DNA of 64,000 nucleotides from Undaria pinnatifida (Eukaryota > Sar > Phaeophyceae > Laminariales > Alariaceae): contig JABAKD010000007.1 of the NCBI GenBank assembly GCA_012845835.1, positions 5,781,358-5,845,357 of the forward strand, read 5' to 3'. The position numbers and the translations under genes were made by a program. Positions within the stretch are counted from its first letter, which is position 1; each line of letters begins with the position of its first letter. Below the pieces are notes generated by a model that saw nothing but the letters and a program-made list of their open reading frames with translations, had not been told where the DNA came from and did not search any database. This document shows positions 1 through 64,000 of the stretch, piece by piece.

Positions 1-607
1 GTTAACCCCTGATGATATGAGTTGGAGGTCGAGCTGGCAGGGTGCTTGATTCTATTGAACAGGTAGAGTAGGTAGGTATGATGAATGCTGGCTTCCATAG
101 TTGAAAAAAGAGCCCATGTCCTAACCAAAGTGTCCTGTAATACCCACGCGTGTTGAAAGCTTGGTATGGACTATTAATAATAAGCCAGAGCGGAACTGGT
201 TGGACAAAGTGTGGCCTGACGCCTTATTTTGAGGGAGGTTGACTCCGGAGTGAGGAGTTATATCTTAGCTCATACCAGGGTATGTATATATATATATATT
301 TTTGGGGTCATAAAACAATAGTTAAAGGCGATGCTCTTACATTTTTTTAAGGATTTGAGGATGGTATTTTTGAGTTTGCATTAATCTAGGATTGAATGAG
401 CGTTGTCATGACAGATGTCACGAGCGGGAGGGTAGTAGGATTTACCATTCATGTGGTCGTATCAATGTCCGGGAATCAATCTCGGGTCTGCGTTGATACT
501 AACAGTTACAATATTTTTTTTCATTTCTTTTGCTTGAGGCATGTTGAGAATGAGTATCTACAATATATATTTTGCTTGATCGACGAGTTGGAAGTATACG
601 TATAAAT
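1..607. repeat. Repeat A, copy 1, left part
   Basis: This stretch aligns by eye with about 22,640-23,945, sharing blocks such as GATGAATGCTG, ACGCGTGTT, AGCTTGGTATGGAC and TTTGCATTA. It is the left part of a dispersed repeat that resumes at 7,631. The 608-7,621 transposon was inserted into it. The TTA at 265-267 corresponds to the empty site of the Harbinger-like element found in copy 2. No convincing gene is present. The short ORFs here start at non-ATG codons or are not conserved with copy 2. What repeat A originally was (transposon or segmental repeat) cannot be told. Confidence 0.7.
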
Positions 608-2992
608 CGGCGCCCGGGAATCTGCCAACATTGGCAGGAAGGAAAAGCCTGCCAACACCAAAAACGCCTGCATACCTACTCTACAGAACCAGATTTCAAT
701 TTGAAAACCGTGAAAAGACCACGAAGTACACCTGCCCGCACACTCTGCCCGCAGAGCTAACACACGTAGCAGCACGTAGCAGCACGTAGCGGCGGACCCG
801 CAGTGGTTAACCACAAGGTATCTACGGGGCTGAGAACCGCCAGCAGCATGGAGGCTACTGCAAGTGCTGCTGCCAGTCTTGCGAGCTCGGCTTTTCCTTG
901 CCGCCTTGCGAGACGGACGAAAGTGATGCACCGGTTACCTCCTCGCTAGGCACGGCGTGGAGTGCAGTCTCGGATGAAAGACATGCACCCACGACCTCGC
1001 CAGGCTTGACGTGGATTAACGAGGAGCCTATGGTGGTAGATGACCAGGCAGCTCCTTACAACGAAAACTCAGCAGCAAGACGCAGATTCCCCGGCGCCGC
1101 TTATCAGAGGGCCGGCGGCACGATACTCTTAAAGTAGTACAGGACGTAAAAATGGCAAGCTGATACTTCTAGAAAGACAAGAAATCCGGGAGCTCAAGGC
1201 AGTGCAGATGACACCCTCCCAAATAAGAAACCCGCAGCCCCAGCCAGGATTCCTGTTTCTCGCTATCAAATAAGCACCTGATACTTGTACAAGTAGGTGT
1301 AGTGCAGATAGATTATTCTAGGCACAATGCTGCTCATACCGCAGTAGTAGCAGAAATTAAATATTAATAGGAAAAAAAGGAAGAAACCTGAATAATTCTG
1401 GCCGAGGCTGAATTTCTTATTTGAGACAGGGTGAGTTCTACACACTATCTTCAGCATAGCGCCTCTCACTTATCTTCCTTTCCTGGTAAGGTACAAGTAT
1501 GAGCCTTGCTTTCCTATTCATATCCCTGGGTGTTTTTTTACATTTATGTCGTGCCCTATTGTCGTGCACTATTATTGTGCACTACTACAAGTAGTGTAGT
1601 GCTGTATCCCATAATATGTACAACGGCAAGCATCACCAACCAGCCGCAACAGAATGTTTTTTTCATGCGTTTGTGATACAAATGTTCCCCACTCGAAGTA
1701 TAAATACCAACACTTACCATTATAGTGGACAAAAAATAGGACACCTCCCAATATAAAATCACCCATATAGTATATTACGAGTACCAACAACGCAGCTTGC
1801 AAAGATGAGTATTGACCTGAAATTCGTCGAACTCACGGCTGACGACCTTGAAAATTAGTTATAAAATGTTGTCGTTGCCATACAACGCGTTTCTTTGTGC
1901 GTTGAACTCCTTGGTGTGTATCGAATGGATGAAGTAGGGCTTTCGGTGACAATATTCGACTGGGAAGCGCTGCGGGTGGTTCCGCCAATAGACGACACGA
2001 ACACCACAAATAACAGGACCGACGTAACTCTAGTTCTACCAAATGATTGGCGATGCTTCTGAAAAATTCTTCTTCCAATACAGACACTTTTGTGTGGTGT
2101 ATGTCGTGGCACTGAACCGTTCTTGCCGCCCGGCGACATCCAGCACCCCCATCATGCCAGGCGAAGGAAGAGAAATATTAGGGGGGTGGGGAATAGCTAC
2201 GAGTTGGGACCAGGTAACCCCCCCCCCCCCTTTTTCTTTCCCTCTCCCCAGGGATGGATAAAAAGGAAAACATGGGAAAGGGAAAACTAAACAAAAAGGG
2301 ACCACAATTTTGTCGATAACGGTGGTAGTATCGCTGTTGCCCCTCCCCCAGAGATGAAACAGACAATCAAACCCAGGGCCACACAAAACGAAACGGCCGG
2401 CTCGCAAGCGAAGCAAAAACATAAACTCGTACGATATTTATTCTTTGTGAATTAACAAAAGGCAAACTTGACCCGACACTGCAGACGCTAACCTACCACA
2501 CCAAGATGGGCCCGAGTGCACTTTTCACATTCACACCATGACCACCACCGCTTCCCGTCTGATCTAGTTTTTTCCCAGTTCTGAAGGCCTTGGGCCGGTG
2601 CTTTTCTGGCGGCACAGTGCGTTGGGGCCGCCCCTCCCTCCCACGCGGGGCAGGGTGAGCCTCCTGGTACGCGCCTTCTTGCCGACTGTGGCCGCGGTGA
2701 AAGAAAATCTGAGGGCCCCGGAATGGGCCCTTGGGCTTCTTGGGCGTCTGTTGGCGGCGCCAAACTACCCTGCCTCATCCCCGCCGCAGCCAAAATCCAA
2801 CATCTTTGCAGCTGACGCCGACACGCCTGCACCTGCCGCTGCGCCCCCCCCCTCGCTGCCGCCACGAACGCCAACAATACCTGCCCCATACCAACTCCGC
2901 GAAACAGCAGGGGAAACAGCGATACCGACAACACCCGCAATCATCGCGCCCCCGTCAGCTTCCTGCAATCTAGCACGCAATGCAGTATGTCG

Positions 2993-3241
2993 TTAACAAA
3001 TAGAGATCATCGTATTCCTAACGTTGGCGTGCCCTTTGATGTGATCATAGCGATTCTGAAGTTGTTGGGAGGCCGACAAGATCAACCGGCCCCTCACCCC
3101 GAGCATCAGGTCCCCACAGTCTCTGAGAAAGGTCGCTTCTTTCACCAGTGTCTGCCACGTCGAGAGCAGAGACCCACCCAGGAAACATCGGGCTATCCGG
3201 TGACCAGCTGGCCGTGTCGCTTTAGATAATCTCAAACTCAA
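2993..3241 (-). other. Coding-like ORF within the 7-kb transposon
   Basis: This is an 82-codon minus-strand frame without recognised homology. It lies downstream of, and on the same strand as, the better supported exons at 4,087-5,106, so it could be a 3' exon of the same gene. No splice chain linking it was established. The overlapping plus-strand frame looks less protein-like. It may be a chance ORF. Confidence 0.25.
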
Positions 3242-4086
3242 AAACTGTTCGTAGCACGCTCCAATCTACTTCGGCAGTCCGCGGTTCTTCGCAGCCATCT
3301 AAATGTCCTAGCGATAATTGAACTCCAGCAGATCGAGTGGGCCAGCGCAGGAGAAGCGCAATAGTAGCCTGCGGAGGTGACGATGAAAACCCTTAAAAAA
3401 AGGACAAACAGTTACAGCAGGCGGAAAACATATTGGACAGGTGTACGTCAGGTCCATCATAACACGAATTACCTGGTTGACCACCAAGCCGAAGAAAAAA
3501 CTCAACATGTTACAAACACTGCAACAAAACGAAACCGTGCGGTTTACTTGACGGCAAACACTATGAGCATCGGGTTACGCGGTGAGGCCAATGTTATGGG
3601 TGGAAATGGTTGCTGTACCTGCTAGTGATAGGAAAGTCACGCAAAACACACACACCAAGCCCCTGTTCCGCTGGAATCTCTGACACAGCGGCGAGTGGTG
3701 ATCCCCGCTTTACTTTTCCCTGTTGCGTAGTACAGCGGCACGCCGTCAGGCTTGCTTAGACAACCAGCTTCGATGTGCTTGCGGAGCAGCTTCACGACTT
3801 CTAGTGCTTTCGGGCGCAGGAGATTTATCCCGAATTCGCATCGATCACGTCGCAGAACCGATCAATCACTGAATCAAAGCGAGTCAACAATCGTGTACGC
3901 TCGGGCGCTAACCGCCGACAATTCCGCAAGAAACACAGTTCATCTCTATCTCTGTCTACTCAGCCACCTATTCCGACGGCATTTTTGCGCTTGAAGAGCA
4001 CTTTCTACCTGCAGTTGGAAGCCAGATCGGCAGGAGCGTAATGGTCACGACACATGACCCAGTACAGGCATTGTTTTCGACGACAG

Positions 4087-5106
4087 CTAAAGTCTCTCCA
4101 TATCACTGATCCGAACAACGACACAAGTGACGTCAAAACCAATTGCCTCCTTGATGTTTTCCAGATTAACGATATAGCAAGCATCTCTCAACCAAGCCAT
4201 GGAGGGCTTGAAGGCGCCGTGACTTTTCTTCAACAGGCGCGAGATACGTGGAAGCGCGTGGAAGGTATCCTGGCGACCCTTGAGCATGTTTGGGCCACCC
4301 CCCTGATGCAGTTAGGTAACAATCAACATGAATTGAGAACACTCGAACAGAAAAAAATCGTATACAAAGCGCACGTTGACGCCGAGCAGATTTCAAAAAC
4401 AAACAACACATATTTGCCACCTCTGCAGCACTCACGTCGTCCTGGTAAACATTGCCACCGATCTCGTCTCCGCCTCTTAGGTCGCAAGCGCGGTCGTGAC
4501 CAGCATCAAAGTCATACCCGTCGCCACCGTCCTTTTCGCCCTCGTCCGAGTCCGTATCATCTAGAAAAAAAAACAAAACGAAAAAGTTTGGTTTGTTGGG
4601 CGAATACAAACGTCAGCAAGAGAATGAGGAACGCCAATGCGGGCAGGGCGTCAGACAACTCAGCTCCATTTTTTCCAAGGGCGGTGTAAGGCCTTACCTA
4701 GCGAGCCCACCACGTGGCAAGGTGCTTCGGTGGCGAACAAGTCGGGGTCATCGTTGTAAGCAGCACTTGCATTCGGGTTTGGCGACGGTGCTGGTGTCGA
4801 AGGGGGGGGTGTCCAATCGGCCGCAAGGCGAACATGGGTAACGTCCCACAGAACAAGCCTGTCACCGCCGCCGCCGCAGATTTCCTTCATCGTCACACGA
4901 CCCACACCCGCGGAGGAAGGTGCCTCCTTGTGTGCTGCGTATGTAGCAGGCTTGACCGCGTCGCTCACTTTGACTACGACGCCCTTCTGGCCGCCAGATT
5001 GACGTGATCGAGGACGCCACCGAAGCAAAGATCCAGCGGTAGTCTCATGGCCCTGTACGTTCCCAACGCCAATACAACTGGCATGGTTGTTGCTGTGGAG
5101 TCGCAC
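4087..5106 (-). CDS. Multi-exon gene inside the 7-kb transposon; three phase-compatible exons
   Basis: Three minus-strand exons join in frame. Exon A ends at 4,698 with a GTAAGG donor. Exon B is 4,560-4,436 (125 nt), after a long T-tract and TAG acceptor, and ends at a GTGAGT donor. Exon C begins at 4,312 after a CTAAC branch-like motif and CAG acceptor. Introns are 137 and 123 bp, and phases match (1, then 0). Exon A reads KGVVVKVSDAVKPATYAAHK and later has a Pro-rich linker. Exon B is acidic (DDTDSDEGEKDGG). Exon C contains GRQDTFHALPRISRLLKKSH followed by LRDACYIVN, a pattern resembling D-x-F/W-H regions of some DDE/RNase-H-like transposases. That likeness is from memory and tentative. A 1-nt frame conflict occurs near 5,000, so this copy may be a pseudogene. 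The likeliest role is the element's transposase; a captured host gene is the alternative. Confidence 0.6.
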
Positions 5107-5352
5107 CTAGAGTTCCATCGCAAAATAGACCAGGTTTGGGGGGTGATACCAGGTTAAGTCGCTTGTGATGCGGATGTGCCGTGCATGTTGTTGGTTTAGA
5201 TGATGCGAGAAATAAGGTCTCGATGAATGTGGTACAGAACATCCCAATCGCATCTGTGTTCCCGGCGGCAAAATGGTCGGAACCGGGCTGCGCATGGGGT
5301 CCTTCAATGCCTCGATCTCCTCGTAAACGAGAACGGACGCGTAATCATCCAA
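5107..5352 (-). CDS. Probable upstream exon(s) of the transposon gene
   Basis: The frame opens with DDYASVLVYEEIEALKDPM and continues 81 codons to a TAG that overlaps a possible CTAG acceptor at the start of the next exon. It is on the same strand and immediately upstream of the 4,087-5,106 exons. A second frame starting around 5,100 (STATTMPVVLALGTYRAM) is also protein-like, which implies an unrecognised intron or an indel. I do not recognise a domain. Confidence 0.4.
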   Translation of the reverse strand: MDDYASVLVYEEIEALKDPMRSPVPTILPPGTQMRLGCSVPHSSRPYFSHHLNQQHARHIRITSDLTWYHPPNLVYFAMEL

Positions 5353-5519
5353 GCAGGCATACTCTACCCGTCACGGCACCGTAAGGATTTTAAAAGGCAG
5401 GCATCATTTAACATTCCACATACCAGCAGATTCAAGAGCATGGCGCCAACAATCTAGCTGGCAACAAGAAACGTTCGATAACCTACAACGAGCGTGAATA
5501 GGGACACGCGCACAGCTAA

Positions 5520-5873
5520 CTAGAGTAGTATCACCAGTTGGGCGTTGAGGGGAGAACTCCAGCGAGACAAGGGGAAGATCGGGTCTGTGGGCACCTCTTT
5601 CCCAACCAAACTAGACACTATACCCTCCAGCGAAAGAGATGGCGTCTGCACCCAACAAGCTTTCGCGTGAGTCAGCGCGCCCACAGTGTTCGCGGCTTTG
5701 ACCTCATCCAAATACGTCGCGTCTGACTTGGTGTTGACGCCAAGTCTACCATCATGTCCTGGTACCAAATCACGCTGGTTTTTCACCTTTGGAAACGCAA
5801 GCGAGAATTTTCGATTTGAATACGCCTTGTGCCAGCTGCGAACTGCCGAACCAAGAAAACACGACTGCCGCAA
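5520..5873 (-). CDS. Probable 5' exon of the transposon gene
   Basis: A 117-codon minus-strand frame has a protein-like stretch (KVKNQRDLVPGHDGRLGVNT, then YLDEVKAANTVGALTHAKAC) and ends near a TAG at 5,520. Its order and strand fit a 5' exon of the gene continued at 5,352-4,087. A CGGCAG acceptor-like site lies at its 5' side. The donor was not resolved. Function unknown. Confidence 0.4.
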   Translation of the reverse strand: MRQSCFLGSAVRSWHKAYSNRKFSLAFPKVKNQRDLVPGHDGRLGVNTKSDATYLDEVKAANTVGALTHAKACWVQTPSLSLEGIVSSLVGKEVPTDPIFPLSRWSSPLNAQLVILL

Positions 5874-7507
5874 TTGTACCAGGTGCCAGTTATCATGTAC
5901 CAGTCATCATATGCTCAGATCTATACATCACGTGTACGAGTGTAGAAGCTACGACAGCAAACAAGCTTCAGCAGAAGTAATAGTTTCAAAATAGATGGCG
6001 TAATTAGCCAGGCTGTTATTTACACGAAAATAAGAAACTCGGGATACTTTGTACTGAAGTTAATGTACAATAAGGTAGAGTGCACCTTCTACCAAATAAG
6101 AAAGCCAGCCTAGGTCGCTATTTTATGTGCCTGGTATCTTTTAGGTGTCCTGTACTACTGCATCTGGTATCTGGCATGCGATTAATCAGAGGTCAGGTAT
6201 GGCGCCGCAGGTATGGTATTTACTTCGTACCAGGTACCAGCTATCGCATGCTCAGAGCTATGATACCTGGTACCAGGTAGATTCGCGTACAACCAGCAGC
6301 GCACAAGCAGCAAGAGCAGTAGCCTACAATGACCTGGTACGACTCGTACCTCGTATCAAAATAACATTGCCGAAGACAAACTGCTGGTGTACAGCAGTAC
6401 AGAACACGAAAAAATAAACCTGGCAGTAAGAAAGCCAGGGTGATATTTAGCTACCGGAGTAAAAACCTCGGGAGTCAATATACCTTTATGTGACCACGGA
6501 CTCTAGATTTTTGACAAGAGTTAATGTGAGGAAAAAAAAAAAACATACTGAAGATACCTGTAAGAACAAACCCTCTGCCAAATACGAAAGCCAACCTACT
6601 GCTGTAGGTTAGTATTTCCGTGCGTTACGATATACAGCGGTACTACAGCAGTACCAGACACCTACCTGTAATATTAAAGGTGCAGTAATAAAAAAGCCAA
6701 GTTGATATTTTCAGGAAAAAAAGAAGCTCGGGAGCTGTTATACTGAAGTCAGTGTAGAACGTACCCCCTCATAAATAAGAAAGCCAGCTTACCGCAGGTA
6801 CCAGGTAAGTATGTTTCTTATCTGGTGTCCTGTTGTACTGCTTTACTATGGTACCAGGCACTGCTGTGTAAGATTCGTCCGTACAGCAGCAGGTAACAAA
6901 CAGATGTCTACGAAAGAACCACTCACATCCGGCCTTGTGTAGCGTAGGTAGAGAGGGCTGTAAGGAAACTACCCCACCCGCTTGCTTTCCCTCTTGACGT
7001 GCTGGCTTTGACAGAATAGTGCTCGTGATGTCGATAAGGGCCCTGCTGTCAAAGTAGATGAAGTTAGTTGCACTTTGTTGTGGTTCGCTCTCCCGAGCGG
7101 ATCCATCACCGCTGCCTCCACCGCTACTTCCATCGCTACCTCCACCGTCACGATCTCCGCCGCTGCTGCTTCCAATGCCCCCACCGCTGCCTCCGCCATC
7201 AATACCCACCTCGTCGCATCGACAGATGGCAGGCTCCAAGGAACGAAACTGTTAATAGTCACACTACAACCGCTGCTACATGGAGGCGCCTTGGCTCGGG
7301 ACCACGGAAACGAGCCCGGTGGTCGTAGGCTAGGAGAGCCGCAATTAGACATACCAAAGCGTACATAGCCGCCACACCAGCATGGTGCTGGGGAGCCGGA
7401 TGTGGTGTCGGTTGTCTGGTGTCTGCGCTGCGCGCGGTCCTGCTTGCAGTCTCTATCCTTACAAAAAAATCCGCAGGTATAGACTAGAAGACCAGAGACG
7501 CCGTCCC
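5874..7507. other. Interior of the 7-kb transposon: palindromic short repeats and low-complexity coding-like tract
   Basis: The interval is sprinkled with the palindrome TACCTGGTACCAGGTA and its halves (for example 6,225-6,240 and 6,264-6,279) and with phrases such as GAAAGCCA and CTCGGGAG that recur every few hundred bases. At about 6,970-7,240 a purine-skewed GGN tract gives open minus-strand frames (Gly/Ser-rich or Ala/Glu-rich) ending in a possible GTGGGG donor. This could be the 5' coding exon of the element's gene, but two frames are equally open, so no CDS is called. Confidence 0.35.
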
Positions 7508-7630
7508 GTACTTCGTGGTCTTTTTCAAATTGAAATCTGGTTCTGTAGAGTAGGTACACAGGCGTTTTTGGTGTTGGCAGGCTTTTCCTTCCTGCCAATG
7601 TTGGCAGATTCCCGGGCGCCGCGTATAAAT

Positions 7631-8190
7631 TTGGGGGAACACCAATGGTGATTTTTCAAGTATTGTGTACGGAAATTTGATACATACGTGGTTTTTTATC
7701 TGGATTTCAGCATTAAATTTTGCTTGGTCAAAGGCTTGGGGAGTGTAATATTTTCGATCAGCAAATAGTTTGAAGGTGTAATATACCTGGTAGGTGATTT
7801 CGTGGTAATCTTAGGCTGGGCTTATTGAAAAATACAATCGAGAGTTTTCTTTCTGTTCTTACACGTACAAACTTTACTGCACTCTCGATCGCCCATAATC
7901 CTATTTGTAATTTCCTATATGAAGACTGCTGTTCAATTCTGCAAGCTACTGCGTTGGATATCAATATTTGGGTTTTAGGAGCAGAGTCAGTTTTGGTTTG
8001 AAACTGACATTGGATATTTGAGTCAGGTACTTCGTTTGAATAAGCAAGGTTCCGTATGGTGCGCTTTCGTTCAACGTTATCATGACGTGCACACAGGCAG
8101 GGGGGATGTTGGTTTATGCCTGCGCACAAGTCTGAGGTATGATGTGTACGACGTATGAAAAGGCAAAACTGCAAGAAGAACAACAAACAT
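7631..8190. repeat. Repeat A, copy 1, right part
   Basis: Aligns with 23,940-24,215 and then 30,403-30,560. Shared blocks include AAAGGCTTGGG, CTCGATCGCCCATAA, ATCAATATT and CATGACGTGCACACAGGCAG. The sequence GCGTTGGATATCAATATT at 7,951-7,968 is the empty target of the pogo-like element that interrupts copy 2 at exactly this point. No gene is supported. Confidence 0.75.
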
Positions 8191-8250
8191 CATAGATATA
8201 TCGATAGCTAGATGCTGACGAGGAACCTCATGTACCATAAGATGCATATA

Positions 8251-8898
8251 CGGTAGCGGCTACGGTTTAAGAGAGGGTTGTGCGAGCCTGATATTTCTCT
8301 CTTAAATCGAGACTTCTCTTATATCGTATTAGCTACGATATAAGAGAGTATTATCTCAAACCGCTTGCGTTTGGCGGCAGCGCCGGGTTTTTTCGCGACA
8401 CCCTGGCCAAGTCGCAAGCCACTACTGGCACCCGCGGGGCTCTTGCCTTTGCCCCCCGAAGAGTCGCGCTTACCTGACTGCGCCCCAGCACTCCCCTCTC
8501 ACAATTTCCCAAAGGCTCGCACAGGTGTGACAGATGCGGTGCATCTCGCTGGTACCACGCGGGTCCACCACACCACACTTAGCCATGGAGGTACTGGCCG
8601 CAGACTCCTCGGCTTTTGTGATTTGTGAAATGAGGCGGGCCTGGTGTGTTATCGGGGGCCGCTGTGCAGCGACTGCCCGCTGCGCAGGGCATGGTGTCTG
8701 CAGCTGTGTGGGTGTGTGTTCATCTGTTGATGTGTGTGATGGATGCGCGACTCTTCCTGAATAATTCCGATTTCGGAGAAAATCTCCGAAAAAATACAAA
8801 ATTCTCTCTTTAATCGATTTTTGTCGTGTCACCCCAGTTTAACTCTCTTAAATCGGTACTATTTCTTGAAAAAAAACTCTTTAACCGTAGCCGCTACG
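8251..8898. mobile_element. Small TIR element (about 650 bp) with internal hairpins
   Basis: The left end CGGTAGCGGCTACGGTTTAA (8,251-8,270) is mirrored at the right end, where TTAACCGTAGCCGCTACG ends at 8,898. TAAGAGAG/CTCTCTTA motifs recur just inside both ends. A perfect 14-bp stem (TCTCTTATATCGTA) with a TTAGC loop lies at 8,315-8,347. The interior has no convincing ORF. The target duplication was not resolved, so superfamily is unassigned. Confidence 0.55.
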
Positions 8899-9345
8899 AC
8901 TGTAGCCGTTTTTTTAATCAGCCGACGTCCTAAGTTGAAATGTCCCTCCATTGATGACGTGTCTTACGATAGAGGTGCACCACGACTTTTCTGAGGTCCC
9001 TCATTGAAGGATGTTAAGCATGTCTTCATCCGAAATTTGCTGTGGATAAAAACAAAACTGGTAGGCCGGAGATTAAACACCAATGGCCGAGGTACACAAA
9101 GGTGATCGTCCAAAAAAAGGGGCATATTTCTGACGATTTGGGGTTAATAAAGTGCCCCGTCCAATTCATAAACCATTTCAGACGAAAAGCGCTACCTTTA
9201 TTATCGTAGCACGCGTCCTATGATGGTGCACAACGCCACGATCCCGGCATCTTGCTTGGTAATTTATTTCAATTTGTTTCTTCTGATAAAGAAAAGAATT
9301 GCATATGTATGCAGGTGTTTCGATCTAGCTAGGCTAGTATATTAT
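8899..9345. other. Intergenic, nothing recognised
   Basis: AT-rich sequence without an ORF, tandem repeat or inverted repeat that I can support. It ends where repeat B begins. Confidence 0.3.
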
Positions 9346-10300
9346 AAAAAATAAAAATACACTCCAGCTGTGAGATCGAAGATTTCGTCGAAACTCATCT
9401 TTGCAAGCTGTGTGTGCTACTCCGATCGCGCGCATTACGAGTTGTGTGTCCTCATTAAGGATATAGGTCGGCGACTCCCCTTACAACTACATACAGTGTA
9501 GCTATCCGGGTCAACAGGATGATTTTAGTCAGTCTGTGCGCGGAAACTATAAACCCGTATCTGAGGGGGACAAAATCTGACAGCTGTGAAGGGAAATGGG
9601 GCCTGGTTTTGATCAAAAGCGAGCGGGTTTGGAGGGGGGGGGGGGGGGGGGGGGAGGGGGCAATTTGTGCATGTAAGCTATAAATCCTTCCGAGGGGATA
9701 AATCTGACGGTTTTGGCACCAGTATATTTTTGGGGGCGGGGGGGGGGGGGGGGTTGGGGCGGGGGGGGGGGGGGGGGGCGGGGGGGGGTAGCTCAATATG
9801 TGCCTGGAAACTATACATTATTTTGAGGGGATAAATGTGACGGTTTTGGAAATAATACATCAGTTTATCATGTATATCCCGGCCCCGGGGTAAGTCGTAC
9901 AATCAGTGAGCAAAGAGAGGGTGGAGTGTTCGAGGGGGTGGGGTTGGGATGGGTTGGGGGGGAAAGGTGGGGGGTGGGGGCGGGGGGGGGGGGAAGGGCT
10001 TTAGGTGAGGGGTTTGTTATACGTGTGGTGCTAGGTCTAGGCGATGGTGCGGGTGATGGGAAAGAAGGGGCGTTTGAGGCCGGGGGGGGGGGGGGGGGGT
10101 GACACAGCGGCATGGATGGCTCTCGAAAGATAATGAGGTGATATCCTGTGCGTGAAGTGTTTATTAATGTGGCGGATTTCGATATTTGGTGGGGCGTTTG
10201 AGTAAGGGAGAGCAAGAGGGGGGGGGGGGGGGGGGGGGATTTTATAGGAGGTTTAGGTCACAAATAATATTCAAATACACTTCGGCTGTGAGATCAAAGA
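9346..10300 (+). repeat. Repeat B array, plus orientation, with long G tracts
   Basis: Begins with the family's terminal block (ACACTCCAGCTGTGAGATCG) and proceeds through recurrent modules: GATACTCCGATCGCGCG, AAGGATATAGGTCGGCGACTC, TGTGCGCGGAAACTATAAA, a GGGGACAAAATCTGACAGCTG block, and then several copies of a homologous module separated by homopolymeric G runs of about 15-25 nt. Pro-rich minus-strand ORFs here are translations of C runs, not genes. Related copies lie at 14,640, 16,790, 35,240, 38,460, 39,000, 41,240, 47,150, 49,160 and 57,420. Confidence 0.75.
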
Positions 10301-11010
10301 TATGTAGCAACTTGTTATACGCGTGGTGCTCGGTCTAGTCGATCGTGCAGGTGGTCGGAAAAGAGGGGGCGTTGGAGGGGGGGGGGGGGGGGGGGGGGGG
10401 GGGAGGGCGTTAGGTGAGGGATTTGTTACACGTGTGGTGATAGGATATTGTATTGTCGCCCCGGTGGCGCACCAGGTTATCCTCGAGCCGGGTATATATA
10501 GGTGAGTTTCGAGAGTTCGAGCACCGCCGAGTGCATATTCGTATAGATTCGTTTGGACATTTAATTGTGCACAACATGACTTGCGGAGAGTGCGAGAGCG
10601 TAAGTCAGCAACACTTGATAAAAATTCGACGAGCAGTTGAATTGCTGACCCCTATGTGCCATAAAAATTGAAGGCAAGAACATGGGGGAAGAAGGAACGA
10701 AACCTGTGACCACGGCTTGTTGTCTAGAAGCTGAAAGGTAAGAGTGTAAGAAAAAAACAAAAAATGTAGCCTACACTTTTTTTTACAACCGGATCCGAGC
10801 TATCATACTCGCACGAATGACTTTGTCTATTACCGACGAAAAGCTGTTTGGCGATATCTTTGGCTCAGCGTAGGAGGAAACCATCCTAATACGTATGCAT
10901 ATGTTAAGATACGGCCTCGAAAGGCCTGTAATTATCCGAGTTTGAGATAATTTGGATGGGCTTCGTATGATAAGGTTGGCGGTTTATGTTATTCGGGAAA
11001 GTTAGGAAGT
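10301..11010. other. Repeat-B-derived tail then unassigned sequence
   Basis: The first part (to about 10,440) repeats repeat-B phrases (GTGGTGCTCGGTCTAG, a G run of more than 20). The rest contains no supported gene. A 72-codon plus frame at 10,453-10,671 has no recognisable features. Confidence 0.35.
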
Positions 11011-11013
11011 AGA

Positions 11014-11392
11014 TCGGAGACACGTGCCTCCGATCTCAGAAGCTATTGGGGGCTCTGGTGGAATGGAATAGAGGTACGTCTCTACGAAGAAATCGAAAGT
11101 GAGTACTCTCCGTGGACCTGCTCAGTTGGCAGATCTGCAGGAGGCACTCTGTGTGGCCCCACCTATACCTTCACATGTGGCGTCGACGGCAGGACAGAAA
11201 AAAATAATATCGGAGACACGTGCCTCCGATCTCAGGAGCTATCCGGGGCTCTGGTGGAGTGGAATAAAGCTACGTATCTACGAAGGAAACGAAATTGTGT
11301 AGTCTCCGAGGACCTGCTCAATTGGCAGACCTGCAGACTTGCAGGGGGCACTCTGTGTCCCCACCTATAACTTCACACATATCGAAAAAAAA
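11014..11392. repeat. Tandem duplication, about 197-bp unit
   Basis: Two units start at about 11,014 and 11,212. Each carries a near-palindrome ATCGGAGACACGTGCCTCCG at its head, and they share GGGGCTCTGGTGGA, CTACGTATCTACGAAG-type and GGCACTCTGTGT blocks. Units differ by several substitutions and small indels, so the duplication is not very recent. Confidence 0.75.
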
Positions 11393-11914
11393 TATAAAAA
11401 ACGCGAAAGCATATTATGGCCGCGAAGAAAGGGGGTGGTATCCCTCGCGGGAGTCTCTTGCATTCACAACGAAAAAAAAATAGAAAGGAACTAAGTATAC
11501 CACGTTTTTAACATAATGATTGGAATTTCAGTAGGGTTCACCAAATTAAGAGGGGTGGTGCGCATGTTTTCAATCGAAATGAATGATGACACCGCAAGAG
11601 GTATCGTATAGAACGTGCCTGGGTCAGATTTAGGTGTGTTGGTTTATTTTTGCCACCTACGTTGCATACTGCGAATGTGTTGTAGACGATGGCCCAAGTG
11701 ACGTACTACACAGACAGCAATCGTATACGGAGGCGTGGCAAAGGTAAACGTATGGCATGGCATTTACTTCGTATGTGTCTGCAGTGAATACGATAAATTT
11801 TGTCGCATTGAGTTCGTCTGAATATGCTGAGTAGCGTATTACTTCGTGTTTCAACACAATACAAGTGAGGGCATATTTTTTTGGCCATGTTAATACCTGC
11901 CCAGTAAAGCTTTA
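11393..11914. other. No gene seen
   Basis: Short frames only, none with a start, composition or similarity that supports coding. Confidence 0.3.
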
Positions 11915-12182
11915 GACCAAGGCTACGGTAGGGGGGGTACCCCCGTTTTCACTGGTGTGTTTGAGCCACTCGCACGAGTGGCTCTGTACCTCACGGATGA
12001 AAATGCTTTAGGCAGTTGTTTTGAAGAAGCTTAGATTACGTTTGAATGGCGGATTGATTTCGTCAATAAAAAACATAAAGAAAATGCAAGATTGCAAAAT
12101 AGAAAGGGGTTACTCGCGCGAGTGACCCCTAGCCACTGAAATTCAAGGCCCAAAAAGGGTCCCCCCTACCGTGGCCTGGGTC
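11915..12182. mobile_element. MITE D, copy 1 (268 bp)
   Basis: The ends are inverted repeats: GACCAAGGCTACGGTAGGGG at the left and CCCCTACCGTGGCCTGGGTC at the right. The flanking TTTA (11,911-11,914 and 12,183-12,186) is a plausible 4-bp or shorter target duplication. Inside are two palindromes, GAGCCACTCGCACGAGTGGC (start 11,964) and GGTTACTCGCGCGAGTGACC (about 12,108). A second, clearly homologous copy is at 47,691-47,959. There is no coding capacity, so it is non-autonomous. Confidence 0.85.
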
Positions 12183-12760
12183 TTTACTCGAGTTATGTCC
12201 TGCCCATCGAAGGGCGGTCGATCAATTTCGTGTCCAGAAAGTATTGCCTTTTCCATTTTTCTCAAAGGTCGTGCCTCTACATTTTCAAGGAAAGGTTCCT
12301 GCGCCCTCCGTCGGCCAGGAAAATACCACCTCCCTGCAAAGCTAACGTGTGTGACGTGGATCTTCAGGATGAGAAGGCTCTCTCCGTTGCCCGCCCTCCG
12401 TTTACATTTCGATATTAAAACCTGTTACACACACTCAACAAGGAACAGAGTTTTCTGAAAAATGGGAACGGAGCCCAAAATGAGAACGGACGGTTTTTTT
12501 TAGAAAGCAACCCAATTGTGTATAACTCGAAAAAAAAAAATTGACAGTCCTGTGGGGCTGTACGGCAGCCTTCGAATGAGCTGTCGCTCAGGCTGGAAGT
12601 CCTCGGCATCGCCTTGGTAGCCAGCATCTGGAGAAATCACAATAGAGCCAGCGTATATCGCTTTTTGCGCCCACCCGAAGGCACGAGATGGAGCATGAAC
12701 GTTCTGACGAGCTCCTCTCACAGGGCTGGTCAAGGGGTTTCGCAGTATCATTTCGGTTCT
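12183..12760 (-). other. Coding-like minus-strand remnant, unidentified
   Basis: Two adjacent minus-strand stretches read like decayed protein. One, around 12,190-12,400, includes NVEARPLRKMEKAILSGHE. The other, 12,500-12,751, includes AFGWAQKAIYAGSIVISPDA. Neither begins with a credible ATG and they are in different frames. They could be relics of a transposon or retroelement polyprotein; no family is recognised. Confidence 0.3.
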
Positions 12761-14638
12761 CTAATACACCACATGGTTCTGGAGATAACGCTTGGTTCTC
12801 ATGAGGGTATATATATATATTCTCCGGAGTATATTGAAAGCCATGAACCCTTGAACCTAAACAAGGTTTATTCAGGGCACACACCCGGGTCCCACCCCCT
12901 TTTGTTTTCGGGCTAGGACAGGTCTTTGTCGTTACTGGCTTGTACTTGCTACGGGGTTTATCGGTATGCGCCAGAAGACTAGAAAATAATATGTCGCGGG
13001 TGGCCTACATTTAGAAGTGCATCTATCTATGTTTTGTTCTTCTTGAGACGGGTGTATATTATATTAGTTGGCGCGTGGCCAACGCACATACATGCAATAT
13101 ATTTGTCTGGAGATATATTCTACTCTCGCGAGTAGCGGGTGCCTCATGCGTTCTTAGCAATGGTTTGAATTCATGGAACCAAGGGGTTGTGCGTCCACAA
13201 CGCTTCAAAGCGGTGGAGGTGTTGAGCGATGCACCTGCCCTTTTGACAAATATTAGTGTTTGTGACCTGCGTGCGGTAGTAAAGCCGGAGCTACCTCTAC
13301 CCATCGTAACCTTGGTCCCACCCTAACAAAGTCTGTTTATGAAACAGACAATGTTTACTACTGCTATAACAGCAGCTGGTCATGCTATGCCTCGCATCCT
13401 CCAACAAACGGTGGCAAAGCGTAGGCCTCGATTTCGTTGATGATAGCAATACGAAGAGGAAGTGGTTACGGGAAACTCAAGCTCAGTTTGTATGCACACC
13501 AGTTTTTTTTTATCGTTTTGCGAGATTTCTTTCATCACGTTAGGTCACCAACATCATCGGTCGACACTCGTAAACGCTTCATACTGTAATGCATGAATGC
13601 AGCAACTATGTATGGTCAAAATCAGTCATCAAGAAAACCCGCAAATAGGGCAAACCGACGGGGTCGATCATGTAAATTGGCCCACTAGCTTACATGCTAT
13701 GTGGGGCTTGAAAAATCACCCCTCGTCTCAATAGGCCAAACGACGGTTCCCGGACGGTCTGGTCGTAAAAATAGCAAAACACGTTAAAAGGCGATGAAGC
13801 AACAAGGAAACCTTACGATATTCGCACGATCTGGGCATGCCTGATGGGGACTGGACGCTTTCCTCAAATCAGAGTCTTCATTCCGTTCAGGATAATACGT
13901 ACGTGGGAACCAACCACTCGGAGCTGGGGGGCCAGCCAAAAAACGGACTGTCAGTGTATTTGAAAGCCCTAGCACAACCGCCTTTACGAGTTAGCACTTG
14001 GAAATTGGAAACGCCTGCCCCTGACAACACATTGCATATGCACCAAAAAGGCCATCCATATGAACAATTCTAAGGCATTCTTTATCCGACTCGATCTCGC
14101 CGAGACATCCGAGAAAACAAGAAAAAGCACAAAGCGTTCCACACAAAAATCGTCTATCAACAGTCGTTCCCGATTAAAGTGTTTTTAGAAGAATCAATGC
14201 TGAACCCTCTAGAAGAAGAGAAACATCGTTGTAAACGTTTCTTTGATCAATTCGCCACCCATCTAGATATGTGACGGGAAGCAATGAGATGGAGGGGTAC
14301 ACATCTAGAATATACATCAAACGAAGGGATGGATGGGATTTGATCTCGAAATTACCCTCTGGAATGAACACGAGGAGGAGGAGAAAGTGTAAGTTAGCAC
14401 ACTTTTTTTGGTCGCATACGTGTATAGGAGATGCTTACTACTATTGTACGCTTGATGCTAGGCCTAAACGGCATGGTGGGGGTGGCGGAGAAGGAAAGGG
14501 TGGGGGGGGAAGGGTTCCTATTAGCCTCAAAGGCGTACTACTAGTATACAATGCAGCTAACGCACACATTGATGGCTCCAAAAGGTACAGCGGTGCTAAC
14601 ACCTGTCGTGTATATATATAGCTACACTGTCTGTAGTT
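12761..14638. other. Mostly unassigned; scattered coding-like frames
   Basis: A minus frame at 13,059-13,304 (81 aa) and an ATG-initiated plus frame at 13,837-14,073 (78 aa, MPDGDWTLSSNQSL...) are the best open frames. Neither has a recognisable domain, splice context or second copy, so I do not call genes. Near 14,470 a GGTGG-rich tract resembles repeat-B interior. Confidence 0.25.
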
Positions 14639-14800
14639 CTAAGGGAGTCGACGACCTATAACCTTAATGAGGACTCACAACCCGCAATACACGGGATCGG
14701 AGTATCACACACAGATTGCAAAGAAGAGATTCGACAAAATCTTCGATATCACAGCTGGAGAGAATTTTTACTTTCACACTAGACTATAGTCTAGTGTATA
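14639..14800 (-). repeat. Repeat B terminal fragment, minus orientation
   Basis: Contains AGTCGACGACCTATA..CTTAATGAGGAC, then CGGAGTATCACACAC, TTCGACAAAATCTTCGAT and ATCACAGCTGGAG, which are the reverse complement of the repeat-B left end. Confidence 0.7.
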
Positions 14801-16480
14801 TACAGCTCTGACGGAGTTATAGGTGGGGCAGCGGGCGATGTGGAGGGTGTATGCGTGTGTGGGCGGGGTGATATTTGTTGGGCGGCGGAGGAGGAGTGGG
14901 GGGGATGGAGGTGGGGAGTGAACGGAGGTGGACTCGCGACCAACTTACTTTTTTGTGTTTGACATAAAAATGCAGAATCTAGATGCCCAACATCTCAATG
15001 ATAATTATTTAGTTTAGAGTGACTTTTCTGGAAAAATTGAGAAGTACTGCTGTTGTTGTAGTTTGTTCTATATTCCTTCATTACATTTACACTAAGAATG
15101 CGTGCCATACTGGTAGAGGATGGCTACTACTGAGGCTGTGTGTGTCTTTGTTGCTAAACTGATATTCCCACCTTTCTACCTAGTACCAATGCCGATACCG
15201 AGCTCCGAGGTCACCAATTAGACTATAATAGGACGTACGATATACCTTTTGTTATGGAATTATAGGGGAGAAATATTGTTAGGATGGTTCGACCACAATA
15301 ATACAACAAACAAACCTCAACAACGGACATCTTAACCCCATTTGTATGCAGTATCATGGTGACATCAGATGGTGTGACCATATGTGGTAGTTATTCGTGG
15401 AATGATGTTATACGGAGGGACAGTACCTGATAATACTACTGCAAACAGAATGGGTTATACGAACCACATCTATCTGCAACCAACCTCTCGGTCGGTGGCC
15501 ACGAAAAATGCCAGTGGCCACCCCTCGAAATCTCAATTCGTTTGCCTCATACATTCAAATCGCTGTACTGTCCACCCACGAGGACCGAAGGCATCCAGGG
15601 GACAACACGCGGAGTTCGTTATTGTTAAGAATACCCTCATGTCTGAAAATTATGGCTTTGCCCAATAAGCTTGCATATATATACTGGTATTTTAGATTAT
15701 ACTTGTACGAAGTATTGGTTTTTGGAGCTTATGGAACAAAAAAGCTTATCTCCGACCGAGCATAGCCAACGTGCCAAAGAGATGTAAAGAGCATAACAAA
15801 GGAAATCGAGAATAAAAGGTGGTTATGTCTGTCTGTCCCCATTTCAGGTGTATATGGCACATGTGCGTCGGGTTGTCTGGTAGCATGGTGTAGACGCCAA
15901 ATGGGAGGCCGCACGGTAATCATTCAGTTCGCGAGGCTTACTTACACCTATTCATTGTCGGCTCTGTGTATCGCGATATTGGGCGGTTCTACATAAAAAC
16001 ACTAAAACACGCACACACACGCTCTCGCGCGCGCTTACGCGCCAACGCGAGCAAAAAAATGCGGACAGCGCAAGGAACGCAGCCGATCTTCCGATCTCTT
16101 GTGATCTTGCAGCGATGGGAGGCGCTCTCCTCAAGTACAACAGAGGGCAGGGAAAGTAGCATTGGGTCGTGCGGGATGCGGGGGTACTGGGTACTCCACT
16201 ATGTGTGGCTAGCTCGCTAGCTCTGTTTTTTTTGTCGAGTTTCGAGGAGAGAGTTCAAGAAAGTTTTCTAATTGACATATGGTGGGAAGTTCGTTTTGGG
16301 CGGTAGTATGGAAAAGGCAGCAAGGCACTGTGCGACTGTGAGCCCCGTGCTGTATATGGACCAAACACACAATATATATATAGCACAACAACAGAAGAAG
16401 TAGGATATTTTACGTAAATATATACTACAATTTTGAAGTATAGACAATAATACAATAGGAGTATATATTTACGAGCCATC
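14801..16480. other. No supported gene; short dinucleotide-rich patch
   Basis: Unassigned sequence. A CA/CG-rich microsatellite-like patch (ACGCACACACACGCTCTCGCG) is at about 16,010-16,040. Open frames at 15,384-15,765 are short and featureless. Confidence 0.25.
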
Positions 16481-17290
16481 CATGCCGCTGCTTCCCCGCC
16501 CCCCCCGCCATCCCGCCCCTCCTCGTCCCCCCCCCCCCCACCCCCACCCCCACCCCCACCCGCGCGCCCCCAACGCCCATCCTTCCCCACCACCCGCAAC
16601 TTCGCCTAGACCTAACACCACACGTATAGCAAACCCCTACACCTATGCCACCTAAAGCCCCTCCTCCCTCCGCCCCCCCCCACCTCCCCCACTCCCCCCA
16701 CCCTCCACCCCCCCACCCCCCCAACCCACCCCACCCTCAGCCCCTCGAACACTCCGCCCTCTATTTACTGGTTGTACGACTTACAAGATATACATTATAA
16801 ACTGGTGCATTATTTTCAAAACCGTGACATTTATCCCCCAAAAAGAATGTATAGTTTCCACGGACAAATTGAGCTGCCCCGCCCGTCCCATCCCCCCACC
16901 CCCAAACCCCGTTCCCGCCCCCCCCCCCAAGCCTGATCCCTTTTGATCAAAACCATGCCCCCACGTCCTTAAAAACTCCGCCCTCCCTTCACAGGTTGTT
17001 CGACTTACAGGAGTCACTTGATAAACGGATGTATTTCCTTCCACGGCTGTCAGATTTTGTCCCCCTCATAAACGGATTTTATAGTTTCCGCGCACAGACC
17101 GACTAACATCACCCTGTTGACCCTGATAGCTACCTTGTAGTTGCTAGGAGAGTCGCCGACCTATATCCTTAATGAGGAAACACAACCCGTAATACGCGCG
17201 ATCGGAGTATCACACACAGTTTGCAAAGATGAGTTTCGACAAAATATTCAATGTCACAGCTGGAGTGCATTTTCATTTAATATATGATCT
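16481..17290 (-). repeat. Repeat B copy, minus orientation, C tracts
   Basis: C-rich runs (16,498-16,740) are followed by ordered repeat-B modules in reverse: ATTTATCCCC..AAGAATGTATAGTTTCCA, GATCAAAACCATGCCCCCACGTCC, TGTCAGATTTTGTCCCCCTC and the terminal CACAGCTGGAGTG. Gly-rich ORFs on the other strand are artefacts of the C runs. Confidence 0.75.
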
Positions 17291-17460
17291 AATATATTCG
17301 AATCGTCTGCATTTTACTTTTTCAGCACCGACACACCTGCACCTGCCATGTGGCTGTAAGAAAATTAAATAAAAAAAAGAAACCACGTTGCACGAACTTG
17401 CCAACGACAAGCAAGGATGCCCAACGAGTGTTCGACAAGCAAGCACGCTTTTATCAAACG

Positions 17461-17863
17461 AAAATCAAGCTAGAGATGCATTAAAGAGCGAGCATCAGTC
17501 GAGCTTATCCGTGTAAAACTGGCATGATAATGAATCGCGAGCTTATTTCCAATTTTTAAGCCTATCCCCGCTGAAGAAAGCGTACATTCAGAAAAAAAAT
17601 CTTATTGGGTAAGGCCCTAGTGAAAATCTAATCAAAAAGCTAGAAATATTCACACACAGAGAATCAAGCTAGAGATGGCTTAAAAAGCGAGCATCAGTGG
17701 AGCTTATCCGTGCAAAACTAGCATAAAATATTAAATCGCGAGCATATTTCCAGTCTTTGAGCCTATCCCCGCTAAAATAAGCGTTCATTCAGAAAAAAAA
17801 AGCTTATTGGGTAAGGCCCTAGTGAAAATTCAATCAAAAAGCTAGAAATATTCTCACACAGAG
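17461..17863. repeat. Tandem duplication, about 200-bp unit
   Basis: Two units begin at about 17,461 and 17,661 with AATCAAGCTAGAGATG. Both include GCGAGCATCAGT, GAGCTTATCCGTG, GAATCGCGAGC-type and GGTAAGGCCCTAGTGAAAAT blocks. Divergence is about ten percent by eye. Confidence 0.8.
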
Positions 17864-20204
17864 TTCGGCTGCGGCCGGAATTCTGGATCGAGATGTGTAC
17901 CATGTCATTCGTGAAGGAAATTGCAAAATCTCAAGCATTTTCTCCCTGTCTGTGTCCAGAGATTCGCTCGCGACCATGCCCGTCACTCAATGACTCTACG
18001 CGGTGAACGGTTGGCCAAAAACAATTAGTTGAGCGGTATCTGAATATCAATTACGAGGTTCAAAGCTCATGTAGGGGGGTTTTGCTTGATCACCCCGGTT
18101 ATCGCACGCACGCACGCACGGAAGCAGCTGACAGACCCCCCCGCTTATCGGCCGCCCTACCCCACACAATCACTCATCACCGAGCAGCTGTTCCACGTCA
18201 ACATCCACCTGCGCCCTTCTGCCCCCGCCCCTCCAGCCAGGCACAAATCCCCAACAAGTTCTCTCCAAGCACCAACCGGATATCAAGGCTAACAGCACGC
18301 ACCCGACAACGTGATAGAGTTATATACGCCGGCAGCACCAGCACCAGCAGTTATTGAAACGTTTCGGGATTCTCTAGACGTGTCTTCTCACACGAGGTGA
18401 GCGACTGTGTACCTATAATGTGTAACATAGACAGTCTTTCATTTGTGATCGTTTGTCTATCTCTGTTGGTATGCGTACTAGATATAACAATTGAGAAATG
18501 TGTTTTCCCCGTCCGAGAGCTGGTTCGAGTTCTAATTTAATGGAGCGCGTTGCCCGGGACAACCACATCGCAACAGGAGGGAGGCTGCTGTGCGTTTTAC
18601 CCATGAATGTAGCCTGTCGAAGCTCGTTTGCCATGTACTTATCCCCTATAAAAAAGGTGATTATTTCTGATAATGAAATCATGCCCGATGTTTGATTCCC
18701 CTCACGTAAGCCGCCTGGCGTACGACACTGTCTTGAGCGAATCCACCTCTGATCCCACCACATATATCATGTGTAGTATGAGATACAGATCGCCCCGTTT
18801 TAGCATCCGAATTGGATCGATCGGAAGACCTCGTTTTGCCAAGGACTGACTTTGACCATATAAGTTACATATGGTCCCATACAAGTTACATACGGCGGTA
18901 AAGATGTCTCCGTTGGGGTATTGGGTTGCATTTATTTGCTACGTGTTCATTTTACGATCTACAAACTGTGTGCTCTGTTATTCAAGATTGTTTGTGGATG
19001 AATCTGCAATTAGTTGCATGAATGATTTCCTGAAGCGGACAAGTCTGCTAAATGTAGTGTTTTGAAACAATCAATAAAGGAAGAGAGTGACACGTGCGAG
19101 TGGCCTAGACGCGGCAGTGGAACAGGGGGGTCCCGCTCCTACCATAGCGATTATCCTTTCTTACTGTTTTAAGGCAACGGCGAAAGCTGCATTTCTACAG
19201 GTACTACATTTTAGGTTCCACACGTGTCAATTGACATTTTGCCTGCCGTCGCCTTTTTTCTCCGTTCGGCCAACAACTGTGCGGAAAGCTAAATAGCCGG
19301 TGTCTACAATGTCAGCCTCCAGAGCTTGATCACTGGGTGGATTTTTTTATCCCACGCCGTCTTGACTTAGCCGTAGTCGCCTTGCTGCGACGTTAAGCGT
19401 GAACGGCATGCTCAGGTTCGTCTTCTGAATCTGTCGGAAAAATCTTGATGGGCTCAGTCAACCAACTTTGCTGGCCCAAGAGATAGGTTCCCCGTTCCCC
19501 GTAAAGATGTTTTACATTGAAATGAAGTATTTGGAAAAATTTTGATCATTATGGACCAAGCCCCAAAATGAAAGTCGGCCCTCTAAAAGTTTTGTGTTTA
19601 TTCGAGAGATTAGCCTAATATAACTATCTATCCGAAATAAAAACAAAAAATACCACAACTTATCTTCAAAAGTACAAAATATGATAGACCGGGTTCCACC
19701 TTATTTGCCCGTGCGGTCGAAATACAAGGTTTAAATTTCAGATCAAAACCGCCGTGAAAACGTTGATTGAGCGGGGCATCGCAGAATGGCCATATTCTCT
19801 ATTTTATGTCGAAACCACTTGACATGGGTAATGCGTCGAGTTGGTCTAATATATCTCAATGAGTGGCGAATTAATGGAAAGACACTGTCAATGATATTCT
19901 TTAAGAGGCTTCAGCATTGCTCCCTCCAAATTCTACATTGATCGGGGAAGACGACTTGTACACGATGTTCGGGTGGAACACTTGGTGCTTTCTTTTTGGT
20001 TTTGTCGGATATATCGGCGAGATAAGGTCGGATAAAGAATACCTTATGATGATTAATTTATATGCTCTTTTTGGTGCATGTGCAATGTGTCGTCAGAGGG
20101 TCAGGTACTTCCAGTTTCCAAGTCCTTACTCGTAAGAGCGGTGCCGCTAGAGCTTTTTGAATCACTGTCCGTTTTTCGGCTGGCCCAGCTCACAGTGGTT
20201 TGGT
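17864..20204. other. Gene-poor interval; weak ORFs only
   Basis: The most gene-like frame is 18,871-19,065 (ATG start, 64 aa, hydrophobic segment GYWVAFICYVFIL, with AATAAA about 10 bp after the stop). It has no homologue I know and no second copy, so it stays uncalled. Other frames are short and featureless. Confidence 0.25.
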
Positions 20205-20540
20205 CTTTTTGGTTTATGCGCCTGTGCACAAATCTGATTTACTATATGGTATTTTGGTGTAGCATCTGCGGAGATGCCGGGGAACCTATGGTTGCCCGAA
20301 AGGATGAAACAAAATACATAAATGGTCCCTAATCCCATGATTAGGATCACCCCGTGAGGGAAGAGGAAAAGCCCCTGAGTGGCACTGCACTTTTCTTCCT
20401 TCTTTTAAGTAGTTTAATACTCAGTATATATTTTCTACTTCTTCTCTCTTCCCAGCCCCATGGCGCTCCGAATTTCGTGACTCCCGTCTCCGCGAGCCAG
20501 CCTGTGCCCTCAACACCTAGGTTCATTCATTATGCTAGCA
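20205..20540. repeat. Repeat A, copy 3 (right end only)
   Basis: Aligns with about 30,565-30,890 through TGGTTTATG.GC.GT.CACAAATCTGATTTACTAT, GGGGAACCTATGGTT, TGAGTGGCACTGCAC, ATGGCGCTCCG and TTTCGTGACTCCCGTCTCCG. Homology fades after about 20,540, which suggests the right end of the repeat. Confidence 0.75.
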
Positions 20541-21097
20541 AGACATTACGACTCGAACCACCGGTGCCAAGTGCTAAGGAAGTGGACCCCAGTATCGAAG
20601 CGAGTCTCCCAGAAGAAGAGCGCCGTCTTCTCCATGAGGAATTCAATGCTGCTGTATTGGCAGTTAGACGCGAGGCAGCTGCTCGGAGGGATGAAGAACG
20701 ACCCCACACCCTGGAAGACCAGCCCAGGGGAAGCGCCGCTCAGTCGCCCGAGAATCCCACGCATGTCCCAGCGCGACCAAAGCAGCATCAATAGGCAACA
20801 GGCCCATTGTCAAAGGGATACATTAATTACTCCGATGGTCTACGGCAGGCAATAATAGCGGAGATTCTCCTGAAGTGGGATTTCTCAACCTGGGCTTATC
20901 TAACCCAGCTGGCTTGCTCTGCTGAAGAACCGGAAACAATACAACAATACGGAGTCGAAAACAAAAGGCGAGCATACAAAATATTATGCGAGTTGCAAGA
21001 CCGAGCGAGACGCCGCCGAGGCAAGCCGAGCACAAATAGAGGCACGAGCAGATCGGAAGGGGGCACAGGCGAAAGAGAGCCATGCCCCACTATCTAG
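20354..21097 (+). other. Two coding-like frames, unidentified
   Basis: The frame 20,354-20,794 has an internal charged segment (EASLPEEERRLLHEEFNAAV). It starts at GTG and its N-terminal third is repeat-A sequence, so only the part after about 20,540 could be original coding. A second frame, 20,807-21,097 (TTG start, DGLRQAIIAEILLKWDFSTW...), follows. The two are in different frames. They may be exons or relics of a mobile element. No family is recognised. Confidence 0.25.
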
Positions 21098-21121
21098 CCA
21101 GACCCATTTAATGCATAAGTC

Positions 21122-21230
21122 TTTTTCTTTTCTTTTTTTTTATCCTCCGGCGGATGGGGAAAAATAAAGCTATAGCTCACCACACTTCCACGTATTTTCA
21201 TACGCGTCGTGTGTCGATTTAACTCAGTTG
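21122..21230 (-). mobile_element. SINE-like retroposon, copy 1 (109 bp, 12-bp TSD)
   Basis: The segment is bracketed by a perfect 12-bp direct repeat AATGCATAAGTC (21,110-21,121 and 21,231-21,242). Read on the minus strand it starts CAACTGAGTTAAATCG and ends in an A-rich tail (the plus-strand CTTTTTCTTTTCTTT run). Core phrases GGTGAGC, TTTTTCCCCAT and CCGGAGGATA are shared with copies at 29,371-29,456 and 44,716-44,807. A variable-length TSD plus A-tail indicates LINE-mediated retroposition. Pol III A and B boxes are not obvious, so the parent RNA is unknown. Confidence 0.75.
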
Positions 21231-21352
21231 AATGCATAAGTCATCGAGCGAGAAGGCCGCGAGGTCGTTGGAGCACCAGCCCGAACAGCAGAGGACGTAT
21301 TCGCTCCCGTTGGTATGGACTTCTGACCGCCCGGAGCAAGAGAGGCAAATAA

Positions 21353-21850
21353 TTTTTTTCGGGGAAGGGGAGTAGGAAGAGCAAGTTTGATTTTTGGGAA
21401 GAGCTGAGAGACGTGGATGCCGAGCAATGGTGGAAGAACATGGTGGTAGCTAAGCTGGGGGTGGTACAAAATCAGCAGCAGGAATTACCACTGCAGGCCT
21501 GTCTTGACGAAGAGGATGATACAGGTGGAGAACAGACGACATCGTCTTCGCCGGGGGGATCGCTATCGGGTACACTTCTGACGTTCTCGAGTCGGGCCGT
21601 CGACGGAATGCACCGTCAGGCCGGCGATGCGCACCGTTGGCGAAAATTTCAGACGGTGGCGCAGGAAGGTGGAGAACGTGGAGAAAGGCAGGGAAAGAAT
21701 TGGGAGAGGAAGAGGCTTAGAGGTGGGTCGTGTTTCGGCTTCATCGCGGGGCCTGGGGAGGAGCATAGACGGCGAAAAAGGCGCTGTCTGCTACGAAAAC
21801 GTTTACGTGTGAAAGACAAGATCATCTTCTGCCGCAAGAGCACGTGTTAA
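21353..21850 (+). other. Coding-like frame, unidentified
   Basis: The frame stays open from 21,353 to 21,847 and includes KFDFWEELRDVDAEQWWKNM, unusually rich in Trp and acidic residues, followed by a Gln/Asp/Ser-rich tail. There is no ATG before the segment (first in-frame ATG at residue M of WWKNM), but an AG acceptor-like site lies at about 21,374. It could be an exon of a gene or transposon. No domain is recognised. Confidence 0.35.
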
Positions 21851-22324
21851 AAAAGGCACGTATTGCTTTCATTCTTTTGTTGTGTTGAAGATTCGGGGTT
21901 TGGTTCGGTTCTTGGTTGGGTATTTAAGTTGGCTTTCTGAGGCAACGTGCGTTCAGCTTAGATATTTAAATGGAACGTAGATCACGGCCAGCCGTAGTTT
22001 CATGTGTTGCTTTTTCCACTGTATCTGCCCCCGACGCTCTCTCAGCCTTGTTGCATGTTCACCCCCAGTAGCTAGTAAGCATGATACTGTTTGAATTACA
22101 ATAAAAAAACACGGGGAGGGTATGATGGTTAAACTTGCTTTGCGACCGGAAAAAAGAGTCATTGGGGTGCTCTTGAATCGGGTACTTTACTATGATGGCG
22201 TTTGGACGTTCGTTCGAAGTTGGGATGGAAGTAGGAATTTTGTACCTGGTACGGAACTTCGAAAACATGAATAATCTGGAAGCTACGAAATACTGCTGAT
22301 ATCAGCCACCACGTCATAGGTATA

Positions 22325-22455
22325 TCATAAAAATTTAAACACACTCCAGATGTGAGATCGAATATTTTGTCAAAGCTCATCTTTGCAAGCTGTGTGATAC
22401 TCCTATGGCGCGTATTACGGGTTGCGTGTCCTCATTAAGAATATAGGTCTATATA
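22325..22455 (+). repeat. Repeat B terminal fragment
   Basis: ACACTCCAGATGTGAGATCG, CTCATCTTTGCAAGCTGTGTG and CTCATTAAGAATATAGGTC match the repeat-B left end. The copy stops where repeat A sequence begins. Confidence 0.75.
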
Positions 22456-22639
22456 CAAACTTTTCTTGTTTGCACACATACTGAAAAGACGAGAGGTGAT
22501 GGGTAGAGTGGTGTGTTTTTAACTCACAACCGAATTTTCAACCCTGCCTTGTGATATGCCGGCAATTAATTGTAACTGTAGTACGAGTACATGGTATGTG
22601 ATTTTTTTTTTTTTTATGTACGTAATTATACTGAGCGAT

Positions 22640-24215
22640 AGGCATCCTGAGCGATAAGGTAGGCGAAACCCGCGCGAGCTGGTGGGATGCTTGATGCTTG
22701 ACGAAAAAAATGAATTTGAGAAAAGACGTACTGTACCTGGTTGTTGCTTTGAGCAGGTAGTAAAGTAGGTTGGTGTGTATGATGAATGCTGCTTCCATTA
22801 TAGTTGTTGAAGCACATGTCGTATTCATAGTTTCTTGTAATACCAACGCGTGTTAAGAAGCTTGGTATGGACAAAACCAAGGCGAAACTAGTTGGACAAA
22901 ATTTGGCTTGCTTCCGGGGTGATGTGTTAGGCCATTTCTTTTACAGTCGGATTTGTCAATCGAAAACCGCCGTTTTCGACTGAAGCCCAAATTGGGCTTT
23001 CTTACGCAGTCGAAAAAGGGCTAGGCTTCTTCGACTCATCTTTTTTCGACAGAGGTTTCCGACTGGGGGATCCAGTAAAAAAACATGACTTTTTTGACTG
23101 GATCTATCTGTCTGTCGAAAAACTCAGCCCAAAAAGTTTCACACCTGTTTTTTGAACCCATCGCATCGCTCATCCCACCACAAAACACACACCCGCACGG
23201 CTACACACCAATACCAGGCAACAAACAGCAGTATTATACAACAGCGCCGACGCTTCAATGGCTATCACTGCTGTTGCTTCTCGCCGAAAGTCAGCGTGGC
23301 GCACTCCTAGCTCCGCTCGCCAGCAGCGTGTATCACACGACAGCAGTGGCGCGCGTTATCGTTACCATTTTGCCAATAACGGCTACGCTTGCAGAGGCGA
23401 TTGCGGCTTTCGGCTGAGTGCAACGCCACGAACGTAGCTTTATCGGCTTTCGGCTAAGCCCAACGCCACCAACCCGCGTGGACGAAGGTTCGTCGCCCGT
23501 GAACCAGGCGTTGCTCGCGAAGAACGCGCGAAGCACAGAGCTGCCAACCGTTTTTTTAGTGCCATACAGCAGTACTCCCTCACACGTACCGCCTCTAGGA
23601 AGATCACGACAACAAAAAAAATCGACTCAACTGACGATAAGAAGAACGACCAGAAGAATCCAGTCGAAAAAAGTCCAGTCGAAAACGACCCATTTCGACT
23701 GGCGGAATCCGACTGCATAAGAAATGGCCTTAGCTGATTCTTTTTTTTGTTGGATCATGAAATATTTGTTGAAGTCAATGCCCTTACCCTTTGTTTCAAT
23801 TCGAGAATTCTAATTTTGTATTTGCATTATTAATCTACGATAGAATGAGCATTATCGTCGATAGTTCTCACGAGCATGAGGGATACAGGACTCACAATGT
23901 GCTGGGTTGATCAATGATCTGGAAGTATATTACTTTGGGGGAACAGCAGTATTGATTGGTTGCTTTCGAGGAGTGGATGACGAAATTTGATTCCTGGTAC
24001 TTTTTATATTCATTTCAGAATTAAATTTGATTGATCGAAGGCTTGGGCGTATGAGAATTCGAGGTGAAATATTGTTGGTTTCAGGGTTATTTTTGGCTTG
24101 ATTTATTAAAACACAATCCAGAGTTATTATTTCTGGTCTTACACGAACTGATCCTACTGCACTCTTGATCGCCCATAAGCTTATCAGCGATTTCCGCTAG
24201 TTACGGCGTTGGGTA
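22640..24215. repeat. Repeat A, copy 2, left part
   Basis: Homologous to 1-607 and 7,631-7,960. It is interrupted by the 800-bp element at 22,930-23,729 and ends at the pogo-like element. Around 23,921-23,940 it preserves the site that is filled by the 7-kb transposon in copy 1. Confidence 0.75.
22930..23729. mobile_element. Harbinger/PIF-like non-autonomous element, 800 bp
   Basis: The ends are inverted repeats GGCCATTTCTT...CAGTCGGATT. The flanking TTA (22,927-22,929 and 23,730-23,732) matches the 3-bp TWA duplications of PIF/Harbinger elements. The matching position in repeat-A copy 1 has a single TTA (265-267). TCGAAAA/TTTTCGA motifs repeat near both ends. Internal frames (about 23,085-23,720) start at non-ATG codons and show no transposase motif, so it is treated as non-autonomous. 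Confidence 0.8.
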
Positions 24216-25440
24216 CAGTAGGGGGGCCGCTATTGTGCTAGTTGAATAGTGCCGGTGTCCTGTATGGTGCCGGTTAAATTTTTGGACACAGATAGCGCCA
24301 TCAAAAGTTCCGGTCCGACATTATTGAGGGATAGCCCGTTATAGTGCCGGTTGGGCGCCACTGTGCCCCCCTATAGTGCCTGTTTACTACTGCTGTAGAC
24401 ACACACACACCGCGACACACCGGAGGACAAACGCCACCCTGAAAATAGTGTACACCTGCTGCTGCAGACCATAATATATCTACGCAGAGGTGCACCATGC
24501 CTTGTGCGGAAGGTGAACTGTGCCTTCAACAGAACAGAACGCCGCAAGACCCTAATGGCCACGTCTGCCAGGAAGGATGTGGCGGGCGGCTCCACGGCAA
24601 TTGCGGCAGCGTGCTTGACGACATCGAGACGCACCGCATCTGCAGCACGTGCGTCACCACGATTGGCAAGCGCAAAGCGACAGCAGCTGACGGTGCTGGG
24701 GCGGGACCATCTAAACGCCCGTCACCTGCGGGTGCTGGGGCGGGACCATCTGAACGCCAGAAGGACACGAAGCGATGGGAGCAAGAAGGGGGGTTCTCGT
24801 GCGCGCCCGAACAACAACACGAAGCTTGAGATTTGTAAGCAGCTGGATGCGAAGGTCTCTCGAGTAGAGATTGCTGACCGCTTCAGGTGCTCGCAGCGGT
24901 ATGTTAGGGCTGTGAAGACTGACCGCAAGGAGGTGGAGGCTGCGACTGCTGCAGGCAGCGGCCCCCAGAAAACCGCGCGCACGGGAGACTTTCCGGAGGT
25001 GAGCATTCTTCTCCCCGATTTTTTTTTCAAAATTGTTTCGCCCCTGGTCCGCTGTTCACTTCCCTTTTTTCGCCCGTGTTTTGTTTTCTTTTTGTTGTTC
25101 TTCATGCTTTTTTTCACTGCTAGATGTTGTCTTTTTTCTGTCTATAGTTTGTCTCTCGGTCTTCTCACACACAATATGAATGTCCGCTTTCATCATCCTT
25201 TCCTTATTGTGAGGCGAGGGTCCGCTGTTGATGTCCCCCTTTTTGCGTTTTTCCTTTTCTGATATGTTTAAGAACTCCGTATACAATGTACAGCAGTACA
25301 TGATCCGTTCCTTTTCATTTGTGGTCCATTTTGTTTTCTCTTTTTAAAGGTACGACTGCTGTGTGGTCCCGCCTGACCGCGCCATGCAGTGTAGGATGCA
25401 TGCTAATGTTCAAAACATTTTTCTTCAGATATATTGTTTG

Positions 25441-25459
25441 TCATCCTCCGGCGTATGGG
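25441..25459 (-). repeat. SINE-like retroposon, copy 2, part separated by the fold-back insertion
   Basis: TCATCCTCCGGCGTATGGG matches the copy-1 and copy-3 core (TATCCTCYGGCGNATGGG). The rest of the copy resumes at 29,371. Confidence 0.7.
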
Positions 25460-28400
25460 CCACCTGCACTATCTGAATTTTTGGTGGAAGCTCGTGAAAG
25501 CTTCCATGGAAGCTTCCGTGGAAGATATGCAAGCTTCCATGAACTTCCATAGATGCTTTGATCGCTTCCATGAAAGTTTTCATTGAAGTAATGGAAGCTT
25601 CCATGGAGATGTGAAAACGTCGACGGAAGTTTCCACGCTTACATGCTGTGAAAGCTCCCATTAAAGCTTTCATGGAAGCTTCCATTAAAGCTTCCACGGA
25701 AGCTTCCGCGGAAGAAACTTCAACGGAAGCTTCCATGCAAGCTTCCACGGAAGCTTCCACGGAAGCAACTTCCATGAAAGTCCACGAAAGCTTCCATGGA
25801 AACTACTTTCCCGTAAGTTTTCACGAAACCTTACACAGAAGCGACTTCCACGGAAGCTTCAATGAAAGCTTTCACGGAAGAGGCTTCCACAGAAGTTCCC
25901 ATTAAAGCTTCCACGGAAGCTTCCACGGAAGCAACATCCACGGAAGCTTCCCATGGAACAACTTCCACGAAAGCTTCCGCGGAAGCAACTTCCAAAGAAG
26001 CAACTTCCACGAAAGCTTTCGCGGAAGCTTTCAGGGAAGAAACTTTCACAGAAACAACTTTCACGGAAGCTTCTATGGAAGCTTTCACGGAAGCTTCCAC
26101 GGTAGCAACCCAACCCCAACCCTAACCCTAACCCTAACCCTAAATGCAAGCTTCCATGGAAGTTACTTCCATGGAAGCTTTCATTACTTCCACGAAAGCT
26201 TCCATTACTTCCATGATAGCTTCCGTCGTACCTTCCGTGGACGCTACATCCATGAAAGCTTTCGTTGAAGCTTTCGTGAAAGCTCCCGTGAAATTGCTTC
26301 CGTGGAAGTTTTCTTATCTTTCATATCTTACATGGAAACTTCCACGGAACCTTCCACGAATCCTACGATGTTGGTAATTGCGTGAAGACCTCCATTACAA
26401 CCGCAAAAGCTTCCATTACTTCCATGAAAGTCTCCATTACTTCCGTAAAAGATTTAATGAAAGGCGCCGTGGAAGTTACGTCCGTGAAAGCTTTTCTTAC
26501 TTGTGCGAAAGCTTCCGTTACGTCCATGAAAGCTTTCATGAACGCTTTCGTGAAAGTTGCTTTCATGGAAGCTTTCATGAAAGCTTTTGTGGAATCTACC
26601 GTAGAAAGTGCTCCCGTGGAAGCTTTTATATCTTCCAAATCTTCCATCGAAACTTTCACGGAAGCTTCCACGAAAGCTTCCGTAGACGTTGCTTGCTTGA
26701 AAGCCTCCAATACTCCAACGAAAGCTTCCATTACTTCCATGAAAGCTTCCGTGAAAGCTCCCGTGGAGTTTCCTTCTGTGAAAGCTTCCATGAAATCTTT
26801 CGTGGTAGATACTTTCATGGAAGCTTTCGTAGAAGCTTTCGTGTAAGCTTCCGTAGAAATTGCTGCGGTGGAATCTTTCATATCTTCTATATCTTCCATG
26901 GAAACTTCCACGGAACCTTCCACGAAAACTTCCGAGGTTGGTACTTGCGTGAGAGCCTCCTCTCCATATCTTCCGCGACAGCTTCCGTTACTTCCACGAA
27001 CGTTATGGCAGCTTTCACGGAGATAACTTGCACGGAAGCTTTCATGAAAGATTTCATGGAAGTAACGGAAGTTTTCGCCGACGTTATTAGAGCTTTCACG
27101 GAAGTGACTTTAGTGGAAGCTTTCATATCTTCCATATCGTTCATGGAAGCTTCCAAGGAAGCTTCCACGAAAGCTTCCGTGAACGTTTCTAGAGTGGGAG
27201 CCTCCATAACTTCCGTGGAAGATTTCATATCTTCCATATCTTCCATAAACGTTGCACGGAACCTTACACGAAATCTTCCGATGTTTTTACGTGCGTGAAC
27301 ACCTCCATATCTACCGGAAAGCTTCCACTACTTCCATGAAAGTCTCCATTATTTCCGTGAAAGCTTCCATGAAAAGTGCCGTGGTGTTTACGTCCGTGAA
27401 AGCCTCCATTACTTGCGCGAAAGCTTTCTATACGTTGATGAAAGCTACCAGGAACGCTTTCGTGGAAGTTACGTCCATGGAAGCTTTCGTGAAAACTTTC
27501 GTGGAAGCTCCCGTGGATGGTGCTTCCGTCGAAGCTTTTATATCTTTCATATCTTCCATCGAAACTTCCACGAAAGATTCCACGAAAGACCCGTGGATGT
27601 TACTTGCGTGAAAGACTCCATAACCCCCGCGAAAGCTTCCATTACTGCCATGAAAGCTTACATGAAAGCTTCCGTGGAGTTTACTTCCGTGAAAGCTTTC
27701 ATGAAAGCTTTCGAGATAGGCACTTTGATGGAGGCTTTCATAGAAGCTTTCGTGGGAGCTTCCGTAAAATTTGCTTCGTTGGAAGCTCTCATGGAGGCTT
27801 CGGTGGAAGTTACTTCATTGGAAGCTTTCGTGGAGGCTTTCATGCAATCTCCCGTGGACGTTACTTCCGTGGAAGCTTTTATATCGTCCATATCTTTAAT
27901 GGAAGCTTCCACAAAAGCTTCCGTGGAAGTTGCTTGCGTGAAATCCTCCATAACGCCCGTGGAAGCTTTCATATCTTCCAGATCTCCTATGGAAGCTTCC
28001 ACGGAAACTCCACAAAAGCTTCCGTGGTTGTTACTTACGTGAAATCCTCCATAGCTTCCGCGAAAGCTTCCATTACTTCCATGAAAGCTTCCATGGAAGA
28101 CTTCGTGCAAGGTACTTCAATGGAAGATTCGTGAAAGCTTTCGTGAAAGCTCCCGTGGAAGTTGCTTCCGTGGAAGCTTCCATATCTTCAATATCTTCCA
28201 TGGAAACTTTCACGGAAGCTTCCACGAAAGCCTCCGGGGTTGTTACTTTCGTGAAAGCCTCTATTATATCCGCAAAAGCTTATTTTACTTCCATCAAAGC
28301 TTCCATGAAAGTTTCCGTTAATGTTCTTTCCGTGAAAGTTTCTATGAGAGCTTTCGTGGGAGTTACGTTCATCGAAGCTTTCGTTGAAGCTGTCGTGGAA

Positions 28401-29370
28401 GCCCCCGTGAAAGTTGTTTCCGTGGAAGGTTTCAAATCTTCCACATATTCCATGGAAACTTCCACGGAAGCTTCCACGAAAGCTTTTGTGGTTGTTACTT
28501 GCGTTAACGCCTCTATGAGGTCCGCGAAACCTTCCATTACTTCCACGAAACCTTCCAGGGAAGAGGTCGTGCAAGATACTTCCATGGACGTTTTCGTGGA
28601 AGCCTTGGTGAAAGCTCCCGTGGAAGTTGCTTCCGTGGAAGCTTTCATATCTTCCATATATTTCATGGAAACTTCCACGGAAGCTTCCACGAATGCTTTC
28701 TTGGAAGTTGTTTCCGTGAAAGCTTTCATAACTTCCGCTAAAACTTCCATATCTTCCATGAAAGCTTCCATAAAACTTCTATGAAAGTTCCTTCCGTGAA
28801 GGCTTCCATGCAAGCTTCCGTGGTAGTTACTTCCGTGAAAGCTTCCATAACGTCGGCGAAAGCTTCCTTTACTTCTATGAAAGCTTCCATTAAAGCTTCC
28901 GGGGATTTTACTTCCGTGACAGCTTCCATAACTTCCGTGAAAGCTTCCATTGCTTCCATGAACGCTTCCATGGAAGCTTTCGCGGATGTTACATCCGTGG
29001 AAGCTTTCGTGGAAGTTACTCCCGTGGAAGCTTTCGTGGAAGCGTTCGTGGAAGCTCCCGTGGAATTTACCTCCGTGGAAGCTTTCATGTCTTCTATATA
29101 TTTCATGGCAACTTCCACGGAAGCATCCATGGAAGCTTCCATGAAAGCTTTCATGGAGCTGTGGAAGATTCTATGGAAGCTTTCATGGAAGATTCCACCT
29201 CTCCCTTTTTTCATGGAAGCTTCCATGGAAGCAAGCTCCCATAGCTTCCATATCTTCCATGGAAGCTTCAATGGAAGCGGTAAAAGTTTCCATGGAAACT
29301 TTAGCTGTGAAAGTTTCCTCGGAAACTTTCACGAGCTTTCACGCAAAATGCAAGTAGTGCAGGAGACCGC
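25460..29370. mobile_element. 3.9-kb fold-back element built of a self-complementary 12-bp satellite
   Basis: The ends are inverted: CTGCACTA..TG.ATTTT..GTG.AAGCTCGTGAAAG at the left, reverse-complemented at the right. The flanks GGCGTATGGG (25,450-25,459) and GGCGCATGAG (29,371-29,380) look like a diverged 9-10 bp target duplication of a sequence that is single in the other SINE-like copies. The interior is a degenerate array of about 12-bp units, AAGCTTCCATGG or AAGCTTCCACGG. The former is identical to its own reverse complement by rotation. A larger periodicity of very roughly 250-320 bp is marked by ATATCTTCCATATCTTCC. All six frames are mostly stop-free, giving long Glu-Ala-Ser-Thr or Phe-His-Glu-Ser 'proteins' that I regard as artefacts. 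Confidence 0.85.
26108..26143. repeat. Interstitial telomeric tract (CCCTAA)n
   Basis: CCAACCCCAACCCTAACC and further CCCTAA units, about five in all, sit inside the 12-bp satellite. The unit corresponds to TTAGGG on the other strand. Confidence 0.85.
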
Positions 29371-29456
29371 GGCGCATGAGGAAAAACATAGCTTAAGCTC
29401 ACCACACTTCCACGTATTTTTGTACCCGTCGTGTTTTCGATTTAACTCAGTTGCTT
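29371..29456 (-). repeat. SINE-like retroposon, copy 2, main part
   Basis: GGCGCATGAGGAAAAACATA, CTTAAGCTCACCACACTTCC, CGTATTTT and CGATTTAACTCAGTTG match copies at 21,122-21,230 and 44,716-44,807. It lies within the transposase intron and is split by the fold-back element. Confidence 0.75.
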
Positions 29457-30404
29457 ACGCAACCCAACGCTAGCTGGCGCACCCTTTGTTCGAATGCTAA
29501 GATCGTCTGCTTGTTTAATCGTTTTTTGGCGGCAGGTGGATGCGATAGCTGTTAATCTGGTCGACAAAGCCCGGAAGACCAAGATACCCGTCACACGCGA
29601 CGTCCTTCGAAGCTTCGGCCGTTCCGCCAGGACAACCCTGCTGGCTGACACCGCAACTTCTGCAGCAGTAAGCGAGAGGGTCGAGGATTTCAAGGCCGGC
29701 GAGAAGTGGGCAAAGGACTTCGTGGAGCGCAACAACATCCACAGCGTGCGACTTCATGGCGAGGCTGGTAACGTCGACAAGGCTGCTATCAAAGGCGCGT
29801 ATGGACGAAATCAGGGTCCTTTGCGCGAAGTACCCGGATAGTCTCATCTTCAACGTCGACGAGACAGGCCTCCAGTGGAAGCTCCTGCCCATGCGCACGT
29901 ACCTTTCCACCTCGGAGGATGGGAAGACGGCACGGGGTTCAAAGAGCATGTACTTCAAGGACCGACTGTCTGCCATTATCCAAGGGGGTGCGCCAGGCAA
30001 ACATGAGATAGTTGCTCCTACGTAGTGAGGCGGGGAGAATACCTGTGGTAGTATGTAATGGTCGTATATTTTTCGTGCGGTGCGCTTCCTGCTGTGGTTC
30101 TCTGTTGTCATTTTTTATCTGGCAACATCGAAGAAGGGCAACGAGGACTAAGACTTTAACAATACACTCATATTCGATGCACGATCCACATCGTACTCTG
30201 TTGGGCCCGCAAAGCTTGAGCGCTGCACCATGAAATCAACACCTCCTCAATAGTGCTGGACCGCTGCTACTGAGGGATATTCGAAGCCTCAAAACTCCCA
30301 GACCGGCACTATTGAGGCACTGTTCTGAATACTGCCGGTGCCCCGGTATAGTTCCGCTTTTCCCTCGGGACATTACCCGACACTTTAGAGGGCCCCCTAC
30401 TCTA

Positions 30405-30890
30405 TCAATATTCGGGTTTTCGAAACAGAGACAGTATTCGTGTGAAATTGTCAGTGGACATTTGAGGCATGTACCTTGTTTGACTAGGCAAGATTCGGGT
30501 GGTGCGCTTTGGATGAACGTTGTCATGACGTGCACACAGGCAGGGGGAATGTTGTTTTATGTGTTGGTTTATGGCTGTACACAAATCTGATTTACTATGT
30601 TGTATTATATGGTAGAATCAGCGAAAGTGCGGGGGAACCTATGGTTTCCCGCACGGCTAAAAAGTTATATATATATATAAGTGGTCGCTAATCTCATGAT
30701 TGGGGGCACCACGTGAGGGAGTGGGAAAAGCCACTGAGTGGCACTGCACCTTCCTTTCTTCCTTTCAGTAGTATATTTTATACTCCGTATTTTCTACTTC
30801 TTCCCTCTTCCCAGCCTCATGGCGCTCCGGATTTCGTGACTCCCGTCTCCGCGAGCCAGCCTGCGCCCTTAAAACCTGGGTTCATCCATT
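30405..30890. repeat. Repeat A, copy 2, right part
   Basis: Continues repeat A from the pogo insertion: TCAATATTCGGGTTTTCG matches 7,961 on, and the distal half matches copy 3 (20,205-20,540). No gene is supported. Confidence 0.8.
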
Positions 30891-31174
30891 AGGTCTCACA
30901 TATCATCCTGCATGGAACGAAGACCATGATTTGAGGACAGCACCCAGTCCCCTTCAAGCATGATGGCCATAGCGTGCGAATGTCGTGAGGTCTATCTGTT
31001 CATCGCCCGTACACAATATTGCTATTTACAACCAGCCCGACTGCGGATCTTTGTCCGTCATATTGAGGCGGGGGGAGGCTATTTGGAGCCCTATACGACG
31101 GATAATATGTGAGCTAGTGAGCCAGATGAAACGATCGACCCGATTGATTAGCCCTCGTTTGTGAATTGTTTTTT

Positions 31175-31805
31175 AGGGTAATGCTAACTGCGACACCGGT
31201 GTCGCAAATAGTTATTTGCGACACGGTGTCGCAAATATGCCCTTTATTTGCGACACCACATTGCGTTCGCGGCAGACACCCCAGATTGTCTCCTAACTAC
31301 CTAGGGTGTGCCGACATGGCGGAACGCTACCATTGAAGCTATCGCTCAGCCAAACCGGAACAGTACTCGAGGGGATATATATGTGGTATCTTGGGGCAAC
31401 CGACCAATATTCAGACCGTGTCGCAAATAAGGATTTGCGTCACGTTGTCGCAAATAAGCCCCTTATTTTCGACACCACGCTGTTTTTTCAGCAGACAAAT
31501 CAGATTGACTCCTAACTACCACGAGTGCGTCGGCATAGCGTGAGGCTACCATTGAAGTTATCGCTCAGCCAAAACGGGCCAGTACTCGAGGAGATATGTG
31601 GTATCTGGGGGCAACCGACCAATGTTCAGACCGTGTTGCCAATATGGCATTTGCGACACGGTGTCGCAAATAAGCCCCTTTTTTGCGACACCGTGCTGCG
31701 TTCTCCGCAAACAACTCATATTGACTCCTTACTACCAAGGGTATGTCGGCATGGCGTTAGGCTACCAATGAAGCTATCGCTAAGCCAAAATGGGCTAGTA
31801 GCCAA
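31175..31805. repeat. Tandem array, about 217-bp unit, 2.7 copies, with palindromic GCGACACCGGTGTCGC
   Basis: ACCATTGAAGCTATCGCTCAGCC-type blocks recur at about 31,332, 31,549 and 31,764. Each unit begins with paired TTTGCGACAC/GTGTCGCAAAT palindromes and includes GATTGACTCCTAACTACC. The first palindrome (31,190-31,205) is perfect. Confidence 0.75.
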
Positions 31806-32040
31806 GTGCCTTGTCGCACAGTCAAGCGTGATAAAACATTCAGCCACTCCCGACCATCGCCATGTACCTTCTCGCGCAGCCCAGTGTGATAAAACATTCC
31901 GCCACTCACCCCCGACGATCGCCAAGTGATTTCTCGCGCAGTAAAATATGCTGAAACATTCCGCCACTCCCGACGATCGCCAAGTGCTTTCTCGCGCAGC
32001 GAGACACCAGCCAAGTGTGACAAAACCCTTCTCCACTTAA
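31806..32040. repeat. 58-bp tandem repeat (repeat E), locus 1, about 4 units
   Basis: The unit contains CGCCACTCCCGACGATCGCC, AAGTGCCTTCTCGCGCAG and GTGTGACAAAACATT. It ends with a distinctive CAGCGAGACACCAGCCAAGT and CACTTCTCCACTT tail. Other loci are 53,932-54,235 and 62,143-62,455. Confidence 0.85.
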
Positions 32041-32680
32041 CACCAAAAGCACTTGACTAAACATGCATTGCTTTCATAATATGCTTTCGCGCATTGAAAT
32101 TTGTTTTTGACGTGCATACCTAATAGGATCGTTACCTACTACGATGACCCAAACAAACCCCAAAGTAGGTTTTCGTCGGTAAGGTACAGAGTGTGATAGC
32201 TCGGATCCGGTTGTGACAAAGAGCCTAGGATGCTAAAATAAGCTAACCTACGAGCTAGATAGATAGGAACTGCATACATATGAAATTCAATTCATTTCTA
32301 TACAATTTTTGTTCTGTATATTTACGAATCAAAATGCAGGAACAGTTACGTTGTGCAGTAGTGCTATCATTGGACGCGTGCTGCGATAGGGGTAGCTGGC
32401 GCTTATCGTCTGAATTGGTTTCTGAATGACGGACTCCTTAGTAGTTCACCCCAGATCGTCAGAAATACGCGCCTTTTTTACGGGAAGATTCTCGTTGTAC
32501 ACCTAGCTAGGCCGTTGGTGTTTCATCTCAAGTCTAGCAGTTTTGTATCTATCCAAACCAATTTGTGGGCCATAACATAATTGTTTTAATCTCCTAGAAT
32601 GCGGGACGTCAGAGAAGCCATGGTGGAGGGCTGTTTCAACTTGAGAAGTCGGCTGTTGTATAACAGGTATAATATGCATA
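32041..32680. other. No gene seen
   Basis: AT-rich unassigned sequence without supported ORFs. A phrase at 32,160-32,230 (TTTCGTCGGTAA.., GCTCGGATCCGGTTGTGA) resembles the reverse complement of about 10,790-10,850, suggesting another dispersed repeat. Confidence 0.3.
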
Positions 32681-33160
32681 CGTGCATGAGGTTCCTCTTC
32701 AGCAACTGTTAACTATCGATCGATCTATCTATTATGTGTTGTTTGTCTTGCAGCCTTTCCTTTGCGATCTTCTTGCGTCATATTCTTCACAACACCTGTC
32801 GTCGTTTGTTTCGTTCATTTTTTTTGTTTTCCATTATTATTGGGTTTTTTTCCTTGTACTTTTTTTCTTCTTCTTTTTGTTCCCATCGCCTGGCTTGTTT
32901 TGTTGTGTTCTCGCACCCATTGCTCTGATAGCGTTTCCCTTGTTTTCCAGCCTTCTTGATGAATTGCGACTGTTTGTATACTCTGTTTCGGAGTCCGTGA
33001 CCACGGAATTTGTATGTCTCTCGGATGAAAACTCAGCTAGGACTCTGGGTGTACTTATTGATGTTGTTGGGCACAGGTATCGTTTTTGTATGGTGAACAC
33101 CATCAGCCGGTCGCCCCCGTGGTCTACGGTAGTGGTGGCCTTCGAATGCTATTACTAACG
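32655..33160. repeat. Dispersed T-rich repeat (repeat I), copy 1
   Basis: Matches about 42,440-42,740 through GATCTTCTTGCG/ GATCCTCTTGCAG, CATATTCTTCA/ACATTCTTCA, GGCTTGTTTTGTTGTG/GGCCTGTTGTGTGTTGTG and TTGATGAATTGCGACTGTTTG. The first 90 bases also match the reverse complement of about 8,160-8,250 (ATGAGGTTCCTC, CTATCGAT, TCTTGCAG). The 158-aa frame here is mostly translated T-rich repeat. Confidence 0.65.
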
Positions 33161-33523
33161 TCTGGTCCTTGAGTTTGTTTCCCACCGGATGAGGTTTTGA
33201 ATATATTTGAAAATTGCAAGAAAATCAAAACACTACGAATTAACTAAATGTTGAGAGCGCATATTAGAAGCAGCGTGGTGTAGGAGCAATTCGACGCGAG
33301 TCGGCGAGGGAAGAAAGTTCTACAGCAGTCTTCTCGTGATTTACATGAAGGCACGTACCGTAGTGGGGAGGGCGGAGTAGGGATCCCTTAGTGGCCCCGG
33401 ATCGGAGTTACTCCTGGGAGGGGCAGCGACGATGATACACATTAGTGTTGTTTCAATCATTTCATATTAATGACGTCATTAGGGGCCACTTGTGGGTAGA
33501 TTATAGTACATTTCCTATTGGTC

Positions 33524-33543
33524 AGGGTTAGGGTTAGGGTTAG
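33524..33543. repeat. Interstitial telomeric motif (TTAGGG)3
   Basis: CAGGGTTAGGGTTAGGGTTAG, three and a half units in the G-strand orientation. Confidence 0.85.
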
Positions 33544-33750
33544 TCCCATCCATTATGATATTATACACAATATTGCAGGACACCCGTCATCGAGAAACGT
33601 GCAGCCATAATGAAAGGGATGAAGAAAAAACAAACACTGCGCGTACAAATTCTAAAGAACATGTATAATAGTTGCAATGCTAATTTTTTTCTGATATGCA
33701 GTACGAATTCGTACAGGGAACACTTCATTATTGTTAGTCCATATATTTGA

Positions 33751-36700
33751 CCGTCGGTATACTGAACAATCTTCGGGCCGCGTCTCCTTTGTATCAGGTG
33801 TGTGCGAGGAGTTTTGTTTGTCTTTTTCAAGCAAGCGGTTACGTTGACAAATACTACGTGGCTTGATGTTGTAAAGGAAAGGAACACCACTCAGCGCTAA
33901 TCTACTACACGCTAGGGCATGTTTTCATGAGCACCACTAACGAAAGCACCAAACATGGACGTGACATCTACAGGTCCACAACGTCGACGACAGTGGGGAG
34001 AAAACCGGGCGTATAATCGTACAATGGATAATAATAATGTGAAAACGTACAGACAGATATGTTAGCACTGCGGTAGACCACACGACCAACTTAGTACGCA
34101 GGGTATTTCGTGCCTCCGGCCGTTTGCACGATTGCCTGGTAACCTCTACCAAACGCAGTAGCATATATATGCCTTGCGACGTAAAATCACCCTCGCGTTC
34201 GGTAGTGGTGACATCGCATGCCCACGTCACCTCGCTTGGTGTATTTGTAAGATGTATCTTTTGTTATAGAGTTGGCGACCGCAGAGCGCCACATCGGCAC
34301 TAAAAAAATCATGGGCGTTAAATCGTATACGTGAGACAATAATAATGCGGAAAGGATGTACATACAGATATGTTACAATTGCGGTAAACCACACTACCAA
34401 CCTTTTACGTTGGGTTATCCGTACCACATACCGTTTGCATGATCGCCTCCCAACCTATGCCAAGCGAGGTATGACTAACGAAGTAACGTAATTAAACGCG
34501 TGTACACAAACCGTTCCTTTCAAAGCACTAACGATTCGCATTTATCCCCTCGTGCTCAATGGCGGTGACATTGCATGACTACATCACCTCGCCTGTTGTT
34601 GTATTCGACAATATGTATCTCTTTCGTATAATTAGCGATGGCAGAAAATAAATGGTTACTGCATGCTTGTACCTATCGACTGAAGTATTCTATATTTCGA
34701 TCCATGTACGATAACAAATTGTGAAGCTTTTAACACCTTGTTTACTACATCTAAAAAATGGGTTGCATACTACATGTAACATCAAACCTTCCGGAATGCT
34801 AAACAATACTAGACGAGTGGTGTCTCCTTGCGACATCCGACAAATTCGTCCCCTTCATGGGTTTCAAATTTTCGCGCACGTTTTGAAAAGTCCCCCCACC
34901 CCTCTTGATCGCTCTTGTTGAAACGCCCCACCGAAAATCCGTAAACTCCAAGTAATCTCCGCCCCCCCCCCCCCCCCCCCCCCCTCATCCCTCTTGTTCC
35001 CCGCCCAGTTCGTTCAAACGCCCCACATACAATCGAATTCGGCCACAGTACCACAGTAATAAACACTTCTACGCAACTAATATCACGTCATTATTATCTT
35101 TGTAGCCATCCATGGCGTAGCTTGCATTCATCCCCCCCCCTCTGCCCCTCCAATGCCCCCTCCTTCCCCACACCGCGCACGAAGGTCTAGACACAGCACT
35201 GCGCGTGTAGCAAGCCCCTACATAAAATTATCAAACTTTAAATACACTCCAGCTGTGATATATATATATATATTGTCGAAACTCATCTTTGCAATCTGTG
35301 TGTGATACTCCGATAGCGCGTATAAGAGGTTGCGTGTCCTCATTATGGATATAGGTCAGCGACTCCCGTTGCAACTAGAGTGTAGCTATCAGGGTCAACA
35401 GTGTGATGTTTGGCAGTCTGTGCGCGGAGACTATAAAACCCGTTTCTGAGAGGGACAAAATCCGACAGCTGTGGAAGGAAATGCATCAGTTCATCAGTTG
35501 AATACTGTATATCAAATAACCGGTGAGGGGAGGGCGGAGTTGTAAAGGACGTGGGGGCCTGATTTTGATCAAAAAGGGGGCGGGGTGGGAGAATGGAGGA
35601 AGGGGACGGGTGGGGCAGCTCAATTTCTGCGTAAAAACAATGAATCCTTCTTGTGGAGGAGGGGGGGGGGCGGTGGCGGGGGGGGCGGGGGGGCTTTAGT
35701 TCGCATAGGTGTAGGGGTTTGCTATACGCGTGGTGCTAGGTCTAGTCGATGGTGCGGGTGGTGGGGAAGGAGGGGGCGTTGGTGGCGGGGGTGGGTGGCA
35801 ATCGCCAAGCGGCACGGACGGCTCTAAAACAATAACGAGGCGTTATCCAGGGCGTGGAAGTGTTTATTACTCTATCGCAATTTCGATAATAGATGGGGCG
35901 TTTAAGCAAGCGAAAGGAAGAAAACAAAATTATAAAAAATACAAACAAATATATAAGTGGAGGGAAGAGGGTTTCGAGAGAGGGGTCGGTGACGTATGAT
36001 GTTAGATAACACTCCAGCCGTGAGAAAAAAGGATGTGGTCGACACTGATCTCCCCAACATTGTGTGTGATCATCCGATCACGCGTGTTAGTCATATATGT
36101 AGGGGCTTGCTATACGCGCGGTGCGGGGTCTAGGCAATCGTGCGGGGTGTGGAGAGGTAGGGGCGTTGGAGGAGGTGAGGGGGGATGAATGAAAGCGACG
36201 TCATAGATGGCTAAAAAGACAATGACATGATACCAATTGCTCAGAAGTGTTTATCACTCTGGCTGATTTCGATTGTAAACTGGGCGTTGGAACGAACTGG
36301 GTGGGGAACGAAGGGAGGGGGAGGGGAGGGCGGAGATGTGTTGGAGCAACGGCATGGAAGGCTAGATGAATAATGAGATTGTGTCACCTCGCTTGTAGTG
36401 TTTACTACTGTGGTAGATTTTGATTTCAGGTAGGGCGTTTGAACTAGAGGAATCGAGGGGCGGGGGGGGGCAGGGGGGGGGGGAGGGGGGGGGGGGAGGG
36501 GGGGTGGGAAGAGCATTTTCATATGTGCGCGGAAATGTAAAACCCTTGGAGGGGACGAATCTGACAGTTGCAGCAAAATGACACCCGTTTATATCGCCCG
36601 CCTGGTAATGTTTTTATTCTAGAAGGTGTCGTGTTAAATGTAGTATGCAACCCAGTTCTTAGGTGTGTAGTAAACAACGTGTTTGAATCATTTATATTTG

Positions 36701-37652
36701 TTACTGTATATGGATCAAAAGATATAATATTTAAATTTATAGATAAAGCATGTACGAAATATACTAATGTTTTCTGACATCGCTAATTACAAGAAATATA
36801 TACATATTGACAAGTACAACAGGCGAGGTGATGTGGTCATACAAGGTCACCGCCATTGAGAACGAAAGGGAGAAACACGAACCGTTCTTGGTTTGAAAAG
36901 GACGTTTGATGTACACGCGTTCAATTACGGTACTTGGTTAGTCATACGTCGCTTGGCATAGGTTGGGAGGCGATCATGCAGACGGTATGTACGGAATACC
37001 TTACGCAATAAGTTGGTAGTGCGGTTTACCGCAATTTTAACATATCTGTCTGTACCTCCTTCTCACATTATTATTGTCTTACATAAACGATTTTACGCTT
37101 ATGATTTTTGCCGTGCCGATGTGGGGCTCTGAGGTCGCCAACTCTAAGATAGAGATATATCTTGCAAGTACACCAAGCGAGGTGACGTGGGCATGCTATG
37201 TCACAACTGAGCGTGAGGGTGACTTACGTTGTTACGCATATGCTACCGCGTTTATTAGAGGTTGTCAGGCGATCATGCAAACGGCCGGAGCCACGAGATA
37301 CCTTGCGTAAGAGGTTGGTGGTGTGGTCCACCGCAATGTTAACATAACTGTCTGTACTTTCACATTGTTAATATCTAATGTACGATTATACGCCCTGTTT
37401 TCTCCCCACTGTCGTCGAAGATGTTGTGGTCCAGTAGATGTCGCTTCCATGTCTGGTGCTCTTGTTAGTGGAGCTCATGAAAACATGCCCTAGTGTGTAG
37501 TAGATGATCGGTGAGTGGTGTTCCTTTCCTTTACATCAAGCCAGGTAGTATATGTCAACGCAACCGCTTGCTTGAAAACGACAAATAAAATCCCGCACAC
37601 CCCTGATAGAGAGGAGACGCGGCCCGAAGATTGTTCAGTATACCGACGGTAA
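33751..37652. mobile_element. 3.9-kb inverted-repeat element with about 1.1-kb arms
   Basis: The left arm starts CCGTCGGTATACTGAACAAT and the right arm ends with its reverse complement at 37,652. The arms (about 33,751-34,890 and 36,530-37,652) mirror each other through AACACCACTCAG, GCATGTTTTCATGAGC, CAGACAGATATGTTA and GCCTCCCAACCTATGCCAA. Each arm itself contains an internal near-repeat of about 310 bp. The centre holds repeat-B modules, including C and G tracts. No target duplication is evident and no transposase is seen. Confidence 0.7.
34950..35740 (+). repeat. Repeat B modules inside the inverted-repeat element
   Basis: ACTCCAGCTGTGATA, CTCATCTTTGCAATCTGTG, GGATATAGGTCAGCGACTCC, TGTGCGCGGAGACTATAAA and a long G tract (35,650-35,690) in the usual repeat-B order. 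A 26-nt C tract lies at 34,962-34,984. Confidence 0.7.
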
Positions 37653-39260
37653 GGAACAGGTTGTCGAGCAGCGCACTTTTTTTTTACTACCGCTACTCAC
37701 TCTACCTAAAACACTACGGGTATGCGTTGGACGCAGTTCGCTGATGCCCAAACCCAAATGCAAAGGAGGTCATGTGGTGGGTAAATGCTATAATGATGGG
37801 TGCTGCTACGATTGCCTCGTCTCTTGTTATGTTTGTTCTTGCGTTCTTGATGAATCTGTATTTTGGCAACGAGCAGTTTTGACGTATTTTTAATTTGTGC
37901 AAAAACTATTTGTAGACTATGCGATGATTCTGACTCGTAGGGCTTATTACTCTGGCCGATTTCGATTGGAAATGGGTCGTTTGAACGAACTGGGCGGGGA
38001 ACGAAAGGGGTCGGGGGGGGAGGGCGGAGATGAGTTGGGGCTACGGCATGGATGGTGTTTGAATCATGAAATTATATCAGCTGGCTGTTAGTGTTTACTA
38101 CTGTGGTAGATTTTGATTTCAGGTGGGGCGTTTAAACTAGAGGGATCAGGCGGGGGGGGGGGGGGGGGGGGGGGCAAGCATTTCTATATGTGCGCGGAAA
38201 CTATAAGCCCTTAAAGGGGACGAATCTGACGGTTGCAGCAAGAAAAAACCCGTTTATATCACCCGCCTGGTAATGTTTAAATATTCTAGAAGGTTTCGTG
38301 TTAAATGTAGTATGCAAACCGGTTCTTAGGGGTAGTAAACAACGGGTTAAAAGCTTCATAATTTGTTTTTTTACATGGATCGAAAGATAGAATATTTCAA
38401 TCGATAGGTACAATCATGAATGTACCATTATTTTCGGACATCGCTAATTGTAAGAAAGAGATCATGATTAATACGCGCGATCGGAGTATCACACACAATG
38501 TTGCCAATATGAGTTTTGACCAAATCCTTGCTCTCATAGCTGGCGTGTATGTTTAAATTTCATGTGACCTAAACCTCTTGAAAACCCTCCCCCCCCCCCC
38601 CCCCCCCAATATTTTTTTCCCTCGTTCTCTCTTGCTCAAGCGCCTCACCTAATATCGAAAAACTCCCATAAAGTGATATACACTTCAACGCTCTGGATAT
38701 CACCAAATTACCCTTTTAGGGCCGTCCATGATGCTGCTGCAATTCCCACCCCCCCCCCCCGCCCCCAACGCCCCTTCCTTCCTTAACACCCGCACCATCG
38801 CCTTGACCTAGCACCACGCCTGTAGCAAACCCCTACATCTATGCGACCTAAAGCCGCCTCCCCCCCGCCCCCCCCCCCCACTTTCCCCCCCCTCCCCTAC
38901 GAGAAGGACTTATAATTTCCACGCACTAATTAAGATGCCTCACCCGTCCCCTCCCCCCCCTCCCCTCCTCTCGCCCCCCTCTTGGTCAATATCAGGCCCG
39001 CACGTCCTTAATACCTCCGCCCTCCCGTCACCGGTTTTTCGACTCACAGTATTCACTTGATGAACTGACGCATTTCCTTCCACAGCTGTCAGATTTTGTC
39101 CCCCTCAGAAACGGGTTTTATACTTTCCGCGCACAGACTGCCTAACATCATTCTGTAGACCCTGATAGCCATATAACCCGTAATACGCGCGATCGGAGCA
39201 TCACACACAGCTTGCGAAGATAAGTTTCGACAAATATTCGATCTCACAGCCGGAGTGTAA
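37653..39260. repeat. Further repeat B and arm-like sequence
   Basis: 37,950-38,460 directly repeats 36,370-36,800 (TACTGTGGTAGATTTTGATT, G tract, GGGGACGAATCTGACGGTTG, TCTAGAAGG). From 38,460 to 39,260 repeat-B modules run in minus orientation, including two long C tracts and the CACAGCCGGAGTG terminus. Confidence 0.65.
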
Positions 39261-39990
39261 TATAACTTTTATACTATATAAGCATATAAATTCCGTTACT
39301 TCTTTGCTCTCACGACTATTCAAGTTGTTGACTGTTGAAACGAATTTGTTTTCGACCTCGACGGTCGTCTTCAAGTACAACCCCTCACCGTGGCTGGCAA
39401 GATAAATTCCAGTTAAATCGCAGGTAACACGTGGTCAACCAAAAAGAACGCGAGCCTCCACCTGGCGGCCTGTGAACCTGGGCGCGGTGTTCCTGGATGT
39501 CGTGCAACCAGAAAAGGGGAACAAATAAATCAAAACAAGAGCACTAAGCCGCGAGTATTCGCACCTGTGTAACTTCTGGGACTTGCCCAGAGCATCGATT
39601 GAACACCTGTAATCTATTGTTGTAGGCAAAATACCAGAAACGCGGTAATAATATAGTTTTATGCGCAGACGACCGAACCACAGTACTGCTATTCGATATG
39701 ATAGTAGGCGGCATGACAACCCATCTGTTATATATATGCAAATTAGTGCAGAGTAGTACACACGTCATTCAGGGCTATTATATGTCATTAAACACTGGTG
39801 GCATGCCCTGGACGCACTAATGTAAGTTTTTAGATTAAAAACATGGAGGACATTTTCATGGGTGGTGCGTTTTCATTTGAAGTAAAATCATGCACCCGGG
39901 CATAAGCACAGCAGTCATCCCCGCCGCATCATCAAATACGAAGCATGGACGTCGAAATAAATACATACTCCGGAGTATATTACATGAAGT
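39261..39990. other. No gene seen
   Basis: Unassigned AT-rich sequence. The 108-aa minus frame at 39,435-39,761 has no recognisable feature. Confidence 0.25.
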
Positions 39991-41870
39991 ATCTATATAT
40001 TCTAGCTGTGAGATCGAAGGTTTCGTGGAACCCAACCGTTTTTGCAAAATGTGTGCGATACTCCGTTCGCGCGTAGTACTTGGCGTGTGTCATCGTTAAG
40101 GATATAGGTCGCCGACTCCCGTTATAAATCGCGTGTACCAGGTTCTACAAGGTGATGATACTCAATATGTGCACGGAAACTATCAATAGTGTTTTTTACG
40201 CGGGCATAATTTGGCGTCTGTGGAATGCGCCAGTTTATTATACGTATATAATAGCTGTATTTGGCAACACGTATCTCTTTCGTACAATTAGCGATGTATG
40301 TCAGAAAATAATGGTTAATGTATGATGGTGGTGACAAACAGTGCATGACCACAATACCTCGCCTGTTGTATTTGACAATACGTATCTCTTTCTTATAATT
40401 AGCGATGTCAGAAAGTAATAGTAACTACAAATATTCTATAAAATATTCTAGCTTTCGATCAATGTATCATGCAACAACAAATTATGAAGATTTAACACGT
40501 TATTTACTACACTTAAACACTGGGTTGCATGCTGCATCGAACATCAAACCTTCTAGAATAGTAAACATTACGAGCCAGTCGATATAAAGGGATGTCTTAT
40601 TGCTTCAATCGTCAGGTTTGTCCCCTTTGAGGATTTATAGTTTCCGCGAACATATTGAAATGTCCCGCCCCCCGCCCCACCCCCCCCTCCTCTCCCCCTC
40701 CCCCCTCCCCTCCCCCTCCCCTGACCCCTCTTGTTCATAAAAAACATTAACCCTTCCCCGCCCCCCCGCCCCCCCGTCCCCCGATCCCCCCCGCTTCCGC
40801 CTAGTTTGTCCAAGCGCCCCACTCACAATCGAAATCGGCCAAAGTAATAAACACCTATACGCAGTTGATATCACGTCATTATCTTTCTGACCATCCATGA
40901 CGTAGTTTTCAATTCTTACACTCCCCCTCTTTTGCAACCACCCGCACGATCGCCTAGACCTAGCACCACTCCATGCCGCTGCTTACCCCCCCCCCCCTGC
41001 CCCGAACGCCCCCTTCTTCCCCATCACCCGCACCATCTCCTAGACCTAGCACCACACGTATAACAGACTCCTCACCTAAAACCCTTCCTTTTCCAGCCCC
41101 CCCCCCCCGCCCCCCCCCGCCCCCACCCCCCACCTCCCCTACCCCCCTACCCCCCAACCCATACAAACCCCACCCCCTCGAACACTCCACCCTCTCTCTA
41201 CTCACTGATTGTACGACTAACCCCAGGATATACATGATATACTGATGCATTATTTCCGAAACCGTCACATTTATCCCCTCAAAATAATGTCTAGTTTCCA
41301 CGCACATATTGAGCTGCCCCACACGCCCCATCCCCGCCCCAACACCCCCCCCCCCCCCCTTCCCCCCCCCCCCCCCTTCCGAACCCGCTCGCTTTTGATC
41401 AAAACCAGGCCCCCACGTCCTTCAAAACTCCCCCCCCCCCCCCCCTCACCGGTTATTCGACTTACAAGATTCACTTGATAGAAGCATACATTTCCCTCCA
41501 CAGCTGTCAGATTTTGTCTCCCTCAGAAACGGGTTTATAGTTTCCGCGCACATACTGACTAAAATCACCCTGTTGACCCTGATAGCTACACTGTAGTCGT
41601 AAGGGGAGTCGCCGACCTATATCCTTAATGAGGACACACAACTCGTAATGCGCGCGATCGGAGTATCACACACAGCTTGCAAAGATGAGTTTCGACGAAA
41701 TCTTCGATCTCACAGCTGGGGTGTATTTTCTTTTTTTTTATATAAAAAATCAAAATACACTCCAGCTGTGAGATCGAAGATTTCGTCGAAACTCTGATAT
41801 AAAAAATCAAAATACACTCCAGCTGTGAGATCGAAGATTTCGTCGAAACTCATCATATATACGTACGAGT
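39991..41870. repeat. Repeat B and related modules, mixed orientations
   Basis: Starts with TTCTAGCTGTGAGATCGAAG (plus orientation), passes arm-like sequence at 40,250-40,640, then runs in minus orientation with long C tracts. It ends with three tandem terminal blocks (41,690-41,860) where TACACTCCAGCTGTGAGATC appears twice after an inverted copy. Confidence 0.65.
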
Positions 41871-42439
41871 ATCCTGAATGTATTAATCGTATGGCAGGTG
41901 CGGGGATGGGGGGGTGTTCAAGTGCTGGGGTTGGGAGGGGATGGAGTTTGTGGGGCGGGAACAAGGCGTAGGTCGCAAGAATGAATGGGAGTTTACTGCA
42001 CGCATGAATACTAGTAGAAGATAGTGTGCGCGGGGGGGTGTAGGACTTGAAGACAATTTTGAATCAATTGTGTAGTTGCTGCATGCATGGCTGGAAAAGA
42101 AAAAACATTGCTCATATCTTCTCCTGTCGTGTAGCATCTGTAACTCTGGCAATATGTTTTCGGGCCGTGGGAGAGGGGTTATTAAAGGGAATCGGGGGGA
42201 AGGCGGAGGTGGACGGGCGGAAAACTTTGTACCTGCATGATGATGCTGAATGCACATATCCAAGATGTCGACAATAAATCATTTAGTGAATGGGAGCAAG
42301 ATACTGGATGTAGCGTTGTATATACGTTAATAGTGTTGTTAAGAGTGGTTTTCTGATTTCCGTCTAATATGTACTTGCCACACACATACCTCTATATTTG
42401 TTGAGGCGAACAATAACACACATTGATTAGCACCTGCCA
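41871..42439. other. No gene seen
   Basis: Unassigned. A 126-aa minus frame (41,883-42,263) is Pro/Ser-rich from G-run sequence and is not credible. Confidence 0.25.
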
Positions 42440-42745
42440 GGTATCTTGTTTCTTCTCGCGGACTTTTTTTTTCCGATCCTCTTGCAGCACATTCTTCAGA
42501 GCACCCGTCGCTTTGTTTTCTTTCGTTCTTTCATACTTTTCCTTCACTTTTTCTTTGTTCTCTCACTTCCTTTTTTTGATTTAGTGGTCTGGCCTGTTGT
42601 GTGTTGTGCTTTCGTACCCGATGCGCAATATTTATACATCATTTTCCTTGATGATTTGCGACTGTTTGGCTTGCGCTGATTCACGGTCAATGACCACCCA
42701 GTTGGCATCTCTCCGTGTAGGATGAATAATCAGCACGGACACTGC
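42440..42745. repeat. Repeat I, copy 2
   Basis: T-rich segment homologous to 32,740-33,060, with the shared block CCTTGATGATTTGCGACTGTTTG and a similar order of motifs. Confidence 0.6.
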
Positions 42746-43068
42746 GTGTTCTGATGACTATGTCGTTGGGTGTGGTCGAAAAAACGCTTGTTTAATGCGA
42801 AGACAGCAGTGCATAGTACATGCATGTCAAGAAATATTTGTAAATCAATGTGCGTAGTGCCTCTTCTTAGCGGCTGCGATTGGCTTGCTTCTGTGTAGGA
42901 GGAATTTGAGTATTCCGAATAGAACCCTAACTCGGCACCGTGCTTAAAAACTCTCCGTGAACCTTCGTGTAGAAAATGAATCGGTGTAAGCCCCACATGG
43001 ACGCGCTTGCTTTTTGCTATATCTCTTTGCTCGAAGATTCTGTCCAGGATACGCTCTAAGGAACCACG

Positions 43069-43878
43069 ATGCGTCTCGCCAAATATATTCTAAGTGCCGG
43101 TGCTGCTACTATCCTTCTGGCACACCAGGTCCACGCTCAAACTGCATGTGAGTTAGAAAAACGTGCCTGTGTGCAAAGGTTGGCTGTTATGTATGTATGT
43201 TGGTACACCATACTCGTGACCACTCTCTGTTTAACGCACCTCATCGGAGTTTCGTTTAGTAGGTAGATAATGTTTGCACGGCGGGTCGACGTTCTCTCTC
43301 GTGCCTGCGTTGTAATTTGTAATATATATTTTTTCCTCCGCGCTCGACAGTTACCAATGCAGAAAGAGTGGTATGAGGCCCCTGCCACATTAATCACGGC
43401 CCCTCTTATTGGCGGTTATGACGAAGATCGGGAGGTTTGATGGCCACATGACATTGACAACTCTGATGGCCAATTCCTCTACTACTATATATACAATCGT
43501 GTTTGTATCGCGTCCTATCGTCATTAACACGACCGAGGCTGGCGGTAAGAGCCATATTGTGCTTTTGGTACGTACAGATTCATCGCGTGAAAGGGATATG
43601 GTGGGGCCCAAAACAATGTACGTTGAACGCCCTGCGTTTGACTGGTTTCTGTTTGATGTGTTTCTCACATCATTTTGAACCTTCATCGGATCTTCTTTAA
43701 TTTTCAACGTATGAACCCTTCGCGTCGATGCCCGTTTGTGACCGATCTGTACTTTTGCACGCTTTCTTAATGTCGCGAATCGTACAACTCGATCGAGCAG
43801 TGGGGGGCGACTGTAGCGTGGATACGGATTGCACAACAGGATGCTGCGGGGACATGATGACCAACCCGATCTGCATAG
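43069..43878 (+). CDS. Small secreted Cys-rich protein, first two exons (3' end unresolved)
   Basis: Exon 1 (43,069-43,147) begins at an ATG and encodes a textbook signal peptide, MRLAKYILSAGAATILLA followed by HQVHA|QTA with an A-x-A-like cleavage region. It stops at a GTGAGT donor in phase 1. The acceptor that preserves the frame is CGAGCAG at 43,800. Exon 2 (43,801-43,878, 78 nt, phase 1-1) encodes GDCSVDTDCTTGCCGDMMTN followed by PICI and ends at a GTACGT donor. Cys spacing C-x5-C-x3-CC-x8-C resembles small disulfide-rich extracellular domains; no exact family is named. Other acceptors between 43,350 and 43,380 give immediate stops. A next acceptor (CTTCCAG, about 43,993) is followed by a pure G tract, so the downstream exon may be lost or disrupted. 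Confidence 0.55.
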
Positions 43879-43993
43879 GTACGTACATCCGCGGGAAGCA
43901 CTAAATGTACACGATATTGGCGGATTCCAAGGGCGCACAAAAATAAATTATTTCGACATGTACGTACAAAAACATTTGTTTTCGCCCTTCCAG

Positions 43994-44018
43994 GGGGGGG
44001 GGGGGGGGGGGGGGGGGG
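43994..44018. repeat. Homopolymeric G tract
   Basis: An uninterrupted run of about 25 G directly after a good splice acceptor (TTTTCGCCCTTCCAG). Length is likely unstable. Confidence 0.8.
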
Positions 44019-44216
44019 TACGAAGACCCCATCCCCCCCCATCACGCCATCTAATTTCCCATTCAAACAATCATTTTATAGGTCCTATATAATATAGGGG
44101 CGGGGGGGTATATAGCAGACACGCAGCCCCCTGGTCGCGAAGCAGCAGCCTGCGTACAAGCTACGCACAGCGCAGAGCAACGGAGCAAAATAGAGGGGCA
44201 AGAGAGAGTGGTCACA

Positions 44217-45009
44217 ATGAGCACAGCCTCCACGGTGAAGGGGCCCCCGCTACAACCCTCTCTCGACAAGGCAGCTTGGCTACAAAGCGTATGCGGAAAG
44301 CCAGCCGATGGCGAAGGTTTCATCTGCTGCTGCGGGGCCAACCTCCGTGACGGTTCAGTAATGGACGAGGGCCAGGCCATTCAGCATGAGTGTTCGACAC
44401 AGCACAGAGAGTGAGTGGAAAGGCATGAGGACTGAAGTGTGATATTGGAGAGTATAGTGTACCTCGCAGCAGCAGCAACAGTGGCAAGCACTGGAAAGAC
44501 AAAACTCTGGTTTATCATACGTAAAAGTGCTCACCATCGTGCAGTGTGTGTCGTTCTGCTTCCTCCCCAATAACTGACAACATCAGCAGTAGCAGAAACC
44601 TAGCCTTGGCATTAGCAGCAGCTGTAGCAGCAGCAGAGCAGCAATACCCCAAGCAGTAGCTGCATGATCAAAATCGCCAAAAAAAAACGTGCACGAAATG
44701 CGAACCATCTAAGTTCCTTTTTTTGTTTTTGTTTTATCCTCTGGCGCATGGGGAAAAATATAGCTTAAGCTCACCACACTTCCACGTATTTCCATACGCG
44801 CCGTGTGTCTAAGTTACTCTGCGTTCCTTTTGGTCCCTGCACGCCTTTCGCATGCGAGCAGGGCAGTGTTGCCTATCGGAAAAATCGTCGTGAAGATCAG
44901 CATCGGCAACTGGGTGTGAAAGAAGTGCAAGCGCGATTTCGGACGCAATATAGAGCAACTGAGCCGGACCCACGTGGAGACTCACGAGCAGTGGCGTCAA
45001 CACAAGTGA
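44217..45009 (+). pseudogene. Two-exon zinc-finger-like gene with an in-frame TGA
   Basis: Exon 1 (44,217-44,410) starts at ATG (MSTASTVKGPPLQPSLDKAA) and contains FICCCGANLRDG with downstream H-x4-H (HECSTQH), a possible zinc-binding module. It ends at GTGAGT in phase 2. Exon 2 starts at 44,862 after GCGAGCAG and restores the phase: EAVLPIGKIVVKISIGNWV, then TGA (44,917), then KKCKRDFGRNIEQLSRTHVE and TH..QWRQH. The TGA falls where a Cys would complete a C-x2-C...H-x3-H finger, so one substitution probably broke it, unless the codon is read through. A TATA-like TATATAATATA lies at 44,085. The intron contains SINE-like copy 3. Confidence 0.5.
44716..44807 (-). mobile_element. SINE-like retroposon, copy 3 (92 bp, 8-bp TSD)
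   Basis: Flanked by a perfect 8-bp duplication TCTAAGTT (44,708-44,715 and 44,808-44,815). It has the same core as the other two copies and an A-rich tail on the minus strand (plus-strand CCTTTTTTTGTTTTTG). It lies in the intron of the 44,217 gene. Confidence 0.75.
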
Positions 45010-45354
45010 GGACTTAATGAGGACAGCAGCTGTTGCATTCGCTAGCACAACAAGAAGTTTCGATAAATAGTTGAAAAACGTCAGCTGTGAGTACGACCGA
45101 TTGAATAGTTGAAGCTCAACTTTGCAAGCTGTGTTGTACAGTAGATCTACATGATTCATTTATGATATGGTGTTTGTGAAATATACCGGGTTGTTAATAG
45201 ACTGCTTCACAATTTTCACAGGAGTTTGTTCGCGCGTGTTCAGCAGTTTGGGGAACTGCCACGCTGGACGTATTTTAGTCGCGCAGTGTGTGAGGCTGCA
45301 ATCTTGGTCGACGTGTCTTTGTGAGAAGCAGAAGCAAAATCGTATGTTCTTTCC
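45010..45354. other. No gene seen
   Basis: Contains phrases like CAACTTTTGCAAGCTGTG reminiscent of the repeat-B end, but no full copy and no supported ORF. Confidence 0.25.
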
Positions 45355-46154
45355 ATGGCTGATCAATTGCTATTGCTCATGTCGCTTGTTGCATGTCGAC
45401 TAACGTGTGTCGACAGGGGTGCTGGTGCCGCGGCGGCGGTGTGGAGGGGCCGCACATTGCTGGTTTTTTTCAAACCGAAGAGCGCCACAGACGGCGCGAA
45501 GGAGTCGCCGGTGTTGATGGATAGTAGTGGCAGCGGGGGCGCAAGCGATGACGCTGACGCGGTGGCGACGGGAGCTGTGAGCAGGGGTGAGGGTGGTTCG
45601 GGCGCGGGCAGTGACGCTGACGTGGTTGTGACGGGGGTTGTGTCGCTGACGTGGTTGTGACGGGGGTTGTGAGCAAGGGTGAGGGTGGTGCGGGCGCGGG
45701 CAGTTTCGCTGACGTGGTTGCGACGGGAGTTGAGAACGGACGTGGGGATTGTGAGGACGCGGGCATTGATATTGATGGCGTTTTCTCCGACGCTGCAGAC
45801 CGGAGTGGTCCCTCCGATAGGACGCTTGTCCACCCTCCCATATACTGCGCGGGATTACGTCCGGCTGTCCGGGAGCCTGTTTTTCATCACTACCCATCAA
45901 CTCTCCATGGTATTGGCAGCCAGGGGGTATTGTGGGAGGCTCGGAATAACCTGAATCGCCTGTCTCTCCATGCGGTGCCAACTGCTTCCCGCGGCATCTT
46001 GAGCCCAGGCTGTGCGGGAACGGTGAAACAACCAGGAGGCACGTGCGCGCCGTGTTTAGACACCAAGGACACGAAGGCTTACAGGGTTTCGTGCCCAAGC
46101 GCGGCGCTTGCTCACCATTCAATATTTCTGACTAAATTGACCACCTTGCATTGA
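45355..46154 (+). pseudogene. Gly/Ala/Asp-rich ORF with 63-bp coding minisatellite, frame-disrupted
   Basis: An ATG at 45,355 opens a frame. Alternatively, an AG acceptor at 45,415-45,416 after a GACTAAC branch-like motif makes this a downstream exon, possibly of the 44,217 gene. From about 45,549 a 63-bp unit encoding ADVVVTGVVSKGEGGAGAGS is repeated about three times. A partial extra unit (about 45,640-45,668) shifts the frame, so the first frame stops at 45,660 and the reading continues in the 45,651-46,154 frame with GDCEDAGIDIDGVFSDAADR and then a Pro/Cys-containing tail. A 240-aa minus-strand frame overlaps; it is Arg/Pro/Gln/His-rich, as expected for the complement of this GC-rich repeat. 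No domain is recognised. Confidence 0.4.
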
Positions 46155-47130
46155 CGCGAGGATTTACATACCTAAACAACCTGAAGTACAGGTTGACATC
46201 CCTTGCTTTTGAAATGTTGGCTTGCGTGGGAAGCCTCTTTGTTAACTCAAGAGTGTGCAGTAAACCATGCACAGGGGCACAGCCAAGAAACAAACCAAGC
46301 AAGGAAACACAGAATATATATATATACATTTGGGCCTCGGCGAGGGAGGGGGTAGGTGTGCGGGATACCTTTCCTTGTGCGCCCTCGCGGATTAATGTAT
46401 TTTAGCCAGTGTTCATACTATCTGTGCAGTGGTCTTGGCTTAGGTCTATTCGAGAGTATGGAAGCCTTGGAAGACATCTCTTCTTTCAGATGACGGAAAA
46501 CGAATCCGTACGCATGCTACGACCGAGGTTCGATCCTCACCACCTAAACGGCCTCTTTAACCTGGTGTATTTGTAGGTTTTATTTTGTAATGTACCCAGA
46601 AAGCATGCATTGTATATACGTGGACAACGAACTTCTTCAAATGAACATGTTTCTTGTCTTGAAGGAGGATCGAATTTGGTTCCATTGATATATACCTTGT
46701 GGCAAGCCGGTCAAAACGATTTAGCCGATCTCCGCGCTGTACCGGGTTTGGTAGCCTTGCCAATAAATAGTTTCAACAAGCGTAGCTTACGTTAGAGTGT
46801 GCTACTACAAACGAACACTACCTACGGAAAGTGCAATTGTGAGAGTCTCTCTTCACTTTTATCAATCCATGATTTTATGAGAAGCCATGTTATATTAGTC
46901 AGGGTTCTTCCCTCATCACAAAATTCACTTTCGGCAATGTCTGATACGTTCTTCCCGTGCACAGTTGTAACACAGACTTTAGGTGTAACGTACGGCCTCC
47001 CTCAGGCCCCTCGCCGTGGTTGGTGCCTTCGCCTGTCTTTGCCACGGAAGAAAAACGCTTTTTACTCCGCGTCGAATCGCGTCAAATTTGGTACTAACAT
47101 GCTTGCTGGCGCTGTACGGAAAATGTTGGG
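46155..47130. other. No gene seen
   Basis: Unassigned. A B-box-like GGTTCGATCC occurs at about 46,530, but the surroundings do not fold as a tRNA. The 175-aa frame at 46,799-47,326 starts at GTG and runs into repeat B. Confidence 0.25.
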
Positions 47131-47690
47131 GGCGATATATATATCAAACCCGCTCGCTTTGGATCAGAACCAGGCCCCCACGTCTTTCAAAACTCCGCCC
47201 CACCCCCCTCATCGGTTATTCGACTTACAATATTCACTTGATAAAATAATACATTTCCCTGTACAGCTGTCAGATTGTGTGCCCCTCAGAAACGGGTTTT
47301 ATAGTTTCCGCGCACAGACTGACTAAAATCATCCTGTTGACCCTGATAGCTACACTGTAGTTGTAAGGGGAGTCGCCGACCTATATCCTTAATGAGGACA
47401 CACAACTAACTCGTAATGCGCGCGATCGGAGTATCACACACAGCTTGCAAAGATGAGTTTCGACGAAATCTTCGATCTCACAGCTGGAGGAGTGTATTTT
47501 CATTTTATATAATATAATATAAAAATTATAATACACTCCAGCTGTGAGATCGAATAATTTTTCTTTGCAAGCTGTGTGTGATACTCCGATCGCGCGTATT
47601 ACGGGTTGTGTGGACATAGGTCGGCGACTCCACTTGCGACTACAGTGTAGCTGTCAGGGTTAACAGGGTGATGTTAGTCAGCGTGTGCGC
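47131..47690 (-). repeat. Repeat B copy ending in a head-to-head terminal palindrome
   Basis: Minus-orientation modules end at ATCTCACAGCTGGAGGAGTG (47,475). After an AT-rich spacer a plus-orientation end (ACACTCCAGCTGTGAGATCG, 47,531) starts a second copy that runs to GTGTGCGC, where MITE D is inserted. Confidence 0.75.
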
Positions 47691-47959
47691 GACCAAGGCT
47701 ACGGTAGGGGGGGTACCCCCATTTTCACTGGTGTGTTTGAGCCACTCGCACGAGTAGCTCTGTACCGTACGGATGAAGATGGTTTAGGAACTTGGTTTGG
47801 CGCAGCTTAGATCACCTTTGCATTGCGGATTGATTTCGTCAATGTAAAACGTAAAGAAAACGTAAGATTGCATAGGAACAAAGGGGTTACTCGCGCGAGT
47901 GACCGCTAGCCACTGAAATAATAGGCCCAAAAGGGGACCCCCCTACCGTAGCTTGGGTC
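47691..47959. mobile_element. MITE D, copy 2 (269 bp), inserted in repeat B
   Basis: Ends GACCAAGGCTACGGTAGGGG and CCCCTACCGTAGCTTGGGTC. Homologous to 11,915-12,182 along its length, with both internal palindromes retained (slightly degraded: CGAGTAGCTC, GTGACCGC). It interrupts a repeat-B module: GTGTGCGC before and GCGGAAACTATAAAACC after are contiguous in other copies. Confidence 0.85.
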
Positions 47960-48120
47960 GCCGCGGAAACTATAAAACCCGTGTCTGAGGGGACAAAACC
48001 TGACAGCTGTGGAAGGGAATGCATCAGTTTAGTATCAAGTGAATAATGTATGACGAATAAGCGGTGAAGGGGAGGGCGGAGTTTTTAAGGACGTGGGGGC
48101 CTGATTTTGATCAAACGGTT
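47960..48120 (+). repeat. Repeat B continuation after MITE D
   Basis: GCGGAAACTATAAAACC, GACAGCTGTGGAAGGGAATG, GGTGAAGGGGAGGGCGGAGT and GATTTTGATCAAA in the standard order. Confidence 0.75.
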
Positions 48121-48222
48121 TATTACGGTTTATATATAATTCGACTTTTTTAGTAGTATTTGAGCATAACTGCTGAACGTCCGACAAATGAACTCTGTGG
48201 TAAGGTATCTACCAAATAAATA

Positions 48223-48962
48223 CAGTCGACCCCGCTTCAAAGACACACCGCGTTTTTTTGGGGGGAGTGTCTTTAACGCGCGGAAGTGTCTTTAGGATTC
48301 CGGGGCCACTAACTCACCGTCCCCGGGGCCAATGGAGGTGTAACATATGTCAAAATACGCGCATTTGAAGCAGGAATGCGACCACGAAACTGTGTTGCTT
48401 AAAAACTACAACACGTGATTTGAAAGGCCGCAACACTACTGCTGTAGTACACTCCAATACTTTACAGGTTTTGAATTCCCCTCCACCACCGAAACGCGGG
48501 AAGGAGTGCAGCACGCCCTATTGTAATTACGGCAGTGCGCTGTTGTTGATGCAGGCTCTTACTGTAATGTGTACGGCATTGCGCTGGTGTTGTTGCAGAC
48601 TTTTCTTATTGTCAAGGCGTTATCCTCACGGTGAACATCATGCCCGAGATATCGCAAACACACCTGGGACACATCAGTTCGTTGGAACTAGCTCTGGTAC
48701 GATACACGCAAGTTACCTAGATTAGGGTTAGGGTTAATCTCTCCATACCCACACGCGGTACTGCGGGCTGCAGCAGACCGCTGTCGATGTTATACAGCAG
48801 TTTGCTGCCCCAGCAAAAAAAATTGGGGGGGGGGGCGCAAAGTGGAAAAGGTACCCCTCCCTTATTATTGCACATCTGCGGGGCACCATGTTCTGGGAAA
48901 ACAATGTGTCTTTATAGCGGGGAGGTTTCTTAAGAAGATTGTCTTTAAAGCGGGGACGACTG
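48223..48962. mobile_element. Pogo-type MITE, 740 bp, TA target duplication
   Basis: TA|CAGTCGACCCCGCTTCAAAG at the left (TA 48,221-48,222) and CTTTAAAGCGGGGACGACTG|TA at the right (TA 48,963-48,964). The CAGTCG-type terminus and TA duplication fit pogo/Tigger-like elements, though the termini differ from the 24,216 element. GTGTCTTTA-type motifs repeat inside both ends. A GGGTTAGGGTTA motif lies at 48,724. The interior frame 48,420-48,725 is not transposase-like. Confidence 0.85.
48721..48738. repeat. Short interstitial telomeric motif
   Basis: ATTAGGGTTAGGGTTAAT, two to three TTAGGG units, inside the pogo-type MITE. Confidence 0.6.
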
Positions 48963-48964
48963 TA

Positions 48965-49160
48965 CCTGGTATAATGTATTTGACTTTCCTTTCTTTTCTT
49001 GTCTTTTCTTTTCGTTCCTTTCCTTCTTCGTTTTTGCGTTATATTGACTTTTCTTTCCATTTCATTTAGCTTTTTTTCTTTTTGAGTTTCGTTTTTCCAG
49101 TTGAATTGCGTCTGTCGTGCGTATGCGTAGTGACACAGGTACTATGTGCAATATATTATA
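48965..49160. other. Pyrimidine-rich spacer
   Basis: CTTTTCTTTTCGTTCC-like low-complexity sequence between the MITE and the next repeat-B copy. No gene is supported. Confidence 0.3.
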
Positions 49161-50600
49161 GGAATTGAAATACACTCCAGATGTGAGTTCGAATATTTTG
49201 TGGAAACTCATCTTTGCAATCTGTGTGTGGTACTCCGATCGCGCCAATTACGGGTTGTGTGTCCTTGGATATAGGTCGGCGACTCCCGTTGCGACTACAG
49301 AGTAGCTATCAGGGTCAACAGGGTGATGTTAATCAGTCTTTTGCGCGGAAACTACAAAACCCGTTTCAGAGGGGGACAAAGTATGACAGCTGCAATAGGA
49401 ATTTAATGCATCAGTTTAGTATCAAGTGAATCCTGTTAGCCAAATACCCGGTGAGGGGAGGGCCGAGCTTTTAAGGATCTTGGGGTCTGATTTTGATCAA
49501 AAGGGGGGGGGGGGCGTGAATCCTGTAAGTCAAATAATCGGTGAGGGGAGGGCGGAGTTTGTATGGACCTGGGGGGCTGATTTTGATAAAAAAAACAGGG
49601 GGGAGGGGGGGGGGCAGCTCAATTTGTGCCTAGGAACTAAAAATCCTTCAAGGGGTTAAATCTGACGGTTTTAGAAATAATGCACGGGGGAGGGAGGGGA
49701 GGGGGGGGTCGGGACGGGCGGGGCAGCTCAATCTATGCGTTCAAAGTATACATCATTTAAGGGGATAAACGTGACGGTTTTAGGAAGAATGAACCAGTTT
49801 ATCATGTCTATCCTGTAAATCGTACAACTTAGGGTTAGAGAGCGGAGTGTTCGAGGAGGTGGGCGTGGGGTTTAGATGTGGGGAGGTGGGGGGGGGGAAG
49901 GGGGAGGCGTCAGGTCGCATAAGTGTAGGGGTTTGCGTTGCGCGTGGTGCTAGGTCTAGGCGATGGTGCGGGTGGCGGGGACGGAGGGAGTGTTGAGAGC
50001 GGAGGGGGGGTGGGAATAACAGCATCGGCATGGATGGCCCAAGAATGATAATGAGGTGATATACAGGTCGTGGAAGTGTATGTTAATTCTGGCGGATTTC
50101 GATCTTTGGTGGGGGCGATTGAGTAAGAGCGAGAAAGAGGAGGGAGGGGGGGTTAAGAGGTCTAGGTCACATATAATATTTTAATACACTGCAGCTGTTA
50201 GATCAAGGGTTCGGTCGAAACTCATCTTTGCAACATTGTGTGCGATACTCCGATCGCGCGTGTTGGTCACGAATGTCGGGGCTTGTTGTACCCGCGGTGC
50301 TAGGTCTAGGCGATCGTGCGGGTGGTGGGCGTTGGAGGGGGGGGGGGCGGAGGGGATGAATGAAAGTTACGTCATGGATGGCTATAAAGGTAATGACGTG
50401 AGAGATGATATCAGCTGGCTGGTAGTGTTTACTACCCTGGCAGATTTTTGTGTTATGTGGGGCGTTGGAACTAGCGGGATCGGGGGCGGGGGGGAGGGGG
50501 ACGAGACATTTGAATATGTGCGCGGAAACTGTAAACCCTCAAAGGAGGCGAATCTGACGGTTGTAGCGAGAAGACATCCCTATATATCACCTGCCTAATA
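49161..50600 (+). repeat. Repeat B array, plus orientation
   Basis: The terminal block at 49,168 (ACACTCCAGATGTGAG) is followed by successive modules, three of them carrying GGTGAGGGGAGGGC or GACGGTTTTAG with intervening G tracts. A second terminal block is at 50,187 (ACACTGCAGCTGTTAGATC). Confidence 0.75.
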
Positions 50601-51860
50601 ATGATTATTATTTCTAGGTTTGATGCTAGATGTTGTATGCCACGAAGTTTTTAGGTGTAAAAAAGTTTGATGCTAGATGTAGTATGCAACTCAGTTTTAT
50701 CTTGTAGTAAACAACGTGTTGAAGCTGCATAATGTGCCATTGTACATGTATCGAAAGATAGATTTTTTTTTCGATAGGTACAATCATGTAGGTACCAGTA
50801 TTTTCTGACATCGCCAATTATAAGAAAGATATATATATTGCCGAATACAACAGGCGAGGTGATGTGGTCATGCAATATCACCGCCATTGAGCACTAAAGG
50901 GAGAAATGCGAATCGTTAGTGATTTGAAAGAAACGCATAGTGTACACACGCCCAATTACGTTACTTCTTTATTCATACTTCGTTTGGTATGGGTTTGGGA
51001 GTCGATCATGCAGACGGTATGAACGGGATACCGTACGTAATAGGCGGGTAGTGTGGTTTACGTCAATTTAAACGAAGGATAAAATATTTCAATCGATAGC
51101 TCTATTATGATTTTAAGAAAGACATGCATATTGCCATTACTGGCGAGGACACGCTTGCCATAGCCTGGGAGGCGATCATGCAGACAGTATGTACGGTATA
51201 CCCTACATAATAGGTGGGTGTGGTTCACCGCAATTTTAACGAAAGATAGAATATTTCAATCGATAGGTAGAATCGTGTAGTTGCCATAATTTGCAGACAT
51301 CGCTAAATATAAGAAAGAGATGCATATTGCCAAGTACAACAGGCGAGGACACGCTTGCCATAGGTTGGGAGGCGATCATGCAGACGGTATGTACGGGATA
51401 CCCCACGTAATAGGTAGGTAGTGTGGTTTACAGCAATTTTAACGAAAGATAAATATTTCAATCGATACGTACAATCATGTAGTTGCCTTTTTTTTCTGAC
51501 ATCGCTAATTATAAGAAAGGTATGCATAATGCCAAGTACAACAGGCGATGACACGCTTGCCATAGGTTGGAAGGCGATCATGCAGACAGTATATACGGGA
51601 TAACTTACGTAATAGGTGGGTAGTAGTGTGGTTTACCGCAATTTTCACATAGCTGCCTGTACAGGCGAGGTGACGTGGTCATGCAATATATACGTGACAG
51701 TCTTTCTTGGGTGGCCAGCGGTATTATAGCCGTTTTTTCCAGGCGCGAGTAGTGAGACGTATGCACCAGTATGGACCTGGCACATCGGACGCTGACTCCC
51801 AATTTTACTTTTACATTATTCAGGTGGAGCCATGAATTACGTCGGCTGTGATGTATGCGT
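50601..51860. repeat. Arm-type sequence with about 200-bp tandem array
   Basis: Homologous to the arms of the 33,751-37,652 element. GCGATCATGCAGAC recurs at about 51,003, 51,172, 51,372 and 51,573, so units of about 170, 200 and 200 bp repeat: GGGATACCBTACGTAATAGG, GTGTGGTTTACCGCAATTTT, AATATTTCAATCGATA and CCAAGTACAACAGGCGA. Confidence 0.75.
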
Positions 51861-51874
51861 GCACCACCGTTGTA

Positions 51875-52445
51875 TTTGGTGTTTATAAAAATCCATTGCA
51901 TACTTTGTCCAATTACTTTTTCGAACGCACACTGGTGGGGGTCCTTCTAACGCACACTGTGTCGGGCCCCTGCCAACGCACTCTGAAGGGCGTCCCGGGG
52001 GGGGGGGTTCGGGGGTGGGGCGCGTCGCCCCCCCCGTACACTGCTAGTAGCATCCCAGCACCGTTCGGCTGCCCTGCCAACCCAGCGCTGGTGGTGCATT
52101 TTGGGACACACACACCAACACCAACACAAACTACACTGCTAGTAGCATCCAAGCACCGTTCGGCTGCCCTGCCAACCCCGCACTGGTGGTGCATTTTGGG
52201 ACACACACACCAACACCAACACACACTACACTGCTAGTAGTAGCATCCAAGCACCGCTCGGTTTCCCTGCCAATCCAGCGCTCGTGGTTCATGCGCTGGA
52301 ACGTTTGCGCCCCTGCTGTTCGATCCTGCCCGTGCAGGGCATTTGCGACAACAAACACAACACACACCAAAAACAATTCACTTCGTTGTGCCCTGGGCTG
52401 CGGAAAAAAATATACCCTCCCAAAAAAACCGCCTCGTCCTTACAA
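51875..52445. repeat. Duplicated block G, copy 1, with about 105-bp tandem units
   Basis: Shares CACTGGTGGGGGTCCTTC, GGGCGCGTCGCCCCCCCC, CACTGCTAGTAGCATCC and GTTCGATCCTGCCCGTGC with 54,275-54,835. The segment CACTGCTAGTAGCATCC...GACACACACACCAACACC is itself tandemly repeated (52,035; 52,135; 52,230). Confidence 0.8.
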
Positions 52446-53931
52446 ATCATAAAATTCAAACTGCTGCGCTTTAAATCAAACGCCCCTACGAACTACACCC
52501 TGGCACGCAAACAACCTCGCAGTGCACACCGCACACCCTCTATTTCTATCCCTCGTCGGATACACCACGCTCCTCGGCGTTGCGCTGGAACGATGCGCCT
52601 CTGCTGTTCGATCCGGCCCGTGTGGTCTGCTGTGTCTAGGTGCGGCGGTGACTGCGTCCTTCAGTTCGGCTGCTGCATACTTTCTTCCGCTGATTTCTGT
52701 CGCAGCTCATCTCCGCCGCGTGCTGTGGGTGTGTGCTATGAACCTTTTCGCTCGTTCTAGGCTCCTCCTTCTCTGCGGCTGCGTTTTCTTCGCCCTCTTC
52801 AAACCTTACGGCGTACCACCTCCTCGTGCTGCGGCGGAATGTCCGCACACACACCATGCAGCGGGACGTCCCTACAGACGGTATCTTGACTGTGGAGACC
52901 AACTCCTCCGATACACATTCACAGGGCTCTCTCTGTGTGGTACATACATGTGTAGCGCAGCAGTACTCCTGTGTGTTTGCGTGTGTAGGATACGCGTACG
53001 TGTTCGAACCTGCCATACTACCTCACCTTTCTCCAGCGCTCCTGCGGTACAAATCCCTACCATCACATGTGAATGCGTACGTATTGGAACCTGCCATACT
53101 ACCTCACCTTCCGCCAGCGGTCCTGTGGTACAAATCCCTTCCATCACATGTGAATGCATACGTGTTCGGACCTGCCATACATACTAACTCACCTTCCTCC
53201 AGCGCTCCTGCAGTACAAATCCCTTCCATCACATGTGAATTCAGGTGTGTACACGGCACTGCTTATACGCTGCGCACTCAGCATGGTCACAGCAGTGTGT
53301 GTATGTACAGCGGTGTGCACCTAGCTCTCGCTGTGTGTAGCACATAGTCTACATGTGTAGTAGGGCAGCAATAGTACTCCTGTGTGTTTGCGTGTGTAGG
53401 ATACGCGCACGTGTTCGAACCTGCCATACTACCTCACCTTCCTCCAGCGTTCCTGCGGTATAAATCCCTTCCATCACCACCTGTGGATGCAGGTGTGTAC
53501 GGCGGTGTGCACAAAGCTCTCGCTGTCTGTGTGTAGTACACATACATGTTGATGACACGTGTAGCGCAGCAGTAGTACTCCTGTGTGTTTGCGTGTGTAG
53601 GATACGCGCACGTGTTCGAACCTGCCATACTACCTCACCTTCCTCCAGCGTTCCTGCGGTACAAATCCCTTCCATCACCTGTGTATGCATCATCTCCTAT
53701 GCATGTAGTCTAGACTATGCGTTTCCAGCTACGGCTGTGCGTCCTGTAAAAAGTGTTCGTGCCTTTCAGCACGTTACATCCTACACCTGCGTACAACGTA
53801 ACCCATGCGCGCTTTGTCATCACAACATGCGACCTTCCTAGCCAATTTCTGCTGTTCCCTTTACAGGGGAGTAAGTACGAGCATCCTATCGGTGACATTC
53901 TCCGCCTCAAAGCGAAAGTCGCCGACTAAAC
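52446..53931. repeat. Duplicated block F, copy 1, with about 230-bp internal repeats
   Basis: Matches 60,905-62,142 over more than a kilobase, including CTCCTTCTCTGCGGCTGCG, CCTTACGGCGTACCACCTCC and GTCCGCACACACACCATGCA. The 3' half consists of repeats with GTAGCGCAGCAGTACTCCTG, GTGTTCGAACCTGCCATACT and CAAATCCCTTCCATCAC. The 221-aa frame at 52,522-53,187 is partly conserved in copy 2 but breaks there, so I do not call it a gene. Confidence 0.8.
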
Positions 53932-54240
53932 ACTCCGCCACTCCCGACGATCTCCAAGTGCCTTCTCGCGCAGTAACGTGTGACAAACATTCTGCCACTC
54001 CCGACGATCGCCAAGTGCCTTCTCGCGCAGTCCAGTGTAAAAAAACATCCAGCCACTCCCGACGATCGCCAAGTGCCTCCTCGCGCAGTCCAGTGTGACA
54101 AAACATTCTGCCACACTCCCGACGATCGCCAAGTGACTTACGCGCGCAGTCAAATGTTATATAACATTCCGCCACTCCCGACGATCGTCAAGTGCCTTCT
54201 CGCGCAGCGAGCCACCAGCTAAGCGTGACAAAACACTTCT
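53932..54240. repeat. 58-bp tandem repeat (repeat E), locus 2, about 5 units
   Basis: Units of CGCCACTCCCGACGATCGCC, AAGTGCCTTCTCGCGCAG and a GTGTGACAAAACATT tail. Ends with the locus-specific tail GCGAGCCACCAGC. Confidence 0.9.
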
Positions 54241-54274
54241 CCAATTGACACCAAAAAGCACTTCGCTAAACATG

Positions 54275-54840
54275 TATTGTTTCAAAAAACCAATTACATA
54301 CTTTTTCCATTTACTTTTCGAACCAACACTGGTGGGGGTCCTTCGAGTGCACACTGAAGGGCCCCTGCCAACGCACACTGAAGGGGGTCCCGAGGGGGGG
54401 GGGTCGGGGGGGGGCGCGTCGCCCCCCCCTACACTGCTAGTAGCACCCAAGCACCGTTCGGCTGCCCTGTCAACCCAGCGCTGACACTGCTAGTAGCATC
54501 CATGCACCGTTCGGCTGCCCTGCCAACCCAGCGCTGGTGGTGCATTAGGCGACACACACAACAACACCAACACACACTACACTGCTAGTAGCATCTAAGC
54601 ACACCGTTCGGCTGCCTTGCCAACCCAGCGCTGTTGGTGCATGCGATGGAACTTTTGCGCCTCTGCTGTTCGATCCTGCCCGTGCGGGGCATTTGGGACA
54701 ACGAAAACACACACCACACACAAAACACAAATTAACAAAAACATTTCACTTCGTTGTTTTCTGGGCTGTGGAAAAAAAATATCCTCCCAAAAATAACGCC
54801 TCGTCCTTACACAACCATGAAATTCAAATTTTGAGGGTGG
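54275..54840. repeat. Duplicated block G, copy 2
   Basis: Same order as copy 1, including the GGGGGGG..GCGCGTCGCCCCCC segment, CACTGCTAGTAGCA tandem units and CACTTCGTTGT...CTGGGCTG.GG. Indels distinguish the two copies. Confidence 0.8.
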
Positions 54841-55119
54841 GACAGACTCCGACGAAGAATAACCAATCAGATTGCGCATTCACGACAAAGAATCGACAAA
54901 GAACGACAAAGAATTAAGCTTGTTTTCAGTATATCCCAGTCTTTCCCCTTCACCTTTGGGGCTCACGCTCGGTTCTGTGAGGAGCCCGGGGTTGTCCAGA
55001 GGGCATAAAGCACCCTGACGGCTCGAGAAGCACTGGAGTCCCTCGAGGGACATACAGGTTCACGGATCACGGCAAAGCGCAAGGTGTAAGTCCCTTCGAC
55101 AGCTCGCGTCCTGCTGCAT

Positions 55120-55215
55120 CCCCAAACTGTGGGATCACTACCTTAGCTTGGGCCCAGTAAGTACCAACATCATTGGTTCGAGCCCCGGCGACCCTCGTTC
55201 CTTTTTTTTTTTTTC
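55120..55215 (+). ncRNA. tRNA-like/SINE-like sequence
   Basis: A consensus B box GGTTCGAGCCC (55,175) lies about 30 bp after an A-box-like TAGCTTGGGCCCAG and is followed within 25 bp by a T12 run, a Pol III terminator. The sequence does not form a proper T-arm or acceptor stem, so it is more like a tRNA-derived SINE or relic than a functional tRNA. Confidence 0.3.
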
Positions 55216-55395
55216 ATGCTGTTTCTTTTGTTTTTTATACCAGATATAGTATACAAATTTCTCTTTTTATCGTCTTTTTTTTGTACCTGGTATAATACGT
55301 GCAGATTTGTTTATTTTTGGCCAGTCTTTTTTCTATTACAAGGTTAAATATTTACGGAATGTGTTTGCTCTTTTTTACGCCGAGGCTCTCATTTA

Positions 55396-55830
55396 ATGGT
55401 TTTAACACCAGGCATAATGTACGGTGATATACCAGGCATAATACACGGCAATGCACGGTACAACAAAGTATATGCATATGTACCTTTTTGCATTTTTTGC
55501 CTAGTCCGTCCCTTTTTCTCCGCCGGCGCAGAGTTTTTTGGTGTGCTTTCTTCTGCAATGCGATCAGACTACCCGTCGGTATATTATCAGCTGTGTGCCA
55601 GGCTCATGGGACGTCCGTGGCGCGAGCTATGGCCGCGGAAAGCCGCCGAAACTGGCTCTATTTTGCGGGGTATGAGACCCTTCTGTCCCCGAGCAACCAC
55701 ACACTACACACACGGTGGAACTTTAGTCCTCGCACGTACATCGGGGTGGCATCAAAATGTATTTGCGAGAGAATTTTCCCGCACTGCTAGACGCGGGCGG
55801 GGTGTATATGTACCCGCTGCAACGACGTGA
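55396..55830 (+). other. ATG-initiated ORF, unidentified
   Basis: 144 codons from an ATG. The first part repeats CCAGGCATAATRYACGG. The second part, after a pyrimidine tract and GGCGCAG acceptor-like site at about 55,531, reads SAMRSDYPSVYYQLCARLMG and looks more like protein. It could be an exon. The stop abuts the 55,819 direct repeat. No domain is recognised. Confidence 0.3.
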
Positions 55831-55993
55831 ACTATGTCATTACTGTGAGTTCTCCCTCACAATTGACACGGTGGTTACCATACAGCAGTAGCGAAACCTG
55901 TATAAAGAGATATAAAGTAGCAACACAACTCAAGCAAAAGTAACGATGTGCACACAACAGACCATATCGGCAACAAACATCGGTATAAACTGT
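55819..55993. repeat. 175-bp direct repeat, copy 1
   Basis: Nearly identical (two differences seen) to 56,216-56,390. Both include TATAAAG, a TATA-like motif, and an ATG (ATGTGCACACAACAGACC). The copies are 397 bp apart. No TG..CA ends or flanking duplication were seen, so an LTR origin is not supported. Confidence 0.9.
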
Positions 55994-56215
55994 CTACGAT
56001 CACAGCAGCAGCAAGCAACCGCAGAGAGCGGCAATAATATATAGATCATAAAAAATCAAATTTTATTGAGAACGGGATTTTTTCTGGATGGACCGAGGAG
56101 AATAAATGCACAAGACCTTACTCTCATCAAAAGAACATACACAGCGGTTTTACAATAGAGCACCACCAGCAAGCAGCACGTAGTCCATAGACTCTAAGAG
56201 TTTATTGTCATATGA

Positions 56216-56390
56216 GCAACGACGTGAACTATGTCATTACTGTGAGTTCTCCCTCACATTTGACACGGTGGTTACCATACAGCAGTAGCGAAACCTGTAT
56301 AAAGAGATATAAAGTAGCAACACAACTCAAGCAAAAGTAACGATGTGCACACAACAGACCACATCGGCAACAAACATCGGTATAAACTGT
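56216..56390 (+). promoter_or_regulatory. 175-bp direct repeat, copy 2; possible promoter of the OTU gene
   Basis: Lies directly upstream of and into the start of the OTU frame. Contains CCTGTATAAAGAGATATAAAG (TATA-like, about 56,296), some 45 bp before an ATG at 56,343. Being an almost exact duplicate of 55,819-55,993, it gives two potential start regions. Promoter function is inferred only. Confidence 0.35.
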
Positions 56391-57004
56391 TTAACTGTTT
56401 AAGCGCGCGGGGAAAAATACTGGACACAGAAAACACACAACAAATTGACACCAATGATTCCTCTAACAGCAGCGACAGCAGTACAAACCCATCAGACAGC
56501 GAAAATGATCAAGACAACAACAGCGGCAACAATAACAATTCTGGTCAATGGCCCATTATTCCCGAGATTGGTGATGGTGCATGTTTATTAAGATGTATCT
56601 CGCGTCGTGTGCACAACAACCCAGCTTTACATCACATCGTCCGTGCACATATTATTGCCCACATCACAACCAATTTGTACACCGTTATCCCAAGATCAGG
56701 TTTCAACACTTTCCACGACAGCATCTTAGCTGGAGCAAATCAAGAACTTGTGGAAGTCGCTGGATCTCAACCTACTACATATTCGAGTGTTGAAGAGTAT
56801 ATCCACTTCATGTCACAGCCTTACGCATATGCTACAAACGGAGAATTAATTGCTGCCACGCAGTTATACGGAGTGGACTTTCGAATAACTTATCACACCG
56901 AGCCTCAGCAATATCCCAACCCTCCTCCTCCAAATGTCTGTGATATCTTATATTATCCATATTCTTTCCACTACGCATCCCTCCGATATACACCTTCTGC
57001 ATAA
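56345..57004 (+). CDS. OTU-type cysteine protease (deubiquitinase-like)
   Basis: The open frame has a Ser/Asn/Asp-rich low-complexity N-terminus (residues about 35-68). An OTU fold follows: the catalytic-Cys motif GDGACLLRCISRRVH (Asp77, Cys80), helices HIVRAHIIAHITTN, EEYIHFMSQPYAYATNGELI (the usual W/Y-A-T-x-x-E-L block) and a C-terminal catalytic His in YPYSFHYASLR (His209). OTU proteases cleave ubiquitin or ubiquitin-like chains in cytosol or nucleus. Length (219 codons, one exon) suits a minimal OTU protein. The frame opens at GTG, and the first in-frame ATG is residue 156, after the Cys. The nearby ATG (56,343) is in another frame and stops after 19 codons. The true start must be in an upstream exon, or a 5' indel has broken the gene. 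Confidence 0.75.
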   Translation: MHTTDHIGNKHRYKLFNCLSARGKILDTENTQQIDTNDSSNSSDSSTNPSDSENDQDNNSGNNNNSGQWPIIPEIGDGACLLRCISRRVHNNPALHHIVRAHIIAHITTNLYTVIPRSGFNTFHDSILAGANQELVEVAGSQPTTYSSVEEYIHFMSQPYAYATNGELIAATQLYGVDFRITYHTEPQQYPNPPPPNVCDILYYPYSFHYASLRYTPSA

Positions 57005-57419
57005 ATACTTCATCATCAGTTGTAGTCATTCGACTTGCGTCGCCCCCGGGAGGCACGTGTCCACCTCCCGAAGGGGAACCTTGTATAATGTACGATACTA
57101 CCAATCGCTTGCTCTTTCTTGTGTTTTTTTTTGTTTTTTTGGCTGCCCACTTTTTTTGGTTTCCTGATGACCTGCGATGAGACTGATTGCGTCTATTTTT
57201 TTTACACGACCAGCCGAGTAGGGTGTGGGCTAATAAAGATAGAGGGGGAGGGCAGGTGAAGGGGGACATAAATGGGAACCTATAAATAATGCAGGCACGC
57301 GAACGAATCATGCGGTCTCTATCGTCAGGCTAACACACAAGCCAAATGTACGCCTAGAGGTTGCCGTCAATGAACCGCCCTCGTTCTGGGTGTGATTCAA
57401 CAGCAACTTATATATAATA
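57005..57419. other. 3' flank of the OTU gene, nothing recognised
   Basis: T-rich tract at 57,120-57,200 and no supported ORF. CGCCCCCGGGAGGCACGTGT at 57,040 forms part of a short GC palindrome-like patch. Confidence 0.25.
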
Positions 57420-57480
57420 AACACTTCGCGCACTGGATATCACCTCATGATCTTTCTAGAGCCATCCATTCCGCTGCTTC

Positions 57481-57517
<37 letters not shown>

Positions 57518-58290
57518 AGCGCCCCCGCCCCCCACCTCCCCAGCCCCCACCCATTCCACCCTCACATCCTCGAACACTCCGCCCTCTCTCTACTCACTGA
57601 TTGTACGACTTACCCCAAAATATACATGATAATATGATGCCTTATTTCCAAAACCGTCACATTTATGCCCTTAAAATAATATATAGTTTCCACGCACAGA
57701 TTTCTGCCACACCCGCCCCACCCCTGCCCCACCCCCCACCCCTATGACAAACCCTATGATAAACTGGTGCATTTTTCAATTTTTTTCTTCCAAAACAGTC
57801 AGATTTATCCCCTTGAAGGATTTATAGCTTCCACGCACAAATTGCCCGCCGGGCCGCCCCCCTCCCCAGTCCCCCCGCCCCCCTCCCCCTTACCCCCCCC
57901 CCCAGTCCCCCCGCCCCCCCCCCTTACCCCCCCCCTCCAACCCCGCTCGCTTTTGATCAAAACCAGGCCCCCACGTCCTTCAAAACTCCGTCCTCCCCTC
58001 ACCGGTTATTCGACTTACAAGATTCACTTGATAAACGGATACATTTCCTTCCACAGCTGTCAGATTTTGTACCCCTCAGAAACGGGTTTTATAGTTTTCG
58101 CGCACAGACTGGCTGACATCACCCTGTTGACCCTGATAGCTACACTGTAGTTGTAAGGGGAGTCGCCGACCTATATCCTTGATAAGGACACACAACCCGT
58201 AATACGCGCGATCGGAGTATCACACACAGCTTGCAAAGATGAGTTTCGACAAAATCTTCGATCTCACAGCTGGAGTGTATTTTAATTTTT
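57420..58290 (-). repeat. Repeat B copy, minus orientation
   Basis: A C run of more than 30 (57,483-57,518) is followed by modules in reverse order to the terminus CACAGCTGGAGTG at 58,265. Includes CAGGCCCCCACGTCCTTC, CAGCTGTCAGATTTTGTACC and AGGGGAGTCGCCGACCTATA. Confidence 0.8.
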
Positions 58291-58610
58291 TGTAATATAT
58301 CAGACATCGGTATTAGCAGTTATGCGTACTTCTTAGCGAGTACTGTGCCCAAATTCAAAATTCAAAGGACTGACGCTCGAAGTTTCTGAGCAGAGCCATC
58401 AAGCACCATCCACCATCCAACTTCCAGCCGAGAGGGTGTACGACGATCTGCAAGGGGGAGGTAAACTAAAGGGCTCGAAATGGAGCAGCACCAAAACCAC
58501 GCAGGGGTGTGTCGTTCTGCAACTGAATGGTACGCAAGATGCACCATCAACACCTCTCCGTCCACTATTTAAAAATTGTGCAAACGCGCACAGGGATCAC
58601 ACTAGACAAG

Positions 58611-58666
58611 CTAGCCAGTAATCGTCACAACGCTAGTAGCGGGTTCTCCATCTTCAAGGTCCCCCC
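58611..58666 (-). CDS. Candidate terminal exon, minus strand
   Basis: After a T12 tract and CGCAG acceptor, 56 nt read GDLEDGEPATSVVTITG and stop. The splice signal is strong and the peptide is credible. However, upstream exons could not be joined: minus-strand sequence at 58,900-59,110 contains a coding-like stretch (NAPKSTGNFHGVDIREIWNQ), but it is interrupted by a stop. Probably a decayed gene. Confidence 0.3.
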
Positions 58667-59951
58667 CTGCGAAAAAAAAAAAGGTATAGCAGTACGCATG
58701 GAAGGAAGCAGCAGCAGTAAACAACAAAAGACAGCAGCAACGAGAAGGGAAAGACGGAGCACGCAACGAAGCAACAGGAGAAGGGAGCAGGTTGAATGAG
58801 GTGCAATCGACACTGACAAAAACAATCAACTGCAACCGCACTAAGCAATAGCACGAGGCTACCAAGATGGAGAAGGTGCAAAGTTTTCCCCCAAGAGTGG
58901 CGCATCGAAGTGGACCTAACGCGTCCGCGGCCGCGGGACCAACTGATGTCGCGCCTCAAGCGCCCATAAAATATTGGTTCCAGATCTCCCTGATATCAAC
59001 CCCGTGAAAGTTGCCCGTGGATTTTGGCGCATTCCATTGTAATTCAGGCCTCGCGCACCTCTCCTCTTGTCGCCGGGGGTCCCCTCAACTCTACTCCACA
59101 AAACCACGCCGTCCCCGGTGATGATTTTACCAAGTCAAAACTATTATCACCGCACGTTCCTATTACAGTGTTGGGGTCACCGTCGGTGAGACTCCTATCA
59201 AACGGAACACAAAACTAACAGGAGCAAGCAACCGGAGCGGTACGCGAACACTGGCGTATGCGCTGTACTCAAACTGCAAATAAACACCAAACAGCAGCAA
59301 CAGCAGCAGCAGCAGCTGCAACAGCAGGTTAGAAGAAAAAGGTCGGCTACATGAACGACATTACGAATTGGGTACCTCCGACATGGCCCTCCAACATGAC
59401 CCTCCGACATGACGTCAGAGTAGTTTCGCAAGGAGTTCGTTTATACCAGCTTGATGCCGTTTGCTGTGATGTGTACCAATGTAGCCCACCTTCTTACGCC
59501 ACGCTTACAACGGAGTGTGTTCGTTACTCGGGCAGGATCGGGAGGTCATCTTGACTCGAGGCCATTTCGATTTCTTTCACGACGCCTGCACTCGTACCCA
59601 ACGCCTGGAATTTCGCGCGTGCTTCCGCAGCGTCCCGGTTCATCATCTGGCAGGAGCGTCAAGTTGGGCGGGGGGGTGGCTGGAGACTTAGACGGCAGCA
59701 CAAGCAAAGCCAGCTCACAAGTCGGAAGGCACGCCAAAGTACACACGTACTGTTGTACTTGTACGATGCAAGGATGGTGGGTATCTGCTGTGCACGCATC
59801 TGACTTCAAGTTATATTTGCTGCACGCTTGCATTTATTTGTCAGCGTTTTTAATAAGGGTGCGCGTCGCTCTTACGGTGCGGGGGTGCGGCAGCTTCCAG
59901 TTGCAACGAGGTGCAGCGCGGTACTATCGAACCGCACCGTAGCTGCATCAT
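58667..59951. other. Coding-like but unresolved interval
   Basis: Contains CAGCAG/GCTG-rich patches (59,290-59,330), a short tandem CCCTCCRACATGACC (59,385-59,415) and an ATG frame at 59,351-59,554 (MNDITNWVPPTWPSNMTLRH). None could be assembled into a gene or matched to a family. Confidence 0.25.
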
Positions 59952-60196
59952 CGCACCGCACCGCACCGCACCGCACCGCACCGCACCGCACCGCACCGCA
60001 CCGCACCGCACCGCACCGCACCGCACCGCACCGCACCGCACCGCACCGCACCGCACCGCACCGCACCGCACCGCACCGCACCGCACCGCACCGCACCGCA
60101 CCGCACCGCACCGCACCGCACCGCACCGCACCGCACCGCACCGCACCGCACCGCACCGCACCGCACCGCACAGCACCGCACCGCGCCGCACCGCAC
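59952..60196. repeat. (CCGCA)n pentanucleotide array, about 49 units
   Basis: An almost pure run of CCGCA for about 245 bp, with interruptions (CAGCA, CCGCG) only near the 3' end. Because 5 and 3 are coprime and no stop arises, several frames stay open as a five-residue repeat (Thr-Ala-Pro-His-Arg on plus; Cys-Gly-Ala-Val-Arg on minus). These are not genes. Confidence 0.95.
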
Positions 60197-60904
60197 GCTC
60201 CTGCAAAAAGAACAACCACACCACGCCACCACGGGTCGGTCCTACATATGATGGCACGCGTTTGCGTTTGCGTCGTACCGCGAACAGCCTTGCGTTTGCA
60301 TCTACGACAAGTAGTCCAGTTCAACCACACTACTGAAATGTAAAACACACCCTCTTACCCCAGGCCTTGCGAATTTCATACTGGCTTCGTCCCAACAAAA
60401 GGAAGCAAAAGAAGCAGGTTAGATGCTATGACGGCTTCAGGAAAAGTGGAGACAGCCTAGTTGGACCCTTGTTGCTATATACGTTTCCTTCTCCGCGGAA
60501 GGATGGCATGTCCCTGCCTGCCTACGCCCCCTCTAAATTACAGTTGGTACCCGTACATGGTACCTGGTACGTACCTTCTCCTTATTATCTTGGTTAAAAA
60601 GTAGGCGCCCTCCGAAAAAAAGCATCCAAGTACCGCAGCTTCTCATGGTCATGAGCGCCCGCCAAGCACCCAAACATCCCGCAGAATGTATTATTCCAAT
60701 CACATTCGAGGTCTGACCTCGTGCATCTCGTTTGTCCATCACGGCCGTCTCCAATCGCGTAAGCAAGGTTCGCTTAGCAGTGCTTTGCTCTAGCCTCGTG
60801 CTTTTCTCTCTTTCTTCGTTCTATTTTTTCGTCCCCCCCCTTTTTACCCATTTTTTATCGCCTCCAGCGGCTATTTAACTCCCAAAATTATTTCCCACCT
60901 TACA
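60197..60904. other. No gene seen
   Basis: Unassigned. A CTCTTACCCCAG acceptor-like site at about 60,362 precedes a short open stretch without recognisable features. Confidence 0.25.
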
Positions 60905-62142
60905 AAACGTTCGCCCAAACGGCCGCGCTTCAAATCAAACGGCGCTACGACTTACACCCTTGGGCACGCGAACACCCTCGCAGCGCACAACTCACACCCT
61001 CTATTTCTTTCCCTCGCCGGATACACCGCGCTCCTCGGCGTTGTGCTGGCACTTTTGCGCCTATGCTGTTTGATCCTGCCCGTGTGGTCTGCCGTGTCGG
61101 CGTGCGGCGGCGACTGCGTCCTTCAGTTTTCGGCTTCTGCATATTTCCTCTCGCTGGTTCTCCTGCCGCAGCTTATCTCCGCCGCGTGCTGTGGGTGTCT
61201 GCTTTGAGCCTCTTCGCGCGTTCTAGGCTCCTCCTTCTCTGCGGCTGCGTGTTCTTGGCCCTCTTCAAACCTTACGGCGTACCACCTCCGCGTGCTGCGG
61301 CGGAATGTCCGCACACACACCATGCAGCGGGACATCCGTACAGCAGAGCGGTATCTTGACGACTGGGGAGACCAACTCCTCCGATACACATTCACAGTGC
61401 TCTCTCTGTGTAGTACATATACATGTGTAGCGCAGCAGTACTCCTGCGTGTTTGCGTGTGTAGGATACGCGTACGTGTTCGAACCTGCCATACTACCTCA
61501 CCTTCCTCCAGCGCTCCTGCGGTACAAATCCCTTCCATCACATGTGTATGCAGGTGTGTACACGGCACTGCTTATACGCTGCGCACTCAGCATGGTCACA
61601 GCAGTGTGTATATGCACAGCGGTGTGCACACAGCTCTTGCTGTGTGTAGCACATACATGCATAGCGAAGCAGTACTCCTGGGTGTTTGCGTGTGTAGGAT
61701 GCGCGTGCGTGTTCGAACCTGACATACTACCTCACCTTTCTCCAGCGTTCCTGTGGTACAAATCCCTTCCATCATCACCTGTTTATGCAGGTGTGTTCAG
61801 CGGTGTGCACACAGCTCTCACCGTGTGTGTAGTACAGACATGTGTAGCGCAGCAGTAGTACTCCTATGTGTTTGCGTGTGTAGAATACGCGTAAGTGGTG
61901 GAACCTGCCATACTATGTATATAGTCTTTGCGTCTCCAGCTACGGCCGTGCGTCCTGTAACAAGTGTTCGTGTCTTTCAGCACGTTACATCCTACACCTG
62001 CGTACAACGTATCCCATGCGCACAATGTCATCACACCATGCGGCCTCCCTCGCCAAATTCTGCTGTTCCCTTTACAGGGGACTAAGTACGAGCGTCCTAT
62101 CGGGGTGACATTCTCCGCCTCAAAGCAAAAGTCGCCGACTAA
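60905..62142. repeat. Duplicated block F, copy 2
   Basis: Homologue of 52,446-53,931 with the same internal repeats (GTAGCGCAGCAGTACTCCTG, GTGTTCGAACCTG, CAGCACGTTACATCCTACAC) and about ten percent divergence plus indels. Confidence 0.8.
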
Positions 62143-62460
62143 ACATTCCGCCACTCCCGACGATCGCCAAGTGCCGTCTCGCGCAGTCAAGTGTGCCAAA
62201 ACAATCCGCGACTCCCGACGATCGCCAAGTGCTTTCTCGTGCAGTCCAGTGTGACAAAACATTCAGCCACTCCCGACGATCGTCAAGTGCCTTCTCGCGC
62301 AGTCCAGTGTGACAAAAAATTCCGCTACTACCGATGATCGCCAAGTGCCTTCTCGCGCAGTCGAGTGTGACAACACATTCTGCCACTCACTCCCGACGAT
62401 CGCCAAGTGCCCTCTCGCGCAGCGAGCCACCAGTCAAGTGTAACAGAACACTTCTCCACT
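62143..62460. repeat. 58-bp tandem repeat (repeat E), locus 3, about 5-6 units
   Basis: Same unit and same tail (GCGAGCCACCAGTCAAGTGT) as the other loci. It directly follows block F, as at locus 2. Confidence 0.9.
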
Positions 62461-63040
62461 TACACAAAAAACACTTAGTTACTAGTCTAAACATGTATTG
62501 TTTCCTTGGGGTATTCCTCGGCTCCAAGGTGACTGGAGCCTGTCCTGTGACCACGGACTTGATTATGCGAGTTAAGGTAAGGACATCGACAATACTGAGG
62601 AAACACAAACATTGAATGTTATATACCTGAAAGTATGTACCATATACCTGGCTTAATACATTCCAGATACCTGGTACGATCAATACCACATACCTGTGTG
62701 ACAATCTGTAGACTGTGCCTATATTTTATAGTTTTGACACTAGACAATTAGCGTCATACTCTAGTGCCGGTCGCCCTGGTGGGTGGTTTAGGGGTTCCCC
62801 TCGAATACTACTATTTTTGTAGAATAGGAAATTCTGTTGTTCGAATGCCACGAGGGTCGAATTATTAGTACGTTCTATGTACGAAAACATCTTATCAGGT
62901 ATTAATAGGAATCAACTGCCGTGAGGGCCGTGCAGTGTGGGTAGTATGCGCAAATCCATACAGGCCGATGAGATATTAAAAGGCTTTGAAGGCTTCTCTC
63001 TGTGGAAGTTAATGCATATACCGTACTGTAGCTCCAATGC
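62461..63040. other. No gene seen
   Basis: Unassigned. Several TACCTGG/ATACCTG phrases like those in the 7-kb transposon occur at 62,630-62,700. Confidence 0.25.
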
Positions 63041-63372
63041 ATCCCCCCCCCCCCAAGTTTGTTTGTTTGTTTGTTTGATTGTTTGTTTATTTGTTTTCCC
63101 GCCTTTTTGTGTAAACGCCCCACCTACAATCGAAATCGGCCAGAGTAACATACACTTCTACGTATTTGATATCAGTTGACAATTTTTCTAGCCATCTGTG
63201 ACGTAGCTTTCATTCACCGCCCCCCCCCCCCCTCCCCCCCCCCCTCCCCCCCCCCTCCACCCCCCCTCCCCCCCCCCCTCCCCCCCCCCTCCCCCCCCCC
63301 CTCCCCCCCCCCTTCCCCCCCCCTCCCCCCCCCCCCTTCTTGATGAAACCCAGGCCCCCATGTCCTCAAAAA
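63041..63372. repeat. Repeat-B remnant with (GTTT)n and a C-rich array
   Basis: (GTTT)n-like sequence at 63,057-63,096. Repeat-B phrases follow (CTACAATCGAAATCGGCC; ATATCAGTTGACA). Next is about 120 bp of C runs punctuated by single T about every 11 bases (63,220-63,338). It ends CCCAGGCCCCCATGTCCTC, a repeat-B module, at the rRNA junction. Confidence 0.7.
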
Positions 63373-63374
63373 CT

Positions 63375-63660
63375 CAGTGCCCCGAAGCTACCATCCGGAG
63401 GATTATGACTGAACGCCTCTAAGTCAGAATCCATGCTGAAAAGTGACGATGCACTTGCTCCGACTTCACGAACGGCTGTATACACGTGTGATGTCCTCAC
63501 TCTCCGCCTCCCGAAATGGATAGGGCAGTTTGTATCCTACACCAATAATTGGCAAGCGGTTTAGGCCCCAAAATAATTACCGCTGATAAAAAAAGGCTGC
63601 CTAACCGTTCACCTAACCTACGTTGTACGTCTGAGTCCCGTTTGTAGCCGGCGGTGGTTG
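63375..63660 (+). rRNA. 28S (LSU) rRNA, 3' fragment
   Basis: GTGCCCCGAAGCTACCATCC, GGATTATGACTGAACGCCTC and TAAGTCAGAATCCATGCTGA are the highly conserved block just 3' of the sarcin-ricin region of eukaryotic LSU rRNA. Everything 5' of it is absent, replaced by repeat B. The remainder to about 63,660 has the length expected for the variable 3' end, but is less conserved, so the end is approximate. It is either the edge of an rDNA unit or, more likely, an isolated fragment. Confidence 0.75.
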
Positions 63661-63922
63661 GGTAATATACCACATTTTTGTATGGAGTAGTTGAAAATCA
63701 TTAAGCTAGGGCTCGACCCCCATGGTCTTACCTGCCTACCCATAGTACAGGCCAATCAGAATGCTCCATATAGGCCTTTTATTTTATTTTGACACAGTCC
63801 CTCCCCATAGTACACCATAGTACAGGCCAATCAGCGAGCGACACGGGGGTTGTGGGCGGCGCAACTCTGGTATTACAAGTAGTAGTGCTGCTGTAGACTA
63901 GTACTGCTGTGTTCGTGCGCCC
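63661..63922. other. Spacer with a 20-bp direct repeat
   Basis: CCATAGTACAGGCCAATCAG occurs at 63,740-63,759 and 63,815-63,834. Each ends in a CCAAT motif. It lies about 90-180 bp upstream of the ATG at 63,923, so a promoter role is possible. Confidence 0.4.
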
Positions 63923-64000
63923 ATGGACGTGCAAGGCGCTGCAGTCGCGCCGGCAGAGCCCTGGCTGCCGTCACCGCCATATGGCTTTTCGTTTCCTGCG
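63923..64000 (+). CDS. Partial ORF at the window edge
   Basis: ATG followed by 25 open codons (MDVQGAAVAPAEPWLPSPPY, then GFSFPA) running off the end. GC-rich, Ala/Pro-rich and free of repeats, with CCAAT-type motifs upstream. Too short to identify. Confidence 0.35.
   Translation, partial: MDVQGAAVAPAEPWLPSPPYGFSFPA

Follow-up and report, generated by a model that had tools for sequence, protein, structure and literature searches.

The window, a 64,000-nucleotide stretch of Undaria pinnatifida DNA, contains a real four-level nest in which repeat A holds a pogo-like element, the pogo-like element holds a poly-A retroposon, and a fold-back element, FB, interrupts the retroposon; the elements were inserted in that order. 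Nested transposons are commonplace, and four stacked mobile elements are as such ordinary. Less ordinary is FB, a large family with an internal telomere repeat, and other repeat families here do likewise. The whole is best, and quite probably, explained by four successive insertions together with telomere repeats that non-autonomous elements would have captured and then dispersed as they multiplied.

Order and boundaries of the nest

The two outer levels of the nest, with the empty site of the first, are as follows.

23928-24215, + strand: left part of repeat A; its last two bases, 24214-24215, are the TA target copy
30403-30561, + strand: repeat A, right part, starting with the second TA copy at 30403-30404
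7624-8118, + strand: uninterrupted copy of repeat A, whose empty site is the single TA at 7959-7960; 39 further such copies in the genome
24216-30402, + strand: pogo-like element, flanked by TA at 24214-24215 and 30403-30404 (TA target duplication with empty site)
24822-24998, + strand: transposase exon 1, helix-turn-helix (HTH) part; CENP-B_N at 14.5 bits, under the cut-off of 21.2
24999-29535, + strand: transposase intron, GT...AG edges by eye, swollen by two later insertions
29536-29799, + strand: transposase exon 2; HTH_Tnp_Tc5 at 23.1 bits, above the cut-off of 22.2

Within the window 7624-8118 aligns to 23928-24195 and 30403-30561, and the single TA of the empty site falls at the join of the two flanks, as the first-pass annotation had claimed; the clean single-gap alignment that it expected was obtained at this join but not throughout, as smaller gaps occur elsewhere (the largest about 25 bases). 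A genome search with repeat A returned 40 long matches (the query and 39 others), all of them one stretch spanning the TA site, from 40/506 candidates scored under a scoring that favours continuous copies; the 39 other copies bear out an insertion of the pogo-like element into repeat A with duplication of TA. Positions 30564-30891 are similar to 20209-20532 and are a candidate extension of repeat A.

Pogo/Tigger elements are characterized by a TA duplication, a CENP-B/Tc5-type DNA-binding domain, and short inverted ends starting CAGT (CAGTA-type). The window element shares the first two, and pieces of a CENP-B/Tc5-type transposase flank 24999-29535; its terminal 13 bp are inverted and identical at 11/13 (CAGTAGGGGGGCC / GAGTAGGGGGCCC), one end being of CAGTA type and the second starting GAGT. 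It differs in that its transposase frame is broken near 29801 and a DDE domain is not recognised (the 74-aa fragment at 29801-30022, where the copy is broken, matches no Pfam family), and in the gap between the two HTH parts, which measures 437-645 bp (median 477.5) at the same place in 20 relatives. These relatives are adjacent exon-match pairs, chosen and paired by eye; two close pairs (on contig C48, gap about 563, and C55, about 7560) and, also by eye, ten weaker pairs (gaps about 429-1645) were excluded. The gap in the window is 4513 bp; subtracting FB and one duplication leaves 592, and subtracting the recognised 124 bp of the retroposon leaves 468. The placement of the retroposon inside the transposase intron is thus upheld by the relatives.

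The retroposon and its uninterrupted copies occupy the following positions.

25442-25456, - strand: retroposon 3' part, recognisable letters only, with the tail degenerate further left; FB duplication in the final 8 bases
29370-29486, - strand: retroposon 5' part, itself recognisable at 29378-29486 and preceded by the 8 bases of the second FB duplication
21139-21230, - strand: uninterrupted retroposon copy, with AATGCATAAGTC flanking both sides
44743-44806, - strand: uninterrupted retroposon copy, stretch taken from the alignment

The right part of the split retroposon aligns with both uninterrupted copies previously reported at 21 and 44 kb (87% identity over 84 bases and 89% over 64 bases, respectively), and the genome holds 40 uninterrupted places (39 besides the query copy) at 93-100% identity, from 40/145 candidates scored. 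An A-rich tail, a target duplication and many copies, as in SINEs, were found, the duplication (12 bp) being documented in the 21-kb copy alone; eight retrieved copies have poly-T on one side, and the 5' end is variable. The name SINE-like is only partly earned: the element is a short poly-A retroposon of this form, but a SINE also has a head derived from a pol III RNA, with A and B boxes, and a search of the window at Rfam gathering thresholds returned no RNA family, which does not settle a pol III origin. The sequence may instead be the 3' end of a LINE.

A nest produced by misassembly is hardly credible. Self-similarity across the 3.9-kb interior of the fold-back makes the region hard to assemble; against this, FB is a genome-wide family whose ends are the same and whose duplication and array are found again at many places, uninterrupted target copies exist for levels 1, 3 and 4, and the level 2 relatives have an intron of normal size. 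The order of events and the host sites proposed from the window hold, with each level backed by genome data; nearly all of the boundaries given as exact also stand, with the length of the fold-back target duplication corrected to 8 bp. The nest yields a clean order of activity: pogo, next the retroposon, and finally FB.

The FB family

The innermost element and its target duplication are as follows.

25457-29369, + strand: fold-back element FB, in which an array of palindromic 12-bp units lies between the left end, GGGCCACCTGCACTA, and the right end, CGGTCTCCTGCACTA on the other strand
25449-25456, + strand: left copy of the 8-bp target duplication of FB
29370-29377, + strand: right copy of the same 8-bp duplication, with 1 mismatch

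The long inverted ends of the window copy consist of tandem subrepeats, the structure that defines the fold-back class. Its exact end motifs occur 290 times in the genome (153+137), compared with 0+0 in the control. The duplication in the window (CGGCGTAT/CGGCGCAT) is 8 bp, identical at 7/8; the 9-10 bp first assigned to it is replaced by 8 bp on the evidence of 28 paired copies, defined as tips with a partner end in the retrieved stretch (partnerless tips were left out). Of these, 14 have an exact 8-bp duplication, 20 have one with at most one mismatch, and none has an exact duplication of 9-12 bp; in 8/28 no 8-bp duplication is seen within one mismatch. Flanks paired across different copies gave 0/756 within one mismatch at 8 bp.

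Unit spacing in the FB array is a multiple of 3 in 1213/1402 intervals (28 copies), with open frames of up to 881 aa. The array is not claimed as a gene, because a palindromic unit without stop-like codons would open both strands; in copy L044 long frames lie on both strands, and the variable positions resemble, by eye, decay of a CGCG core.

FB is considered to be non-autonomous and moved by a transposase making 8-bp staggered cuts. Mutator superfamily elements have target duplications of about 8-11 bp, and 8 bp fits hAT and P as well; the FB duplication falls within the Mutator range (20/28 copies within one mismatch) and has the hAT length. The ends of hAT elements are of CAG type, which was not found at the FB ends GGGCCACC and CGGTCTCC. 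Searches for MULE, hAT and KDZ, together with inspected copies, revealed no FB transposase or autonomous partner. The MULE search gave 111 matches in the genome (150/172 candidates scored), and none of the 21 on contigs C1-C25 lies within 30 kb of an FB tip, among 100 tips listed of 290. The hAT search gave 150 matches (150/371 candidates scored); the nearest of the 36 on C1-C25 is 25.7 kb from an FB tip, again among 100 tips listed of 290, with four of the 36 lying on C25 past the last tip listed. The KDZ search gave no match, and its controls were likewise silent. Copy L051 includes about 2.3 kb outside the array, but no transposase was seen on inspection of its eight longest frames. Copy L029 was rejected as an autonomous FB: the frames behind its FB end look Copia-like (presumably gag and protease, by motifs) and are therefore taken as a later insertion rather than an FB coding part. 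The viral contigs searched, among which records close to this genome may be missing, gave no match to the FB end motif in the one exact form used.

Telomere tracts in FB and other families

26107-26143, + strand: telomere-repeat tract in FB, (CCCTAA)4 plus variant units

The tract is built of the host telomere unit; contig C56 has 66 TTAGGG in its last 400 bases and 22 CCCTAA in its first 400. At least one CCCTAA is present in 23/28 FB copies and two adjacent units in 18/28, and no copy of the 28 has TTAGGG on the CCCTAA strand. The tract lies in three kinds of context, so a single ancestral capture is insufficient; in 15/23 tract-bearing copies it sits, by eye, between GCAAC and GCTTCC or sequences close to these. 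Only one intact unit is left in three copies (L045, L056, L058), and five of the 28 have no tract. Four of these five (L033, L047, L054, L060) have exact 8-bp duplications, thus the tract is unnecessary for FB movement. The first-pass annotation was silent on this tract, the most unusual feature of all, which recurs throughout FB and in other families.

Telomere 18-mers number 2987+3393 in the genome, compared with 10+3 for the reversed control. In a sample of 41 internal tract windows from a single contig, C1 (one FB window, L055, came from a separate set), 31/41 lie in dispersed families (FB 11, alpha/L082/gamma 9, beta 4, delta 3, epsilon 4) and 10/41 outside these. The gamma family, sampled by a left-arm 21-mer irrespective of the tract, has CCCTAA in 23/24 copies (19/20 retrieved copies, and 4/4 C1 copies within the tract-listed stretch); the sampled copies closely resemble one another to either side of the tract, next to which stand the variant units ACCCCA and CCCCAA. 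At least one mobile family besides FB, namely gamma, thus has the tract in almost all copies sampled, and such tracts seem to be present in four other dispersed families. Target duplications are evident in two of the dispersed tract-bearing families; the inverted arms of alpha, beta, delta and epsilon suggest that these families are also mobile.

Origin of the tracts

It is proposed that an FB ancestor captured a short run of host telomere repeat inside its palindromic array, most likely through repair of a break in palindromic DNA with telomerase or telomere-derived DNA, and that the tract would subsequently have been copied along with FB while drifting in length; copying with the element is supported by the constant tract strand and the recurring junctions. 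Internal telomere tracts in this genome would then derive chiefly from their spread as repeat cargo, as in the one-contig sample. For this genome as a whole it can be suggested only tentatively, and with less than even confidence, that non-autonomous inverted-repeat transposons repeatedly acquire telomere repeats as telomerase heals palindrome breaks, then disperse them by transposition, such that most internal tracts are transposon cargo.

A selected working part, such as a telomere-protein binding site that protects, places or silences the element, would fit the recurrence of tracts across several families, their single strand in FB, and an FB tract that by eye stays recognisable while the surrounding array varies; it is nevertheless unlikely, as four of the five tract-less copies moved without a tract and three others retain one intact unit only. 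Palindromes are prone to breakage, and each copy might have gained its tract separately through telomerase acting at palindrome breaks after insertion. Short internal telomere tracts in vertebrates do arise at double-strand breaks, according to the available text of PMC8537989. Separate gain is still very unlikely in view of the identical strand in 23/23 tract-bearing FB copies, their recurring junctions, and the near-alike gamma copies on both tract sides.

Replication slippage from a C-rich or A-rich seed, with a chance resemblance to telomere repeats, could account for the variant units bordering the gamma tract and for the third FB context, in which the tract repeats within a larger unit. 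This origin is considered fairly unlikely, as the unit is the host telomere hexamer, is found in differing sequence contexts, and exceeds the reversed control in the 18-mer counts; since the gamma tract is flanked by CCCCAA-type units, local slippage from C-rich sequence may have played some part.

Comparison with known systems

Internal telomere repeats are often interpreted as remnants of a chromosome fusion or of the repair of an individual break. With 31/41 sampled tracts in dispersed families, such tracts could not be read as fusion points; the duplicated tract sites would provide a large set for measuring capture, decay and effects on chromosome stability. If the tracts are transposon cargo, they would be seeds placed where breakage, fusion or new telomere formation could follow later.

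No description of inverted-repeat elements with a telomere tract in their interior was found in the open PMC literature, which does not imply that the feature is unpublished; the available portions of PMC8537989, PMC9071541, PMC6947457, PMC4079207 and PMC12477816 give no account of it. Tetris, a fold-back transposon of Drosophila virilis with 8-9 (8-10) bp duplications and no transposase found, resembles FB in being non-autonomous, with long inverted ends, internal tandem repeats, a similar duplication length and a transposase not found, as far as the available text describes it (PMC4079207). Unlike FB, whose unit is a 12-bp palindrome accompanied by a host telomere tract, Tetris has TIR-220 repeats that fed a satellite (PMC4079207); a term search finds 'telomer' once in that paper. 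Tm1 of root-knot nematodes is placed by title in a Mutator/Foldback family, and the paper contains the term tandem repeats, as in FB (PMC3169594, available part). The break-repair view of internal tracts is also that of PMC8537989, in whose available sections short interstitial telomeric sequences of vertebrates are inserted at double-strand breaks, some within transposable elements, and tracts flanked by telomerase RNA are suggested not to have been spread by transposons. Those tracts and the present ones are alike in being short and at internal sites; the vertebrate tracts arise locus by locus (PMC8537989), whereas most of those sampled here belong to repeated families.

Boundaries and order of the nested insertions

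The nest runs inwards from repeat A through a pogo-like element and a poly-A retroposon, which lies in the transposase intron, to the fold-back element FB, one member of a genome-wide family with an internal telomere-repeat tract. The features concerned are:

24216-30402: pogo-like element, inserted in repeat A
25457-29369: FB, window copy
26107-26143: telomere tract of the window FB, (CCCTAA)4 plus variant units

Alignment within the window shows 23928-24195 and 30403-30561 to be the counterparts of a repeat A copy at 7624-8118; the first-pass annotation had expected a single clean gap, and the TA does sit where the two flanks meet; smaller gaps appear elsewhere, the largest of about 25 bases. 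The empty repeat A copy has 43 genome matches, 40 of them long (itself and 39 others), and the TA site is crossed as one unbroken stretch in all 40; 40 of 506 candidates were scored in this search, which favours continuous copies. The ends of the pogo-like element, CAGTAGGGGGGCC and GAGTAGGGGGCCC, match each other at 11 of their 13 positions. A further insertion stands beside the nest at 22930-23729, with inverted ends beginning GGCCATTTCTT and TTA on either side, from which we take it to be PIF/Harbinger-like; another copy of its host repeat, near 55-432, appears without it.

The exon-1 piece of the transposase resembles CENP-B_N with a score under that family's cut-off, and exon 2 matches HTH_Tnp_Tc5 barely above the cut-off of the latter; the gene is broken, its frame changing near 29801, and the 74 residues past this point match no recognised family. 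The spliced 147-aa piece has 108 matches in the genome, including 20 pairs of adjacent matches that break at about query residues 55-66, the same place as in the window copy, with gaps of 437-645 bp (median 477.5); these pairs were chosen by eye, with ten weaker pairs (gaps of about 429-1645) and two close pairs (gaps of about 563 and about 7560) set aside. The window gap of 4513 falls to 592 once FB and one duplication are subtracted, and to 468 without the retroposon’s 124 recognised bp; since this compares with the relatives’ 437-645 bp, both retroposon and FB lie within the intron, as originally annotated.

The retroposon copy at 21 kb has 41 matches in the genome, of 145 candidates of which 40 were scored; 40 matches (itself included) are almost full length at 93-100%, and the 41st is a partial, reversed piece. 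All eight fetched copies share a start and have poly-T at the left, with right ends that vary in length, which fits a poly-A retroposon truncated at its 5' end. The intron copy, compared over its right part, has 87-89% identity to the two other window copies, and it has thus diverged further than those that were scored.

The fold-back family

The FB end motif (19 bases, three free positions) occurs 153+137 times in the genome versus 0+0 in the control. Copies were drawn from 100 listed places among these occurrences; the 28 paired copies comprise 24, including that of the window, and four from a second set in which 8 of 12 pairs were repeats. Tips without a partner end in the fetched stretch were excluded from the 28; all ten of the 9-kb stretches retrieved around single tips contained a partner. 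The target duplication, earlier given as 9-10 bp, is instead 8 bp: it is exact at this length in 14/28 copies and within one mismatch in 20/28, leaving eight without one, and exact duplications number none at 9, 10, 11 or 12 and three at 6 or 7. As a control, flanks from different copies were paired, and 0/756 of these pairs came within one mismatch.

FB copies range from 100 to 3913 bp. The window interior is an array of AAGCTTCCATGG-related units, and such units occupy most FB profiles read, with two clear exceptions: locus L051 has about 2.3 kb of non-array DNA mid-copy (~770-3050), and L029 has frames directly behind the left end (1501-3019), which from their motifs we assume to be Copia-like. 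Across the window copy and 27 others, the spacing of array units is divisible by three in 1213 of the 1402 intervals; long open frames accompany this spacing. The superfamily of FB may be Mutator-type or another; no autonomous partner was found by comparing MULE/hAT matches on contigs C1-C25 with the 100 listed tips. MULE transposase matches cluster on contig C30 (41 of 111).

Telomere tracts in FB and other families

At least one CCCTAA is present in 23/28 FB copies and two adjacent units in 18/28, left to right in every tract-bearing copy; the background at ten loci (L001-L010) is four single hexamers, both strands counted, per 35158 bases. Three contexts were distinguished by reading: GCAAC-(tract)-GCTTCC and close variants (15/23), a unique central sequence (5/23; L018, L044 first copy, L046 second copy, L055 and L059), and tract and array repeating together (3/23; L046 first copy, L053 and L057 second copy). 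With its constant strand, recurring junctions and like flanks, the tract travels with the element; it is dispensable for movement, since four of the five tract-less copies have exact duplications. The host telomere is (TTAGGG)n: among ten contig ends, both of C56 carry the repeat to the terminus (66 and 22 hexamers per 400 bases), both of C2 and one of C22 hold 8-9 hexamers within 400 bases, one of C1 holds a single hexamer and four hold none. Two short TTAGGGTTAGGG tracts lie beyond FB in the window, at 33528 and 48722.

A telomere 18-mer occurs 2987+3393 times in the genome versus 10+3 in the control, a count that scores long runs many times and includes true chromosome ends. The C1 sample comprised the first 40 tract windows listed (0.29-14.17 Mb), grouped after masking telomere-like sequence; a 41st tract in the same range, at 13783816, was added as part of L055. 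The 40 windows fall into FB (10), a group of the dispersed repeat families alpha and gamma with locus L082 (9), the families beta (4), epsilon (4) and delta (3), and elsewhere (10); dispersed families hold 31 of the 41 tracts. The alpha, gamma and L082 group is perhaps linked by a common hairpin alone. Longer stretches place the tract of alpha, beta, gamma and epsilon between inverted arms, and the two delta copies include one with short arms; we infer that alpha, beta, delta and epsilon are mobile. Target duplications of 9 bp (ATCTAGATA, GATAACCTG) were read by eye in the two gamma copies for which longer stretches were available.

Gamma was also sampled independently of the tract, by a left-arm 21-mer (58+56 in the genome versus 0+0 in the control). 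The tract is present in 4/4 C1 copies within the tract-listing range (five C1 copies in all); among the next 20 listed, 19 contain CCCTAA and 18 at least two adjacent units, the one copy that lacks CCCTAA having degenerate units. A hairpin, CGCGGCTTCGCCGCG or a close variant, was seen by eye to follow the tract in L071, L072, L075, L082, L087, L110, L114 and L115, possibly as a shared module. The families may have acquired their tracts independently or, in the case of alpha, gamma and epsilon, within a common module.

Origin of the tract

The likeliest history is that a telomere tract was captured in an ancestor element, probably at a repaired break, and would then have spread with the element as its length drifted. 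Telomerase may have made the capture, a suggestion drawn from vertebrates, in which PMC8537989 ties short internal telomere tracts to double-strand breaks. Its authors suggest that transposons were not the spreaders of the tracts studied; the C1 sample points the opposite way, toward spread by elements.
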